From positions 1,632,890-1,696,889 of the forward strand of contig NZ_CP132480.1 in NCBI RefSeq assembly GCF_030770395.1: a DNA stretch of 64,000 nt. Reading direction: 5' to 3'. The position numbers and the translations under genes are program-made. The notes under the pieces were generated by a model, which did no database searches, had not been told where the DNA came from, and saw only the letters and a program-made list of their open reading frames with translations. Origin of the DNA: Telluria beijingensis. GTDB taxonomy: Bacteria > Pseudomonadota > Gammaproteobacteria > Burkholderiales > Burkholderiaceae_D. Position 1 is the first letter of the stretch; the number at the start of each line of letters is the position of its first letter. Of the stretch, positions 1 to 64,000 are shown piece by piece.

Positions 1-926
1 AAGGCAACGAATACCTGGTGGCCAGCGAATCGGTCGCCCTCGAAGGCCTGGGCTTCCGCTTCGTGCGCGACATCGCGCCGGGCGAAGCGGTCTTCATCGA
101 CGAAAACAACCAGCTGCACGAGCGCCAGTGCGCCGAGAACCCGTCGCTCAATCCCTGCGCCTTCGAATTCGTCTACCTGGCCCGTCCCGATTCCGTGATC
201 GACGGCGCCTCGGTGTACGCCACCCGCCTGCGCATGGGCGAATACCTGGCCGACAAGGTCAGCAAGGAAATCCCGGTAGATGAGATCGACGTCGTGATGC
301 CGATTCCAGACTCGTCGCGCCCGGCTGCGATCCAGCTGGCGCTCAAGCTCGGCGTGGAATACCGCGAAGGCTTCATCAAGAACCGCTACATCGGCCGCAC
401 CTTCATCATGCCGGGCCAGGGCATGCGCAAGAAATCGGTGCGCCAGAAGCTGAACGCGATCAGCTCCGAGTTCAAGGACAAGAATGTGCTGCTGGTCGAC
501 GATTCGATCGTGCGCGGCACCACCAGCCGCGAGATCGTGCAGATGGCGCGCGAAGCCGGCGCCCGTAAAGTGTTCTTCGCCTCGGCCGCGCCGCCGGTGC
601 TGTACCCGAACGTGTACGGCATCGACATGCCGACCCGCGACGAGCTGATCGCCCATGGCCGCACGACCGAAGAAGTGTGCCGCGAGATCACCGCCGACCG
701 CGTGGTGTACCAGGACGTCGATGCCCTCAAGCGCGCGATTTCCGACGTGAACCCGGCGCTGAAGAACTTCGAGGCTTCGTGCTTCGACGGCGTCTATGTC
801 ACCGGCGACGTGACCCCGGAATACCTGGACCGCCAGGAATCGGCGCGCCACAATCCGAAGTCGAAGGATGTCGAGGACAAGGTACGCACCCAGCTCAACC
901 TGAACCCGCCGGTGGCCGCCGAGTAA
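1..926 (+). CDS. purF: Amidophosphoribosyltransferase, C-terminal part
   Basis: The frame is open at the left edge, so only the C-terminal ~307 residues are present; the glutaminase N-terminus lies outside the window. PurF transfers the glutamine amide to PRPP, the first committed step of purine synthesis. The PRPP-binding loop VLLVDDSIVRGTTS (around nt 486-527) and the preceding block with GRTFI and MRKKSVRQKLN are typical of the phosphoribosyltransferase half. The stop is followed after 3 nt by a PLP enzyme, an arrangement common in betaproteobacteria. The first ATG/GTG visible inside the frame is not the real start. Confidence 0.95.
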   Translation, partial: GNEYLVASESVALEGLGFRFVRDIAPGEAVFIDENNQLHERQCAENPSLNPCAFEFVYLARPDSVIDGASVYATRLRMGEYLADKVSKEIPVDEIDVVMPIPDSSRPAAIQLALKLGVEYREGFIKNRYIGRTFIMPGQGMRKKSVRQKLNAISSEFKDKNVLLVDDSIVRGTTSREIVQMAREAGARKVFFASAAPPVLYPNVYGIDMPTRDELIAHGRTTEEVCREITADRVVYQDVDALKRAISDVNPALKNFEASCFDGVYVTGDVTPEYLDRQESARHNPKSKDVEDKVRTQLNLNPPVAAE

Positions 927-929
927 GCC

Positions 930-2171
930 ATGTCGAAAAACGAAGGCTACGGCTTCACCACCACCATCCTGCACAACGACCGGCGCAAGCCGATCGAGCA
1001 GGGCTCGCTGCACAAGCCGGTGCACACCTCGGTCGCCTTCGGCTATGCCGACGCGCGCCAGCTGGCTTCGGTGTTCCAGGGCAAGGAGCCGGGCTTCCGC
1101 TACGGCCGCCAGGGCAACCCGACGGTGTCGGCGCTGGAAGACAAGATCAGCAAGATGGAAGACGGCGTCGCCACCCTGTGCTTCGGCACCGGCATGGCGG
1201 CGATCGGTGCGCTGTTCCAGGCACTGTTGAAAGCCGGCGACCAGGTCGTATCGTCGAGCTTCCTGTTCGGCAATACCAACAGCCTGTGGCAGACGGTGGC
1301 GGGGCAGGGCGTCGATGTCGCCTTCGTCGACGCCACCGAAGTCGCGCAAGTGGAAGCGGCGCTCACGCCGCAGACCCGCATGGTGTTCGTCGAGACCATC
1401 GCCAATCCACGCACCCAAGTGGCCGACCTGGCGCGCATCGGTGAACTGTGCCGCGCGCGCGGCATCCTGTACGTGGTCGACAACACGATGACCACGCCCT
1501 GGCTGTTCCGCCCGAAGGCCGTACATGCCGGCCTGGTGGTCAATTCGCTGACCAAGTCGATCGGCGGCCACGGCATCGCGCTGGGCGGCGCGCTGACCGA
1601 TACCGGCCTGTTCGACTGGGCCGCGTATCCGAACATCGCGCCGAACTTCCGCAAGCAGGCGCCCGCCGCGCAGGGCATGGCCCAGTTGCGGGCCAAGGCG
1701 CTGCGCGACTTCGGCGCCGCGCTGGGCCCGGAAGCGGCGCACCACATCGCGGTCGGCGCCGAGACGCTTGCGCTGCGCATGGAGCGCACCTGCGCCAATG
1801 CGCTGGCGCTGGCGACGATGCTGGAGGCAGACGATCGCGTCGCTGCCGTCCATTACCCGGGCCTGGCGTCGCACCCGCAGAACGGCATCGTCTCCGAGCT
1901 GTTCCGTTCGGGCGGTTCGCTGCTGAGCTTCGAGCTACGGGACGACATCGATCCGTTCGATTACCTGAATCGCCTGCAACTGGCGATCCCGGCCTCGAAC
2001 CTGGGCGACAACCGCACGCTCGTGATCCCGGTGGCGCACACGATCTTCTTCGAGATGGGACCGGAGCGGCGCGCCAGCATGGGCATCGCCGAGGGCCTGA
2101 TCCGGGTGTCGGTGGGCATCGAGGATACCGACGACCTGGTCGGCGACTTCCGCCAGGCGCTCGATGCGTAA
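930..2171 (+). CDS. Cys/Met-metabolism PLP-dependent transsulfuration enzyme (cystathionine gamma-synthase family)
   Basis: This 413-residue protein has the whole Cys/Met PLP fold. A YGRQGNPT motif near residue 53 contacts the neighbouring subunit, FGTGMAAI binds the cofactor phosphate, VVDNTMTTPWLF carries the cofactor-contacting Asp, and NSLTKSIGGHG contains the Schiff-base Lys. Family members perform gamma-replacement on activated homoserine (methionine synthesis) or gamma/beta elimination. The position 3 nt after purF resembles metZ loci, but the N-terminus (FTTTILHNDRRKPIEQGSLH) differs from classical MetZ, so the exact substrate is uncertain. A homoserine dehydrogenase gene lies about 16 kb downstream. 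Confidence 0.85.
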   Translation: MSKNEGYGFTTTILHNDRRKPIEQGSLHKPVHTSVAFGYADARQLASVFQGKEPGFRYGRQGNPTVSALEDKISKMEDGVATLCFGTGMAAIGALFQALLKAGDQVVSSSFLFGNTNSLWQTVAGQGVDVAFVDATEVAQVEAALTPQTRMVFVETIANPRTQVADLARIGELCRARGILYVVDNTMTTPWLFRPKAVHAGLVVNSLTKSIGGHGIALGGALTDTGLFDWAAYPNIAPNFRKQAPAAQGMAQLRAKALRDFGAALGPEAAHHIAVGAETLALRMERTCANALALATMLEADDRVAAVHYPGLASHPQNGIVSELFRSGGSLLSFELRDDIDPFDYLNRLQLAIPASNLGDNRTLVIPVAHTIFFEMGPERRASMGIAEGLIRVSVGIEDTDDLVGDFRQALDA

Positions 2172-2192
2172 AGCGGTGTAAAAGTCGATTTC

Positions 2193-2217
2193 CAGGGCCG
2201 GCGCGATGCCGGCCCTG
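2193..2217 (+). terminator. GC-rich hairpin after the PLP enzyme gene
   Basis: A perfect 10-bp stem (CAGGGCCGGC / GCCGGCCCTG) with a 5-nt loop begins 21 nt after the stop codon. There is no T-run after it, so it may be a weak or Rho-assisted terminator or an mRNA-stabilising end. Confidence 0.5.
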
Positions 2218-2291
2218 TCATATTAGCGGTTGAGCCCAGCCGTAAAACGCGGCTATCATGGGCTTTTACCTGCCAGTCTTGCCAAGTGCCC

Positions 2292-2996
2292 ATGAAACGA
2301 TTCCTGTTCTGCCTGTCCCTGATCGTCGGTAGCGCCGCCTTTGCCGGCGAACTCGAGGATGCCAACGCCCTGTTCGAGAAAAAGGACTATGCGGGCGCGC
2401 TCAAGCTGTACACCAAGCTGGCCAATGCCCGCAACCCGCAAGCCCAGCAGCAACTGGGCCAGATGTACTGGTATGGCGAAGCCGGCGCGGTCGACGAAGC
2501 GAAAGCCAAGGAGTTGTTTGAAAAGTCTGCCGCCAAGGGCAACAAGGTGGCCGCCGATTCGCTCGTGATCATGCAGCAGCGCGTGGAGCGCCGCGCCGAG
2601 ATCGATTACTGGATCAAGGGCTACGATGGCGCCGACCTGCAGTCGGGCGAGTACCGCTGCCCGTCGCCGCGCATCCCGGCGGTGTCGAAGCTGAACGACG
2701 AAATCGAGCGCGTGAACAAGGCAGTGACGGGCTGGCAGGACTGCTACAACAAGATGGTGACCAACCTGAATGCGCAGTCGCCGCTGACCAAGCGCATTCC
2801 GCCCGATATCGCGAAGCTGATGAACAAGCAGGAAACCGAGGCCTCGACCGCCTACCTGGAACAGGTGCGCCAGAACATCGCGGAAGGGGCGAAAGTCAAT
2901 TCGAAGATGATCCTGGCCGATTTTGCTGCGTGGCGCAATGCGACCGAGGCGTTCGTCGACCAGCACAATGCGGTGATCAACAAGATCAAGAACTAG
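2292..2996 (+). CDS. Secreted Sel1/TPR-like repeat protein of unknown function
   Basis: The protein begins with a clear signal peptide (MKRFLFCLSLIVGSAAFA, then GELED) and is predicted periplasmic. Residues ~20-85 form Sel1-like helical repeats (ANALFEKKDYAGALKLY; AQQQLGQMYWYGEAG; AKELFEKSAAKGN). Such repeats mediate protein-protein contact. The C-terminal half is helical and contains two Cys (EYRCPSPR, WQDCYNK) that could form a disulfide. The ATG at 2292 is preferred over a GTG two codons upstream because it starts the signal peptide exactly. The gene is monocistronic between a hairpin and a repeat pair. No specific function can be assigned. Confidence 0.75.
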   Translation: MKRFLFCLSLIVGSAAFAGELEDANALFEKKDYAGALKLYTKLANARNPQAQQQLGQMYWYGEAGAVDEAKAKELFEKSAAKGNKVAADSLVIMQQRVERRAEIDYWIKGYDGADLQSGEYRCPSPRIPAVSKLNDEIERVNKAVTGWQDCYNKMVTNLNAQSPLTKRIPPDIAKLMNKQETEASTAYLEQVRQNIAEGAKVNSKMILADFAAWRNATEAFVDQHNAVINKIKN

Positions 2997-3007
2997 ATTA
3001 CGTCTGA

Positions 3008-3125
3008 ACGTCGTTCCCGCCCTCGCCGGGCGCCTTGGCGAACCCAAGTCCCCAGCGCTGCCACAAGGGCCTATCCTGGTGATGAATCACGCAAACTTGG
3101 GTTCCCGCCTCCGCGGGAACGACGT
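3008..3125. repeat. REPIN-like inverted pair of REP-type repeats
   Basis: Copy 1 (3008-3050) reads ACGTCGTTCCCGC... ending GAACCCAAGTC, with an internal deviation. Copy 2 (3095-3125) reads ACTTGGGTTCCCGCC... ending GGGAACGACGT, its reverse complement. Each copy is itself palindromic, and the two face each other across ~45 nt. The same element recurs in the same inverted layout at 19409-19515. The pair may also end lexA transcription, which runs into it from the right. Confidence 0.75.
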
Positions 3126-3140
3126 GCTGATGGTGCTAAG

Positions 3141-3770
3141 TCAGTTCCAGCTGCGCATCAGGCCAACCGCCAGGCCTTCGAGCGCGAACTCTTCGTCGGG
3201 CGTGACTTCGATCACCTTGAAGTCGGGATTCTCGGGCAGCAGTTCGACCAGGTCGCCCGTCTTGCGGTAGCGCTTGACGGTAACTTCCTCGCCCAGGCGG
3301 GCCACGACGATCTGGCCGTTCTTGGCGCTGTCGATTTTCTTGACCGCCAGGAAGTCGCCATCCATGATGCCGGCGTCGCGCATCGACCAGCCTTTTACCT
3401 TGAGCAGGAAATCGGGCCGCGCCGCGAACATTGCGGTGTCGACGTTATACGTCGCTTCGACGTGTTCTTGCGCCAGGATCGGATTGCCGGCGGCGACGCG
3501 GCCGACCAGCGGCAGCGACATCAGCGAGGGAGGGGGCATCGGGATCTGCTCGACGCTGGCGCCCACCAGGCGGATGCCGCGCGAGGTGCCTGGCGAGATC
3601 TCGATCGCGCCCTTGCGCGCCAGCGCCTGCAGGTGTTCTTCGGCCGCATTGGCCGAGCGGAAGCCCAGTTCGGCCGCGATTTCGGCCCGGGTCGGAGGAA
3701 AACCCGTGTTCTCGATCGCTTCCTTGATCAGGTTCAGGATCTGTTCTTGCCTTGCAGTGAGCTTGAGCAT
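3141..3770 (-). CDS. lexA: LexA repressor, SOS regulator
   Basis: LexA represses DNA-damage genes until RecA filaments trigger its self-cleavage. The 209-residue protein has an N-terminal winged helix ([23 protein letters not shown], residues 25-47). The scissile bond is Ala94-Gly95 in VGRVAAGNP. The S24-family dyad is Ser129 ([10 protein letters not shown]) and Lys166 (EVTVKRY). The start at MLKLTARQ is chosen because it matches the family N-terminus; an in-frame ATG 22 codons earlier lies upstream of the SOS box and would abolish autoregulation. An SOS box sits 34 nt upstream of the start. Confidence 0.97.
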
Positions 3771-3803
3771 AAATATCTTGCGGAAACGGGTTATAGAGGT
3801 AGA

Positions 3804-3819
3804 CTGTATTTTTGTACAG
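3804..3819. promoter_or_regulatory. SOS box (LexA operator) of lexA
   Basis: The sequence CTGTATTTTTGTACAG fits CTGT-N8-ACAG, and the flanking A/T extends the palindrome by one base pair on each side. It lies 34 nt upstream of the lexA start codon, as expected for autorepression. Confidence 0.9.
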
Positions 3820-3959
3820 TATTCTGCTATATGCAAGGGTTATACGCCGAAAAGCGCAAAAAAATCGCCCTTATCACACGAAATACGCTTTCCGCAAGCA
3901 ATTGTCGAGTGACTTTTGGACTGGTGAGCCGGTCAAGCGCCGAGACCTTGACAGCCTGG

Positions 3960-3988
3960 TTCCCATTTCCTCCATTTCACGCTATACT
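3960..3988 (+). promoter_or_regulatory. Probable sigma-70 promoter of the rpsF operon
   Basis: TTCCCA (3960-3965) is separated by 17 nt from TATACT (3983-3988), about 76 nt upstream of the rpsF start. A stronger-looking TTGACA at 3948 is 29 nt from this -10 box and so cannot pair with it. Confidence 0.5.
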
Positions 3989-4015
3989 AGCTGGCTGTTC
4001 CCTTCCCACACTCGT

Positions 4016-4058
4016 CTTGACGCCGAGGTGGGCATTTATGTAAAACGTCCTCAAGGAG
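4016..4058 (+). promoter_or_regulatory. Candidate S6:S18 autoregulatory leader of rpsF
   Basis: CUUGA (4016-4020) can pair with UCAAG (4051-4055), enclosing a CCG-containing segment (GCCGAGGUGGGC) just before the AAGGAG ribosome binding site. An rpsF leader with a bulged CCG that binds the S6:S18 complex is known in many bacteria. Sequestration of the binding site fits that mechanism, but the fold was judged by eye. Confidence 0.4.
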
Positions 4059-4064
4059 TAATGC

Positions 4065-4457
4065 ATGCGTCATTATGAAATCGTTTTTATCGTCCATCCG
4101 GACCAGAGCGAACAAGTCCCGGCGATGATCGAGCGTTACAAGACCACGGTGACCAGCCGCGGCGGTAACATCCATCGCGTGGAAGACTGGGGTCGCCGCC
4201 AGATGGCCTACCAGATCCAGAAGCTGCCAAAAGCCCACTACATCTGCCTGAACATCGAGTGCGACAACGAGACCCTGGTCGAGCTGGAAACCGCATTCAA
4301 GTTCAATGATGCCGTTCTGCGTCATCTGACCGTCAAGATGAAGAAAGCGGAAACCGCACCGTCGCCGATGATGAAATCGGTGCAGCGCGAAGACGCAGCC
4401 AAGAGCCACCGCGCAGAAGCAGCCGCTCCTGCAGCTGCCCCGGCTGCCGCTGCCTAA
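4065..4457 (+). CDS. rpsF: 30S ribosomal protein bS6
   Basis: The 130-residue protein begins [19 protein letters not shown] and carries the bS6 core ([29 protein letters not shown]). It binds bS18 on the small-subunit platform. The C-terminus is a low-complexity Ala/Pro tail ([14 protein letters not shown]). ATG at 4065 is used rather than the out-of-frame ATG at 4061, with AAGGAG at 4053-4058. It is the first gene of rpsF-priB-rpsR-rplI. Confidence 0.97.
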
Positions 4458-4499
4458 GATTTTTTCCAGGAATTCGTAGTAACGTAGCAGAAGAACCGG

Positions 4500-4790
4500 G
4501 TGAGCCAGCTCCAGCTCGTGGCGACCATCGCCGAGCGTGATGTCCTGCGCTACACCCCGGCCGGCGTGCCGATCGTTTCAGCCGTCCTGATGCACAGTTC
4601 GCATCAGCGCGAAGCAGGGATCGATCGCCTGGTCGAGTTCGAAGTCCCCGCGTTCGCCGCGGGCGAGATTTCGGGCAGGTTCGGAAGCGCCGAGCTCGGC
4701 GCCAGCTACCGCTTCGACGGATTCCTCGCTAGAAAAAATCGCAACAGCAAAGCCCTGGTGTTTCACATCATTGATTTCAGTGCCGCCTAG
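4500..4790 (+). CDS. priB: Primosomal replication protein N (PriB)
   Basis: This 96-residue single OB-fold protein (LVATIAERDVLRYTPAGVPIVSAVLMHSSHQREAGIDRLVEFEVPAFAAGEISGRF) is homologous to SSB. It stabilises PriA on DNA during replication restart. It starts at GTG and lies between rpsF and rpsR, its usual place in beta- and gammaproteobacteria. The size is close to the normal ~100 residues. Confidence 0.92.
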   Translation: MSQLQLVATIAERDVLRYTPAGVPIVSAVLMHSSHQREAGIDRLVEFEVPAFAAGEISGRFGSAELGASYRFDGFLARKNRNSKALVFHIIDFSAA

Positions 4791-4821
4791 TTCGGCAATT
4801 TAGATATACAGGAGCCTCAAA

Positions 4822-5112
4822 ATGGCATTCGGTAAAAAGTTCGACAAAAACAAAGCTAAAGAAAAACTCAAGCGCAAGCAGCAGAACCCGCTGTTCAAGC
4901 GCAAGAAGTTCTGCCGCTTCACCGCCGCTGGCGTTGAGCAGGTTGACTACAAAGACGTTGACACCCTGAAGGACTTCGTCCAGGAAAACGGCAAGATCAT
5001 GCCAGCACGTCTGACCGGCACCAAGGCTCACTACCAGCGTCAGGTCGACACCGCCATCAAGCGCGCCCGTTACCTGGCGCTGCTGCCGTACACCGACCTG
5101 CACCACGGTTAA
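4822..5112 (+). CDS. rpsR: 30S ribosomal protein bS18
   Basis: The 96-residue basic protein contains the bS18 signature ([24 protein letters not shown] and ITPAR-like [33 protein letters not shown]). It pairs with bS6 in the 30S platform. The N-terminus is an extended Lys-rich segment ([22 protein letters not shown]). CAGGAG precedes the ATG. Confidence 0.97.
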
Positions 5113-5150
5113 TCGTCGGTCACGACAGTCAGATATCCTGGAGATAAAAC

Positions 5151-5603
5151 ATGCAAGTTATTCTGTTGGAAAAAGTTATCAACGTCGGCAACCTGGGCGA
5201 CGTCGTCAAAGTCAAGGATGGTTACGCACGTAACTTCCTGATCCCGCAAAAGATGGCCCGCCGCGCTACCGCCGGCGCCGTCGCCGAGTTCGAAGCCAAG
5301 CGCGCCGAACTGGAAAAAGCAGCCGCCGAGAAACTGGCAGCCGCCCAAGCCCAAGGCGACAAGCTGAGCGGTCTGACCGTCACCATCGGCCAGAAGGCCG
5401 GCGTCGACGGCCGCCTGTTCGGTTCGGTCACCAATGCCGACATCGCCGAAGCGCTGACCAAGCAAGGCTTCCCGGTTGAAAAGTCGGCTGTTCGCCTGCC
5501 GACCGGCCCACTGAAGACCACCGGCGAATTCCCGGTTGCAGTCGCGCTGCACACCGACGTCGTGTCGGAAATCACCATCGCTGTCGTGGGCGAAGCTGCC
5601 TGA
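5151..5603 (+). CDS. rplI: 50S ribosomal protein bL9
   Basis: The 150-residue protein has the normal bL9 length. The N-terminal domain reads [36 protein letters not shown], followed by the long connecting helix ([24 protein letters not shown]) and a C-terminal domain. It binds 23S rRNA near the L1 stalk. It is the last gene of the ribosomal operon, followed by a strong terminator. Confidence 0.97.
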
Positions 5604-5628
5604 TAGCATGTAGTGAAAGCAGTACCAG

Positions 5629-5654
5629 AAAAGCCGGGCTTGCCCGGCTTTTTT
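5629..5654 (+). terminator. Rho-independent terminator of the rpsF-rplI operon
   Basis: An 8-bp stem AAGCCGGG / CCCGGCTT with a CTTG loop is followed by a T6 run, 28 nt after the rplI stop. Confidence 0.9.
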
Positions 5655-5703
5655 GCTTTTGAAATTCACCAATTATGACAGCCGTGTGACAGGAGAAGGT
5701 ATA

Positions 5704-7101
5704 ATGCCGCCCATGAACGCAGCACCCGCCGACCCGCAACTCGAAGCACTACGCATCCCCCCGCATTCCATCGAAGCAGAGCAGTCCGTCATCGGCGGTC
5801 TGCTGCGCGACAATGCGGCCTGGGACCGTATCGCCGACTTCATGCATGCGGAAGACTTCTACCGTTACGATCACCGCATCATCTTCGAACAGATGGTGCG
5901 CCTGATCAATGCCGGCAAGCCGGCCGACGTGATCACCGTCTACGAAGCCTGCAACCAGCTCGGCAAGGCCGAGGACGTGGGTGGCCTGCAATACCTGAAC
6001 GCGATGGCGCAGAACACGCCGTCGGCCGCCAATATCCGCCGTTATGCCGAGATCGTGCGCGACCGCGGCATCCTGCGCCAGCTGATCACCGTCGCCGACG
6101 AAATCTCGGGTAATGCCTTCAACCCGCAGGGCAAAGAAGTAAAACAGATGCTCGACGAGGCGGAATCGCAGATCTTCGCCATCGCCGAACAGGGCGCCCG
6201 TGGCGCCCAGGGCTGGCTGGCAGTGCAGCCGCTGCTGACCCAGGTGGTCGAGCGCATCGACGAACTGTACTCGCGGGAAAACCAGGGCGAGATCACCGGC
6301 GTGCCGACCGGCTTCATCGACCTCGACCGCATGACTTCCGGCCTGCAGCCGGGCGACCTGGTCATCGTCGCCGGCCGTCCGTCGATGGGCAAGACCGCGT
6401 TCTCGGTCAATATCGGCGAGAATGTCGCGATCGAGGCCGGCCTGCCGGTCGCCGTGTTCTCGATGGAGATGGGCGGCGCCCAGCTGGCCATGCGTATGCT
6501 CGGTTCGGTCGGCCAGCTCGACCAGCACCGCCTGCGTACCGGCCGCCTGAACGACGAGGACTGGCCGCGCCTGACGCATGCCATCCAGAAGATGAACGAT
6601 GCCCAGCTGTATATCGATGAAACGCCGGCATTGAATCCGATCGAAATGCGCGCGCGGGCACGACGCCTGGCGCGCCAGTGTGGCAAGCTCGGGTTGATCA
6701 TCGTCGACTACCTGCAGCTGATGCAGGGTTCCAAGCCGGGCGACAACCGCGCGTCCGAGATCTCGGAGATCTCGCGTTCGCTGAAAGGCCTGGCCAAGGA
6801 ATTGCAGTGCCCCGTGATCGCGCTGTCGCAGCTGAACCGCTCGCTGGAACAACGCCCCAACAAACGGCCCGTGATGTCCGACCTGCGCGAATCCGGCGCT
6901 ATCGAACAGGATGCGGACGTGATCATCTTCCTGTACCGCGACGAAGTCTACAACCCGGATTCGCCTGATAAAGGCACCGCCGAGATCATCATCGGCAAGC
7001 AGCGTAACGGTCCGATCGGGGCGATCCGCCTCACCTGGATCGGCCAGTACACCAAGTTTGGCAACTACAGCGGCAACCTGTCCATCTACCAGGGCGACTA
7101 A
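5704..7101 (+). CDS. dnaB: Replicative DNA helicase DnaB
   Basis: DnaB is the hexameric 5'-3' helicase at the fork. The N-terminal primase-interacting domain begins PPHSIEAEQSVIGGLLRDN. The RecA-like motor has Walker A (AGRPSMGKTAFS), Walker B (LIIVDYLQLM) and motif H4 (DLRESGAIEQDADVIIFLYRD). The start at 5704 is supported by AGGAGAAG at 5691-5698 with 5-nt spacing, giving 465 residues, the family norm. An upstream in-frame ATG would overlap the rplI terminator. Confidence 0.97.
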   Translation: MPPMNAAPADPQLEALRIPPHSIEAEQSVIGGLLRDNAAWDRIADFMHAEDFYRYDHRIIFEQMVRLINAGKPADVITVYEACNQLGKAEDVGGLQYLNAMAQNTPSAANIRRYAEIVRDRGILRQLITVADEISGNAFNPQGKEVKQMLDEAESQIFAIAEQGARGAQGWLAVQPLLTQVVERIDELYSRENQGEITGVPTGFIDLDRMTSGLQPGDLVIVAGRPSMGKTAFSVNIGENVAIEAGLPVAVFSMEMGGAQLAMRMLGSVGQLDQHRLRTGRLNDEDWPRLTHAIQKMNDAQLYIDETPALNPIEMRARARRLARQCGKLGLIIVDYLQLMQGSKPGDNRASEISEISRSLKGLAKELQCPVIALSQLNRSLEQRPNKRPVMSDLRESGAIEQDADVIIFLYRDEVYNPDSPDKGTAEIIIGKQRNGPIGAIRLTWIGQYTKFGNYSGNLSIYQGD

Positions 7102-7191
7102 GCCGCATACCGCGGCCGGCGTCACGCCGCACACCATGCCGTCGCTTTTCCCGGAGCGTCGGCAATACCGAGAGAAAAACGGAGAAAAACA

Positions 7192-7818
7192 ATGTTTGGA
7201 CGCTTTTTGCCTAAAGAGGGCAATTTCTTTGAACTGTTCAACCAGCACGCTGCATTGTGCGTGAAGGGTGCGCATGAGATGGTCGGGCTGATGACCAATT
7301 TCGACGATCTCGAGACCCGCACCCATGCGGTCGAAACGATCGAGAAACAGGCCGACAAGATCACCTATGCCACGGTCGACCTGCTGCACAAGACCTTCAT
7401 CACCCCGCTCGACCGCGACGACATCCACAAGCTGATCACGCGCATGGACGACATCCTGGACATGATGGAAGACGCGGCCCAGACCGTGTCGCTGTACGAC
7501 CTGCACGCGGTCACGCCGGAAGCCAAGCGCCTGGCCGAGCTGTGCCTGTCGTGCTGCCTGAAGGTGCAAGAGGCGGTCTCGATGCTGCACGATATGGACA
7601 ATGCGCCGAAGATCGTCGCCATCTGCGAAGAGATCGACCGCTTCGAGTCGGACGCCGACCACGTGATGCGCGCCGCCATGTCCAAGCTGTTCCGCGACGA
7701 ACCGGACGTGCGCAACCTGATCAAGATGAAGGCGATCTACGAGATCCTCGAAACCGTGACCGACCGCTGCGAAGACGTGGCCAACATCATCGAAGGCATC
7801 ATCGTCGAGAACGCGTAA
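7192..7818 (+). CDS. DUF47 (PhoU-like) phosphate transport regulator
   Basis: This 208-residue, mostly helical protein begins MFGRFLPKEGNFFELFNQHA, characteristic of DUF47/PhoU-like proteins. It has repeated acidic metal-binding helices (HELVEKQADKIT-type: VETIEKQADKITYATVDLLHKTFITPLDRDDIH; EEIDRFESDADHVMR). Members are encoded with PiT phosphate transporters and are thought to regulate them. A pit gene follows after 22 nt. Confidence 0.9.
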   Translation: MFGRFLPKEGNFFELFNQHAALCVKGAHEMVGLMTNFDDLETRTHAVETIEKQADKITYATVDLLHKTFITPLDRDDIHKLITRMDDILDMMEDAAQTVSLYDLHAVTPEAKRLAELCLSCCLKVQEAVSMLHDMDNAPKIVAICEEIDRFESDADHVMRAAMSKLFRDEPDVRNLIKMKAIYEILETVTDRCEDVANIIEGIIVENA

Positions 7819-7840
7819 GCGTCTCCGATCGTTCACGATT

Positions 7841-8851
7841 ATGGAATCTCTACATATCAGCATCTACGTGCTGGGCATGCTGGTCGTGCTGGCCCTGATC
7901 TTCGACTTCATGAACGGCTTCCACGACTCGGCGAACTCGATCGCCACGGTCGTGTCGACCGGCGTCCTGAAGCCGCAGCACGCCGTCGCGATGGCCGCCT
8001 TCTTCAACTTCATCGCGATCTTCGTGGTCAACATGAAGGTGGCGCAGACCATCGGCAAGGGCACCATCGACCCGCAGATCGTCGACCACTACGTCATCTT
8101 CGGGGCCCTGGTCGGGGCGATCACCTGGAACCTGATCACCTGGTACTACGGCATCCCGTCCTCGTCCTCGCACGCCCTGATCGGCGGCCTGGTCGGCGCC
8201 GCGGTGGCCAAGGCCGGCACCGGTTCGCTGGTGTCGGGCGGCCTGCTCAAGACCGTGGCCTTCATCGTGGTCGCGCCGCTGCTGGGCTTTGCCCTCGGTT
8301 CGATCATCATGCTGATCGTGGCCTGGGTGTTCGTCAAGGCGACCCCGCGCAAGGTCGACGGCCTGTTCCGTAAATTGCAGCTGGTGTCGGCCGCGGCCTA
8401 CTCGCTGGGCCACGGCGGCAACGACGCGCAGAAAACCATGGGCATCATCTGGATGCTCCTGATCGCGGCCGGCTACGTCAGCGCCAACGACGCGCATCCA
8501 CCGGCCTGGGTCATCATCTCGTGCTACGCGGCGATCGCCTTCGGCACGCTGTTCGGCGGCTGGCGCATCGTCAAGACCATGGGCCAGAAGATTACCAAGC
8601 TCAAACCGGTGGGCGGCTTCTGCGCCGAGACCGGCGGCGCCATGACGCTCCTGATGTCGAGCGCCTTCGGCATCCCGGTGTCGACCACCCACACCATCAC
8701 CGGCGCCATCGTTGGCGTGGGCGCCGCGCAAAAGGCCTCGGCCGTGCGCTGGGGCGTGGCCGGCAATATCGTGTGGGCGTGGATCTTCACCATTCCGGCG
8801 TCGGCGTTCATCGCCGCGGTGGCGTGGTGGATCGGGACGCACATCATGTAA
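7841..8851 (+). CDS. pit: Low-affinity inorganic phosphate transporter, PiT family
   Basis: The 336-residue integral membrane protein carries the duplicated PiT signatures: GFHDSANSIATVVSTG near the N-terminus and GHGGNDAQKTMGII in the middle, plus VSTTHTITGAIVGVG. It imports phosphate, usually as a metal-phosphate complex, with cation symport. It is co-transcribed with the DUF47 gene and followed by a strong terminator. Confidence 0.93.
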   Translation: MESLHISIYVLGMLVVLALIFDFMNGFHDSANSIATVVSTGVLKPQHAVAMAAFFNFIAIFVVNMKVAQTIGKGTIDPQIVDHYVIFGALVGAITWNLITWYYGIPSSSSHALIGGLVGAAVAKAGTGSLVSGGLLKTVAFIVVAPLLGFALGSIIMLIVAWVFVKATPRKVDGLFRKLQLVSAAAYSLGHGGNDAQKTMGIIWMLLIAAGYVSANDAHPPAWVIISCYAAIAFGTLFGGWRIVKTMGQKITKLKPVGGFCAETGGAMTLLMSSAFGIPVSTTHTITGAIVGVGAAQKASAVRWGVAGNIVWAWIFTIPASAFIAAVAWWIGTHIM

Positions 8852-8878
8852 GGTGTGCTGAATGGCGTAACGAAAAAG

Positions 8879-8905
8879 CGGAGCCTGGATGGCTCCGTTT
8901 TTTTT
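8879..8905 (+). terminator. Rho-independent terminator after pit
   Basis: A 7-bp stem CGGAGCC / GGCTCCG with a TGGAT loop is followed by T8. It abuts the convergent gene ending at 8907. Confidence 0.92.
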
Positions 8906-8906
8906 G

Positions 8907-9794
8907 TCACAACTCGACGTCCAGTCCTTCATAGGCCAGGACCACGCGCAAGCCATCCAGTCGCCCCTCGTAACGCGCCATGACCTCGGCGAACACCGCC
9001 TCCAGTTCGTCGTCGCCGCGCGTCGGTTCGTGGTGCGTGCAGTACAGTGCCCGCGCGCCGACCCGCAGCGCCATCTCCAATGCACCGTCGAAGGTGCCGT
9101 GGCCCCAGCCCCGCTTGGACGGATATTCCTCCCGCGTGTACGAGCAGTCGACGATCAGCGCGTCCACGCCGCGCATGACGGCGTCCATGCAGCGCTCGCG
9201 CTCGCGCAGGTGGGCGTCGAGGGCGGCGCCCTCGACACTGCCGGCCGGATGCGGATTGGGCCACGGTTCGTGGTCGCCGGTGAAGAACAGCGACTTGCCG
9301 TTGCAGTCGATGCGGTAGCCGAGGTTGAGCACCGGATGGTTCATCGCCACGTTCGACACCACGGCATCGTCCACGTCGACCGGCACACCGATGTCGAGCG
9401 TGCGGTAGTCGATGGTGGCGCTCATTTGCGTTTCGCTGACCGGAAAATAACTGTTCTGCAGTTGCACGCCCATCACGTGCTCGATGCCGTGGCCGGTGAG
9501 CTCGTCGTGGGCGCCATGCAGCCGCACCCGGCTGCCCTTGACGAACAGCGGGGTGAAGAAGGGCAGGCCGTGGATGTGGTCCCAGTGGCTGTGCGTGATG
9601 AAGATATTGGCCTCCACCGGCCCCTGCTGGACCAGCTGCTGGGCCAGCGGGAACAGGCCGGTGCCGCCGTCCAGGATCAGCAGGGCGCCGGCATCGGTGC
9701 GCACCTCGATGCAGGTGGTGTTGCCGCCATAGCGCGCGGTGCGCGGACCCGGCGACGGGATCGATCCGCGCACTCCCCAGAACCGGAACCTCAT
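8907..9794 (-). CDS. MBL-fold metallo-hydrolase
   Basis: The 295-residue protein starts MRFRFWGVRGSIPSPGP, a signature of the RNase Z-like/PhnP-like beta-lactamase superfamily. THSHWDHIHG provides the HxHxDH dinuclear metal site. Later ligands are probably His in NVAMNHP, Asp in FFTGDHE and a C-terminal His in CTHHEPTRGD. Substrate unknown; members include phosphodiesterases. It has no signal peptide, so is probably cytosolic, and stands alone. Confidence 0.82.
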   Translation of the reverse strand: MRFRFWGVRGSIPSPGPRTARYGGNTTCIEVRTDAGALLILDGGTGLFPLAQQLVQQGPVEANIFITHSHWDHIHGLPFFTPLFVKGSRVRLHGAHDELTGHGIEHVMGVQLQNSYFPVSETQMSATIDYRTLDIGVPVDVDDAVVSNVAMNHPVLNLGYRIDCNGKSLFFTGDHEPWPNPHPAGSVEGAALDAHLRERERCMDAVMRGVDALIVDCSYTREEYPSKRGWGHGTFDGALEMALRVGARALYCTHHEPTRGDDELEAVFAEVMARYEGRLDGLRVVLAYEGLDVEL

Positions 9795-9911
9795 CGCCAG
9801 CCTCCCGTCATGATCGTGTCATCGTTATTCTAAACAGGCTCGATGATACCGGGTCACTATCCCTCTAGCATGAGGAAGATTGATTTAAATAAAATTTGTT
9901 TGTGCTCAAGG

Positions 9912-11186
9912 TCAGGCGTCGGCCGCGTCGCGCACCCGCGCCAGCAGCAGTTCGCGCTCGGCCGCGTTGGCGGTGAGGGCGGCGGCGCGTTCGAATTCGG
10001 CGCGTGCCTCGGGCCGGCGGCCGAGCTTGAACAGCAGGTCGCCGCGCACGCTCGGCAGCCAGTGGTAGCCGTCCAGCCGGCCATCCTTTTGCAGGCGGTC
10101 GACCAGCGCCAGCCCGGCCGCGGGACCGTCGGCCATGCCGACCGCCACCGCGCGGTTGAGTTCGACCACCGGCGAAGGCTGGACCACTGTCAGCTCGCCG
10201 TACAGGTCGGCGATGCGGCGCCAGTCGGTTAGTTCGGCACGGTGGGCGCGTGCATGGCAGGCGGCGATCTCGGCCTGCAGCAGATAGGAGGCACGTGGTT
10301 GGCCGAGGCGCGCCGCGCGTTCGAGGGCGGCGAGCCCGCGCCGCACCAGCACGCCGTCCCAGCGCGCGCGGTCCTGGTCCAGCAGCAGCACCGGCCGTTT
10401 GGCGCCATCCAGGCGCGCCGCCATGCGCGAGGCCTGCAGTTCCATCAGCGCCACCAGGCCGTGCACCTCGGCTTCGTTGGGCGCCAGTTCGGCCAGGATG
10501 CGGCCCAGGCGCAGCGCCTCGTCGACTAGAGAGGGACGCATCCAGTCGTCACCGGAGGTGGCGGTATAGCCCTCATTAAAGATCAGGTAGACGGCCTCCA
10601 GCACCGCGCCCAGGCGTTCGCCCAGTTCGCTTGGGGGCGGCAGTTCGAATGGCACTTTCGCCTCGCCTAGGGTGCGCTTGGCGCGCACGATGCGCTGCGC
10701 CATGGTGCTCTCGGGGACCAGGAAGGCGCGCGCGATCTCGCCGGTGGCCAGGCCGCCCAGCAGCTTGAGCGTCAGCGCCAGCCGGGCGTCGAGCGACAGC
10801 ACCGGGTGGCATGCGGTGAACATCAGGCGCAGCAGGTCGTCCTTGACGACGTCGCGCGCCTTGGCATCCAGGTCATCCACGAAGTCGGGCACGATCAGCG
10901 CCTCCTGGGCCTCGAGGTCGAGGCCGATCTGTTCGAGTTTCTCGCGCAGGCTGCGGTCGCGTCGCAGCAGGTCGAAGGCGCCGTTGCGCGCGGCCGTCAG
11001 CAGCCAGGCGCCGGGACGGTCCGGGATCCCATCGCGCGGCCAGCGCTCGAGCGCCGCCACCAGCGCGTCCTGGGCCAGCTCCTCGGCCAGCCCGACGTCG
11101 CGCACGATGCGCGCCACGCTGCCATTGATGCGGCCGGATTCGATCCGCCACACCGCCGCGATGGTGTCTTCGACCTTGCCCGTCAT
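9912..11186 (-). CDS. ECF-type RNA polymerase sigma factor with long C-terminal extension (ECF42-like)
   Basis: Residues ~1-80 form sigma region 2 (EELAQDALVAALERWPRDGIPDRPGAWLLTAARNGAFDLLRRDR). Residues ~120-175 form region 4 (ARLALTLKLLGGLATGEIARAFLVPESTMAQRIVRAKR). The remaining ~240 residues are helical and TPR-like (YLIFNEGYTATSG... PVVELNRAVAVGMADGPAAGLALVD). This architecture at 424 residues, encoded with DGPF/YCII proteins, is the hallmark of the ECF42 group, which has no classical anti-sigma factor. The ATG overlaps the VOC stop by 4 nt, implying translational coupling. The inducing signal is unknown. Confidence 0.88.
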   Translation of the reverse strand: MTGKVEDTIAAVWRIESGRINGSVARIVRDVGLAEELAQDALVAALERWPRDGIPDRPGAWLLTAARNGAFDLLRRDRSLREKLEQIGLDLEAQEALIVPDFVDDLDAKARDVVKDDLLRLMFTACHPVLSLDARLALTLKLLGGLATGEIARAFLVPESTMAQRIVRAKRTLGEAKVPFELPPPSELGERLGAVLEAVYLIFNEGYTATSGDDWMRPSLVDEALRLGRILAELAPNEAEVHGLVALMELQASRMAARLDGAKRPVLLLDQDRARWDGVLVRRGLAALERAARLGQPRASYLLQAEIAACHARAHRAELTDWRRIADLYGELTVVQPSPVVELNRAVAVGMADGPAAGLALVDRLQKDGRLDGYHWLPSVRGDLLFKLGRRPEARAEFERAAALTANAAERELLLARVRDAADA

Positions 11187-11599
11187 TGCCCTTCGCTCGG
11201 CGGCATGCTTTCCATATACGCCAGTTCCCAGATGTGGCCGTCGAGGTCTTCGAACGAATGCTGGTACATGAAGCCGTGGTCCTGCGGCGCGCGCGGCGCG
11301 CTGCCGCCCGCCGCCAGGGCCTTGGCGACGGTCTCGTCGACCGCGGCGCGGCTGTCGCGCGACAGGCACAGCAGCACTTCGGTGCTGGTGCGGGCGTCGG
11401 CGATCTTCTTGTCGATGAAGGTCTGGAAGAAGGGCTCGACCAGCAGCATTACGTAGATATGGTCGTGGCTGACGATCATGCAGGCGGCGTTGTCGTCGCT
11501 GAACTGGGGATTGAAGTCGAAGCCGAGGGCGGCGAAGAACGCCTTGCTGCGTTCGAGATTCTTGACCGGGAGGTTGACGTAGATTTGCTGGTTGCTCAT
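11183..11599 (-). CDS. VOC-family (glyoxalase/bleomycin-resistance-like) protein
   Basis: This 138-residue protein begins MSNQQIYVNLPVKNLERSKAFFAALGF and has paired beta-alpha-beta-beta-beta modules ending HSFEDLDGHIWELAYM, typical of VOC proteins. Possible metal ligands include the terminal Glu in WEL. It lies between a DGPF gene and the sigma factor, overlapping the latter by ATGA. VOC proteins of this type are frequent partners of ECF42 sigma factors; the substrate is unknown. Confidence 0.82.
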   Translation of the reverse strand: MSNQQIYVNLPVKNLERSKAFFAALGFDFNPQFSDDNAACMIVSHDHIYVMLLVEPFFQTFIDKKIADARTSTEVLLCLSRDSRAAVDETVAKALAAGGSAPRAPQDHGFMYQHSFEDLDGHIWELAYMESMPPSEGQ

Positions 11600-11615
11600 G
11601 GTGGGGTCTCCTGTT

Positions 11616-12020
11616 TCAGTCTTGTTGTGCACGCATGCGGTCGATGGTCTCGGATGGGGCGAAGTCATCGAGTTCGAACACCTGGCGCACTTCGATTTCG
11701 GCTTCCAGGCCCGGGCCGCGCGGGTTGGGGAAGCGGCGCGTCCATTCCAGCGCCTCCTCGCGCGAGCGGACCTGGATCAGGGTGTAGCCGGCGATCAGCT
11801 CCTTGGTCTCGGTAAACGGGCCGTCGACGACGCGCCGCTCGCCGCCTTCGTAGCGGATGCGCCAGCCCTGGCTGGTCGGCTTGAGCCCGTTGCCGTCGAG
11901 GAGGACGCCGGCGCGCGCCAGCTCCTGGTGGTAGTCGTTCATTTCGGCGAGCAGCGACTCTTGCGGCATCTCTCCCGCTTCGGACGCGGCGCTGGCCTTG
12001 ACGATGATCATGAAACGCAT
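11616..12020 (-). CDS. YCII-related DGPF protein (ECF42 partner)
   Basis: This 134-residue ferredoxin-like protein begins MRFMIIVKASAASEAGE and carries the name-giving motif in RRVVDGPFTETKELIAGYTLIQVRSREEALEW. Family members are small, cytosolic and of unknown biochemical role, and are regulon members of ECF42 sigma factors. The start is placed at MRFM because GGAG precedes it. A good ECF42-type promoter lies 52 nt upstream. Confidence 0.83.
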   Translation of the reverse strand: MRFMIIVKASAASEAGEMPQESLLAEMNDYHQELARAGVLLDGNGLKPTSQGWRIRYEGGERRVVDGPFTETKELIAGYTLIQVRSREEALEWTRRFPNPRGPGLEAEIEVRQVFELDDFAPSETIDRMRAQQD

Positions 12021-12071
12021 ATCGATCTCCTGTGATGAGCGGCTGGCGGTGGCCGGCCTTTCATAGTCCAC

Positions 12072-12098
12072 GACGAACGGCGGCCGCCGCTTTCGACA
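12072..12098 (-). promoter_or_regulatory. Candidate ECF42-dependent promoter
   Basis: On the minus strand TGTCGA (12098-12093) is followed by a 17-nt spacer and CGTC (12075-12072), ahead of the DGPF gene that starts at 12020. The -35 TGTCGA and -10 CGA/TC pattern is that reported for ECF42 targets. The motif was found by eye. Confidence 0.55.
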
Positions 12099-12128
12099 GC
12101 TTTGACGAAAATAATTTGAATTTTTTTT

Positions 12129-12485
12129 CTAGCGCATGAAGCAGGGGGCCAGTGCGCGCACCTCGACCGTCGCCCATTCGGCGGCCGGGCACTCGGCGGC
12201 CAGGCGGACCGCCTCCTCGCGCGAGTCGACGTCGACCATGAAGAAGCCGCCCACCATTTCCTTGGCCTCGGCGAACGGGCCGTCGACGATGCGCGCCTTG
12301 CCGGCGGGGACGCTCACGCGGACCGCAGTATCGGTGGATGCCAGCGATTCGGCCGCCAGCAGCAGGCCGCGTTCCTTCAGGTCTTCGCCCCAGCGCAGCA
12401 TGCGCTCGTAGGTGGCGCGTCCTTCGGCGTCGCTGCGGGCGGCGCGTTGGCCGATGGGCTCGTGGATGAGCAGCATATGGGGCAT
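12129..12485 (-). CDS. Second YCII-related DGPF protein
   Basis: This 118-residue paralogue begins MPHMLLIHEPIGQRAAR and contains the motif in ARIVDGPFAEAKEMVGGFFMVDVDSREEAVRLA. It is transcribed in the same direction as the ECF42 cluster, 108 nt upstream of the next DGPF gene. The start is set by GGAG with 5-nt spacing. I see no convincing TGTCGA element upstream of this copy. Confidence 0.8.
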   Translation of the reverse strand: MPHMLLIHEPIGQRAARSDAEGRATYERMLRWGEDLKERGLLLAAESLASTDTAVRVSVPAGKARIVDGPFAEAKEMVGGFFMVDVDSREEAVRLAAECPAAEWATVEVRALAPCFMR

Positions 12486-12577
12486 GGCATCTCCAGTTTT
12501 CAAAAGTTTGTAACAGGAACTCGGCTATTCTACGACCTCGGCAATCGCCAAGGCACGCTGCGCTGCGGCAATCATGG

Positions 12578-13345
12578 TCATCTTTTTGCCCCGATCAGCG
12601 CCCGCACGCCGAACTGGACCGCGAGTGCGCAGGCAGTCGCGGCCACGAAAGGCAGGCCAGGGCCGCGGCCCGGCAGCAGCAGGGCCAGCACCAGGCAGAA
12701 CACGGCGAACGCGACATAGCCGGCCACCATGCCGCGCAGCAGGGCGACCGCGAAACCGGCGCCGGAGGCGCGGTGCGAAAAGCCCACCAGCACCGTACCC
12801 ATGACCGGGAACATGGCGAACAGGCCGCTCAGCTTCGGTCCCAGCCCGCTCGCCGCCTGGCTCACCGCCACGGTGAGCACGGCGCCAGCCAGCATGCGCC
12901 ACGGCAGGTCGCGCGCCGGCCTGGCATTCACCGCAGCCGCTGCGGGTACCGGCCCGATCAGGCGCGGCGCGGCCAGCAGGGCCGCCAGCACGGCGCCGAA
13001 GGCCAGCCACAGGGGCAGGTCGATGCCTTGCAGGACGCTCACTGCGGCGCTCCAGGCCAGCAGGGCGGCGCCCACCGCCAGCACCACGCCGGCCCCGGGC
13101 CGCACGGCGACGCGCGCATAGACGATGCTGAACACCAGGATGGCCAGCACCGCGACCAGCGTATTGGCGGCGGCGACGGCGGCGAATGCGCTGCCCTGTT
13201 CGAGCGCGATTGCCAGCAGGATCGGGCCGGCCACGATGGGGAAGGCCGACAGCCAGCCGGCCACGGCGGGGCCCCAGCGGCGGCCGGCCAGGGTGACGAA
13301 GACGATCAGGGACGGGACGAGCAGTAGTTTCAGGACGAAGGGCAT
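12578..13345 (-). CDS. Polytopic inner-membrane protein of unknown function
   Basis: The 255-residue protein is almost entirely hydrophobic, with about eight membrane segments (for example FVLKLLLVPSLIVFVTLAG; TLVAVLAILVFSIVYARVAV; AFAVFCLVLALLLPG) and a conserved-looking loop GWLSAFPIVAGPILLAIALEQG. The start MPFVLKLL is preferred over one 12 codons upstream that would add a charged non-membrane leader. I do not recognise a transporter family with confidence. Its codon and base use match the surrounding core genes. Confidence 0.65.
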   Translation of the reverse strand: MPFVLKLLLVPSLIVFVTLAGRRWGPAVAGWLSAFPIVAGPILLAIALEQGSAFAAVAAANTLVAVLAILVFSIVYARVAVRPGAGVVLAVGAALLAWSAAVSVLQGIDLPLWLAFGAVLAALLAAPRLIGPVPAAAAVNARPARDLPWRMLAGAVLTVAVSQAASGLGPKLSGLFAMFPVMGTVLVGFSHRASGAGFAVALLRGMVAGYVAFAVFCLVLALLLPGRGPGLPFVAATACALAVQFGVRALIGAKR

Positions 13346-13383
13346 GATGCTTGTTCTGTTGTAGCGGGCGCCGGCGCCCAATG

Positions 13384-13411
13384 AAAAACGCCCGCCGGTG
13401 AGGGCGGGCGT
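13384..13411 (-). terminator. Rho-independent terminator of phoH
   Basis: On the minus strand ACGCCCGCC / GGCGGGCGT form a 9-bp stem with a 6-nt loop, followed by T5, 38 nt after the phoH-family stop. Confidence 0.85.
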
Positions 13412-13448
13412 CGGGATGGCTACGCCAGGAACGGCGCAACCGTCATGC

Positions 13449-15281
13449 TCACAGCACGTCGCTGGCGTGGTCGGCCAGGCGCGAGCGCTCGCCGCGCGCC
13501 AGGGTCACGTGGCCGCCATGGCTCCAGCCCTTGAAGCGGTCGACCACATAGGTCAGGCCGCTCGAACCTTCGGTGAGGTAAGGCGTGTCGATCTGCGCGA
13601 TATTGCCCAGGCACAGGATCTTGGTGCCGGGACCGGCGCGCGTGACCAGGGTCTTCATCTGTTTCGGCGTCAGGTTCTGCGCCTCGTCGATGATGAGGAA
13701 CTTGTTCACGAACGTGCGGCCGCGCATGAAGTTGAGCGACTTGATCTTGATGCGCGAGCGGATCAGGTCTTGCGTGGCGGCGCGGCCCCAGTCGCCGGCA
13801 TCGCCGTCGGACTTCATGAGCACCTCGAGGTTGTCGTCGAAGGCGCCCATCCATGGCGACATCTTTTCTTCCTCGGTACCCGGCAGGAAGCCGATGTCCT
13901 CGCCCACCGGCACCGTCACGCGGGTGACGATGATCTCGTTGTAGAGCTTGGTCTCGAGTACCTGCGCCAGGCCGGCCGCCAGCGCCAGCAGGGTCTTGCC
14001 GGTACCGGCCTGGCCCAGCAGGGTGACGAAGTCGACTTCCGGGTTCATGAGCAGGTTGAGGGCGAAGTTCTGCTCGCGGTTGCGCGCCGTGATGCCCCAC
14101 ACATTGTTCTTGTTGTGGCTATAGTCGCGCAGGGTCTGCAGCACCGCGGTCTTGCCGTTGATCGACTTGACCTGGGCGTACAGCGGCGACTGGCCATCCT
14201 TCGGCTCGAGGAACACGAACTGGTTCGCCAGCAGGGTCGGGATCAAGGGGCCAGTCACGCGGTAATAAGTGGCCGAGGTGCCGTTCTTGTTCTCCTGCCA
14301 GGATTCGACGTCCTGGCCGTGCTGGTCCCAGAAGTCGTCCGGCAGCTGGACGATGCCCGAGTACAGCAGGTCGGTGTCTTCCAGCACGTGGTCGTTGAAG
14401 TAATCCTCGGCCGGCAGGCCGATGGCGCGCGCCTTGATGCGCATATTGATGTCTTTCGACACCAGTACGATGGCGCGGCCCGCCATCTGCTGCTCGAGCG
14501 CGCGCACGACGCCCAGGATCTGGTTGTCGGCCTTGCCCGACGGCAGGCCCTCGGGCAGGGCGGCGCTGGTCAGGCGGGTCTGGAACAAGAGGCGCCCCTT
14601 GGCGTCCTTGTTGCCCAGCTTGGACAGCGGGATGCCGGACTCGATCGCATCGTCGTCGACGTTGGCGATCAGGGCGTCGAGCGTGCGCGAGACCTGGCGT
14701 GCATTGCGCGCGACTTCGGACATGCCTTTCTTGTGGTTGTCCAGCTCTTCGAGCGTCATCATCGGCAGGTAGACGTCGTGCTCCTCGAAGCGGAACAGCG
14801 AGGTCGGGTCATGCATCAGCACATTGGTGTCGAGCACGAACACCTTGGTGGTGCCGGAACGGTCGGCCTTGCGGCTGGTGGACGACTTGATGCCGACTTC
14901 GACCGGCTTGTGCTTTGCCGGATGCGGTTGATCGGCGTCGCTCTCGCGCAGCTTGGCGCTGACAGGCGCGGCGGCGGGCTTCGCGGTTTTAGCGGGCTTG
15001 CGGTTGACCGGGGCCTCGGTGCTCGCCTCATTGGCGGCGACGGCGGCTGGCGCCACCGCTGGAATGGAAACGGGCGCCTGGGCGGCGGCCAGGGTATCGG
15101 AAGCCTTGCGGCGTGCGCGCGATTTCGGCGTCGGCACGGCCTGGCCGCTGATCAGGTCCTCGACGTCGTCGTTGGCCTGGGCCGAGACGGGACGTACCGG
15201 CGATTTGCCGGGTTCGGCCTTGGGGTAATCTTTTGCCAGCAGCATGGTCGCTGGCTGGGTAGGCATCTTTGGCAGTGGCAT
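13449..15281 (-). CDS. PhoH family protein: PIN domain plus PhoH ATPase
   Basis: The 610-residue protein has three parts. Residues 1-145 are a low-complexity Ala/Lys/Pro leader. A PIN nuclease-like domain starts at 147 (KVFVLDTNVLMHDPTSL; DNHKK; ...VLVSKDINMRIKA). A C-terminal PhoH-type P-loop ATPase has Walker A GQAGTGKT at 423-430 and Walker B FLIIDEAQN. PIN-PhoH fusions are linked to RNA unwinding and cleavage (PhoH2-like). The start is uncertain because ATG codons also occur at residues 6 and 13. The 274-nt gap to bcp upstream holds only its leader and probable promoter. Confidence 0.9.
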   Translation of the reverse strand: MPLPKMPTQPATMLLAKDYPKAEPGKSPVRPVSAQANDDVEDLISGQAVPTPKSRARRKASDTLAAAQAPVSIPAVAPAAVAANEASTEAPVNRKPAKTAKPAAAPVSAKLRESDADQPHPAKHKPVEVGIKSSTSRKADRSGTTKVFVLDTNVLMHDPTSLFRFEEHDVYLPMMTLEELDNHKKGMSEVARNARQVSRTLDALIANVDDDAIESGIPLSKLGNKDAKGRLLFQTRLTSAALPEGLPSGKADNQILGVVRALEQQMAGRAIVLVSKDINMRIKARAIGLPAEDYFNDHVLEDTDLLYSGIVQLPDDFWDQHGQDVESWQENKNGTSATYYRVTGPLIPTLLANQFVFLEPKDGQSPLYAQVKSINGKTAVLQTLRDYSHNKNNVWGITARNREQNFALNLLMNPEVDFVTLLGQAGTGKTLLALAAGLAQVLETKLYNEIIVTRVTVPVGEDIGFLPGTEEEKMSPWMGAFDDNLEVLMKSDGDAGDWGRAATQDLIRSRIKIKSLNFMRGRTFVNKFLIIDEAQNLTPKQMKTLVTRAGPGTKILCLGNIAQIDTPYLTEGSSGLTYVVDRFKGWSHGGHVTLARGERSRLADHASDVL

Positions 15282-15555
15282 CAGGTTCTCAATCTAAAAA
15301 AGTCTGGATGGACGTGCGCGCGCGGGCCACGTGGCGCGCTGCCGCACGGATTCGATGCTACTAACGTGGGTTGCGGACGAACCGCGGAGTGGACTGCGAG
15401 GGAAATGTTTGCAGTATCTGTTTGCAGTACGGCCGGGCCAGGCAATGCGCGGGCCCGGCGCGACACCGGAAGGAGACGATGCGAATGTGTTACGGGTTGA
15501 CTCAAAATATGGGATAGCGATCCAGCAGGTTGAACAACTGGAGCCATCCATGAAT

Positions 15556-16020
15556 TCAGGGCTGGCTCTTCAAAAATTCCAGCACTTCGGCGACGTGATC
15601 GTTGACTTTCACGCCACGCCATTCTTTCACCAATCGGCCTTGAGCGTCAATGACAAACGTACTGCGCTCGACCCCACGCACCTGTTTGCCATACATATTT
15701 TTCATCTTCATGACATTGAACTGCGTGCAGACGGCTTCGTCGGGATCGGAGATCAGTTCGAACGGCAGGCCCAGCTTGCCCTTGAAGTTCTCGTGCGAGC
15801 GCAGCGAATCGCGGCTCAGGCCGACGATGTCGGCGCCGAGCGCCTGGAATTCGGGCCACGCTTCGCGGAAGGCGATGCTCTCGGTGGTGCAGCCAGGCGT
15901 ATTGTCCTTGGGGTAGAAGTACAGCACAGTGTACCTGGCCGGACGGCCGAGCAGCTCGAAGGTCTGGCCACCGGTCATCGGGGCGGAAAATGGGGCGATG
16001 GTTGCTTGGCTCTCGGCCAC
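15556..16020 (-). CDS. bcp: Thioredoxin-dependent thiol peroxidase, Bcp/PrxQ type
   Basis: This 154-residue peroxiredoxin reduces peroxides through a peroxidatic Cys in YPKDNTPGCTTESIAFR. It lacks the nearby resolving Cys (TTESI where PrxQ often has TxExC); another Cys sits in EAVCTQFN. A GTG at 16020 is chosen as start: AGGAG lies 6 nt upstream, and the length then matches the family. An ATG 44 codons earlier would add an unrelated leader. Confidence 0.9.
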   Translation of the reverse strand: MAESQATIAPFSAPMTGGQTFELLGRPARYTVLYFYPKDNTPGCTTESIAFREAWPEFQALGADIVGLSRDSLRSHENFKGKLGLPFELISDPDEAVCTQFNVMKMKNMYGKQVRGVERSTFVIDAQGRLVKEWRGVKVNDHVAEVLEFLKSQP

Positions 16021-16215
16021 GGGCTTCTCCTGGCAGTGACAGCGCGGCGCGCTGCCGGTGTTGTACCTCCCGGCGCATGGTGGCGGGGAGCGGCACTGGC
16101 ATGATAATCCGGCCATGCCACCGGCCGCTAGTGCCCGCCCAGGCAGATTCACGACATTTACCCCGTTTAGGAATGTTTCTACCGATTCATGCCCAGCGGG
16201 GGCGGCGGCCCGGCC

Positions 16216-16590
16216 TCAGCCGCCGATGATCAGGGCCAGCGTGACCTTGCGGCCTTCGCCCATCAGCACGTTGTAGGTGCGGCAGGCGGCCTGGCTGTCC
16301 ATGCTCTCGACGCCGACGTGCATCGCCGACAGGCTGGCCACCAGGCACGGGTGGACGAAGCGCTGGCGCTCGCCGGTGCCGAGGATGACGACGTCCGGCG
16401 CATCCTTCGCGATTTCCTCGAAATGAAAGGCCGTCAAGTCCTCGAAGCGCGTCACGTTCCAGGGCCGCGGCGGGATTTCGGGCAGCACCGTCAGGCTGTA
16501 ATTGAAACGTTCGGCATTGATTTCGACACCAGAAGCGTCGTAGCCGGTCACGGTCTGGTATTGTTGAGTGTTGTCGGAATGAAGCTTCAT
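16216..16590 (-). CDS. Mth938-like (DUF498) domain protein
   Basis: The 124-residue protein has the compact Mth938 fold: YSLTVLPEIPPRPWNVTRFEDL, then APDVVILGTGERQRFVHPCLVASL and a C-terminal TYNVLMGEGRKVTLALIIGG. Members are conserved in proteobacteria, often near aminotransferase or sec genes, and the molecular role is unsettled. It is divergent from the aminotransferase at 16722. Confidence 0.8.
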   Translation of the reverse strand: MKLHSDNTQQYQTVTGYDASGVEINAERFNYSLTVLPEIPPRPWNVTRFEDLTAFHFEEIAKDAPDVVILGTGERQRFVHPCLVASLSAMHVGVESMDSQAACRTYNVLMGEGRKVTLALIIGG

Positions 16591-16721
16591 GGCATGTGCC
16601 GATCTGGTTGGTCTCGCGGGGGCTCATTGTAACCGGATCGGCAAGGTTGCCTAATCGGGGCGCTTTCGGCAGAATGGTATTTTTCGCACTGCAACAGAGC
16701 ACGCACACACCAGGGGATATC

Positions 16722-17945
16722 TTGCGACCGATTGCCAAATCCAACAAGCTCGACGACGTCTGCTACGAAATCCGCGGGCCGGCCCTGGACAAGGCGCGCC
16801 AGATGGAAGAAGACGGCCAGAAGATCATCAAGCTCAATATCGGCAACCTCGCCGTGTTCGGCTTCGACGCGCCGGACGAGATCGTGAGCGACATGATCCG
16901 CAATATGCACGGCGCTGCCGGTTATACCGATTCGAAGGGCATGTTCGCGCCGCGCAAGGCCGTCATGCACTACACGCAAGAGAAGAAGATCGCCGGCGTG
17001 GGCATGGACGACATCTACCTGGGCAATGGCGCCTCGGAGCTGATCGTGATGGCGATGCAGGGCCTCTTGAACAACGGCGACGAGGTGCTGGTGCCGGCGC
17101 CCGACTACCCGCTGTGGACCGCGGCGGTGAGCCTGGCCGGCGGCGCGCCGGTGCACTATGTGTGCGACGAGGGATCGGACTGGATGCCCGACATCGAGGA
17201 CATGCGCCGCAAGATCACGCCGAACACGCGCGCGATCGTCGTCATCAACCCGAACAACCCGACCGGCGCCCTGTATCCGCGCGAAGTCCTGCTCGACATC
17301 ATCGAGCTGGCGCGCCAGCACCAGCTGATCGTCTACGCCGACGAGATCTACGACAAGACCCTGTACGACGGGGCCGAGCACGTCTCGATCGCCTCGCTGG
17401 CCGACGACGTTCTGTTCGTGACCCTGAACGGCCTGTCGAAGAACTACCGTTCCTGCGGCTACCGCGCCGGCTGGATGGTGGTCTCGGGCGAGAAGCGCCA
17501 CGCGAAAGGCTATATCGACGGCCTGAACATCCTGGCCTCGATGCGCCTGTGCGCCAATGCGCCGGGCCAGTTCGCGATCCAGACCGCGCTTGGCGGCCAC
17601 CAGAGCATCAAGGACCTGGTGGGGCCGGGCGGGCGCCTGTTGAAACAGCGCGATCTCGCGCACAAACTGCTTACCGATATCCCGGGTGTGTCCTGCGTCA
17701 AGCCAAAAGCCGCGCTCTACATGTTCCCGCGCCTCGATCCGAAGATGTATCCGATCACGGACGACCAGCAGTTCATCTGCGAACTGCTGTCCGAGGAAAA
17801 AGTGCTGCTGGTGCAAGGCACCGGCTTCAACTGGATCGCCCCGGACCATTTCCGGCTGGTGTTCCTGCCCAATTCCGACGACCTGACCGACGCTTGCGGA
17901 CGCATCGCGCGCTTCCTCGACGGTTACCGACGACGCCATGCCTGA
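16722..17945 (+). CDS. alaC: Pyridoxal-phosphate aminotransferase (alanine/aspartate type, AlaC-like)
   Basis: This fold-type I aminotransferase has NPNNPTGALYP, YADEIYD and the PLP Lys in LNGLSKNYRSCGYRAGW. Close relatives are annotated as glutamate-pyruvate transaminase AlaC/AlaA. A TTG at 16722 is the preferred start: AGGGG lies 5 nt upstream, and the protein then begins LRPIAKSNKLDDVCYEIRGP as in homologues, giving 407 residues. Earlier ATGs would add a non-homologous leader. hom follows after 39 nt, suggesting an amino-acid biosynthesis operon. Confidence 0.85.
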   Translation: MRPIAKSNKLDDVCYEIRGPALDKARQMEEDGQKIIKLNIGNLAVFGFDAPDEIVSDMIRNMHGAAGYTDSKGMFAPRKAVMHYTQEKKIAGVGMDDIYLGNGASELIVMAMQGLLNNGDEVLVPAPDYPLWTAAVSLAGGAPVHYVCDEGSDWMPDIEDMRRKITPNTRAIVVINPNNPTGALYPREVLLDIIELARQHQLIVYADEIYDKTLYDGAEHVSIASLADDVLFVTLNGLSKNYRSCGYRAGWMVVSGEKRHAKGYIDGLNILASMRLCANAPGQFAIQTALGGHQSIKDLVGPGGRLLKQRDLAHKLLTDIPGVSCVKPKAALYMFPRLDPKMYPITDDQQFICELLSEEKVLLVQGTGFNWIAPDHFRLVFLPNSDDLTDACGRIARFLDGYRRRHA

Positions 17946-17984
17946 ACGGGACAGGCGTCCTGACCATCACGAGAAACAGATTTT

Positions 17985-19304
17985 ATGAAACCGATTCAAG
18001 TTGGCCTCCTGGGTATCGGCACCGTCGGTGCCGGCACCTTCAACGTCCTTCAACGCAACCAGGAAGACATCCGCCGCCGCGCCGGACGCGGCATCGAGAT
18101 TGCGATGATTGCCGCGCGCAATATCGAGCGCGCGCGCGACCTGACCGGCGGCGCGGTCGAGATCGTGGCCGACCCGTTTGCGGTGGTCGACAACCCGGAC
18201 ATCGACATCGTCGTCGAGCTGATCGGCGGCTACGAGCTGCCACGTGAACTCGTGCTGAAGGCGATCGCCAACGGCAAGCATGTGGTGACGGCCAACAAGG
18301 CGCTGCTGGCGCTGCACGGCAACGAAATCTTCGCGGCGGCCCAGGAAAAAGGCGTAATGGTGGCCTTCGAGGCGGCCGTGGCCGGCGGCGTGCCGATCAT
18401 CAAGGCGCTGCGCGAAGGCCTGACCGCCAACCGCATCGAATCGGTGGCCGGCATCATCAACGGCACCACCAACTTCATCCTCACCGAGATGCGCGAGAAG
18501 GGTTTGGATTTCGCTTCGGTCTTAAAACAGGCGCAGGAGCTGGGCTATGCCGAGGCCGACCCGACCTTCGACATCGAGGGCGTGGACGCCGCCCACAAGC
18601 TGACCATCATGTCGGCGATCGCCTTCGGCATCCCGGTGCAGTTCGACAAGGCGTATGTGGAAGGCATCAGCCAGTTGCAGGCGGCCGACATCCGCTACGC
18701 CGAACAGCTCGGCTACCGCATCAAGCTGCTGGGCATTACCCGCCGCACCCATACCGAGTCGGGCGAGGGCGTCGAGCTGCGCGTGCACCCGACCCTGATC
18801 CCGGCTTCGCGCCTGATCGCCAACGTCGAAGGCGCGATGAATGCGGTGTTGGTGCAGGCCGACGCGGTCGGCGCCACGCTGTACTACGGCAAGGGCGCCG
18901 GCTCGGAACCGACCGCATCGGCCGTGATCGCCGACCTGGTCGACGTGACCCGCCTGGCGACGGTGGACCCGTACAGCCGCGTGCCGCATCTGGCTTTCCA
19001 GCCGAACCAGATGACCGACGTCGCCATCATGCCGATGTCCGAAATCACCAGCAGCTACTACCTGCGCGTGCACGTGCAGGACAAGCTGGGCGTGATGGCC
19101 GACCTGACCCGCACGCTGGCCGATGCCGGCATCTCGATCGACGCCGTGATGCAGAAGGAGCCGGGCGACCAGGTCGATATCGACATCATCATGCTGACGC
19201 ACCAGACGCGCGAGAAGAACATCGACGCGGCGATCGCCCGGATCGAAAGCCTGCCGGCGGTGATCGGCAAGGTGACGCGGATTCGGCTGGAAGCGCTGGG
19301 CTGA
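17985..19304 (+). CDS. hom: Homoserine dehydrogenase
   Basis: The 439-residue enzyme reduces aspartate semialdehyde to homoserine for Thr/Met synthesis. It shows the NAD(P) motif GLLGIGTVGAGT, the catalytic core (TANKALLALHG; AGIINGTTNFILTEM; ADPTFDIEGVDAAHKLTIMS) and a C-terminal ACT domain (YYLRVHVQDKLGVMADLTRTLADAGISIDAVMQ) that normally gives threonine feedback control. Length is typical of monofunctional enzymes. Confidence 0.95.
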   Translation: MKPIQVGLLGIGTVGAGTFNVLQRNQEDIRRRAGRGIEIAMIAARNIERARDLTGGAVEIVADPFAVVDNPDIDIVVELIGGYELPRELVLKAIANGKHVVTANKALLALHGNEIFAAAQEKGVMVAFEAAVAGGVPIIKALREGLTANRIESVAGIINGTTNFILTEMREKGLDFASVLKQAQELGYAEADPTFDIEGVDAAHKLTIMSAIAFGIPVQFDKAYVEGISQLQAADIRYAEQLGYRIKLLGITRRTHTESGEGVELRVHPTLIPASRLIANVEGAMNAVLVQADAVGATLYYGKGAGSEPTASAVIADLVDVTRLATVDPYSRVPHLAFQPNQMTDVAIMPMSEITSSYYLRVHVQDKLGVMADLTRTLADAGISIDAVMQKEPGDQVDIDIIMLTHQTREKNIDAAIARIESLPAVIGKVTRIRLEALG

Positions 19305-19315
19305 GCCAGGCTGGG

Positions 19316-19657
19316 TTAGGTTCCCTCAACACCGCTATCGTACGCACGTCTTTCCCGCTCGTACGCACGTCGTTCCCGCTCGTACGCACGTCGTTCCCGC
19401 TCGTACGCACGTCGTTCCCGCGCAGGCGGGAACCCAAGTCTGGATGAGTAGTCACCACGTTTGATGTAGTGGCTGCGCATCGTGCCTTGGGTTCCCGCCT
19501 GCGCGGGAACGACGTTTTGCGGATAGTGGTGGATGGTTGGCGACTCATCGTCATCGTCGAGCAGGGCGGTGGTGAGGAGCAGCAGATCCTGCTCGATATG
19601 CTCGAACAGCGCATTGGCGACGCTGGCGTAGCTGATGTGGAAGTTGGCGGAAGTCAT
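19316..19657 (-). CDS. Small doubtful gene that runs into the REP repeats
   Basis: The first 47 residues (MTSANFHISYASVANALFE... then DDDDESPTIHHYPQ) look like a small helical acidic protein. From residue 48 the frame is repeat-derived: VVPAQAGTQ comes from the REP copy at 19486, and RERRAYE x3 comes from the 21-bp tandem array. A short original gene may have lost its stop through repeat insertion, or the whole frame may be non-coding. No strong ribosome binding site is visible. The rest of the 553-nt gap between hom and the next gene holds nothing else I can identify. Confidence 0.3.
   Translation of the reverse strand: MTSANFHISYASVANALFEHIEQDLLLLTTALLDDDDESPTIHHYPQNVVPAQAGTQGTMRSHYIKRGDYSSRLGFPPARERRAYERERRAYERERRAYERERRAYDSGVEGT
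19339..19421. repeat. Four tandem copies of a 21-bp unit
   Basis: The unit CGTACGCACGTCGTTCCCG plus CT repeats at 19339, 19360, 19381 and 19402. The first copy has one change (TCTTT for TCGTT) and the last runs into a complete REP-type repeat at 19409. The unit contains the left half of that REP, so the array looks like a slippage expansion of the REP edge. Confidence 0.85.
19409..19515. repeat. REPIN-like inverted pair of REP-type repeats
   Basis: One copy (19409-19439, ACGTCGTTCCCGCGCAGG... ending CCCAAGT) faces an inverted copy (19486-19515, CTTGGGTTCCCGCCTGCG... ending CGACGT) across 46 nt. This matches the layout at 3008-3125. No RAYT transposase is in the window. Confidence 0.8.
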
Positions 19658-19857
19658 CCGCGGATTCTACCCTCGCTGCATTGCACCAATGTGCCGGATC
19701 AAACCGGATTTGACCGGCTTCAATCGTCCGTCTCGTACTACCCGGCAAGACTTGCGGTATCACGTGCAAATACGCAACCATGAATGTGAGAAACAGCGTT
19801 TGTTCCGCTGTGCTCGCCGTTGTACATTACGCACACCACAACACTTGACCATCGAGC

Positions 19858-21747
19858 ATGAGCCAACCGAGCCAGTTCTCCCTGCTGACCCAGCGCCGTT
19901 TCGGCCCGTTCTTCTGGACCCAGTTCCTGGGCGCGTTCAACGACAACCTGTTCAAGACCGCGCTGCTGGTCGTCATGACCTATGACGCGATCAACTGGAC
20001 CACGCTCGATCCCTCATTGCTGAACAACCTGATCCCGGGCCTGTTCATCCTTCCCTACGTCGTGTTCTCGGCCACCTCGGGCCAGATCGCGGACAAATTC
20101 GACAAGGCCAAGCTGGCGCGGATCGTCAAGATCGCCGAGATCGCGATCATGCTGGTAGCCGGTATCGGCTGGATGACCCATACGCTGTGGCTGCTGATCG
20201 CGGCGGTGATCGGCATGGGCATGCATTCGACCCTGTTCGGGCCGGTCAAGTACGCCTACCTGCCGCAAAACCTGAAGCCCGACGAGCTGGTCGGCGGCAA
20301 TGGCGTGGTGGAGATGGGCACCTTCGTCGGCATCCTGCTGGGTGAAGTGGCCGGCGCGATCCTGGTCGGCTACAAGCCCAACGGCATCATGCTGGTGGCC
20401 GGCGCGACCTTGCTGTTCGCCGTGCTGGGCCTGGCCGCCGCCTGGCGCATCCCGCCATCCCCGGCCCCGGCGCCCGAACTGCGCATCAGCAAGAATTTCA
20501 TTGCCGAATCGTGGCGCAACCTGTCGTTCTCGCGCCAGAACCGTACCGTGTTCCTGTCGATGCTCGGCAATTCCTGGTTCTGGTTCTATGGCGCCTTGCT
20601 GCTGGCCCAGTTCCCGGTGTTCTCCAAAGATTACCTGATGGGCGACCACAGCGTGTTCGTGCTGTTGCTGACCGTATTCTCGCTCGGCATCGCTCTCGGC
20701 TCGCTGCTGTGCGAACGGCTGTCGGGCCACAAGGTCGAGATCGGCCTGGTGCCGTTCGGCTCGATCGGCCTGTCGGTGTTCGGCATCGACCTGTATTTCG
20801 CCAGCGAAGCGTTTATCGCCAGCACGGCGACGCTCGACTGGCTTGGCCTCTTGAGCCAACCGGGCGCCTGGCGCATCCTGGGCGACCTGGTGATGATCGG
20901 CGTGTTCGGCGGCTTCTACATCGTGCCGCTGTTCGCCCTGATCCAGACCCGCTGCGACCAGAAGCACGTCTCGCGCACCATCGCCGGCATGAACATCCTG
21001 AACGCGATCTTCATGGTCGCCTCGGCCGGCGTCGCGATCCTGCTGCTGGGGCAGGGCTTCAGCATCCCGCAACTGTTCCTGACCACGGCCCTGCTCAATG
21101 CGCTGGTGGCGGTCTACATCTTCTCGCTGGTGCCAGAATTCCTGATGCGCTTCCTGGCCTGGCTGCTGATCCATACCGTGTACCGGGTGCGTACGGTGGA
21201 CACGGCGCGCATCCCGACCGAGGGCGCGGCGGTGCTGGTCTGTAACCACGTCAGCTATGTCGATGCGATCGTGATCAATGCCGCTAGCCCGCGTCCGATC
21301 CGCTTCGTGATGGACCACCGCATCTTCAAGACACCGTTCCTGCGCTGGATCTTCCGCGCCGTGAACGCGATCCCGATCGCGCCGGCCAAGGAAGATCCGT
21401 GGACGATGGAAAAGGCTTTCGTGGACATCGCCCAGGCCCTGCATAACGGCGAGCTGGTGTGCATCTTCCCGGAAGGGCGGCTGACCTCGACCGGCGAGAT
21501 CAACGAGTTCCGCAGCGGTATTGCGAAGGTGGTCGAGCGCAGCAAGGTGCCGGTGATCCCGATGGCGCTGCGCGGCCTGTGGGGCAGCTGGTTTACGCGT
21601 GACAAGAGCAATCTGTTCGGACGCAGGATCGCGCGTGGCATGCGCTCGCAACTGTCGCTGGCGGTCGGGCCGCCGGTGGCGCCGGAGCAGGCGACGCCGG
21701 AGTACCTGCAGCAGCAGGTGACGGCGCTGCGTGGGGACTGGAAGTAA
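19858..21747 (+). CDS. MFS transporter fused to 1-acylglycerol-3-phosphate acyltransferase (LplT-PlsC type)
   Basis: The 629-residue protein has an N-terminal MFS half (~1-410; [26 protein letters not shown], with the LplT-like FNDN motif) and a C-terminal acyltransferase domain (~440-629). The latter has the HX4D site [11 protein letters not shown] and the substrate motif [12 protein letters not shown]. LplT flips lysophospholipid inward and Aas re-acylates it; here transport and PlsC-type acylation are fused, without the acyl-ACP synthetase part. It probably acts in inner-membrane phospholipid repair. Confidence 0.88.
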
Positions 21748-21836
21748 GGGGCTTGACCGCGGTCCAGCGAAGATCTTGCCCAGTATGGCAAAAGCGCAAG
21801 TATTTTTCGCTGGCTCTGATATAATTGTTGGCTAGT

Positions 21837-21913
<77 letters not shown>

Positions 21914-21927
21914 AAAGAATCAACGAG

Positions 21928-21955
21928 AAGGCCAACTGCAGAGTTGGCCTTTTTG
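21928..21955 (+). terminator. Rho-independent terminator after tRNA-Pro
   Basis: AAGGCCAACT / AGTTGGCCTT form a 10-bp stem around GCAG, followed by a T-run (TTTTTGTTTT). Confidence 0.88.
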
Positions 21956-21972
21956 TTTTGTGAAAAATTACC

Positions 21973-22022
<50 letters not shown>

Positions 22023-22113
22023 ACAGTATTGCCATTTTCGACCGATACAGCACTTCGGTGCGTAAGTTGCATCAGCGAGCGGGGACATACGCACAAAACA
22101 CGCCAGGTTTCAG

Positions 22114-22224
22114 ATGGCAACATAGTAGTGTAACTTCTCTATATGGCAATAAAGTAGTCCATTGACTTGTCATGAAAATGGTACTAAAGTAGTGTATATC
22201 GATCATATACTACTTTAATGCCAT
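22114..22224 (+). promoter_or_regulatory. hipBA control region with four operator-like copies
   Basis: A ~16-bp element close to ATGGCANNAAAGTAGT occurs directly at 22114 (ATGGCAACATAGTAGT), 22143 (ATGGCAATAAAGTAGT) and 22178 (ATGGTACTAAAGTAGT). It occurs inverted at 22207-22224 (ATACTACTTTAATGCCAT), overlapping the hipB start codon. The last two copies face each other around GTATATCGATCATATAC, forming one large palindrome. TTGACT (22162) and TAAAGT (22185) with a 17-nt spacer form a plausible promoter whose -10 lies inside the third copy, which suits autorepression. Confidence 0.7.
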
Positions 22225-22540
22225 GAAAACTCATGACGAGGTTGCCAAAGTTTTACGCACTGCGATCGATCATCGCGGAGTATCACAAGCTCGACTTCGA
22301 GAAGAGGCAGCTATCTCGCAGCGCACCCTGACGAATGTCCTCAGTGGCACCGAAGACTTCAAGATGAGTACGCTTTTTAGCCTGGCCGACCGACTGGGAC
22401 TTGAAATGGTGCTGGTGCCAAAAAGCGTGGTGCAGGCTGTCTCTGCTGGTCCGGTATCGCAGCCAATGGTGAAGACGCGCGTTCAGAAAGCGCTCGAGCT
22501 TTCGATGGCACAAAAACCGCATGTAAATCGCAAGGGCTGA
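22223..22540 (+). CDS. hipB: XRE-family HipB-like antitoxin
   Basis: The 105-residue protein contains a helix-turn-helix (VSQARLREEAAISQRTLTNVLSGTEDFKMSTLFSLADRLG, residues ~20-60). HipB binds its own operators and neutralises HipA. The ATG overlaps the innermost operator copy and has no clear Shine-Dalgarno, so translation may depend on a short ~26-nt leader. hipA follows after 3 nt. Base composition is lower in GC than the flanking genes, suggesting acquisition. Confidence 0.85.
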   Translation: MKTHDEVAKVLRTAIDHRGVSQARLREEAAISQRTLTNVLSGTEDFKMSTLFSLADRLGLEMVLVPKSVVQAVSAGPVSQPMVKTRVQKALELSMAQKPHVNRKG

Positions 22541-22543
22541 TTC

Positions 22544-23977
22544 ATGATCATCAAGGCCTTGGGGATTTTCTTGGGCGAGCAACGCGTCGGCGTTCTATTT
22601 CAGTATCCGCTTGCTGACGCAGTGGTCAATCGGTTCGTGGCCGATGAAAAATTCATCGATCTGGTCTCGCCGCCGATCATGTCGATTTCCTTCCTCGCAG
22701 ACACGCCCGATGAGCAGGCCATCTTATGGCGTGATGTGAGGTCGGTTCCTTTCAATGGCCGGTTTTCGAATAAAAACCAATGGCTGCTGCCGCCCTTTTT
22801 CCAGAACCTTCTTCCCGAAGGTGTATTCCGTGATCACGTAGCAAGGCAACGTGGGTGTGAGCCGTCAGATCACTTCGAAATGCTTGCGGCATGTGGCAAG
22901 GACTTGCCAGGCAAGGTGTACGCCCTGCCTGTCGAACTTTCGCGTGATGACATGGCGCGCTATGTCACTCAAAATCAGGACTCTCTTGAAATGTCGGTAG
23001 TAGAAGAGCCGATGGAGGAAGGCGTTTCATTGTCCGGTGTCCAACCCAAGATCGCCGCTATCAAGCATGGCGATCGATATGTCGGACGTACAAAGGACGA
23101 TGGCTTGCACATCATCGCCAAGCTGCCAGTCGTCGGGCAGCCCATGCTCCCGGATCTTGAGCACTTATCGCTCCAGCTCGCGGCCGTGTCAGGGGTGAAT
23201 GTTTGTGAGGCCTACCTCGAGCCGCTGGTCAGGCTGGAGGCGGAACATGGCTACGATTTGGGCGATTCGGATCGCACCACCAATTTTTTGGCCGTCGTGC
23301 GCTATGACCGGTCGCCAGACGGACGAATCCATTGCGAGGATTTTGCGCAAATTCTGGGGGAGATGCCAGAGGATAAATACGGTGGCGCGATGCGCAAGAC
23401 GTCGCCACAGACATATTTGGGTATCGCGTCCGTTCTTCTGAGCCTGGAGTCCATCGGCGAACGGGGCGTGTACGAGCTTTTGCGAAGACTCGTTGTCAAT
23501 GAGATGCTTGGGAATCCAGACATGCACCTCAAAAATGTTGGACTTCGCTATCCGGATGGGGTCACGCCCGAGCTGCCGCCCGCTTATGACATCGTTGCAT
23601 ACTCGGCGTACCAGAACATTGCGGGACATGCCTTGCCGATCCTGCCTCCAGACCAAGTGCCGACACAAAAAAAGGTGGCTCAGCGGATGACACCCAACGG
23701 TCCAGTGCCCGCCAAGCAAGCGCTTTCTCCTGTCATGGTCAGGCAATTCTGCGGTGCACTTGGCATTCCGGAAAAGCCGGCGGCTAAAGCGGTCACGGAC
23801 TGCGTAAAAGCTGCTTACGAAAAGTGGCCAAAGATGATTGCAGAATCAACGATCACTGACCGGCAGAAGGAGCGCCTTCTCGCGCACTTTCATGGGCACC
23901 CAATGATTGCATCGCTATTGCTGCGAGAGCAGCGAGGGCTTCGTGCGGGCAGGGGCAGGGGGCAAGCATCGGAGTAG
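22544..23977 (+). CDS. hipA: HipA-family serine/threonine kinase toxin
   Basis: The 477-residue protein has an N-terminal HipA_N1 subdomain (FNGRFSNKNQWLLPPFFQNLLPEG, ~70-93). SLSGVQPKIA at 162-171 is the Gly-rich/autophosphorylation-loop region, and RYDRSPDGRIHCEDFAQILG covers 253-272. The catalytic loop NPDMHLKN at 324-331 has putative base Asp326 and Asn331; YDI with metal-binding Asp349 follows. HipA toxins phosphorylate aminoacyl-tRNA synthetases (GltX in E. coli) and cause dormancy. All key residues appear intact. The target here is unknown. Confidence 0.88.
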   Translation: MIIKALGIFLGEQRVGVLFQYPLADAVVNRFVADEKFIDLVSPPIMSISFLADTPDEQAILWRDVRSVPFNGRFSNKNQWLLPPFFQNLLPEGVFRDHVARQRGCEPSDHFEMLAACGKDLPGKVYALPVELSRDDMARYVTQNQDSLEMSVVEEPMEEGVSLSGVQPKIAAIKHGDRYVGRTKDDGLHIIAKLPVVGQPMLPDLEHLSLQLAAVSGVNVCEAYLEPLVRLEAEHGYDLGDSDRTTNFLAVVRYDRSPDGRIHCEDFAQILGEMPEDKYGGAMRKTSPQTYLGIASVLLSLESIGERGVYELLRRLVVNEMLGNPDMHLKNVGLRYPDGVTPELPPAYDIVAYSAYQNIAGHALPILPPDQVPTQKKVAQRMTPNGPVPAKQALSPVMVRQFCGALGIPEKPAAKAVTDCVKAAYEKWPKMIAESTITDRQKERLLAHFHGHPMIASLLLREQRGLRAGRGRGQASE

Positions 23978-24029
23978 CGCCTGCCCTCAAGCGGGTTCCT
24001 TCCATGTCGCGTCCTGGCCGGCCCCGCAG

Positions 24030-26858
<2,829 letters not shown>

Positions 26859-26942
26859 CGTCAGCTGGTCGGATAAGTAGCCGCAAACGATACGGCCTGC
26901 TTGCCGACCTGGCAACTGCAATGTTGCGAGGCAATACTGGAC

Positions 26943-28664
26943 TCAGGCCGCGCCAGCGTCTTCCCGTTGCTGCTGTTCGGCCAGATAGCGGTGGACCTGC
27001 GCCACGACCGCCGCGCCTTCGCCCGCTGCCGCGGCCACGCGCTTGGTCGAGGCGGCGCGCAGGTCGCCCACGGCGAACACGCCGGGGACGCTCGTTTCGA
27101 GGTCGCGTCCGCCGTGCTTTCCGCTGGCCTCGTAGCCGGTCAGCACGAAGCCCTTGCGGTCCAGTTCCACGCCGCACTCGAGCAGCCAGTCGCTGTTGGG
27201 ATCGGCGCCGATGAACAGGAACAGGTGGTGGGTGTCGAATACCACCGGTGGAGCGCCGCTGCGGCTGCGGCAGTGCACGCGCTCCAGGCCGGTATCGTCC
27301 CCCTCGAGCGCGGCCAGTTCGAGCCGGGTATGCAGCACGATGTTCGCGGTCGCGGCGATGCGCTCGATCAGGTAGCTCGACATGCTCGCCTCCAGGCCGT
27401 TGCTGCGCACCATCATGTGCACGGTTTTCGCGTGCGCTGCCAGGTAGACGGCGGCCTGGCCGGCCGAGTTGCCGCCGCCGACCAGCACCACGTCCTGGTG
27501 CCGGCATACCTTGGCCTCGACCGGAGAGGCCCAGTAATACACGCCGCGGCCCTCGAAGCGCGCCAGCTCGGCCAGGTCGGGCTTGCGGTAGCGCGCGCCG
27601 GCCGCCAGTACCACGCTGCGCGCCCGCGCGCAGCTGCCGTCGTCGAGTTCCACCCGCAGCGGCCGTTCGCGGCACAGCAGGCGCATGGCCGGCGCGGGAA
27701 TGGCGATCTCGGCCCCGAACTTGCTCGCCTGGACGAAAGCGCGGCTCACCAGGGCGTGGCCAGAGATGCCGGTGGGGAAACCGAAGAAATTCTCGATGCG
27801 TGCGCTGGCGCCGGCCTGGCCGCCGTAGGCGCGCTGTTCCAGCACCATCACCGACAGTCCCTCGGAGGCCGCGTACACCGCGGTGGCCAGGCCGGCCGGG
27901 CCGGCGCCGACCACCAGCACGTCGTACACCATGTCGCGCGCGATGCGCGGCAGGGTGCCCAGGAAGCGGCCCATTTCGAGCAGGCTCGGGTTCTTGATCA
28001 CGAAGCCGTCGGGCATGGCCACCAGCGGCCAGTCGTGCTCCTGGCGCCAGTGTTCGCGCACCAGCTCGGCCGCGTCGACGTCCGACGCCGGGTCGCGCCG
28101 GGTATACGGCTGGGCGTTGCGCGATAAAAAGCTCTCGAGTTCGAACAGGCGCGGGTGGCCGGGCGGCCCGATCAGGATCGGCCCGGTCGGCTGTTCGCCG
28201 ATCAGGCGCGCGCGGCGCAGCATGAAGGCGCGCATCACGCGCTCGCCCAGCACCGCCTCGGCCATCAGCAGCGCGCGCAGCGCTTCAGGATCGAGCACCA
28301 GGGCGTCCAGGCGGCCCACCGCCACGCCATCGACCAGCGGCGGCCGGCCGGAGAGCTGCGACACTTCGCCGGTGAACTGGCCGGGCTCGAACAGGTGCAC
28401 TTCGACGCGATGGCCGAGGGCATTGCTGCGGCTGCAGCGCAGCTGGCCGGACAGTACCACCACCATGCCGGGCGAATCGACCAGGGCCCGGAAGACGAAG
28501 TCGCCATCGTGCCAGCTGCGCTCGGTGGCGAAGCGGCGGATGCGTTTCAGGTCGTCCTCGCCCAGCACGGGGTACACCTGGTGGCCGCGGGTCTTGAGGT
28601 CGATCAGGTAGCGCGGATCGATCGTGGATGGTTCCAGGACGGGGTCTGGCGTGGTGTCGGTCAT
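26943..28664 (-). CDS. Cyclic-nucleotide-binding domain fused to a thioredoxin-reductase-like FAD/NAD(P) oxidoreductase
   Basis: Residues ~25-150 form a cNMP-binding beta-roll (FATERSWHDGDFVFRALVDSPGMVVVLSGQLRC... FEPGQFTGEVSQLSGRPPLVD). Residues ~155-230 are a glutaredoxin-like linker without a CxxC. The rest is a TrxB-like flavoprotein with FAD motif VYDVLVVGAGPAGLATAVYAA, NAD(P) motif DVVLVGGGNSAGQAAVYLA and VPGVFAVGDLR. The usual redox CxxC is missing: the segment reads YYWASPVEAKVC, with only one Cys. It may respond to a nucleotide or only carry an effector-like roll. The start could be 4 codons earlier. Confidence 0.82.
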   Translation of the reverse strand: MTDTTPDPVLEPSTIDPRYLIDLKTRGHQVYPVLGEDDLKRIRRFATERSWHDGDFVFRALVDSPGMVVVLSGQLRCSRSNALGHRVEVHLFEPGQFTGEVSQLSGRPPLVDGVAVGRLDALVLDPEALRALLMAEAVLGERVMRAFMLRRARLIGEQPTGPILIGPPGHPRLFELESFLSRNAQPYTRRDPASDVDAAELVREHWRQEHDWPLVAMPDGFVIKNPSLLEMGRFLGTLPRIARDMVYDVLVVGAGPAGLATAVYAASEGLSVMVLEQRAYGGQAGASARIENFFGFPTGISGHALVSRAFVQASKFGAEIAIPAPAMRLLCRERPLRVELDDGSCARARSVVLAAGARYRKPDLAELARFEGRGVYYWASPVEAKVCRHQDVVLVGGGNSAGQAAVYLAAHAKTVHMMVRSNGLEASMSSYLIERIAATANIVLHTRLELAALEGDDTGLERVHCRSRSGAPPVVFDTHHLFLFIGADPNSDWLLECGVELDRKGFVLTGYEASGKHGGRDLETSVPGVFAVGDLRAASTKRVAAAAGEGAAVVAQVHRYLAEQQQREDAGAA

Positions 28665-28773
28665 GGCGGCTCTCATGGGTCGCGGTGGAGGTCATTGGCG
28701 CTTGCATGGTAATGCAGGTCGGCCGCTTTGTGACCTATGCCCTAGGACGGGTGTTCCTGGCCATCCATTTCCT

Positions 28774-29793
28774 TTAGCGCTGGCGCTGCAGGCGCAGCAG
28801 CAGCCAGGCCGCCACCGTGGTAAAGGTCGCCACCAGGCCCAGCGCGATCCAGAAACCGTGGCCGTCGTCGGCCAGCGGAATGCCGCCCACGTTCATCCCG
28901 AGCAGGCCGGCGATCAGGTTGATCGGCAGGGCCATGACGGTCACGATCGTCAACAGGTACAGGCTGCGCGCATTGTCTTCGTTGACGCGGGCCGCGATTT
29001 CTTCCTGCAGCAACTTGATGCGCTCCTGGAGCGCTGCCAGGTCGCTCAGCACCACCGTGAATTCCTCGGTCGCCTGGCGCAGCTCTTGCCGGTCTTCGCC
29101 GTCGACCCAGGTCGGCGGACGTTGCAGCAGGCGGAACAGGGCTGCCGGCTCCGGCGCCAGCAGGCGCTGCAGGCGCACCAGCACCCGGCGCAGCGAACCC
29201 AGGTCTTCGCGCTGGCGCGTCAGGCGGCCGGCCAGCAGCCGGTCTTCGATGGTGTCGACCCGCGCCACCGCCTCGCGCACGATGTTCACCAGCACGTCGG
29301 CCTGGTCGCGCAGCAGGTGGATCAACAGTTCGCTCGAGGAGCGCAGCGGGGCGCCTTGCCGCACGTCCTGGCGCAGGCGTTCGATCGAGGCCAGGGGTTT
29401 CCGGCGCGCGCTGATGGCGACCTGGGGCGCGACGTGGACCCACAGGGTCGAGATCTCGGCGCTGTCAAGCGAAAAACCGTGCAGCACGTCGTTGACGACC
29501 GCGATCAGGGCATTGTCGGCCAATTCGATGCGGGTCGAGCGCGAACCCTGGTGCAGGGTTTCATAGAACTCGTCGGCCAGCGCGGCGTGGGTGCGCAGCC
29601 AGCGCTCGCTGGCGGTGTTCGACAGGTTGAAGTGCAGCCAGATGAATTGCCCGGGTTGCGGGTCGCGCATCCAGGCCAGGGCCTCGTGCACGCCGATCGG
29701 GGCGGCGCCGGCGTCGTGCCTGAACAGGAATCCCCATACCAGGCCCGAATCGTCGGAACCGTAATTGAAGCCGGGAGCCGCCATCTGCGTCAT
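28774..29793 (-). CDS. zntB: CorA-family zinc transporter, ZntB type
   Basis: The 339-residue protein has a long cytoplasmic helical domain and two C-terminal membrane segments (LYLLTIVTVMALPINLIAGLLGMNVGG and FWIALGLVATFTTVAAWLLLRLQ) linked by the GMN motif. ZntB members move Zn2+ or related cations as pentamers. The start at 29793 is supported by AGGAAGG; an ATG 122 codons upstream runs through non-coding DNA. Confidence 0.88.
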   Translation of the reverse strand: MTQMAAPGFNYGSDDSGLVWGFLFRHDAGAAPIGVHEALAWMRDPQPGQFIWLHFNLSNTASERWLRTHAALADEFYETLHQGSRSTRIELADNALIAVVNDVLHGFSLDSAEISTLWVHVAPQVAISARRKPLASIERLRQDVRQGAPLRSSSELLIHLLRDQADVLVNIVREAVARVDTIEDRLLAGRLTRQREDLGSLRRVLVRLQRLLAPEPAALFRLLQRPPTWVDGEDRQELRQATEEFTVVLSDLAALQERIKLLQEEIAARVNEDNARSLYLLTIVTVMALPINLIAGLLGMNVGGIPLADDGHGFWIALGLVATFTTVAAWLLLRLQRQR

Positions 29794-29966
29794 TGACCTT
29801 CCTGGGTGGATAAACGATAGGCAATTGTAGAGGGTTCCCGGCCGGCCATGTTGGGTACGGGCGATACCGGCGGTATGCGGTGCGATGTCATCAAGTTGAA
29901 ACCAATGGTCGCTAAGATTGCTCCTGTGTCTCTCCGCGTGATCCCTCAACCGGATACTGCGTTTTT

Positions 29967-29998
29967 CCGTCGGCTTCACGGTCGACGGATTTTTTTTA
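29967..29998 (+). terminator. Rho-independent terminator with no assigned upstream gene
   Basis: CCGTCG / CGACGG form a 6-bp stem with a 10-nt loop followed by T8. It lies on the plus strand in a gap whose only plus-strand gene starts downstream at 30068. It could end a short leader or small RNA; I see no convincing promoter. Confidence 0.65.
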
Positions 29999-30067
29999 TG
30001 TGCGCCGGCCCGGCGGGCAGGGCGCTGGACGATGGGCCATGGTTGATGGCTCGACGAAAGGATACAG

Positions 30068-30361
30068 ATGCAAGTCTCACAGATCGATCGCCGCGGCGCG
30101 GCGCCGACCGACATGGCTGACGCTACCGCTGTCAATTCCGCTGTCAATACCCCTTCCAATCCCTATGCCGGCGCCACCCATGTCGTGCGCCAGGGCATCC
30201 TGGTCCAGGCCAGCCTGGGCACCCGCAGCGCCGTCGAATTCCTGAAGCAGCACGGCGTGCATGGCGCCGTGATCCACCGCGTGCTGATGGGCGAGAACGT
30301 GCGTGGCGACGACCAGGCCGCGCTCGACGACCGCGTGGCGATCGACGATCCCCGCATGTGA
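30068..30361 (+). CDS. Small hypothetical protein
   Basis: The 97-residue protein is hydrophilic at the N-terminus and has a compact middle (GATHVVRQGILVQASLGTRSAVEFLKQHGVHGAVIHRVLMG), ending in an acidic tail. GAAAGGA precedes the ATG. It has no signal peptide or membrane segment. I do not recognise the family. It lies alone, downstream of a free-standing terminator. Confidence 0.6.
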   Translation: MQVSQIDRRGAAPTDMADATAVNSAVNTPSNPYAGATHVVRQGILVQASLGTRSAVEFLKQHGVHGAVIHRVLMGENVRGDDQAALDDRVAIDDPRM

Positions 30362-30405
30362 TCGGCGTGTGCTCCTGCACCCCATGCAGGAGCGCTGGCC
30401 CTGAA

Positions 30406-30807
30406 TTACGCGTGTTCGGTCAGCTCGCGCAGGATGGCGCACTGGCCGGCCGGACGCGCCGAATCGCAGCGTCCACGCAGCTGCGACAGCTCGGTCCGCA
30501 GCTTGCTCAGCTCGAGGATCTGGCGGTCGATCTCGGACAGTTGATGGTCGACCAGGGCGTTGACGCCGCTGCAGGAACGTTCCGGCTGGTCCTGGTAGCC
30601 GAGCAGCACTTCGACCTCGTTCAGCGACATGCCCAGCGCGCGGCAGCGGCGGATGAAGTGCAGCCGCTCGGCGTGGCCGGCATCGTACATCCGGTAGTTC
30701 GCCTGCGACCTGATCGGCGGCGGCAACAGCCCTTTCTGTTCATAGAAACGGACCGTCTCGGATTGGCAGCCCGTCAGTTTTGCCAGCTCACCGATGCGCA
30801 TCAACAT
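30406..30807 (-). CDS. cadR: Cd(II)/Pb(II)-responsive MerR-family regulator, CadR type
   Basis: The 133-residue protein has the MerR winged helix (MRIGELAKLTGCQSETVRFYEQKGLLPPPIRSQANYRMY), a dimerisation helix, and Cys residues in ERSCSGVNALVDHQL, GRCDS and GQCAIL, matching the CadR/PbrR metal site. CadR bends its operator to activate a divergent metal-resistance gene. The divergent gene is a CDF exporter and the operator has the expected 19-bp spacer. Confidence 0.9.
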   Translation of the reverse strand: MLMRIGELAKLTGCQSETVRFYEQKGLLPPPIRSQANYRMYDAGHAERLHFIRRCRALGMSLNEVEVLLGYQDQPERSCSGVNALVDHQLSEIDRQILELSKLRTELSQLRGRCDSARPAGQCAILRELTEHA

Positions 30808-30819
30808 ATCGAACCTCGC

Positions 30820-30850
30820 TTGACCTTGTAGTAACTACAGGGATTCTAAT
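30820..30850 (+). promoter_or_regulatory. MerR-type promoter/operator of the CDF exporter
   Basis: TTGACC (30820-30825) and TCTAAT (30845-30850) are separated by 19 nt, the suboptimal spacing used by MerR activators. The spacer holds the imperfect palindrome CCTTGTAGTAACTACAGG, close to known CadR/PbrR operators. Confidence 0.85.
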
Positions 30851-30877
30851 GCAGATCTCGTCATTGGAGGTTTGCTC

Positions 30878-31618
30878 ATGTCCGCTTGCTGTTCCGGTCC
30901 CTGCAGTTCGTCCGCGCCGCCGCCCGATGGGCGCTACCGCAAGGTGCTATGGGCGGCGCTCATCATCAACTTCGCCATGTTCGGCGTCGAACTGGCCGCC
31001 AGCCTGGCCGCTGGCTCAGTGTCGCTGCTGGCCGACTCGGTCGATTTTCTCGGCGACGCCGCCAACTATGGGGTGTCGCTGTTCGTGCTCGGCATGGCGG
31101 TCGCCTGGCGTTCGCGCGCGGCCTATGCCAAGGGCGTCGTGATGGGCCTGTTCGGCGTGCTGGTGCTGGCGCGGGCCCTGTGGTTCGGCCTGGACGGTCA
31201 CCTGCCGCATGCCCAGGCCATGGGCGCGGTGGGCGTGCTGGCGCTGGCCGCCAACGGCGCGGTGGCGGCGATGCTGTACGCGTTTCGCCATGGCGACGCC
31301 AATATGCGTTCGGTATGGCTGTGCACCCGCAACGACATGATCGGCAACCTGGCCGTGATGCTGGCCGCGCTCGGTGTGTTCGGCACCCGCGCCGGGTGGC
31401 CGGACATCGTGGTGGCCAGCATCATGGCTTGCCTCGGCCTGTGGGCCGCACGCGACGTGATACGGCAGGCGCGCGCCGAGTTGCGCGCGCAGGCGGCGGC
31501 GGACGGCATGCCAGCGCCGGCGGAAGGCGTACAGGGATCAATGCCTGCACCCATGCCGACCACCGGGAAGGCGCCGATCGCGGCTCCCGTGCAAGTCGTC
31601 GAGCTGCGGCGCCGCTGA
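30878..31618 (+). CDS. CDF-type cation efflux transporter under CadR control
   Basis: The 246-residue protein has a Cys-rich N-terminus (SACCSGPCSSS) and six membrane segments typical of cation diffusion facilitators. The metal-site segments read ADSVDFLGDAANYG in TM2 and TRNDMIGNLAVM in TM5, so the usual HxxxD pairs are replaced by DxxxD and DxxxN, implying a distinct metal preference. It lacks the large cytoplasmic C-terminal domain and ends in a Pro/Ala tail. ATG 30878 follows GGAGG by 7 nt. Confidence 0.82.
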   Translation: MSACCSGPCSSSAPPPDGRYRKVLWAALIINFAMFGVELAASLAAGSVSLLADSVDFLGDAANYGVSLFVLGMAVAWRSRAAYAKGVVMGLFGVLVLARALWFGLDGHLPHAQAMGAVGVLALAANGAVAAMLYAFRHGDANMRSVWLCTRNDMIGNLAVMLAALGVFGTRAGWPDIVVASIMACLGLWAARDVIRQARAELRAQAAADGMPAPAEGVQGSMPAPMPTTGKAPIAAPVQVVELRRR

Positions 31619-31622
31619 AGAC

Positions 31623-32186
31623 TCACTGCAGTTCTTCGTGCCGGGCGATCAGCATGGCCGCGCTGTACAGGTCTGGCGCGATGCGCGTGGGCAGGCGGCG
31701 CGGGCCGAGGCGCCATTCGGTCTCGTTGCCGTTGTCGATCAACAGGGTGCGGCAGCCGGCCCGGTTGCCGGCCTCGACGTCGTGCAGGATGTCGCCGATC
31801 ATCCAGGAGGCGCGCAGGTCGATGTCGTGCTCGTGCGCCGCGCGCAGCAGCATGCCGGGCGAAGGCTTGCGGCAGGCGCAGGCGTAGGCATAGTCGCTGA
31901 CCGTTCCGAGCGGATGGTGCGGGCAATAGTAAAAGCCGGCGAGGGCGAGCTGTTCGCGAAACAGCAGGTCGCTCAGGCGGTCGGAGACCGGCCCCATCGC
32001 ATCTTCGCCGAAGCAGCCATGGGCGATGCCGGACTGGTTCGACACCACGAACAGGCGGTAGTCGAGCCCGGCCAGCAGGCGCAGCGCGGGCCCGGCGCCG
32101 CTCACCAGGCGGATGCGGCGCGGTTCGGCATTGAACGGGATGGCGTCGACCAGCGTGCCGTCCTGGTCGAGGAAGATGGCTTTCAT
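31623..32186 (-). CDS. HAD-IIIA family phosphatase (GmhB-like)
   Basis: The 187-residue protein has HAD motif I FLDQDGTLVD, motif II in VVSNQSG, motif III Lys in CRKPSPGML and motif IV GDILHDVEAGNRAG, plus a Cys/His group (CPHHP...CACRKP) like the zinc-binding loop of GmhB. GmhB removes a phosphate from heptose bisphosphate; this protein may act on another sugar phosphate. It starts 8 nt after the glycosyltransferase stop, so the two are an operon. Confidence 0.85.
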   Translation of the reverse strand: MKAIFLDQDGTLVDAIPFNAEPRRIRLVSGAGPALRLLAGLDYRLFVVSNQSGIAHGCFGEDAMGPVSDRLSDLLFREQLALAGFYYCPHHPLGTVSDYAYACACRKPSPGMLLRAAHEHDIDLRASWMIGDILHDVEAGNRAGCRTLLIDNGNETEWRLGPRRLPTRIAPDLYSAAMLIARHEELQ

Positions 32187-32194
32187 GCAGGCGC

Positions 32195-33202
32195 TCAGGC
32201 AAAGCGCACGCGGTAGCGCACCGCGCCGGCCAGGCGCCAGAACACGGCGAGCGGCGGCAGCAATATCGACGTGATCGCCATCTCGGCCACATGCGAGGCG
32301 CTGTGGGCCGTTCCTTTGAGGCGGCGCAGACACAGGCGCACCGTGAGCGCCAGCCATGCCAGGGTGGCGAGCAGGGCCAGCCAGCGCAGGCCCAGCGCCC
32401 AGCAGGGCAGGGCCACCAGCAGGGCGGCGACGATGGCGTAGTGGTCCCAGCAGGGACGCGCCTCGATGCGTTCGCGGTACAGCGCCGGGTGCTTCTTGTA
32501 CAGCAGCGCGTCGAACACTGCATGGCGGATCTGCAGCAGGCTGGCGCCCCACGGCGCCGGGCGCACCGGATGCACCGCCAGCGCCTGCGGCGCACGCACG
32601 ATGCGCACGCCCTGCTCGAGCAGGCGGAAGTGCAGGTCGGCGTCGCTGCCACGCTGGACGCTGAAGCGCTCGTCGAAGCCGTCGAGCCGTTCGAGCACCG
32701 GCTTGTGGACAAAGCAGTTGGCGCTGGTGAAGGCGGCCCGCTCGTGGGCATGGGCGCTGCGCTGGCGGTCGGTGGGACGGGCCGGCACTGGCGTTTCGAT
32801 GCGGCCGCACACGACGGCGGCGCCGCCGTCGAAGGCGGCCAGACCCTGGGCCAGCCAGTCGGGACTGGGCACGGCGTCGTCGCTGGTGAAGGCGATGATG
32901 TCGGCGCGCGCCGCGCGCCAGCCGCGGTTGCGCGCGGCGCCGGGACCGCGTGGCCCGGTATTGGCGACATAGGCCAGGCGCGGCCCGCGCTCGAGCGTGC
33001 GGGTGCGCCAGCCGGCCACCAGGTGCAGGGTATTGTGGTTGGGCTCGTCGTCCACGACGATGACCTCGACGCTGCGCGGGTCGATGCTCTGGCGCATCAG
33101 GGCGTCGAGGCTGCGGTCGAGCAGGTCCATGCGGCCGCAGGCCGGGAGCACCACGGAAACCGTGGGCGGTGCGGTAAGAGGGGCGTCTTCCGTGGCAGGC
33201 AT
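32195..33202 (-). CDS. Family 2 glycosyltransferase with C-terminal membrane segments
   Basis: The 335-residue protein has a GT-A core: TVSVVLPACGRMDLLDRSLDALMRQ, VIVVDDEPN, the nucleotide-binding FTSDDAVPSPDWL and a GSDADLHFRLLEQG acceptor-loop motif. Two hydrophobic segments lie near the C-terminus (IVAALLVALPCWALGLRWLALLATLAWLAL). The start is set by GGAG 7 nt upstream. With the HAD gene it suggests surface glycan or glycolipid assembly; donor and acceptor are unknown. Confidence 0.85.
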   Translation of the reverse strand: MPATEDAPLTAPPTVSVVLPACGRMDLLDRSLDALMRQSIDPRSVEVIVVDDEPNHNTLHLVAGWRTRTLERGPRLAYVANTGPRGPGAARNRGWRAARADIIAFTSDDAVPSPDWLAQGLAAFDGGAAVVCGRIETPVPARPTDRQRSAHAHERAAFTSANCFVHKPVLERLDGFDERFSVQRGSDADLHFRLLEQGVRIVRAPQALAVHPVRPAPWGASLLQIRHAVFDALLYKKHPALYRERIEARPCWDHYAIVAALLVALPCWALGLRWLALLATLAWLALTVRLCLRRLKGTAHSASHVAEMAITSILLPPLAVFWRLAGAVRYRVRFA

Positions 33203-33365
33203 GGGATGTCTCCGCTGGTCTCGCGCCACGGCATGATCGTGGCGATGTCGAGCGGTTCGATTGCCTGGCCCGGGGCCCGGTTCCTCCAGTCCTGATCGGC
33301 TTGGAGATGGATCAAGGAGGATGCGCGCGGGGCCGGCGGCCGCGCCGCCGGGCCCGCGTCGACGA

Positions 33366-34247
33366 TCAGCCGCGCGAGAATCCGGTGTCGTCGTCCATCT
33401 TGCGGTCGCCCGCCAGCTTGTTGGCGCCGCCCGGGCTGCGCGGGTAGCCGCCGGCGGCGTCGTTCGACTGGTGCACCGGGTTCGGATCGGCATGCATGCT
33501 GCCGCCCACCTGGTAGCCTTCGCCCTCGGTGCGCGGGCCCGAGTTGCCCGGGCTGCGTGGCAGGCCGCCGGATACATTGTTCGACTGGTGGACGTCGTCG
33601 CTGCCCTTGTCGCGCGCCTCGGAGCCGGCCTGCGCAAGCTGGCGCTCGCGGTCCGTCTCGCGCTGCACCTGGCTGTTGCTGGCGTCCTGGGTATCGGCGC
33701 GGCCGTCGTCCGCCCCCTGGCGGTTGCCGTAGATGTCGCCGTGCTGGACGCCGGGCACGCCGGCCTCGGTGCCGACCGGTTCCGGCGCCACGGTGCCTGG
33801 CACGCGGCCGTCGCGGCCTGGCTCGGCGGCATGCAGTTCGGGATGCGCCGGATCCTGCGGATTGAGCGTTTCGCCGGTCTGGGTCTTGCCCTGGCGGTTG
33901 AGCGTGTCGCTGCTCACCGAGACGCCGGTATCGCGCTGGCGGTTGCCGATCGGCTGCTCGAGCTTGCCCCAGGCGTCAGAGTGCATCTGCATCTGCCGAT
34001 CATGGCTGTCGCTCACGCCCTGGGTGGTGCCGCTGCCGCCGGTCTGCTGGCCCTGCATCGAGCCGCCGCGCGCCAGATTGCCGCCCGATTCGTCGATCGC
34101 GGAATTGCCGTGTTGCCGGCTGGCCGCGTTGGGGTAGGTATGATCATTCGGCCCATCGCGTGTGACGCCCTTGGCGCCGGGCGTGTCTTTTTCGTTGGCG
34201 CCGTAGTCGGCCTGGTTGCCGGGAAGCGTGCGTTTGTTCGTGTCCAT
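33366..34247 (-). CDS. Very hydrophilic, probably disordered protein
   Basis: The 293-residue protein has almost no hydrophobic clusters and is rich in Gly, Gln, Asn, Asp and Ser. It contains an internal near-repeat: VHQSNNVSGGLPRSPGNSG (~235-253) and VHQSNDAAGGYPRSPGGAN (~268-286). GGAG precedes the ATG. Composition resembles stress-type hydrophilins. It is divergent from a KGG-domain stress protein across 350 nt, which hints at shared stress control. No enzymatic function can be seen. Confidence 0.65.
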   Translation of the reverse strand: MDTNKRTLPGNQADYGANEKDTPGAKGVTRDGPNDHTYPNAASRQHGNSAIDESGGNLARGGSMQGQQTGGSGTTQGVSDSHDRQMQMHSDAWGKLEQPIGNRQRDTGVSVSSDTLNRQGKTQTGETLNPQDPAHPELHAAEPGRDGRVPGTVAPEPVGTEAGVPGVQHGDIYGNRQGADDGRADTQDASNSQVQRETDRERQLAQAGSEARDKGSDDVHQSNNVSGGLPRSPGNSGPRTEGEGYQVGGSMHADPNPVHQSNDAAGGYPRSPGGANKLAGDRKMDDDTGFSRG

Positions 34248-34597
34248 GACGGTCTCCTGTGCAGTGAATCGTGCAGTGAAGCGGCAGGTCGAGTTCCTGC
34301 CTCATACCGCCATGATGCGCGTTCGCGCCCGAGCGCAGAATAGGAAGAGGTAGGGGGACGGTGTAGGACTGTTCCTGACGAGTTTGTTGACGACTGGAAG
34401 TTATTTTTCGCAGATGCATTATTTGTCGCGCAAAGTCCTACAAAGTCATCTGAATTGCTCCTATAGCCGCATCGGAGATGCCTGCCTAAGATGGGCTTCG
34501 ACTCATCGTTCGCCGGCCGCAAGCCAGCGGCGGTAGGGTCTTCAAGCCTGCCGCAGGACGCGGCGGTTTCCACAAGTGTATAAGGGAGAACGTCATC
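34248..34597. other. 350-nt divergent intergenic region
   Basis: The region separates two hydrophilic stress-type genes transcribed away from each other. It is locally AT-richer around 34360-34460 and presumably holds both promoters. I see no convincing consensus boxes, operators or RNA gene in it. Confidence 0.5.
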
Positions 34598-34921
34598 ATG
34601 GCCTCAAGCAACCAAGGTAACAAGCAATCGGGCAACCAGGGCAATAGCCAGAGCGCTGCCAGCGGCACCCGTAACCGCGGATTCGCCTCGATGGATCCGG
34701 CGCGCCAGCGCGAAATCGCCAGCCAGGGCGGCAAGGCCGCCCATGCCAAGGGAACCGCCCACGAATTCACGTCCGAAGAAGCCCGCCGCGCCGGCAGCTT
34801 GAGCCACGGTAATCGCCAGTCGGCCAACGCCAGTGCCGGTGGCGCCTCTCGCACCTCGAGCAAAAGCGGCAACCGCCAGAGCGCGCAGGGCGGCAACCGC
34901 AGCGGCGGTTCGAAAGAGTAA
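34598..34921 (+). CDS. KGG-domain (GsiB/Con-10-like) stress protein
   Basis: The 107-residue protein carries one extended KGG module, RGFASMDPARQREIASQGGKAAHAKG plus HEFTSEEARRAG, between low-complexity Gln/Asn/Ser/Gly arms. KGG proteins accumulate under general, osmotic or desiccation stress. GGGAG lies upstream of the ATG and a terminator follows. Confidence 0.85.
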   Translation: MASSNQGNKQSGNQGNSQSAASGTRNRGFASMDPARQREIASQGGKAAHAKGTAHEFTSEEARRAGSLSHGNRQSANASAGGASRTSSKSGNRQSAQGGNRSGGSKE

Positions 34922-34957
34922 ACGACGCGGCCGGCTGACGGCCGGCGCCGACAATAC

Positions 34958-34986
34958 AACGGGAAGCCATGCGCTTCCCGTTTTGC
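34958..34986 (+). terminator. Rho-independent terminator of the KGG gene
   Basis: AACGGGAAGC / GCTTCCCGTT form a 10-bp stem with a 5-nt loop followed by TTTG. Confidence 0.75.
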
Positions 34987-35063
34987 TTCCGATACCCCCA
35001 AAACGCGGATGGGATAAGGTAGAATCGCTGCGCCTTTTTCCAACCTTCCCAAGGATCAACGTC

Positions 35064-35468
35064 GTGAAACCAGCGGTCATTCGTCAAGTCAAGAGCCTGT
35101 CCATGTCCTGCGATCGGGTCGGCAACCTGTTGCTCACCAAGTTTTCCACCCAGGGCGCGAGCGACCTGTGCATCCAGATCCCGGCCTCGATGGTGTTCTG
35201 GCTGCTCAAGCACCTGCCGGTCAATCGCGATCCGCAACTGAAACCGCCTCCAGCCGGCCCCGGCATCGGCCAGGCCGACTGGGAAAGCCCCTACGTGCCG
35301 CGCGCGCAGTACGTGAACTGCAAAGAATTGCCGGGTGCGATCCGCATGTCCTTCGTGCTCGACCGCAAGCCCGACCTGACCGTCGTGCTCGACCGCGGAA
35401 ACGTCGAACTGATGCGCCAGATCATGACCATGTACACCAAGGACCTGATCGACCTCGACGCGCAGTAA
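35064..35468 (+). CDS. Conserved hypothetical protein (134 aa)
   Basis: A GTG start is used (VKPAVIRQVKSLSMSCDRVGN), with AAGGA 8 nt upstream; the frame is open further upstream but there it overlaps the KGG terminator. The protein looks globular, with a beta-rich core (IRMSFVLDRKPDLTVVLDRGNVELMRQIMTMYTKDLIDLD) and a Pro-rich loop. It has no signal peptide or membrane segment. I do not recognise a family. Confidence 0.6.
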   Translation: MKPAVIRQVKSLSMSCDRVGNLLLTKFSTQGASDLCIQIPASMVFWLLKHLPVNRDPQLKPPPAGPGIGQADWESPYVPRAQYVNCKELPGAIRMSFVLDRKPDLTVVLDRGNVELMRQIMTMYTKDLIDLDAQ

Positions 35469-35630
35469 ACACGCGCCCACGCCCCGGCATGGCATCACCG
35501 GTCGGCGTGGCCGATCCGGTATCATGGCCGGCGCTGCTTATGCACTGATCGTCGGGATCACGCCGGGATGGCGCCCGACGCCCGTTCGACACCTCCGTCC
35601 ACCGCGACGGGCCATGAAAGGATTCCTCCG

Positions 35631-36752
35631 ATGCCCATCAAGATCAGTACGATGTTCGACTCCGGCTCGATCGACGTCGTCCGCGCCGACAATCCGAAAC
35701 AGATCGACCTGAACCTGCGCAAGGATTCGCACGCCGACATCCACCAGTGGTTCCACTTCCGCCTGCAGGGCGCGCGCGGCCAGGCCGTCACCATGCGCTT
35801 CCTGAACGCCGGCCAGGCTACTTACCCGAAGGGCTTCGAAGGCTACCAGGCGGTCGCCAGCTACGATACCGAGAACTGGTTCCGCGTCCCGACGAGCTTC
35901 GACGGCCAGGTGATGACGATCGAGCACACGCCGGAACTGGACAGCGTCTACTACGCCTATTTCGAACCCTACACCTGGGAACGCCACCTGCGCTTGCTGG
36001 GCGAAGTGGCCGAGAACCCGATCGCGCGCGTGCACGACATCGGCAGCACGGTCGACGGCCGCGACATGAACCTGGTGGTAATCGGCAATCCACAGGCCGA
36101 GAAAAAGATCTGGGTCATCGCGCGCCAGCACCCGGGCGAATCGATGGCCGAATGGTTCGTCGAAGGCATGATGGATGCGCTGCTCGACAGCGCCAATCCG
36201 GTTGCGCGCAAGTTGCTGCAGCGCGCCGTGTTCTACATCGTGCCGAACATGAACCCGGACGGCTCGGTGCGCGGCAACCTGCGCACCAATGCCGCCGGCG
36301 CCAACCTGAATCGCGAATGGATGAACCCGTCGCTCGAGCGCAGCCCTGAAGTGCTGTGCGTCAAGAACAAGATCGAGGAGATCGGCATCGACATGTTCTT
36401 CGACATCCATGGCGACGAGGCGCTACCCTACAATTTCGTGGCCGGCTGCGAGATGCTCGAGGACTTCACCGCCGAACGCGCGCTGGAGCAGAGCACCTTC
36501 ATCGACCGCTACATCGCCTGCAGCCCGGATTTCCAGAAGGAATACGGCTATGCTGCCAGCAAGTACAACGACGAGCTGCTGACGCTGGCTTCCAAGTACG
36601 TCGGCCATCACTACAAATGCCTGTCGCTGACGCTCGAGATGCCGTTCAAGGACAATGCCAACCTGCCCGACGCGCACACCGGCTGGAACGGCGCGCGCAG
36701 CGCCGGCCTGGGCGCGGCGATGCTGCAGCCGATCCTGCAGGCGTTGGGCTGA
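35631..36752 (+). CDS. M14-family zinc carboxypeptidase, cytosolic carboxypeptidase-like
   Basis: The 373-residue protein has the CCP-type N-terminal beta domain (WFHFRLQGARGQAVTMRFLNAG) followed by an M14 catalytic domain. Zinc ligands are His and Glu in RQHPGESMAEW and His in FFDIHGDE. The substrate-binding block is NMNPDGSVRGNLRTNAAGANLNREW, and the catalytic Glu is probably in LSLTLEMPF. Bacterial CCP-like proteins are soluble; their substrates are unclear. A CYTH gene follows after 3 nt. Confidence 0.88.
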   Translation: MPIKISTMFDSGSIDVVRADNPKQIDLNLRKDSHADIHQWFHFRLQGARGQAVTMRFLNAGQATYPKGFEGYQAVASYDTENWFRVPTSFDGQVMTIEHTPELDSVYYAYFEPYTWERHLRLLGEVAENPIARVHDIGSTVDGRDMNLVVIGNPQAEKKIWVIARQHPGESMAEWFVEGMMDALLDSANPVARKLLQRAVFYIVPNMNPDGSVRGNLRTNAAGANLNREWMNPSLERSPEVLCVKNKIEEIGIDMFFDIHGDEALPYNFVAGCEMLEDFTAERALEQSTFIDRYIACSPDFQKEYGYAASKYNDELLTLASKYVGHHYKCLSLTLEMPFKDNANLPDAHTGWNGARSAGLGAAMLQPILQALG

Positions 36753-36755
36753 CCC

Positions 36756-37235
36756 ATGGGCGTTGAAATCGAACGCAAGTTCCTGGTCGCAAGCGACGCC
36801 TGGCGTACGCTGGGCACGCCCGTGCTCGTGCGCCAGGGCTACCTGACCTCGGATCCGGTGCGCACCGTGCGTGCGCGCATCTATGGTGACGAGGCTTTTC
36901 TCACCATCAAGAGCAAGAGCGAAGGCGCCGCGCGCGGCGAGTGGGAGTATCCGATCCCGATGGCGGACGCGGCCGAACTGCTCGACCGCCTGTGCGAGCG
37001 GCCGCTGGTCGAAAAATACCGGCGCCGCATCGAGCACGGCGGTTTCACCTGGGAAGTCGATGAGTTCCTGGGCGAGAATGCCGGCCTGGTGGTGGCCGAG
37101 ATCGAGTTGCCGGCGGAAGATACGCCGTTCGACAAGCCGGACTGGATCGGCCAGGAAGTCACCCACGACAAGCGCTACTACAACTCCAACCTGATCCGCT
37201 CACCGTACTCCACCTGGACCGATACCGCCTCATGA
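36756..37235 (+). CDS. CYTH-domain triphosphate tunnel protein
   Basis: The 159-residue protein starts MGVEIERKFLV, giving the ExExK signature (Glu4, Glu6, Lys8). It continues with alternating charged strands lining a triphosphate tunnel (TVRARIYGDEAFLTIKSKSEGAARGEWEYPIP; EVDEFLGENAGLVVAEIEL). Members hydrolyse tripolyphosphate or make cAMP; a bacterial CYTH of this short type is most likely a tripolyphosphatase. It overlaps the next gene by ATGA. Confidence 0.88.
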   Translation: MGVEIERKFLVASDAWRTLGTPVLVRQGYLTSDPVRTVRARIYGDEAFLTIKSKSEGAARGEWEYPIPMADAAELLDRLCERPLVEKYRRRIEHGGFTWEVDEFLGENAGLVVAEIELPAEDTPFDKPDWIGQEVTHDKRYYNSNLIRSPYSTWTDTAS

Positions 37236-38392
37236 CCATCGTCTCGCGCCGCAGCCTGCTCGCACTCTCCCTCTCCACCGCGCTTGGCCTGGCGTTGCCG
37301 GCCGCCGGCGCGCTGGCCGCCGACAATGCCGCGTATTTCCCGCCGGCCGGCGAGTGGGCGCGCAAGGACCCGGCCCAATTGGGCATGGACCCGGCGGCCC
37401 TGGCCGCGGCCGTCCAGTTCGCGCAGTCGCGCGAGACCGAGCGTCCGCTCGACCTGTCCGACCAGGAAGCCGTGTTCGGCACCCGGCTGGGTTCGATGCC
37501 GACCAAACGCGCCCGCACCAATGGCGTGGTGATCTACAAGGGGTATGTGGTGGCCGAGTTCGGCGATACGCGCTTCGTCGACCCGACCTATTCGGTGGCC
37601 AAGAGCATGCTGGCGACCGTGGCCGGTGTGGCGGTGCGCGACGGCCGCATCGCGGTCGATGATCCGGTCGCGAAGACGGTGAATGATGGCGGCTATGCCG
37701 CGCCGCACAACGCGCCAGTCACCTGGAAGCAGCATCTGCAGCAAGAGTCCGAGTGGGAAGGCGAACTGTGGGGCAAGCACAGCAATTTCATCGGCAAGCA
37801 GGCCTTCGGCAAGGGCGAGAAGAAGCCGCGCGCGATCAAGGCGCCAGGCAGCTTCTATGAGTACAACGACACCCGCGTAAACCGCTTCGCGCTGTCGCTG
37901 CTGCGTGTGTTTGGCCAGTCGGTGCCGGACGTGTTCCAGCAGCAGGTCATGGACCCGATCGGCGCTTCCCAGACCTGGAAATGGGTTCCTTACCATAACA
38001 GCTATGTGGAAGTGAATGGTAAGCAGGTGCCATCGGTCAGTGGCGGCACGCGCTGGGGCGGCGGCATGTGGATCGACAGTTGGGACATGGCGCGCTTCGG
38101 CTACCTGTGGCTGAATCAGGGTAACTGGAATGGCAAGCAGGTCCTGCCGGCGTCCTACGTGAAGGAAGCGCTCACCCCGAGCGCCCACGGCCCGGATTAT
38201 GGCTACCTGTGGTGGCTCAACACCAAGGGCAAGAACCTGCCAGGCATGCCTGCGACCGCCTTTGCGGCGCTGGGGGCGGGCAGCAACGATATCGTCGTCT
38301 CGCCCGAACACGACCTGGTGATCGTGTGGCGCTGGCATGCCGGAAATGCGGCCGAGTTCGCGACGCGCGTGATTGGCGCGATCCGCCAGTAA
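37232..38392 (+). CDS. Exported serine hydrolase of the beta-lactamase/CubicO family
   Basis: The 386-residue protein begins with a signal peptide containing twin arginines (MTIVSRRSLLALSLSTALG, cleavage near AGALAA), so Tat export is possible. The SxxK nucleophile is Ser121 in TYSVAKSM, and YEYNDTRVN supplies the YxN element. It belongs to the penicillin-binding esterase group; the substrate is unknown. Its ATG overlaps the CYTH stop, so the three genes from 35631 form one operon. Confidence 0.85.
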   Translation: MTIVSRRSLLALSLSTALGLALPAAGALAADNAAYFPPAGEWARKDPAQLGMDPAALAAAVQFAQSRETERPLDLSDQEAVFGTRLGSMPTKRARTNGVVIYKGYVVAEFGDTRFVDPTYSVAKSMLATVAGVAVRDGRIAVDDPVAKTVNDGGYAAPHNAPVTWKQHLQQESEWEGELWGKHSNFIGKQAFGKGEKKPRAIKAPGSFYEYNDTRVNRFALSLLRVFGQSVPDVFQQQVMDPIGASQTWKWVPYHNSYVEVNGKQVPSVSGGTRWGGGMWIDSWDMARFGYLWLNQGNWNGKQVLPASYVKEALTPSAHGPDYGYLWWLNTKGKNLPGMPATAFAALGAGSNDIVVSPEHDLVIVWRWHAGNAAEFATRVIGAIRQ

Positions 38393-38454
38393 ATTGTTCA
38401 CAACACGCAACGCGGGCTGCGCCAATTGTGCGGAGCAAAACGGAATTAAAGTGA

Positions 38455-39750
<1,296 letters not shown>

Positions 39751-39765
39751 GCAGCTACCTGGGGC

Positions 39766-40509
39766 TCAGGCCGCGAAGCCGCCGTCGATCAACAGGTCGC
39801 CGCCGGTGACGTAGGCCGCTTCCGCGCCCGCCAGGTAGGCGACCATGGCCGCGATTTCTTCCGGCCGGCCATGGCGTTTGACGGCCATGTAGTCGTGCAG
39901 GCCGGCGCCGAACTCGGTGTTTTCCGGGTTCATGTCGGTGTCGACCGGGCCGGGCAGCACATTATTGATCGTGATCCCGCGCGGGCCCAGTTCGCGCGCC
40001 AGGCCCTGGGTCAGGCCGCTCAAGGCCGACTTGCTCATCGCGTACACCGAACCGCCGACCATCGGCATGCGCAGCGCATTGGTGCTGCTGATGTTGACGA
40101 TGCGTCCGCCTTGTCGCATGTGTGGCAGCACTGCCTTCACGCCGGCGAACACGGCGCGCACGTTCACCGCCACCGTCTTCTCGAAGTCTTCCAGCGTGAA
40201 ATCGTCGATCGGCCCGAACACGGCGACGCCGGCATTGTTGACCAGGATGTCGATGCGGCCGCGCGCCTGGACCACGGTGTCGATCGCGGCCTTGATCGCG
40301 GCCGGGTCGGCCGCATCGCTCCTGATCGCTTCGGCGCTGCCGCCCGCAGCCTTGATGTCAGCCACCAGCGTGTCGGCGGCGGCTGCCGATTGTTGATACG
40401 TCAGCGCCACGTGCGCGCCATCGGCTGCCAGGCGGCGTGCGATGGCGGCGCCGATGCCGCGTGAACCGCCAGTGACTACAGCAACTTTGCCTTCGAAGAC
40501 CTTGTTCAT
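39766..40509 (-). CDS. SDR-family oxidoreductase
   Basis: The 247-residue classical short-chain dehydrogenase has cofactor motif VTGGSRGIGAAIARRLA, NNAGVA, the catalytic Ser in VNISSTNALR and Tyr/Lys in YAMSKSALSG, and PGPVDTDMNPE. Arg in GGSRG suggests NADPH preference. The substrate is unknown. It is divergent from a LysR regulator that probably controls it. Confidence 0.9.
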   Translation of the reverse strand: MNKVFEGKVAVVTGGSRGIGAAIARRLAADGAHVALTYQQSAAAADTLVADIKAAGGSAEAIRSDAADPAAIKAAIDTVVQARGRIDILVNNAGVAVFGPIDDFTLEDFEKTVAVNVRAVFAGVKAVLPHMRQGGRIVNISSTNALRMPMVGGSVYAMSKSALSGLTQGLARELGPRGITINNVLPGPVDTDMNPENTEFGAGLHDYMAVKRHGRPEEIAAMVAYLAGAEAAYVTGGDLLIDGGFAA

Positions 40510-40563
40510 GATGAGCTTCCCTAGGTGTGTTTGAATGAGCGTCCAGTATGCTGCGGACCTGGA

Positions 40564-40601
40564 GTTGAAACTAGCCAGTCGTAAGTCGCATGACTTTCAA
40601 C
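40564..40601. promoter_or_regulatory. Dyad between the SDR and lysR genes
   Basis: GTTGAAA (40564-40570) faces TTTCAAC (40595-40601), with AGTC / GACT nested inside. The placement in the divergent promoter region suits LysR binding. TATAAA follows at 40609. Confidence 0.5.
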
Positions 40602-40644
40602 TGCAGGTATAAAATTTGACCGACATCACCCCAGGGAATGCGCC

Positions 40645-41589
40645 ATGCCGGAATCGATCAGCCATCTCGTCTCCTTCATCTACAGCGCCGAGGAGGGCGG
40701 CTTCTCGCCGGCCGCGCGCCGGCTCGGCCTGAGCCCGGCCGCGGTCAGCAAGAACGTCGCCCGCCTCGAGCAGCACCTAGGCGTGCGCCTGTTCCAGCGC
40801 ACCACGCGCCAGCTGCGCCTGACGAGCGAGGGCGAGCGCTACCTGCACGAAGTGGCCGAGCCATGGAAGCGCATCGAGGAGGCAACGCAGGCCACGCGCC
40901 AGGGCGCGGGCCAGCCGGGAGGAACCCTGAAGATCGCCATGGCGCCGCTGGTAGGCCGGACGTATTTCGTGCCGATGCTGGAGGAATTCCTGCGACGCTA
41001 TCCGGCCATCGTGCCCGACCTGCACGTCGAGAACCGCCAGGTCGACCTGGTCGGGGAGGGCTTCGACGTGGCGATCGGCGGCGGCGTCGACCTGAACGAG
41101 GGCATGGTGGCGCGCGAACTGACGACCGTGCACAGCATCGTCGTCGCCAGTCCCGCCTACCTGGCGGAACGCGGCTGGCCAGCGGGGCCGGATGAACTTG
41201 CGCGCCATGCCGGCATCGCGCGCCGCGCGGTGGGCAGTGGCCGCCTGCTGGGCTGGACGCTGCGCCACTCGGATGGCCAGCAGGCGCCGATCGAATTGCG
41301 CACGGTGGCGGTGTGCGACGACCCGGAAGCGATGGCGCAGGCGGCGCTGGCCGGCGTGGGGGTGACGGTGCTGCCGTTGCCCCACGCCCAGCCTTTCCTG
41401 CGCAGCGGGGCGCTGGTCAACGTGCTGCCGGGCTGGCATGTGCAGGGGCGGGCGCTATGCCTGTACTACGCCAGCCGCAGGCTGTTGCCGGCCAAGACGC
41501 GGGTGTTCATCGATTTCGTGGTGGAGCGTTTCGAGACGCTGGGACTGGCGCGGCAGTTCACGACGCCGGATCGACCGGAAGGCCTGTAG
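40645..41589 (+). CDS. LysR-family transcriptional regulator
   Basis: The 314-residue protein has the LysR N-terminal winged helix (SFIYSAEEGGFSPAARRLGLSPAAVSKNVARLEQHLGVRLFQRTTRQLRLT) and a periplasmic-binding-fold effector domain (GTLKIAMAPLVGRTYFVPMLEEFLRRYP). It belongs to the DsdC/AaeR-like branch with the typical QRTTRQ motif. It is divergent from the SDR gene, its likely target. Confidence 0.92.
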   Translation: MPESISHLVSFIYSAEEGGFSPAARRLGLSPAAVSKNVARLEQHLGVRLFQRTTRQLRLTSEGERYLHEVAEPWKRIEEATQATRQGAGQPGGTLKIAMAPLVGRTYFVPMLEEFLRRYPAIVPDLHVENRQVDLVGEGFDVAIGGGVDLNEGMVARELTTVHSIVVASPAYLAERGWPAGPDELARHAGIARRAVGSGRLLGWTLRHSDGQQAPIELRTVAVCDDPEAMAQAALAGVGVTVLPLPHAQPFLRSGALVNVLPGWHVQGRALCLYYASRRLLPAKTRVFIDFVVERFETLGLARQFTTPDRPEGL

Positions 41590-41628
41590 AAGGTCGATAC
41601 CCCCGCCGCAGCGGGGGCATGAAGCGCG

Positions 41629-42882
41629 TCAGTGGAAGTGCTCGGTACCGGTCGGTGCGTCTTCCGGCATTTCGGCATGTACCAGTTCGCCGGTAGGATC
41701 GGCAAACAGGGGAGAGCCGCAATCGTCGCAATACTCGGCCACGTAGCGTTCGTTGATGCGCTTGATGTGGGCGATGCCGGCGTCGTTCAGGTGGGCCGCG
41801 ATCTCGTTGATCGGCGACAGCGGCGTGGCCTGGACCGCCAGCGGGCCTTCCATCGGCGTGCCGTTCTCGTCTTCTTGCCCGTACAGCGGCCAGACGATGC
41901 CATAGATCACGTCGGCACTCTGGCGCATGGTGAACGAGATGCGGTATTCGTCGATCTGGATGTCCGGCGCTTCTTCGCCGAAGCCGGCGATCACGGCGCG
42001 CAGGTCGGACGCTTCCACGCCCAGCGTATTGGTCAGGTAGTGCACGGCTGCGCGGATCGAGATCGGGCGAATGAGTTTGTCGGCTTCGCGGCAGGCCACG
42101 TAATACGCTTCCGGCAGCAGCAGCTCGATGCCGCAGCCCGGCAGCAGGCGCGCGACATTTGCGGTCGCCTGCGCGCGCCACTGCTCGAGGCTGCGCTCGC
42201 GCTCTTCGGCGAAGCGCAGCTGATGCTGCGGCTCTTGCCAGCGGAACAGCGGCTCGCCGACCGGGGCCACGACCGCGACCAGCAGGTAACGGGTGTCGGC
42301 CAGGAAGGGTGCGGTCTCGTCGAGGTGCGGCGCCGGCTTGATGGTGCCGCCCTTGTGGGCGGCTGCCGCCAGCTTTTGCGTCAGCGCCGCGGTTTCGGCG
42401 TGGGTGCGCGGCAGCTGGTCGAGCGAGTACAGCGTCGGCGCCATCGCCATCTTCGTGCCCTCGGCCAGCAGGTGGGCCGAGAAATGGGCGCCCAGCGTCG
42501 ACAGCAGGTCGTTCGGGATGGTGCCGGTGGCGATCGAGAAGCGGGTCCAGGCGAGGATCGGTGCCGCGACCAGCAGGGCTTGCCAGGTGACGTCGCCGCC
42601 GCCGGCCTGCTCGACCATGGTCGACGATTCGCTCACCGCCTCGACGGTATCCATCAGCACGTCGTAGGAGGCGAGGTCGTCCTTGAAGAGAAGGTTCAGG
42701 GCGCTGTCGATGCTGTCCTGGTGATTGGTCTTGAGCAGCTTTTGCAGCTGCGTGTCCAGCTGGCGTTCCCACGCGCGCTCTTCGGCGCGGCTGGCAGCTT
42801 GCATGAGGGCTTGCGAGAGGCTGACGAGGCGCTGGCTTTCTGCGGAAAGTTTTGGAGTTGAATCTTTGGAAGGACGACGCAT
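41629..42882 (-). CDS. DUF2863-like protein
   Basis: The 417-residue protein begins MRRPSKDSTPKLSAESQRLVSLSQALMQAASRAEERAWERQLD and looks soluble and alpha/beta. It has a conserved-looking centre (LLVAAPILAWTRFSIATGTIP; TKMAMAPTLYSLDQLPRTHAET). A CDDCGSPLF motif near the C-terminus could bind metal. I match it from memory to DUF2863 of betaproteobacteria, whose role is unknown. Confidence 0.65.
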   Translation of the reverse strand: MRRPSKDSTPKLSAESQRLVSLSQALMQAASRAEERAWERQLDTQLQKLLKTNHQDSIDSALNLLFKDDLASYDVLMDTVEAVSESSTMVEQAGGGDVTWQALLVAAPILAWTRFSIATGTIPNDLLSTLGAHFSAHLLAEGTKMAMAPTLYSLDQLPRTHAETAALTQKLAAAAHKGGTIKPAPHLDETAPFLADTRYLLVAVVAPVGEPLFRWQEPQHQLRFAEERERSLEQWRAQATANVARLLPGCGIELLLPEAYYVACREADKLIRPISIRAAVHYLTNTLGVEASDLRAVIAGFGEEAPDIQIDEYRISFTMRQSADVIYGIVWPLYGQEDENGTPMEGPLAVQATPLSPINEIAAHLNDAGIAHIKRINERYVAEYCDDCGSPLFADPTGELVHAEMPEDAPTGTEHFH

Positions 42883-43028
42883 GGCGCTGGTAGGTCTCTT
42901 GTCAGTGAATGGTTCGAAAGTCCGAGGGTCGATGATAAACCCATATCCCCGGTATTGTAGTTGATTCGGCTACAGGTCATGAACAATGGCTGTCATGGCA
43001 ACCTTACGAAAGAAGTACGCGTGAACGC

Positions 43029-43057
43029 TTGCACAATGCGCGAACAGGGTACATAAT
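43029..43057 (+). promoter_or_regulatory. Candidate sigma-70 promoter under Fur control
   Basis: TTGCAC (43029-43034) and CATAAT (43052-43057) are separated by 17 nt. The -10 box is 5/6 consensus; the -35 is weaker. Expected transcription start is ~43064. Confidence 0.55.
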
Positions 43058-43073
43058 GAGAATAATTCTCATT
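43055..43073. promoter_or_regulatory. Fur box
   Basis: AATGAGAATAATTCTCATT is a perfect 19-bp palindrome and a near-ideal Fur site. It overlaps the -10 box and start point, the usual geometry for iron-dependent repression. Confidence 0.88.
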
Positions 43074-43241
43074 CAAACATGTTTGGGAATTGATTGGAGT
43101 GTTCAAGTTGTGTTTCCAACTTGTGTTGCAAGCTGTAGCCGTTGGCGACCGGGAAAGCGCTAACGGATGTTTCTCACGGAGTACCACCCCCGCCGGGCAA
43201 CCGGATTCGCCCCTCCTGGCTGTGCCAGGGGGGATTTTTTT
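43064..43241 (+). ncRNA. Candidate iron-repressed small RNA
   Basis: The ~178-nt segment from the predicted start to the terminator holds no plausible protein. It can fold into stem-loop 1 (CAAGTTG 43104-43110 with CAACTTG 43117-43123) and stem-loop 2 (CCGTTGGCG 43139-43147 with CGCTAACGG 43158-43166, nine pairs with one G-U). A single-stranded C-rich stretch (about 43181-43207) and a terminator hairpin with a U7 tail follow. This resembles Hfq-dependent iron-sparing RNAs such as RyhB, PrrF, NrrF and BrrF in architecture, not in any sequence I can recall. It could instead be a piuC leader. Confidence 0.6.
43211..43241 (+). terminator. Rho-independent terminator upstream of piuC
   Basis: A 10-bp stem (43211-43220 with 43224-43233, one G-U pair) with a UGU loop is followed by A and T7. 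It ends 23 nt before the piuC start codon and after no recognisable coding gene. Confidence 0.9.
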
Positions 43242-43264
43242 ATTGGCGCAGTGAATACAACGAC

Positions 43265-43948
43265 ATGATGCTGCATATCCCTGGCGTGCTGACGCCGGAA
43301 CAGGTGGCCCACATCCGCGCACGCATGGCCGGCGCACCCGAATGGCTGGACGGCCGCGAGAGCGTGGGCCCGCAAGGCGCGCAGGTCAAGCGCAACCGGC
43401 AACTGGGCGAGGGCACGCCGCTGGCCGTCGAACTGGGCCAGATCGTCAGTGCGGCCCTGATGGCGAACCCGCTGTTCTTTTCCTGCGCGTTGCCGCTGCG
43501 GGTGCTGGCGCCCTATTTCAATGCCTACGGCGGCGGCGAGCATTACGGGCTGCACGTGGATGGCGCGATCCGGGCCCAGCGGGCGGGCGGGGCGCCGGTG
43601 CGGGCCGATGTGTCAACCACGGTGTTCCTGAGCGAGCCCGAGGACTACGATGGTGGCGAACTGGAAGTGGTCGATCTGTACGGCACCCACGAGGTCAAGC
43701 TGGCGGCGGGCGATGCGATCGTGTATTCGTCGGGCAGCGTGCACCAGGTGCGGCCGGTGACGCGCGGCGAACGGGTGGCGTCGTTCCTGTGGACCCAGAG
43801 CATGGTGCGTGACGACGGCAGGCGCGCGATGCTGTTCGATCTGGATGCGCAGATACAGAAGCTGCGTGCGCAGCATGGCGACTCGGAGATCACGGTGGGC
43901 TTGACGGCGCATTATCACAACCTGCTCCGGATGTGGGCCGAGGTGTAA
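43265..43948 (+). CDS. piuC: Fe(II)/2-oxoglutarate-dependent hydroxylase, PiuC/YbiX type
   Basis: The 227-residue protein has the family length. Iron ligands are His and Asp in [10 protein letters not shown] and a distal His in [16 protein letters not shown], whose Arg binds 2-oxoglutarate. PiuC genes are iron-regulated and usually accompany siderophore receptors; none is adjacent here. No Shine-Dalgarno is obvious, and a strong terminator sits immediately upstream, so expression depends on read-through, processing or an unseen promoter. Confidence 0.88.
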
Positions 43949-43958
43949 GGCTGCCATT

Positions 43959-43985
43959 CCCGATGCGTTAGCATCGGGGGATTTG
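43959..43985 (+). terminator. Weak terminator-like hairpin after piuC
   Basis: CCCGATGC / GCATCGGG form an 8-bp stem around GTTA, followed by GGATTTG, a poor T-run. Confidence 0.4.
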
Positions 43986-44060
43986 ACCATTCTCAACGAT
44001 GTCCGCTTAGAGGGTGCCAGAATTCATGCTTATTCCGGTGGGAAATAACTGGAGGCTAGT

Positions 44061-46727
44061 GTGGATATCGCTCGCGAACTCAGAAGTCTCATCGAGACTG
44101 GAACTGACCTCAACGCTGATAGCCGCCCGATCCGGCTGCGGCTTTTCCATCAGGGTAAACAGAGCGGCAATATTCTGCTGCCCCAGTCGATTAGTGGTAC
44201 CGAAACCGTATGTGGCGGCTTCAAGTACCAGGTCGACTGTGTGGCGACCTCTTGCAAGCTCCCCCTGAAAGAGTTTATCGGCCTGCCGGCCACGCTGGAA
44301 TTCGTCAACGACCGAAGGCAGTTGCGCCACATAAGCGGGATCGTCGCGCAGGCGAGTTCGGGCGAGTCCGACGGCGCCATCTCCAGCTATCGCATCGTCA
44401 TCTGCGACGCGATGACGATCATGGAGCAGCGAGTCAATACGCGTGTGTTCCGGCGTTTGAGCTGGCCTCAAATCGTGATCGTCGTGCTGAAGGAATGGTT
44501 GCAGATACACGGGGTGCTGGCCGGGGCCTTCGACTATGAATTTGCAGATGGTTTTCGGCTTGAGAACTATTCGGAGCGCGAGCAGACGGTGCAGTTCAAC
44601 GAATCCGATGCGGCCTTCGTGCGCCGTCTTCTCGGTCGTTCCGGCATTGCATGGTTCTTTCGATCCGGCGGTAGCCGCGCATTGCAGCACAATCGCCAGG
44701 CGGGCGAGTCGATGGCGATACATACGCTCGTGCTGCTCGACGCGCGAAGCAGTCTTGCGCGGAACGATGCCGGCGTTGTTCGTTATCACCGCGATGACGC
44801 TACCGAACAACGCGACTCCATCACGCGATGGGGAGCCGTGCGTAAGCTCCAGGCAGGTGGCACCAGTGTATTCAGCTGGGATTATAAGCAGCCTGCGAAT
44901 ACCCCATTGATGCTCGTCGAGGCGCCGGGAAAGATCGATCAGGGACGGTCGGGTAACCGGTTGGCCGGCGGATTGCAGGAATACATCGTCGAATCTCCGC
45001 ATGTCGCGACGAACAGCGACGAACTGTATCGTAGTGGCCTGCTTCGCATGCAGCGCAAGGAACTCGATGCGAAATGCTTTGTTGGGGAGGGAACGGTACG
45101 CGATTTTCGTGTGGGTGAATACTTCACGATCACGAACCATCCAGAGATCGACGGCCATCTCGTTGCCGACCGCGATTTCGTCATCACGGCACTCGAGATC
45201 AGGGCACGGAACAACTTGCCGCGAAGTCTGGAAGAGCGGGTGCAGCGCCTATTTGCGAACAGTGGCTGGGGGGAAGATCAAGAAAGCAGGAATGGCGGGG
45301 ACAGAAACGCGCATCCGTTCCAGATGCGATTCGAGGCCGTCCGGCGTGCCATTCCGATCGTTCCGGCATTCGATCCGCGGATCGATCTGCGCGATCCCGG
45401 CCTTCAGACTGCACTTGTGGTCGGCGGGAAAAACGAGACCGTTCATTGCGATGAATATGGTCGCGTAAAAATCCGATTTCCAGCAACGCGTCCGGCTGAC
45501 CACCAGCACACGGGCGGTGCCGGCGCGTCGGATACGGACTCGGATTCAGCCTGGGTGAGGGTGGCAAGCAACTGGGCCGGCACAGGGGATTCACATTGCG
45601 GCACTCTCGGCCTGCCACGTGTGGGGACGGAGGTGCTGGTCGCGTTCATCGGCGGCGACCCGGATAAGCCCATCGTCATCTCCCAGCTATATAACGCACA
45701 TGCCTTGCCACCGCCGTTGAGCAAGAACGCGAACCTGCCAACGACACGCTACCTGTCGGGCATACGTAGCCAGGAGATTCAAGGCTGGCGCGCCAATCAA
45801 CTCCGACTCGACGACACGCCGCAAGAAATCAGCGCGCAGTTGGCGAGTGACGACGGTGCGTCGCAACTCAATCTGGGATGGCTGACGCATCCGAGAGGCG
45901 AGCGTCGCCAGCCGCGTGGCGAAGGCGCGGAGCTGCGCAGCGACCACGCGGTAGCGATTCGTGGCGGTAAAGGTGTGCTGATCACTGCCGATGGCCGTTC
46001 CAAGGCCGAAGGTAATCAGTTGGAGCGGGCCGAGTTGCTAGGGCTTGCCGACGGATTGCGCGATATCGCGGACCAGCTGGCAAAGCTGGCCGAAACGCAT
46101 GCCAAGGATCCGGACAATGGCCCGTTGCTGGGTCAACTGGTGGACAAGCTCAGGCATCTGGATCACGGAACCAATGCCGTCGAAGGCGGCTCAGGTGGCG
46201 CCCCCATTGTTGCCATCAGCGGACCGGCTGGGATCGTCATGGCAAGCTCGGAAAGCCTGGCGTTGGGCGCGGAGAAGAATATCGATATGGTCGCGGCTGC
46301 GGATACGCATCTGGCTGCGGGCGGACGGACGACGGTGCGAGCGGCCAAGGGGCTCAGCGCATTCGCGAATGACGGTGGTATCAAACACATCGCGGCTAGG
46401 GGCGATATACAGACGGAAGCGCAGGATGGTGTCGTCAATCTGATAGCGCAGAAGGTCATGGAGCTGATCAGCAATACAGATTGGATCAATATCAAAGCCA
46501 GAAAGGGTGTCCGGATCTATGGCGGTGGCAGTGAGTTGAAGATTAGCGCCGAAGGCATTGTCGGCAACACGACTGGCAATAGTCATATGCATGCGGCTGA
46601 TCACCAGACCTTTGCCAAGAAGGCGTCCGAGGTGCAGTTTCCTGACGAGCTGCCGCATCACGATATTTGCATTCCTTGCATGCTCGCGGCGGCGCGTGCG
46701 CATAGTCCATTGGTGGAGGCGGAATGA
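44061..46727 (+). CDS. vgrG: Type VI secretion tip protein VgrG
   Basis: The 888-residue protein has the gp27-like N-terminal module (FHQGKQSGNILLPQSISGTETVCGGFKYQVDC...; QFNESDAAFVRRLLGRSGIAWFF) and the gp5-like OB fold (VHCDEYGRVKIRFPATRPAD; GTEVLVAFIGGDPDKPIVISQLYNA). The C-terminal DUF2345 beta-helix region carries the repetitive KNIDMVAAADTHLAAGGRT. It ends HHDICIPCMLAAARAHSPLVE, with no added effector domain. The GTG start has GGAGG 5 nt upstream. No T6SS core genes are nearby, so this is an orphan islet; it overlaps the next gene by ATGA. Confidence 0.95.
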   Translation: MDIARELRSLIETGTDLNADSRPIRLRLFHQGKQSGNILLPQSISGTETVCGGFKYQVDCVATSCKLPLKEFIGLPATLEFVNDRRQLRHISGIVAQASSGESDGAISSYRIVICDAMTIMEQRVNTRVFRRLSWPQIVIVVLKEWLQIHGVLAGAFDYEFADGFRLENYSEREQTVQFNESDAAFVRRLLGRSGIAWFFRSGGSRALQHNRQAGESMAIHTLVLLDARSSLARNDAGVVRYHRDDATEQRDSITRWGAVRKLQAGGTSVFSWDYKQPANTPLMLVEAPGKIDQGRSGNRLAGGLQEYIVESPHVATNSDELYRSGLLRMQRKELDAKCFVGEGTVRDFRVGEYFTITNHPEIDGHLVADRDFVITALEIRARNNLPRSLEERVQRLFANSGWGEDQESRNGGDRNAHPFQMRFEAVRRAIPIVPAFDPRIDLRDPGLQTALVVGGKNETVHCDEYGRVKIRFPATRPADHQHTGGAGASDTDSDSAWVRVASNWAGTGDSHCGTLGLPRVGTEVLVAFIGGDPDKPIVISQLYNAHALPPPLSKNANLPTTRYLSGIRSQEIQGWRANQLRLDDTPQEISAQLASDDGASQLNLGWLTHPRGERRQPRGEGAELRSDHAVAIRGGKGVLITADGRSKAEGNQLERAELLGLADGLRDIADQLAKLAETHAKDPDNGPLLGQLVDKLRHLDHGTNAVEGGSGGAPIVAISGPAGIVMASSESLALGAEKNIDMVAAADTHLAAGGRTTVRAAKGLSAFANDGGIKHIAARGDIQTEAQDGVVNLIAQKVMELISNTDWINIKARKGVRIYGGGSELKISAEGIVGNTTGNSHMHAADHQTFAKKASEVQFPDELPHHDICIPCMLAAARAHSPLVEAE

Positions 46728-47530
46728 GTGACAGACCCGCAAGAGCGTTCACCTACTTATTGGTTGACAACGGGCTATTGCAAGAGGTTTCAGCTGGATA
46801 TGAAGAGGACGATGCAAAGCGCCGGCCTGTATGGCTTGAACCAATATATGGGGAGCGCGCACTGAAGGTGAGCCCATTGTTGATAGATATCGAAGCGGCT
46901 GACGAATCGGGAGATATCGAACTGGTCATGCGCTATCTGAACGCCCGCAAGCCGGCATTGCACGCTTCCATTATTGAAAGTAGCTTGAATCTTACAAACG
47001 CTGCTCAGCATCTGCGCCGCTTCATTTTCATCCTCGATCCAGAGGGAAAACAATTCACGCTCAGGTTCGCAGATGGTGCGGTCCTTGGGCCATTGTCGAG
47101 CATTCTTACTGCGGCGCAGTGGGCCACCATGAAGGGGCCGATATCTCGTTGGGGGATTCATGACCGGTCGGGGTCGATTGTTTACTTATCGCCAGGCGAA
47201 CAATACCTACAGGTGCCGACGCCCTTGACGCTCGACAGGGAGCAATTGGCGGCGCTAGATGAAGCAAGCGAGCCAGATCACTTCATCGCGAAGGTGAGAA
47301 TGATGCGCCACGATAAGTCTCTGCCTGGCACGCCGGTCGAACAGTATACATGGGCGCTAAAAGCACGGCAGATATGGCGTCTGAAGAATATTACCAGTTC
47401 GCTCATCCTGGAGCGTCTAACGGAAGCTGCTTTGATTACACGTGGCAAGGTGTTGCAGGATGATGATATTGAGCATCTTCTTGAGACAGATAATCCTGCA
47501 GAATCTCAGGAGGGATTGAGTGAATTATGA
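46724..47530 (+). CDS. DUF4123 T6SS effector chaperone (TEC/Tap)
   Basis: The 268-residue protein starts by ATGA overlap with vgrG and has a DUF4123-type N-terminal half (FTYLLVDNGLLQEVSAGYEEDD... WLEPIYGERALKVSPLLIDIE; RFIFILDPEGKQFTLRFADGAVLGPL). Such chaperones load a cognate effector onto VgrG. Here the cognate cargo is presumably the lipase at 48213. GC content starts to fall within this gene. Confidence 0.85.
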   Translation: MSDRPARAFTYLLVDNGLLQEVSAGYEEDDAKRRPVWLEPIYGERALKVSPLLIDIEAADESGDIELVMRYLNARKPALHASIIESSLNLTNAAQHLRRFIFILDPEGKQFTLRFADGAVLGPLSSILTAAQWATMKGPISRWGIHDRSGSIVYLSPGEQYLQVPTPLTLDREQLAALDEASEPDHFIAKVRMMRHDKSLPGTPVEQYTWALKARQIWRLKNITSSLILERLTEAALITRGKVLQDDDIEHLLETDNPAESQEGLSEL

Positions 47531-47595
47531 GGTGATCTTGAAATGGTCAGAGTCCCGAATGGGAGGCTTCCGTTTGTTGGCTAGGAGTGAATTCG

Positions 47596-48216
47596 ATGAA
47601 TATGTTAAGCAAGGGACGCGGTTGGATGATAACGGCGCTTGGAGTCGTCGTGGTAGTCTTGTTGGCTATAATTGGATCAAAAAAACTGAAGGACAAAGAA
47701 CAGGAGAGCCATTTTCTTGCTGACGTGGTAGGAGTCCATCACCTTGGTCCTGATTATAGGATTGGAAATTTTTATATAAATAAAGGTATTGGGGATAGTG
47801 TTGGGGAAGGCGGGGGAGGCGGCAGCAGAAGATGTTGTGTAAGTTTGCCAAATAAATTCAACCCAAAACTGAAAGCGGATGTGCGCTGGGAGGTTTGGCG
47901 TGCCGTCAGAGAAGTAGGTTCAATATTGCCAACGACGAACAGAGTGGAAGGTATATACCAAGCAGTCGTGCCAGTGGAACAATACACTGATGTAGGGGAT
48001 TTCTATGTACACTTTTTCCCAAACGGACGTGTACGAATTGTCATAAGCAAATACTCATCCAGTGGGAATCTCCATCCTATACGCCTTGATGATTCTTTAG
48101 CTGCTCAGCAGTCGACATCAGGTCATAAAATCGCAGCAATGTTCAGCGAGGTCGAAGTGGAAGAGTTTCAGCGGCAAGCGGATGAGGATAGGAAATTATA
48201 CGGAGACTGGAAATGA
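47596..48216 (+). CDS. Membrane-anchored DUF3304-like protein, candidate Tle immunity
   Basis: The 206-residue protein starts MNMLSKGRGW, has one N-terminal membrane anchor (MITALGVVVVVLLAIIGSKK) and a presumed periplasmic domain with a Gly-rich loop followed by two Cys (GGGGGSRRCCVSLP). The domain includes KADVRWEVWRAVRE and GDFYVHFFPNGRVRIVIS. DUF3304 proteins are encoded next to T6SS lipases, and a periplasmic anchor suits neutralising a periplasm-acting phospholipase. AGGAG 8 nt upstream sets the start. It overlaps the lipase by ATGA, as expected for co-produced immunity. Confidence 0.75.
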   Translation: MNMLSKGRGWMITALGVVVVVLLAIIGSKKLKDKEQESHFLADVVGVHHLGPDYRIGNFYINKGIGDSVGEGGGGGSRRCCVSLPNKFNPKLKADVRWEVWRAVREVGSILPTTNRVEGIYQAVVPVEQYTDVGDFYVHFFPNGRVRIVISKYSSSGNLHPIRLDDSLAAQQSTSGHKIAAMFSEVEVEEFQRQADEDRKLYGDWK

Positions 48217-49901
48217 AAAATGTCAAAGCGACGATATTATCTATTCTTCCCGCTAAGACTTCTCCGGCGCGCCATGTCATAAAAATCGAGCCGAGGCTGG
48301 AGTGTGATATTAAAAAATGCGAAATCAGGATGAACATCGGAATGTTTTTCGATGGGACAAACAATAATATGGCAAGAGATTTGCCATCACGTGCGCATAC
48401 GAATATTGCCAGATTATACAGATCGTATCGTGAAAATGAGGCTCAGGGGTATTATAGGATTTATATCCCTGGTGTGGGAACAAGATTCCCCGAGATAGGC
48501 GAGTTTGGGGAAGGCACAATGGGCGCTGCGTGTGCATTCGGATGCGAGGGAAGGGTCATATACGGTTTGCTGTCAATCTTGAATTTACTTCATTATCATT
48601 GTTTTTCAGAAAATATGTTTAGTGGTAACGCGGGTGTTGCATTATGCCGCAATGGCTCGTCTGTGAGCTTGGATGCGGACACCGAAATTCTGAACAAACT
48701 TGGCGAAGATAGGGGGTTGTTAGAGCCTGAGATAGGAGTTGGGACCAGGCGCGTTTTTCTGGAGAGGCAGTGCAAAATATTAGAGAATAAATTAAAAACA
48801 AGTAAGATTCGCGTCGTAGAATGCTTTGTCGATGTCTTTGGATTTTCCAGGGGTGCTGCTGAGGCACGAGTTTTTTGCAGTTGGTTGAATGAATTGTTTG
48901 TTGAAGGGCGTTTGGCTGGAGTGCTCATGCGATTTCGTTTTGTTGGAATAATCGATACTGTAGCATCAGCAGGTTTTTGGTCTGGCGCAGTGGCGTTTGC
49001 TACCAAATCGACTGGTGGGCACGGGGCCTGGGCTAGCGCAGAAGCATTGCGCTTGCCATCTGATGTTGAGAATTGTGTGCATATGGTAGCGATGCATGAA
49101 CTCCGTCGAAATTTTCCACTCGATGTTATCGGGATCGGCGGTACCCTCCAGAAGGGGTGGCTTCAATATGCTTACCCAGGCTCACATAGCGATGTCGGTG
49201 GCGGATACCGACCAGGCGAATTAGGCATTGCGGTGGGGGACGACTCTCAAAAGCTATCGCAGATACCGCTGAGTCAGATGCTGGAATGTGCGGCTGCGGC
49301 CGGTGTTCCGCTTAGCAAGGCTAATGCCAAGGCTGATGGATACGATCCATTTGCAATTCACCCCGACCTGGCCAAAGCCTACGACGATTTTATTACGCAG
49401 GCTACATTATCTCCTCGACCAATCTACGACTGGCTCCAGCCTTACCTGAACTGGCGCTGGCAGGTTCGCGAACGGTATCACCTAAGCAATCAGGTCACGC
49501 GGGCCACCAAGGCAGACCAGGAAGTGCTCCTCAGCCACAACAAAATTTTGATCGGGGATGCTGGTGTATTGGCCGAACAGAATAAAAACAGGGGCTTCGG
49601 CCAGCTGACGCAGACAGCAATGAAATCTCTCTTCATGTCTCGTGAAAGATTCAATGCGACGAGAGTGAGATCGTTGGAGCCTGAGGCCCGGTCCATACTT
49701 GCAATCGCCCAGAAGTCAAAACCGACGCCGCCATCCTACGCCAAGTTGTTTGATAACTATGTTCATGACTCGCTCGCAGGCTTTAACTCACCGTTGTTGG
49801 AAAGTCCCGGTCACTGGCGCTACCGACGGGTGTACCTTGGCACCGACGACCACACTATTGCATCGGCTTATGATGTTGAGGCGACGATGAACGTCGCCTG
49901 A
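48213..49901 (+). CDS. tle1: T6SS phospholipase effector, Tle1/DUF2235 family
   Basis: The 562-residue protein has the DUF2235 start (IGMFFDGTNNNMAR), an oxyanion-side block IYIPGVGTRF, nucleophile Ser212 in GFSRGAAEAR, a likely acid Asp248 in GIIDTVAS, and the conserved GSHSDVGGGYR (324-332). Tle1 enzymes are phospholipases A delivered to rival periplasms by T6SS. There is no signal peptide, consistent with loading onto VgrG. The AT-rich 5' half differs from its surroundings, suggesting transfer. Confidence 0.9.
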   Translation: MKNVKATILSILPAKTSPARHVIKIEPRLECDIKKCEIRMNIGMFFDGTNNNMARDLPSRAHTNIARLYRSYRENEAQGYYRIYIPGVGTRFPEIGEFGEGTMGAACAFGCEGRVIYGLLSILNLLHYHCFSENMFSGNAGVALCRNGSSVSLDADTEILNKLGEDRGLLEPEIGVGTRRVFLERQCKILENKLKTSKIRVVECFVDVFGFSRGAAEARVFCSWLNELFVEGRLAGVLMRFRFVGIIDTVASAGFWSGAVAFATKSTGGHGAWASAEALRLPSDVENCVHMVAMHELRRNFPLDVIGIGGTLQKGWLQYAYPGSHSDVGGGYRPGELGIAVGDDSQKLSQIPLSQMLECAAAAGVPLSKANAKADGYDPFAIHPDLAKAYDDFITQATLSPRPIYDWLQPYLNWRWQVRERYHLSNQVTRATKADQEVLLSHNKILIGDAGVLAEQNKNRGFGQLTQTAMKSLFMSRERFNATRVRSLEPEARSILAIAQKSKPTPPSYAKLFDNYVHDSLAGFNSPLLESPGHWRYRRVYLGTDDHTIASAYDVEATMNVA

Positions 49902-49916
49902 CGACCGGAATACGCC

Positions 49917-50174
49917 ATGAGGGATCAAAACGGACGCGGTATCATCCGACACGGGGACAAGACGACCCACGGCGGACAGGTCATATCGGCAGCTGGAGAC
50001 TTCACTGTCCTCGGCAAGCTCGTCGCAGTCGAGGGCGACGCGACCCACTGCCCTAAATGCAAAGGCAAGTTCCCGATCCAGCCCAGCGGTAGCACCCGGA
50101 AGCATCACGGCAAGCAAGTTGCATATGATCAGGATTTGACCGCGTGCGGCGCCAGACTCATCTCTTCAATATGA
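49917..50174 (+). CDS. PAAR-domain T6SS spike protein
   Basis: The 85-residue protein (GIIRHGDKTTHGGQVISAAGDFTVLGKLVAVEGDATHCPKCKGKFPI) has the PAAR metal-binding His/Cys pattern. PAAR proteins cap the VgrG trimer. It closes the islet 16 nt after the lipase and carries no effector extension. Confidence 0.9.
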   Translation: MRDQNGRGIIRHGDKTTHGGQVISAAGDFTVLGKLVAVEGDATHCPKCKGKFPIQPSGSTRKHHGKQVAYDQDLTACGARLISSI

Positions 50175-50218
50175 CTGTCAGTACAACAGCGGCAATCATG
50201 AAAGTGCTGGGCCAAATA

Positions 50219-50286
50219 CAAAGGGCTGAAACCCTCCCGGATTCCAGCCCTTTCACTTGAAGCGGCAGCCCGCCTGAGCGGGCTTT
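50219..50286. terminator. Two hairpins between convergent PAAR and acnA genes
   Basis: AAAGGGCTG...CAGCCCTTT (50220-50253) and AGCCCGC CTGA GCGGGCT (about 50266-50283) can each fold. The second is followed by TTT on the plus strand. Together they probably stop transcription from both sides; neither has a long T-run. Confidence 0.5.
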
Positions 50287-50293
50287 CCCAAAT

Positions 50294-53002
<2,709 letters not shown>

Positions 53003-53093
53003 AATCTCTCCTTCAGTGGGGATATTGTTATTCCAACGGCTGCAAATAACATCAGGCGACAGGATGGCCGGATCCGGGAATCCAGCCACATCT

Positions 53094-53657
53094 TCAAGTC
53101 TTGCTGGCCTCCGGTTCCGCGGTCGCCACGATCGCGGACTGTTCGGCATTCTTGCATTCATTCGCCAACTGGCGGTTGAGCTTCGAGTCGAGCAGGATGC
53201 CCTTGGACGGAATGCCGATCCAGATCAGGCCATAGTGCGGATTCTCGAAGCGCAGCGCGCCGGTGGTGGTGCCGATGCGGGCCAGGCGGTGCACGCGCTG
53301 TTTCCAGCGCAGCGCGATATGGCTAGCATCGGTGTCATTGGTATAGATCGTGATCTTGTTGCCGAGTTCGCAAGCGTATTCGGTCACCTTGGTATCGGTG
53401 ATGTCCGGCTCGTCGACTTCGAGTGGGTTTGCGGCCGCTGCGGCGGCTGCGGCGGCCGCGGCGGCTGCCGCAGCAGCGGCAGCTTGCGCCTTCTTCGACG
53501 GTTTTTTCTTCGCTTGCGCCTTCAGGACTGCTTCCGCTTTCGGATGCTTTTCCTTGGAAGACACGGAAGATGCTGCGGCAGTTGCCGGCGTGCACACGAC
53601 GGCAGCCGCGAGCGCGACGGCGCAGGCGGCGATCAGTTTCGGGAGGAGGGTGGCCAT
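53094..53657 (-). CDS. Secreted poly-alanine protein with a possible MliC-like domain
   Basis: The 187-residue protein has a signal peptide ([27 protein letters not shown]), a Lys-rich stretch ([22 protein letters not shown]), an uninterrupted run of 18 Ala (53430-53483), and a C-terminal domain ([18 protein letters not shown]... [17 protein letters not shown]... NECKN). Its two Cys and beta-strand pattern recall MliC-type lysozyme inhibitors, but the match is weak. It lies 10 nt after the CitE-like gene and 91 nt before acnA, probably in the same transcript. Confidence 0.65.
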
Positions 53658-53667
53658 GGTCGGAGGA

Positions 53668-54657
53668 TTACTCGCTGTCGGGGAGGTTGACGATAGCGGC
53701 AGCGGCTTCCGGCAGCGCGAGGCCCGCCAGCTTGGCACGCTGCAACACCGACCAATAATATCGGTAGCTCGCACGGTCGTGCAAGCGGCCATGTTGCGCA
53801 ATTGGTCCCCATTCCGCAGCCATCGCTTCGGTCAAGACATTCGTCGCTTCATTGACCTCGGACAGGCGCGGCGTGAATGCCTTCAGGATCGGCTTGATCT
53901 GGTCCGGATGGATGCTCCACATGCGCGTGAAACCGAATTCGGCGCCAGCGCGCTGGGCGTCGTTGGCCACCGTCGCGCTGTCCTTGATATCGGTCGTGAC
54001 ATTGTGCGATGCCACCTTGCCGTGGGCGTGGCAGGCCGCCACCATCTCGAGTTTCGCGCGCACCACCAGCGGGTGGGTGAACTGGCCCGGAGTGCGCATC
54101 GCGCTCGCCGGAATCGCGCCGTAGTGGCTCGAGACGAAATCCATGATGCCGAACGACAGGCACTCGACCTGGGGCAGGGCGGCGATATCGTAGGCTTCGC
54201 GCAGCGCGCCGTGGGTCTCGACCAGCACGTGGACCGGCAGATCGGACCGGCCGGCCGCTTGGGCATGCTGGTTGATCAGGTCGATCGCGCGCGCCACCTC
54301 GATGGCGCTATCGACCTTCGGCAAGACCACGTAGGCCAGGCGCTGGGCCGCGCCGCCGACGATCAGTTCGACGTCTTTCGCGAAGTGGGGGCTGGCCGGC
54401 TCGTGCAGGCGGGCGCCGATGCGGCCGAAGCGGTTGTCGTCGCTATTGAGCAGTTGCGCCACCAGGATGGCGTGCTCCAGTTCGCTGCCGGCGGTGGCGC
54501 CGTCCTCGCAGTCGAAGGTGATGTCGAACAGCGGGCCAAGCTCTTGTTGCAGGGCCATCGATTTGCGCATCAGCTTCTCGGAGCCGGCGTAGTGGTCGCA
54601 GGCGGGGAGGAGGAGCGGCTGGCGTTTGCCCTGGAATAAAACCTCGGAAGGGTGCAT
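53668..54657 (-). CDS. HpcH/HpaI aldolase / citrate lyase beta-like (CoA ester lyase) protein
   Basis: The 329-residue protein has a CitE-like TIM barrel: LLLPACDHYAGSEKLMRKSM, FDITFDCEDGATAGSE with metal-binding acids, PKVDSAIEVARAIDLI, VLVETHGALREAYDIAALPQVECLSFGIMDF. Relatives cleave malyl-, citramalyl- or citryl-CoA. No citrate lyase alpha/gamma genes are present, so it is not part of a classical citrate lyase. It lies between mdh and acnA, so a malyl-CoA-like substrate is plausible. Confidence 0.82.
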   Translation of the reverse strand: MHPSEVLFQGKRQPLLLPACDHYAGSEKLMRKSMALQQELGPLFDITFDCEDGATAGSELEHAILVAQLLNSDDNRFGRIGARLHEPASPHFAKDVELIVGGAAQRLAYVVLPKVDSAIEVARAIDLINQHAQAAGRSDLPVHVLVETHGALREAYDIAALPQVECLSFGIMDFVSSHYGAIPASAMRTPGQFTHPLVVRAKLEMVAACHAHGKVASHNVTTDIKDSATVANDAQRAGAEFGFTRMWSIHPDQIKPILKAFTPRLSEVNEATNVLTEAMAAEWGPIAQHGRLHDRASYRYYWSVLQRAKLAGLALPEAAAAIVNLPDSE

Positions 54658-54747
54658 ATCTCTCTGTGTTACAACGTAAAACGGCCGTGCCGGTTGAATG
54701 GCACGGCGCGGTTGGCGCACGGCGATTGCCGCGCGCCGATTTCTGGC

Positions 54748-55737
54748 TTAGCCCAGCAGGTGAGCGACGCCGGCTTTCTCTTCTTCCAGTTCTTTCAGGG
54801 TCAGGTTGATGCGCTCTTGCGAGAATGCATCGATGTCCAGGCCCTGGACGATGGTGTACTCGCCATTCTCGGTGGTAACCGGGAAGCCGAACATCGTGCC
54901 TTCCGGGATACCGTAGGAACCGTCCGATGGGATACCCATGGTGGTCCACTTGCCGTTGGTGCCCAGCACCCAGTCACGCACGTGGTCGATCGCGGCGTTG
55001 GCGGCCGACGCGGCCGACGACAGGCCGCGCGCTTCGATGATGGCGGCGCCGCGCTTGCCGACGGTCGGCAGGAAGGTGTTGGCGTTCCATTCCTGGTCGT
55101 TGATCAGGTCCTTGATCGACTCGTTGCCGGCGGTGGCGAAGCGGTAGTCGGCGTACATGGTTGGCGAGTGGTTGCCCCACACGACCATCTTTTCGATGTC
55201 CTTGACGGCCTTGCCGGTCTTGGCAGCGACTTGCGACAGCGCGCGGTTGTGGTCCAGGCGCAGCATGGCGGTGAAGTTCTTGGCTGGCAGGCTCGGGGCC
55301 GATTTCATCGCGATGTAGGCGTTGGTGTTGGCCGGGTTGCCGACCACCAGCACCTTGACGTTGCGCGAAGCGACGGCGTCCAGGGCTTTACCTTGCACGG
55401 TGAAGATCTGGGCGTTGGCTTCCAGCAGGTCCTTGCGCTCCATGCCTGGGCCGCGTGGACGGGCGCCGACCAGCAGGGCGACGTCGGCGTCCTTGAAGGC
55501 GGTCATCGGGTCCGAGTGGGCGGTCATGCCTTCGAGCAACGGGAATGCGCAGTCGTCGATTTCCATCATGACGCCCTTGAGCGCCTTCTGTGCCTTCTCG
55601 TTGTCGATTTCGAGCAGCTGCAGGATGACCGGCTGGTCCTTGCCCAGCATGTCGCCGTTGGCGATGCGGAACAGCAGGGAATAGCCGATCTGGCCGGCTG
55701 CGCCGGTAACGGCGACGCGCATTGGGGTTTTAGCCAT
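54748..55737 (-). CDS. mdh: Malate dehydrogenase
   Basis: The 329-residue NAD-dependent enzyme oxidises malate to oxaloacetate. It has [26 protein letters not shown], substrate Arg residues in [28 protein letters not shown] and catalytic His in [15 protein letters not shown]. It is divergent from the gntR-sdh block and heads the mdh-citE-like-acnA row. Confidence 0.96.
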
Positions 55738-55981
55738 GATGAATCTCCAAAGTGGGAATGAAAACGGTTTGCGCCGAGGTCGACGCCGAGCATACGCTTG
55801 TTTGGTTACAGGTTACTTTCACTGCGCTTGGTGAAGCTGCAATGATACCAAAAGCGCACATCAAGCCTTCAAGGTCAAATGACGGGTGTCGCGCGCGTAC
55901 AATATGGGGAGAGTGGCGCCGACTCCCGGTCGGCCATGAGTGTATTCCTCTGCGCTTTGATCTGTCAATTCAATATCATAT

Positions 55982-55995
55982 GTCTTATATAAGAC
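55982..55995. promoter_or_regulatory. Perfect palindrome GTCTTATATAAGAC, candidate GntR operator
   Basis: The 14-bp perfect palindrome lies 60 nt upstream of gntR in the 318-nt mdh/gntR divergent region, flanked by ATAT. Outer GT...AC dyads around an A/T core are typical of GntR/HutC operators. The rest of this gap shows nothing else I can assign. Confidence 0.55.
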
Positions 55996-56055
55996 ACATA
56001 TCTGAAGACCTCTAATACTGGACGGTCATGCACTTTTGTGGTGAAATCGCGGTCT

Positions 56056-56820
56056 ATGAATTCCGCCCCGTCCAATCCTGCCGCCGATCCCGTCAGCAGT
56101 GGCTCGCCCTCGTTCCGGCCGCTGTACCAGCAGATCAAGGCGCTGATCACCCAGAGCCTGCAGGCCGGTGAGTGGAAACCTGGCGAACTCATGCCGAGCG
56201 AAGTCGAGCTGGCGGCGCGTTTCAAGGTCAGCCAGGGCACGGTGCGCAAGGCGATCGACGAACTGGCCGCCGAGAACCTGGTCGTGCGGCGCCAGGGCAA
56301 GGGCACCTTCGTGGCCAGCCATGCCGAAGAGCGCGCCCATTTCCGTTTCCTGCGCCTGATGCCGGACGAAGGCCTTCCCCATCACCCCGAGAACCGCTTC
56401 CTCGAAGTCAAGCGCATCCGTGCGCCGGCCGAGGTCGCGCGCCTGCTCGAGCTGAAATCGGGCGACGCCGTGGTCTACATCAAGCGCGTGCAGTCGTTCG
56501 ACGGCCAGCCGACCATCCTCGAAGAGCTGTGGCTGCCGGGGCAGTTGTTCAAGGGCTTGAGCGCGGAGCGGCTGGTGGAATACAAGGGGCCGATGTACGG
56601 CCTGTTCGAGACCGAATTCGGCACCCGCATGATCCGCGCGACCGAGAAGATCCGCGCGGTCGCCGCCGATGCCGGCACGGCCGAGCACCTGAAGGTTGCG
56701 CCCGGCACGCCCTTGCTGTGTGGCGAGCGCGTCTCGTTCACCTATGGCGACAAGGCGGTCGAGCTGCGCCGCGAGCTGTATTCGACCGTGAAACACCATT
56801 ATCTGAACGAGCTGTCGTAA
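56056..56820 (+). CDS. GntR-family regulator, HutC/UTRA subfamily
   Basis: The 254-residue protein has the GntR winged helix (FRPLYQQIKALITQSLQAGEWKPGELMPSEVELAARFKVSQGTVRKAIDELAAENLVVRRQGKGTFV) and a UTRA effector domain (~100-250; VVYIKRVQSFDGQPTILEELWLPGQLF). It sits between mdh and sdhC, divergent from the former and 272 nt before the latter, and probably controls one or both. ATG 56056 is preferred; an earlier GTG adds six residues. Confidence 0.9.
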   Translation: MNSAPSNPAADPVSSGSPSFRPLYQQIKALITQSLQAGEWKPGELMPSEVELAARFKVSQGTVRKAIDELAAENLVVRRQGKGTFVASHAEERAHFRFLRLMPDEGLPHHPENRFLEVKRIRAPAEVARLLELKSGDAVVYIKRVQSFDGQPTILEELWLPGQLFKGLSAERLVEYKGPMYGLFETEFGTRMIRATEKIRAVAADAGTAEHLKVAPGTPLLCGERVSFTYGDKAVELRRELYSTVKHHYLNELS

Positions 56821-57092
56821 GGAGAAACAAAGACGAAATCGCGCGAGTAAATATTCACTGATTTCTGTCTTTTCAAACAGTTCGGAAAATAGCCATAGGG
56901 GATAAAACTCCCTTCTGCGGCAATCGCACGAATGCGATTAAAATATATTGGTTTTGGGTACGCGACGGACATGACCCGGTTCGCCGCTCGCTGTCCCGCT
57001 GGCTTTGGTCCCACTTTCCCGGACCGGGCCGTGAAATCGGCAAGAATGCAGGGTTCATACAAAAATTTGTCATAAATGGGAGGTGTACCATC

Positions 57093-57518
57093 ATGTCGGA
57101 AGCCGTGAGAGAAGCAAGCAAGAAAGGGCGGCCGGTGTATCGCAACGTCGGATTCGGCGATATCACGACGAAATATCGCATGCCGCCGTCGGCGATCGTG
57201 TCGATCCTGCACCGCGTCAGCGGCGCCGGGCTGTTCCTGCTGCTGCCGTTCCTGCTCTACCTGTTCCAGCAGAGCCTGCTGTCGGAATCGTCGTTCGGCT
57301 ACTTCGCCGGCATCGTGTCGCACCCGCTGGTCAAGATCATCCTGCTGGGCCTGTCGTGGGCCTACCTGCACCACTTCACCGCCGGCATCCGCCACCTGTT
57401 CATGGACAACCACTTTGCCCTGGACAAGGATGCAGCGCAATCGACCGCACGCTGGGTGCTGATCATCAGCCTGCTGCTGACCGCAGTGGTTGGCCTGAAA
57501 CTGTTCGGAGTGTTTTAA
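57093..57518 (+). CDS. sdhC: Succinate dehydrogenase cytochrome b556 subunit
   Basis: The 141-residue protein has the SdhC start (RPVYRNVGFGDITTKYRMPPSAIVSILHRVSGAGLFLLLPFLLYLF) and three membrane helices. HHFTAGIRHLFMDNH carries the heme-region His. It anchors complex II and helps form the quinone site. The GGGAGG ribosome binding site at 57078-57083 is the possible target of the candidate sRNA at 43064. The 272-nt upstream region is AT-rich around 56930-56960 (AAAATATATTGG), a possible -10. Confidence 0.92.
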   Translation: MSEAVREASKKGRPVYRNVGFGDITTKYRMPPSAIVSILHRVSGAGLFLLLPFLLYLFQQSLLSESSFGYFAGIVSHPLVKIILLGLSWAYLHHFTAGIRHLFMDNHFALDKDAAQSTARWVLIISLLLTAVVGLKLFGVF

Positions 57519-57521
57519 ATC

Positions 57522-57890
57522 ATGGCTACCAAGAATAATATCGGCCCACGCCGCATGGTCGTCGGCGCCCACTACGGCTTCCGCGACTGGCTGGCGCAGC
57601 GCGTCACCGCCATCGTCATGGCGATCTACACCGTCATCCTGCTGGTCTCCTTCCTGACCGGCCAGAACTTCACCTATGAAGGCTGGGCCGGCCTGTTTGC
57701 CCAACAGTGGTTCAAGTTATTTTCGCTGGTGACCTTCCTGGCCCTGTACTACCACGCCTGGGTCGGCATCCGTGACATCTGGATGGACTACGTCAAGAAC
57801 GCAGGCGTGCGCCTGCTGCTCCAGCTCGCAACGATCTTCTGGCTGATCGCCTGCGCCGCCTGGACCGTGCAAATTCTGTGGAGTGTGTAA
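57522..57890 (+). CDS. sdhD: Succinate dehydrogenase membrane anchor subunit
   Basis: The 122-residue protein (PRRMVVGAHYGFRDWLAQRVTAIVMAIYTVILLVSFLTG) has three membrane helices and the SdhD motif YYHAWVGIRDIWMDYVKN, including heme- and quinone-region His/Asp residues. It lies 3 nt after sdhC and 2 nt before sdhA. Confidence 0.92.
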   Translation: MATKNNIGPRRMVVGAHYGFRDWLAQRVTAIVMAIYTVILLVSFLTGQNFTYEGWAGLFAQQWFKLFSLVTFLALYYHAWVGIRDIWMDYVKNAGVRLLLQLATIFWLIACAAWTVQILWSV

Positions 57891-57892
57891 TC

Positions 57893-59671
57893 GTGGCAGC
57901 AATCAAAACAGCAGTTCCAACCCGTCGTTTTGACGCGGTCATCGTCGGCGCCGGCGGTTCCGGCATGCGCGCATCGCTGCAACTGGCCGAAGCCGGCCTG
58001 AACGTCGCAGTGCTGTCGAAAGTCTTCCCGACCCGTTCGCACACCGTCGCGGCGCAGGGCGGCATCGGCGCCTCGCTGGGCAATATGAGCGAGGACGACT
58101 GGTACTGGCACATGTTCGACACCGTGAAAGGTGGCGACTACCTGGGCGACCAGGATGCGATCGAATTCATGTGCCGCGAAGCACCGAAGGTCGTGTACGA
58201 GCTCGAGCACTTCGGCATGCCGTTCGACCGCAACCCCGATGGCACCATCTACCAGCGCCCGTTCGGCGGCCACACCGCCAACTTCGGCGAGAAGCCGGTC
58301 CAGCGCGCCTGCGCGGCAGCCGACCGTACCGGCCACGCGCTGCTGCACACGCTGTACCAGCGTAATGTGCGTGCGCGCACCCACTTCTTCGTCGAGTGGA
58401 TGGCCCTGGACCTGATCCGCGACGCCGACGGCGACGTGGTCGGCGTGATGGCCCTCGAAATGGAAACCGGCGACGTGATGATCCTGGAAGCGAAGACCAC
58501 CATCTTCGCCACCGGCGGCGCAGGCCGCATCTTCGCCGCGTCGACCAACGCCTTCATCAACACCGGCGACGGCATGGGCATGGCGGCGCGCGCCGGCCTG
58601 CCGCTGCAAGACATGGAGTTCTGGCAGTTCCACCCGACCGGCGTGGCGGGCGCGGGCGTCCTGATCACCGAGGGTGTGCGCGGCGAGGGCGGTATCCTGA
58701 TCAACTCGAACGGCGAACGCTTCATGGAGCGCTATGCGCCGACCCTGAAGGACCTGGCGCCGCGCGACTTCGTGTCGCGTTCGATGGACCAGGAGATCAA
58801 GGAAGGCCGCGGCTGCGGTCCGAACAAGGACCACGTGCTGCTGGACCTGCGCCACATCGGCAAGGACACCATCGAGAAGCGCCTGCCGTCGATCCTGGAA
58901 ATCGGCCACAAGTTCGCCAACGTCGATGCGACCAAGGAACCGATTCCTGTCGTGCCGACCATCCACTACCAGATGGGCGGTATCCCGACCAATATCCACG
59001 GTCAAGTGGTGGCGCCGGATGGTACCGGCGGCCAGAAGATCGTCAACGGCCTGTACGCGATCGGCGAATGCGCCTGCGTCTCGGTCCACGGCGCGAACCG
59101 CCTGGGCACCAACTCGCTGCTCGACCTGGTGGTGTTCGGCCGCGCGGCCGGCAACCACGTGGTGGCCTCGAACCTGAAGCAGAAGTCGAACAAGAAGATG
59201 CCGGCCGACGCCGCGGACTTCGCGCTCGATCGCCTGAACAAGCTCGAGACGGCAGTGGGTGGCGAGAAGGTGCAGCACGTCGCCAACGACATCCGCGCCA
59301 CGATGCAGAAATACTGCGGCGTGTTCCGTACACAGGAACTGCTGGATGCGGGCGTCACCGAGATCATGAAGCTCGACGAGCGTCGCAAGCACGTGTCGTT
59401 CCAGGACAAGTCGAAGGTGTTCAACACCGCCCGCGTGGAAGCGCTGGAACTCGACAACCTGATCGAGACCGCCAAGGCGACCATCGTGTCGGCGGCGGCG
59501 CGTCCGGAATCGCGCGGCGCCCACGCCCACAGCGACTACCCGAACCGCGACGACGCGAACTGGATGAAGCACACCCTGTGGTTCTCGGACAGCAACCGTC
59601 TCGAGTACAAGCCCGTGGTGCAGAAACCGCTGACCGTCGAGACCTTCAAGCCGAAGGCCCGTACTTTCTAA
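57893..59671 (+). CDS. sdhA: Succinate dehydrogenase flavoprotein subunit
   Basis: The 592-residue catalytic subunit has the FAD motif DAVIVGAGGSGMRASLQLAEAG, covalent-FAD His in TRSHTVAAQGGIGA, and active-site segments GGHTANFGEKPVQRACAAADRTGH, FHPTGVAGAGVLITEG and HGANRLGTNSLLDL. GTG 57893 is chosen because GGAGTG lies 7 nt upstream and the length matches homologues. Confidence 0.96.
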   Translation: MAAIKTAVPTRRFDAVIVGAGGSGMRASLQLAEAGLNVAVLSKVFPTRSHTVAAQGGIGASLGNMSEDDWYWHMFDTVKGGDYLGDQDAIEFMCREAPKVVYELEHFGMPFDRNPDGTIYQRPFGGHTANFGEKPVQRACAAADRTGHALLHTLYQRNVRARTHFFVEWMALDLIRDADGDVVGVMALEMETGDVMILEAKTTIFATGGAGRIFAASTNAFINTGDGMGMAARAGLPLQDMEFWQFHPTGVAGAGVLITEGVRGEGGILINSNGERFMERYAPTLKDLAPRDFVSRSMDQEIKEGRGCGPNKDHVLLDLRHIGKDTIEKRLPSILEIGHKFANVDATKEPIPVVPTIHYQMGGIPTNIHGQVVAPDGTGGQKIVNGLYAIGECACVSVHGANRLGTNSLLDLVVFGRAAGNHVVASNLKQKSNKKMPADAADFALDRLNKLETAVGGEKVQHVANDIRATMQKYCGVFRTQELLDAGVTEIMKLDERRKHVSFQDKSKVFNTARVEALELDNLIETAKATIVSAAARPESRGAHAHSDYPNRDDANWMKHTLWFSDSNRLEYKPVVQKPLTVETFKPKARTF

Positions 59672-59682
59672 TATTGACGTGA

Positions 59683-59702
59683 GCCGGGGCAGGCGCCCCG
59701 GC
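59683..59702 (+). other. Perfect hairpin between sdhA and sdhB
   Basis: GCCGGGGC / GCCCCGGC form an 8-bp stem around AGGC, 11 nt after sdhA and 17 nt before the sdhB start. There is no T-run. It may be an mRNA-stability or partial-attenuation element. Confidence 0.55.
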
Positions 59703-59719
59703 CTAGAACAGGCAATCAA

Positions 59720-60430
59720 ATGGCACGCACCGTCCAACTGAAAATCTACCGCTACGATCCGGACAAGGATTCGAAGCCCTATATGCAAGACGTGACCGTC
59801 GAGCTGAAAGACACCGACAAGATGCTGCTCGACGCCCTGCAGCGCATCAAGTCGGACGTCGACGACTCGCTGGCGCTGCGCCGCTCGTGCCGCGAAGGCG
59901 TGTGCGGCTCGGACGCGATGAACATCAACGGCAAGAACGGCCTGGCCTGCACCACCAACCTGAACGAGCTGACCCAGCCGATCGTGCTGCGTCCGCTGCC
60001 GGGCCTGCCGGTGGTGCGCGACCTGATCGTCGACATGACCAACTTCTTCAAGCAGTACCACTCGATCAAGCCGTACCTGATCAACGACTCGATCAAGCCC
60101 GAGAAAGAGCGCCTGCAGTCGCCCGAAGAGCGCGAAGAGCTCGACGGCCTGTACGAGTGCATCCTGTGCGCCTGCTGCTCGACCTCGTGCCCGTCGTTCT
60201 GGTGGAACCCGGACAAGTTCGTCGGCCCGGCCGGCCTGCTGCAGGCCTACCGCTTCATCGCCGACTCGCGCGACGAAGCGACCAACGACCGCCTGGACAA
60301 CCTGGAAGACCCGTACCGCCTGTTCCGCTGCCATTCGATCATGAACTGCACGGACGTGTGTCCGAAGGGCCTGAATCCGAACAAGGCGATCGGCAAGATC
60401 AAGGAATTGCTGGTTCGTCGCGCCATTTAA
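59720..60430 (+). CDS. sdhB: Succinate dehydrogenase iron-sulfur subunit
   Basis: The 236-residue protein has ligands for all three clusters: [24 protein letters not shown] for [2Fe-2S], and [16 protein letters not shown] plus [17 protein letters not shown] for [4Fe-4S] and [3Fe-4S]. It passes electrons from SdhA to quinone. Confidence 0.97.
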
Positions 60431-60512
60431 TTGGCGCCATGCATGCGGCGGCCGGCATGGCGCCGCATGTGGTGTGCAGACGTGCGTTCAACGGCGAGGT
60501 TTTCAGCGCCGG

Positions 60513-60580
60513 TTGAACGCGTCGGCGGGGGACCCGCCAACCCTACGTAGGGTTGGCGGCTATGCCGCCGACGCGTTCAA
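60513..60580. repeat. Nested palindromic repeat between sdhB and sdhE
   Basis: Outer 16-bp arms (TTGAACGCGTCGGCGG at 60513-60528 and its exact complement at 60565-60580) enclose a perfect 24-bp palindrome (60535-60558, centred on CTACGTAG). Just to the left, GCGTTCAACGGCG and CGCCGGTTGAACGC form a related hairpin. The block resembles dispersed intergenic palindromes. The rest of the 266-nt gap shows nothing else. Confidence 0.85.
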
Positions 60581-60696
60581 CGAACGTGTGCATACCCGTT
60601 TGGGCGTCGAAAAACGCCGAAGCAATACAGTAAAAGTACCGTACTGCCGAATCGCGGCAGCCGGAGTAAGATGTCGAACCAACAACGGACTCTAGT

Positions 60697-60975
60697 GTGA
60701 CTACTAGCTCGAACGCGCATCAATCCGATCCGGCCAACCGTGCCCGCCTGCGCTGGCGTGCACGCCGGGGCCTGCTCGAGAACGATCTGATTCTCACGCG
60801 CTTCCTGGATGCGCACGAAGAAGAACTGACCGACGAAGAGGTCGATGCGCTGACCCGTCTGCTCGATCTGGCGGACAACCCGTTGATGGACCTGCTGCTG
60901 GGACGCTCCGAGCCTTCCGGCGACGTCGACCTGCCGCATGTGCGTGCCTTGCTGGCGCGGTTGCGGCAAGCGTAA
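60697..60975 (+). CDS. sdhE: Succinate dehydrogenase assembly factor SdhE
   Basis: The 92-residue helical protein contains the SdhE signature RLRWRARRGLLENDLILTRFLD (the RGxxE flavinylation motif), followed by LTDEEVDALTRLLDLADNPLMDLLLG. It promotes covalent FAD attachment to SdhA. It starts at GTG (60697; another GTG at 60695 is out of frame). Confidence 0.93.
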   Translation: MTTSSNAHQSDPANRARLRWRARRGLLENDLILTRFLDAHEEELTDEEVDALTRLLDLADNPLMDLLLGRSEPSGDVDLPHVRALLARLRQA

Positions 60976-61071
60976 GCGAAATTGGGCATCCGATCGGTCT
61001 CGCGGGCCGGTCGCGGCGCCCCCCGGTTTCGTTTTATTTTGTAGAACCCACTCCCACAAGAAGGAAGTGCC

Positions 61072-62373
61072 ATGAACATCTCTGATACCAAAGCCACCCT
61101 GTCGTTCTCGGACGGCAGCCCGTCGGTCGACATGCCAATCTACAAGGGCACCATCGGCCCGGACGTCATCGACATCCGCAAGCTGTACGGCCAGACCGGC
61201 AAGTTCACCTACGACCCTGGCTTCATGTCGACCGCCTCGTGCAACTCGAGCATCACCTACATCGACGGTGACAAGGGCGAGCTGCTGTACCGCGGCTACC
61301 CGATCGAGCAACTGGCCGTCAACTGCGACTTCCTGGAGACCTGCTACCTGCTGCTGAACGGCGAACTGCCGAACGCCGAAGAGAAGGCGAAGTTCAGCGA
61401 CACCGTGACCAAGCACACGATGATCCACGAGCAGATGAACTTCTTCTTCCGTGGCTTCCGCCGTGACGCGCACCCGATGTCGGTGCTGGTCGGCACCGTC
61501 GGCGCGCTGGCCTCGTTCTACCACGACTCGCTGGACATCAACGATGCCAAGCAGCGCGAGATCTCGGCGATCCGCCTGATCGCCAAGCTGCCGACGCTGG
61601 CCGCGATGGCCTACAAATATTCGATCGGCCAGCCGTTCATGTACCCGCGCAACGACCTGTCGTACAGCGCCAACTTCATGTACATGATGTTCGGTAACCC
61701 GTGCGAAGAGTACAAGGTCAACGACGTGCTGGTGCGCGCCCTGGACCGCATCCTGATCCTGCACGCCGACCACGAGCAGAACGCATCGACCTCGACCGTC
61801 CGCCTGGCCGGTTCGTCGGGCGCCAACCCGTTCGCCTGTATCGCAGCCGGCATCGCCTGCCTGTGGGGCCCTGCCCACGGCGGCGCCAACGAAGCGGCAC
61901 TGAACATGCTGAAGGAAATCGGCTCGGTCGAGAACATCCCTGCCTTCATCGAGAAGGTCAAGGACAAGAACTCGGGCGTGAAGCTGATGGGCTTCGGTCA
62001 CCGCGTGTACAAGAACTTCGACCCACGCGCCAAGCTGATGCGCGAAACCTGCCACGAAGTGCTGAACGAACTGGGCCTGCAGGACGACCCGCTGTTCAAG
62101 CTCGCGATGGAACTGGAAAAGATCGCCCTGAACGACGAATACTTCGTGTCGCGCAAGCTGTACCCGAACGTCGACTTCTACTCGGGCATCGTGCAATCGG
62201 CCCTGGGCATCCCGACCTCGATGTTCACCGGTATCTTTGCCATGGCCCGCACCATCGGCTGGATCGCCCAGTGGAACGAAATGATCGCCGATCCAGAGCA
62301 GAAGATCGGCCGTCCACGTCAGCTGTTCGTCGGTTCGCCGGTGCGTGACGTGCCGTCGATCGACAAGCGTTAA
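61072..62373 (+). CDS. gltA: Citrate synthase, type II
   Basis: The 433-residue enzyme condenses oxaloacetate and acetyl-CoA. It has the hexameric-type N-terminal domain ([34 protein letters not shown]) and catalytic residues in [56 protein letters not shown] and [16 protein letters not shown] precedes the ATG. It ends the sdh-gltA block with a strong terminator. Confidence 0.97.
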
Positions 62374-62394
62374 TTTCAACGCGACGTCATCAGG

Positions 62395-62418
62395 AAGCGG
62401 GCTAAGGCCCGCTTTTTT
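62395..62418 (+). terminator. Rho-independent terminator of gltA
   Basis: AAGCGGGC / GCCCGCTT form an 8-bp stem around TAAG, followed by T6. Confidence 0.93.
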
Positions 62419-62434
62419 CTTGGCGCACTGCCGG

Positions 62435-62866
62435 TTACTTGTCCACTGGCGGGAACGCTTTCGCCTGGCATCTCGGGCAGTACAGGTACAAGGTTCGGCC
62501 GTCGCTCAGCGTCAGCGAGCCGGCGCGGTATCGCTGGATTGCCCAGGTACCAGTGACGCCGTTCTTGAAGCTCACCTCTCCGCTCGCATGGCAGGGCGAC
62601 CAGTCGAGCATATGGTGGAAATCGTGCTCGGCGACTTCGGACGCCTTGCCGATGTACGCACGGATTTCCTGATGGCTGAGCATGAAGTCCGTACACACTT
62701 CTGTCGGTTCGCCAGCAACCGGCGATGTCGCTCCGTTACTCCGGATCGTGATGGCGCTGATCGGTGCAAGATGTGTTCGGCGCAGGTTCGGTTCCGTATC
62801 AGAACTTCCATTTGCTGTTACTGACGTGCCTGCCGTTAACGCAAAAATCAATAAAGCGATCACCAT
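62435..62866 (-). CDS. Exported hypothetical protein, candidate immunity partner of the amidase
   Basis: The 143-residue protein has a signal peptide (MVIALLIFALTAGTSVTA) and a small mature domain with four Cys (EVCTDF, WSPCHASG, YCPRCQAK). The last pair, CPRC, could bind metal or form a disulfide. It overlaps the amidase gene upstream by 7 nt. A periplasmic protein coupled to a cell-wall amidase that lacks a signal peptide is the classic layout of an effector-immunity pair. I recognise no family. Confidence 0.65.
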   Translation of the reverse strand: MVIALLIFALTAGTSVTANGSSDTEPNLRRTHLAPISAITIRSNGATSPVAGEPTEVCTDFMLSHQEIRAYIGKASEVAEHDFHHMLDWSPCHASGEVSFKNGVTGTWAIQRYRAGSLTLSDGRTLYLYCPRCQAKAFPPVDK

Positions 62867-63471
62867 GATGCGCTCTTGGCTTCAGTCGGATTCTTGCGGG
62901 AGACGACCGGATGCCTGAATATCTCGGTCATCGATATGCCATAAGTCGAGGTGATCTCGGCGACCAGCCAGCGAAGCGAGGCGTTTTGCTGCGCACTTAC
63001 CGTTTCATAGACCCCGTGTTCAGCCGGGTTCTGGCCTTTGGCGACGACCACGGTACCAACAATCTCGATCCCGATGCTGTCCTCGTTCGATGGATAGCGC
63101 TGTGGCACGTCCTTCGCCATCTCCATCCGATGTTCGGCCTTTGGGTTAAAGCGCTTCAGTGTCTGAAGCTCGGTCGGAGTACAACGGTACTCGGCAACGC
63201 AGCGTGCGCGAAGTCTGCCCACATGCGAGGTTTGTCGTAGCAGTGACGCGGTCTGGTAGATTGTCCCATCCTTGTCGATCAAGAAATGGGCACCGTTCGC
63301 GTGTTTCATTGTATAGCTACTCAAGCTCGAGGCACCGGTTGCCGCACCGGTCTGGTGAACGATGATTCCGCGAATTCTCTGTAAAACGCCGCGCTCGATC
63401 ATAGGGCGCGCAGCTAGTTTCACTCGTGCGCTGAGGATGTAGCCATGACTGTTCACATGAAGCATCTTCAC
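62860..63471 (-). CDS. N-acetylmuramoyl-L-alanine amidase (PGRP/amidase_2 fold), possible antibacterial effector
   Basis: The 203-residue protein has zinc-site His39 in RGIIVHQTGA, a substrate core NGAHFLIDKDGTIYQTASLLRQTSHVG, SIGIEIVG with Glu136, and His187 in FRHPVVSRKNPTEA. It has no signal peptide. The region GAHFLIDKDGTIYQTAS...RYPSNEDSIGIE resembles T6SS-linked amidases as I recall them, but no VgrG or PAAR is adjacent; the nearest are 13-16 kb away. It could also be a phage-derived or peptidoglycan-recycling amidase. Confidence 0.8.
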   Translation of the reverse strand: MKMLHVNSHGYILSARVKLAARPMIERGVLQRIRGIIVHQTGAATGASSLSSYTMKHANGAHFLIDKDGTIYQTASLLRQTSHVGRLRARCVAEYRCTPTELQTLKRFNPKAEHRMEMAKDVPQRYPSNEDSIGIEIVGTVVVAKGQNPAEHGVYETVSAQQNASLRWLVAEITSTYGISMTEIFRHPVVSRKNPTEAKSASW

Positions 63472-63623
63472 CTCGTTCTATAGCAATTATTTGACGACAC
63501 TGAGCTTGGAACAATGGTGCTTCTGACGTCTTGTTCTTGCGCAGTATTCCTGATGTGTATATGTTGCCGGTGTACTCATGAAGTCGTTCTAATCTCGCCC
63601 TCATCCATTTGTTTAAGGAAATA

Positions 63624-64000
63624 TATGCGCTTCACGCGTTTTGCCCTGCTAGCGTCTGCACTGGTAGTTGCCAGTTTCGCCCATGCGTCGCCGACCGACC
63701 CACGCAACGGCGCCGAATTCACCACCCTGGCCAAGCCCCAGGCCACCCAGGTAAGTGGCAAGAAGGTCGAGGTGATCGAGTTCTTCGCCTACCACTGCGG
63801 CGCCTGCAACGCCTTCGAACCGACGCTGGTCAACTGGGCCAAGAAGCAGGGCGACAATATCGTGATGCGCCGCATTCCGCTGCCGTTCCAGGGCCCGCTC
63901 GATCCGGAAGCTCGCCTGTTCCTGACCCTGGAAGCGATGGGCAAGCTCGACGAATACCACCACCGCGTATTCCGCGCCGTGCATGTGGAGCGCAAGCGCC
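63624..64000 (+). CDS. dsbA: Thiol:disulfide interchange protein DsbA, N-terminal part
   Basis: The frame runs off the right edge; about 125 residues are visible. A signal peptide (MRFTRFALLASALVVASFAHA) is followed by a thioredoxin fold with the active site in EFFAYHCGACNAFEP (Cys58, Cys61). The dipeptide is GA, not the usual PH of DsbA. AAGGAAA precedes the ATG. The 152-nt AT-rich gap upstream likely contains the promoter. Confidence 0.88.

Follow-up and report, generated by a model that had tools for sequence, protein, structure and literature searches.

What is made from the DNA between a Fur-controlled promoter and a gene that is presumably piuC in Telluria beijingensis? The window, meaning the whole 64,000-nt stretch of DNA analysed here, carries at this point a short region that a sequence-only reading had taken for a structured transcript of the iron-sparing sRNA kind. 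Comparison across the genus supports a version of that proposal. The locus is likely an iron-repressed, trans-acting sRNA with a conserved 3' module.

Promoter, Fur box and coding potential in the window

The features of the locus are as follows.

41629..42882, − strand: DUF2863 gene, divergent neighbour, used for the tree (Pfam PF11062)
43029..43057, + strand: sigma-70-type promoter by sequence (TTGCAC at 43029-43034, a 17-nt spacer, CATAAT at 43052-43057)
43055..43073, + strand: perfect 19-bp Fur box over the −10 box and the expected start site
43064..43241, + strand: predicted sRNA, its start placed from the −10 position and its end at U7
43104..43123, + strand: 5' stem-loop 1, in the window and its nearest relatives only
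43139..43166, + strand: 5' stem-loop 2 with invariant loop ACCGGGAAA, in 10 genomes of one subclade
43178..43194, + strand: C-rich stretch GGAGUACCACCCCCGCC, delimited by conservation, its last two bases opening the mini-hairpin; proposed target-pairing seed
43193..43204, + strand: mini-hairpin CCGG[GCAA]CCGG
43211..43241, + strand: Rho-independent terminator with U7 and a covarying stem
43265..43948, + strand: presumed piuC, encoding a PKHD-type 2OG-Fe(II) oxygenase (Pfam PF18331, PF13640), reachable by read-through

A promoter scan returns the same promoter shifted by one base, the TTGCAC −35 hexamer having been assigned by eye. The Fur box, AATGAGAATAATTCTCATT, has 0 mismatches and is the sole match with up to three mismatches within the window, while 0 of 100 shuffles contain a match. 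It overlaps the −10 hexamer, as the sequence-only reading had stated. From the position of that hexamer, transcription would start inside the Fur box near 43064 and give an RNA of about 178 nt. The ATG of piuC lies 23 nt beyond the last T of the terminator at 43241, also as first described, and since these 23 nt leave hardly any room for a promoter, piuC is probably reached by read-through, the coupling that the earlier reading had raised. Such read-through would hold the iron-using piuC enzyme low relative to the upstream product. Directly 3' of piuC lies a gene for a VgrG-type T6SS protein (44061-46727), and the same is seen in L003 and L010.

Three ORFs on the + strand, 44, 54 and 33 aa long, overlap the predicted RNA, and the piuC frame in the window is open upstream as far as a TTG at 43142. 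These frames would allow for a gene encoding a short peptide, for a piuC that begins further upstream or for a dual-function RNA, a reading whose probability is next to negligible given four observations. Among the 22 genomes with both core and piuC, 13 keep the piuC frame open across the core and 9 have it closed; the length of the core varies by 1 nt between species, both in the C run and before the terminator; a Pfam scan of the 54-aa ORF gives no match; and the region 5' of the core is lineage-specific. The core is thus not a conserved ORF, and the RNA is apparently non-coding, which upholds the earlier judgement that no credible protein fits.

Structure and conservation of the 3' module

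The predicted fold of the window RNA consists of two 5' stem-loops, a C-rich stretch that is mostly open, and a terminator whose stem (43211-43233) has 10 pairs and is followed by T7 at 43235-43241. Folding and a terminator scan thereby reproduce the architecture that had been described from the sequence. The folding energy of the window is not exceptional against shuffles (z of −1.31, −1.34 and −1.49, with 21, 18 and 15 of 200 shuffles as good), and two relatives are somewhat better (−2.56 and −2.74). Thermodynamic stability was accordingly set aside as evidence, and the case rests on conservation and covariation.

Within the core, covariation lies in the terminator. In an alignment of the core from 21 sequences (A1), 95.5% of cells pair and 5 of 15 pairs have changed on both sides, all of them among the 11 pairs of the terminator stem. 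This level is reached by 0 of 500 shuffles, and slid controls are 28-58% paired. The mini-hairpin is nearly invariant and its loop (GCAA, GAAA, GAGA or GCGA in the window and relatives) varies within GNRA only, so that it yields no covariation signal. In the second 5' stem, 5 of 9 pairs have changed on both sides and 95.6% of cells are paired (10 sequences); in the first, one pair of 7 has done so, and 5-6 of the 10 sequences have letters on both sides. Over the whole given structure, 97.7% of cells pair in the 10 genomes of the window subclade and 7 pairs have changed on both sides, which 3 of 500 shuffles reach; the number of pair types in this subclade is not above shuffles (245 of 500). 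Stem-preserving changes in relatives, which the sequence-only reading had named as its own test, are therefore present in the terminator and the second 5' stem. Stem-loop 2 occurs in all ten genomes of the subclade, and stem-loop 1 in five, with a fragment in a sixth. In G020 (L125/L005), stem-loop 1 appears to be duplicated, and this genome has the longest leader, with 135 nt from Fur box to core.

The part of the RNA that is shared more widely is much shorter than the predicted transcript. The structured unit of about 178 nt is predicted in the window as proposed, but the conserved unit is only its last ~65 nt, made up of the C-rich GUACCACCCCCGCC, the CCGG[GNRA]CCGG mini-hairpin and the terminator. 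A DNA search of 62 genomes of the genus (Massilia/Telluria) gives matches in 27; those in G001 and G034 lie around the Fur box only, and the more distant core-bearing matches cover mainly the last ~60 nt. A covariance model built from the 21 sequences of A1 finds the core in 25 of the 62 genomes at E ≤ 8.3e-12, all weaker matches having E ≥ 9.2e-5. Eight weak matches of 27-36 bits (L056-L063) were inspected by eye and look like other terminators. In a family sample of 294 genomes drawn evenly from 44 genera, strong matches fall only within the genus (15 genomes) and the best outside it reaches 2.3e-4; as scoring covered 18 candidates per genome, weak relatives may have escaped it. A scan of 84,980 species genomes for the exact core pattern returns 19 loci (17 Massilia, 1 Telluria, 1 Oxalobacteraceae sp.), a lower bound since only exact matches count.

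A Fur box with up to two mismatches lies upstream and a T run of at least 5 ends the core in 25 of 25 core-bearing genomes. The distance from Fur box to core is 54-135 nt in 16 genomes (54-127 nt in the stand-alone-type leaders other than that of G020) and about 2.4 kb, behind piuA, in the remaining 9. From the start of the core to the piuC ATG there are 78-88 nt in the 22 genomes having both.

Divergence separates the module into two parts. Across 110 pairs between two deep subclades, drawn from the 21 of 25 core-bearing genomes in A1, the C-rich stretch and mini-hairpin (columns 4-29) differ by 4.7%, the linker and terminator (columns 30-59) by 33.5% and the terminator loop by 71.8%. For the same pairs, four-fold sites differ by 27.5% in DUF2863 and 39.2% in piuC, and codon positions 1+2 by 8.6% and 10.0%, the piuC values coming from pairs that have piuC. 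The C-rich stretch and mini-hairpin thus diverge 6-8 times less than four-fold sites, while the linker and terminator are about as divergent as these, which places constraint on sequence in the C-rich stretch and mini-hairpin only. The core has what appear to be the parts of an Hfq-type sRNA (a U tail, a terminator and an open C-rich segment), and the window RNA would presumably be transcribed, responsive to iron and bound by Hfq.

History of the locus and the question of a cis role

The gene piuC is present in 57 of the 62 genus genomes at E ≤ 1e-40; in G037 (L164) it matches in two pieces, and a frameshift is possible. The commonest gene order has DUF2863 on one side of the Fur box and piuA followed by piuC on the other, the gene that we take to be piuA encoding a TonB-dependent receptor by Pfam. 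A DUF2863 tree of 54 genomes, made by a quick method with SH-aLRT as its only support, places the core on one side of a branch with a value of 99: 25 of 26 rows there have it and 0 of 28 opposite. Eight of the 62 genomes stand outside the tree (the locus of 6 was not fetched, and the stretches of G006 and G023 are without DUF2863), all of them without a core match. The sole core-less member of the clade, G047, has lost piuA and the core together, so the core is dispensable there.

Three arrangements coexist within the core clade. Nine genomes have piuA, core and piuC; 13, the window included, have core and piuC without piuA; and 3 have the core alone. The tree needs 6 changes for piuA, 2 for the core and 1 for piuC. 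By our reading of it, piuA was lost four times inside the core clade (on a 14-row branch and in G024, G041 and G047), and the core was retained after three of these losses. In the nine piuA-type genomes, the core begins a few nt past the piuA stop, in the position of a 3' UTR; in the window, piuA is gone and the core is not behind a stop codon in the same operon. The location directly upstream of piuC, which the sequence-only reading had used to describe the RNA, is accordingly true of the window but incidental to the module, which lies between piuA and piuC in nine genomes and has no piuC at its locus in three.

Of 18 genomes searched, 16, among them that of the window, gave no close piuA (E ≤ 1e-150), the best 58 of up to 75 candidates being scored in 7 of the 18. 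It is in place in G007 and at another locus in G018. The relocated piuA of G018 (L124, C15, about 3486-5987) has its own Fur box and a core-like terminator, which accounts for a second model match in this genome, but no C-rich stretch. The core itself stayed at the old locus (L114), where a piece resembling the end of piuA is left on its 5' side, by eye. Such a remnant, together with the position of the core in the piuA-piuC spacer of nine genomes, is what would be expected if the core were a functionless leftover of a deleted piuA 3' region. That origin without function is highly improbable, as a relict would hardly combine the low divergence of the C-rich stretch and mini-hairpin given above with a terminator and a Fur box retained in every core-bearing genome.

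The three genomes with the core alone (G033, G042 and G043) bear on how the module acts. Their old locus keeps only the Fur box and core; past the SDR and LysR genes there is a diverged piuC of 61-65% identity, next to which G033 and G043 have a receptor gene, diverged as well, and at which the contig of G042 ends. The next long ORF after the stand-alone core is convergent in all three, shorter ORFs over this neighbour not being taken as genes. Pfam identifies this neighbour as an aconitase gene in G033 and G042 and as a gene for a sensor histidine kinase in G043. Aconitase is a usual target of iron-sparing sRNAs. The C-rich stretch has no good match at the start of the convergent aconitase gene (L106/L107), as read in G042.

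These arrangements bear on the choice between a trans-acting RNA and a purely cis-acting leader or attenuator, in which the terminator would set piuC expression and the core would perhaps serve as a sensor or anti-terminator. The core lies just 5' of piuC, at the near-constant distance given above, in 22 of 25 genomes, and a different GC-rich hairpin stands, by eye, in the piuA-piuC spacer of several core-less sisters. The latter indicates that a spacer hairpin is older than the core, and it is a plausible forerunner of it. A leader of this kind is nonetheless unlikely to be the whole function. A Fur box and core alone before a convergent gene, as in the three genomes above, argue against it; G047, G054, G051 and G011 have the Fur box and piuC with neither piuA nor core; and the most conserved part is the C-rich stretch, not the hairpin. 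A trans role is the best reading of a core that persists without a gene behind it to control. This independence from a neighbouring coding gene holds for the 3 genomes whose locus lacks both piuA and piuC, not for the other 22, and because piuC follows the core in those 22, a cis role in addition is possible.

The trans-acting sRNA would work as follows. In iron sufficiency, Fur would sit on the promoter. In iron starvation, an RNA of about 180 nt would be made and end at the terminator, with some read-through into piuC. Its working part would be the 3' module, with the C-rich seed, the GNRA mini-hairpin and the terminator with its U tail, and this module most likely pairs with target mRNAs at G-rich ribosome-binding sites, with petA of cytochrome bc1 as one candidate. 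The 3' module would have arisen once in the genus, in the piuA-piuC spacer, and would have become a gene of its own on the loss of piuA, and in one lineage also of piuC, from the locus.

Candidate targets and known iron-sparing sRNAs

Targets were ranked over 1178 script-predicted start regions (27% of the RNA's own genome), an earlier set having held 614. Some script-called starts are wrong, for example inside long genes, and background ranks are therefore rough. An energy ranking that took in accessibility and allowed wide loops brought mainly wide-loop duplexes to the top and was replaced by one with compact duplexes. An exact 10-mer complement of the C-rich stretch was likewise uninformative in the same genome, with 5 matches against 27 for the reversed control; one of the 5 is the locus itself and four lie, by eye, at no evident start site. 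The C-rich stretch itself suggests pairing with G-rich ribosome-binding sites.

The best iron-related candidate is petA (Rieske domain by Pfam), at rank 11 of 1178 and 5 of 614. Its Shine-Dalgarno and start region GUGGGGUUGGUAU is predicted to pair with GUACCACCCCCGC at 12 of 13 positions. Of 2000 shuffled seeds, 98 form a petA duplex at least as stable as −19.8 kcal/mol; under 120 shuffled seeds, petA never came within the first 5 places and came within the first 20 in 9 cases. The site is present in 24 of 24 core-bearing genomes tested (the same in 22, stronger in G007, weaker in G049), a tally that leaves out core-bearing G009 and core-less G045. It is also identical in core-less G047, G034 and G040 and weak in G011 and G030, so that the petA site predates the core. 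Neither the petA nor the sdhC site shows coevolution with the core across the genomes compared. In G041, the sole substitution within GUACCACCCCCGCC hits the mismatched position and makes the predicted petA duplex continuous at −29.4 kcal/mol; this is one event and may be chance. Four tested genomes with a longer C run have predicted petA duplexes of −18.1 to −19.0. Judged from complementarity, control of cytochrome bc1 through petA is a hypothesis, and a rather doubtful one.

Other iron-related genes rank lower. In its own genome, sdhC has moderate complementarity and ranks 156 of 1178 and 101 of 614; other genomes with the core give it ranks of 32-101, and core-less G015, G034 and G032 do as well or better (32). 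The gene lies 14 kb downstream of the core, with its start at 57093-57518 of the window, and its Shine-Dalgarno region reads GGGAGGUGUACC in the window-subclade members read and mostly GGGAGGUGUU in other members of the genus. Complementarity to acnA, read in G042 only, is poor (rank 1093). Most sodB-type genes are likewise poor: four core-bearing genomes give ranks of 867-1150 and core-less G034 gives 986, and of the two in the window's own genome one ranks 233 and the other 1070 from its likely start. A CBS-domain gene ranks 2 of 1178, and GGGGUGG precedes its start in all 19 core-bearing genomes compared; as the same holds for 3 of 5 core-less genomes, this is no specific evidence for a target.

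Sequence families do not place the RNA among known sRNAs. Rfam at gathering score gives no match at the locus and, within the window, only a tRNA elsewhere. RyhB, PrrF and NrrF have Rfam families and are not among the permissive matches at the locus (E up to 5) or those in 12 related loci (E up to 1). What stands of the proposed likeness to RyhB, PrrF, NrrF and BrrF is thus a Fur-controlled, structured, probably trans-acting RNA; no Rfam family cut-off is reached. The matches to anti-hemB (RF02837; 17.8-22.6 bits against a gathering score of 49.5) and GcvB (RF00022; 20.9 bits against 42, E 0.0077) are full-length though weak and were set down to chance or analogy, anti-hemB resembling the core in having a C-rich stretch before a terminator. 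The G/U-rich segment GUUGUGUUU at 43104-43150 resembles the GcvB consensus of that weak match.

Among described iron-responsive sRNAs, the closest parallels are functional and positional. Excerpts on NrrF, which is also Fur-controlled and from a betaproteobacterium, describe petABC repression in Neisseria meningitidis as a validated target, with a site just inside the ribosome-binding-site boundary (PMC5586341); here, where petA is the best iron-related candidate, the predicted site lies over the petA Shine-Dalgarno and start codon. BrrF of Burkholderia cenocepacia, as described in part of its report, is induced in low iron, has a Fur box upstream and comes from the 3' end of hemP, apparently cleaved from its mRNA and ending short of the terminator (PMC7377471). 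Like the core, it is tied to the 3' end of an iron-uptake mRNA in Burkholderiales; by that description the core is set apart, as its locus is DUF2863/piuA/piuC rather than the hemP 3' end and its terminator is included. Partial texts on IsrR of staphylococci and FsrA of Bacillus subtilis present both as Fur-regulated, C-rich RNAs that act on Shine-Dalgarno sequences, and describe IsrR as without synteny or sequence common to other iron-sparing sRNAs (PMC9410917, PMC11257911). One of the C runs of IsrR differs in length from species to species, like that of the core, but both RNAs are from Firmicutes, and IsrR has three C-rich regions against one in the core (PMC9410917, PMC11257911).

The shared location of MalH and MicX at an mRNA 3' end, with a promoter of its own for MicX, is the nearest precedent for the two arrangements in the sections available (PMC9438474); in contrast to these, the same conserved module occurs here in both arrangements within one genus, and the losses of the parent gene can be traced. 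The available passages on RusT of Caulobacter describe an sRNA of iron starvation that is controlled by NtrYX and lies at a locus of another kind (PMC11005374), and those of a Herbaspirillum sRNA survey report no Fur or iron control (PMC7011215). Among the openly licensed literature matches listed, there is no described iron-responsive Oxalobacteraceae sRNA and nothing recognisable as this locus, an absence that is not proof.

A fuller account can be put forward tentatively and with less than even confidence. In it, a Fur-controlled, C-rich, Shine-Dalgarno-directed module would have been born once in the piuA-piuC spacer of one Massilia clade, turned into a separate gene on no fewer than three occasions when the receptor gene was lost from the locus, outlived piuC too in one lineage and come by convergence to an NrrF-like control of cytochrome bc1. 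To our knowledge, it is rare to have extant forms that stand between an operon spacer and an independent sRNA gene. In the present case, relatives that include several named and cultured species each keep a different stage in the birth of an sRNA gene, and the preservation of these stages makes both that birth and what is gained on loss of the parent gene directly testable.
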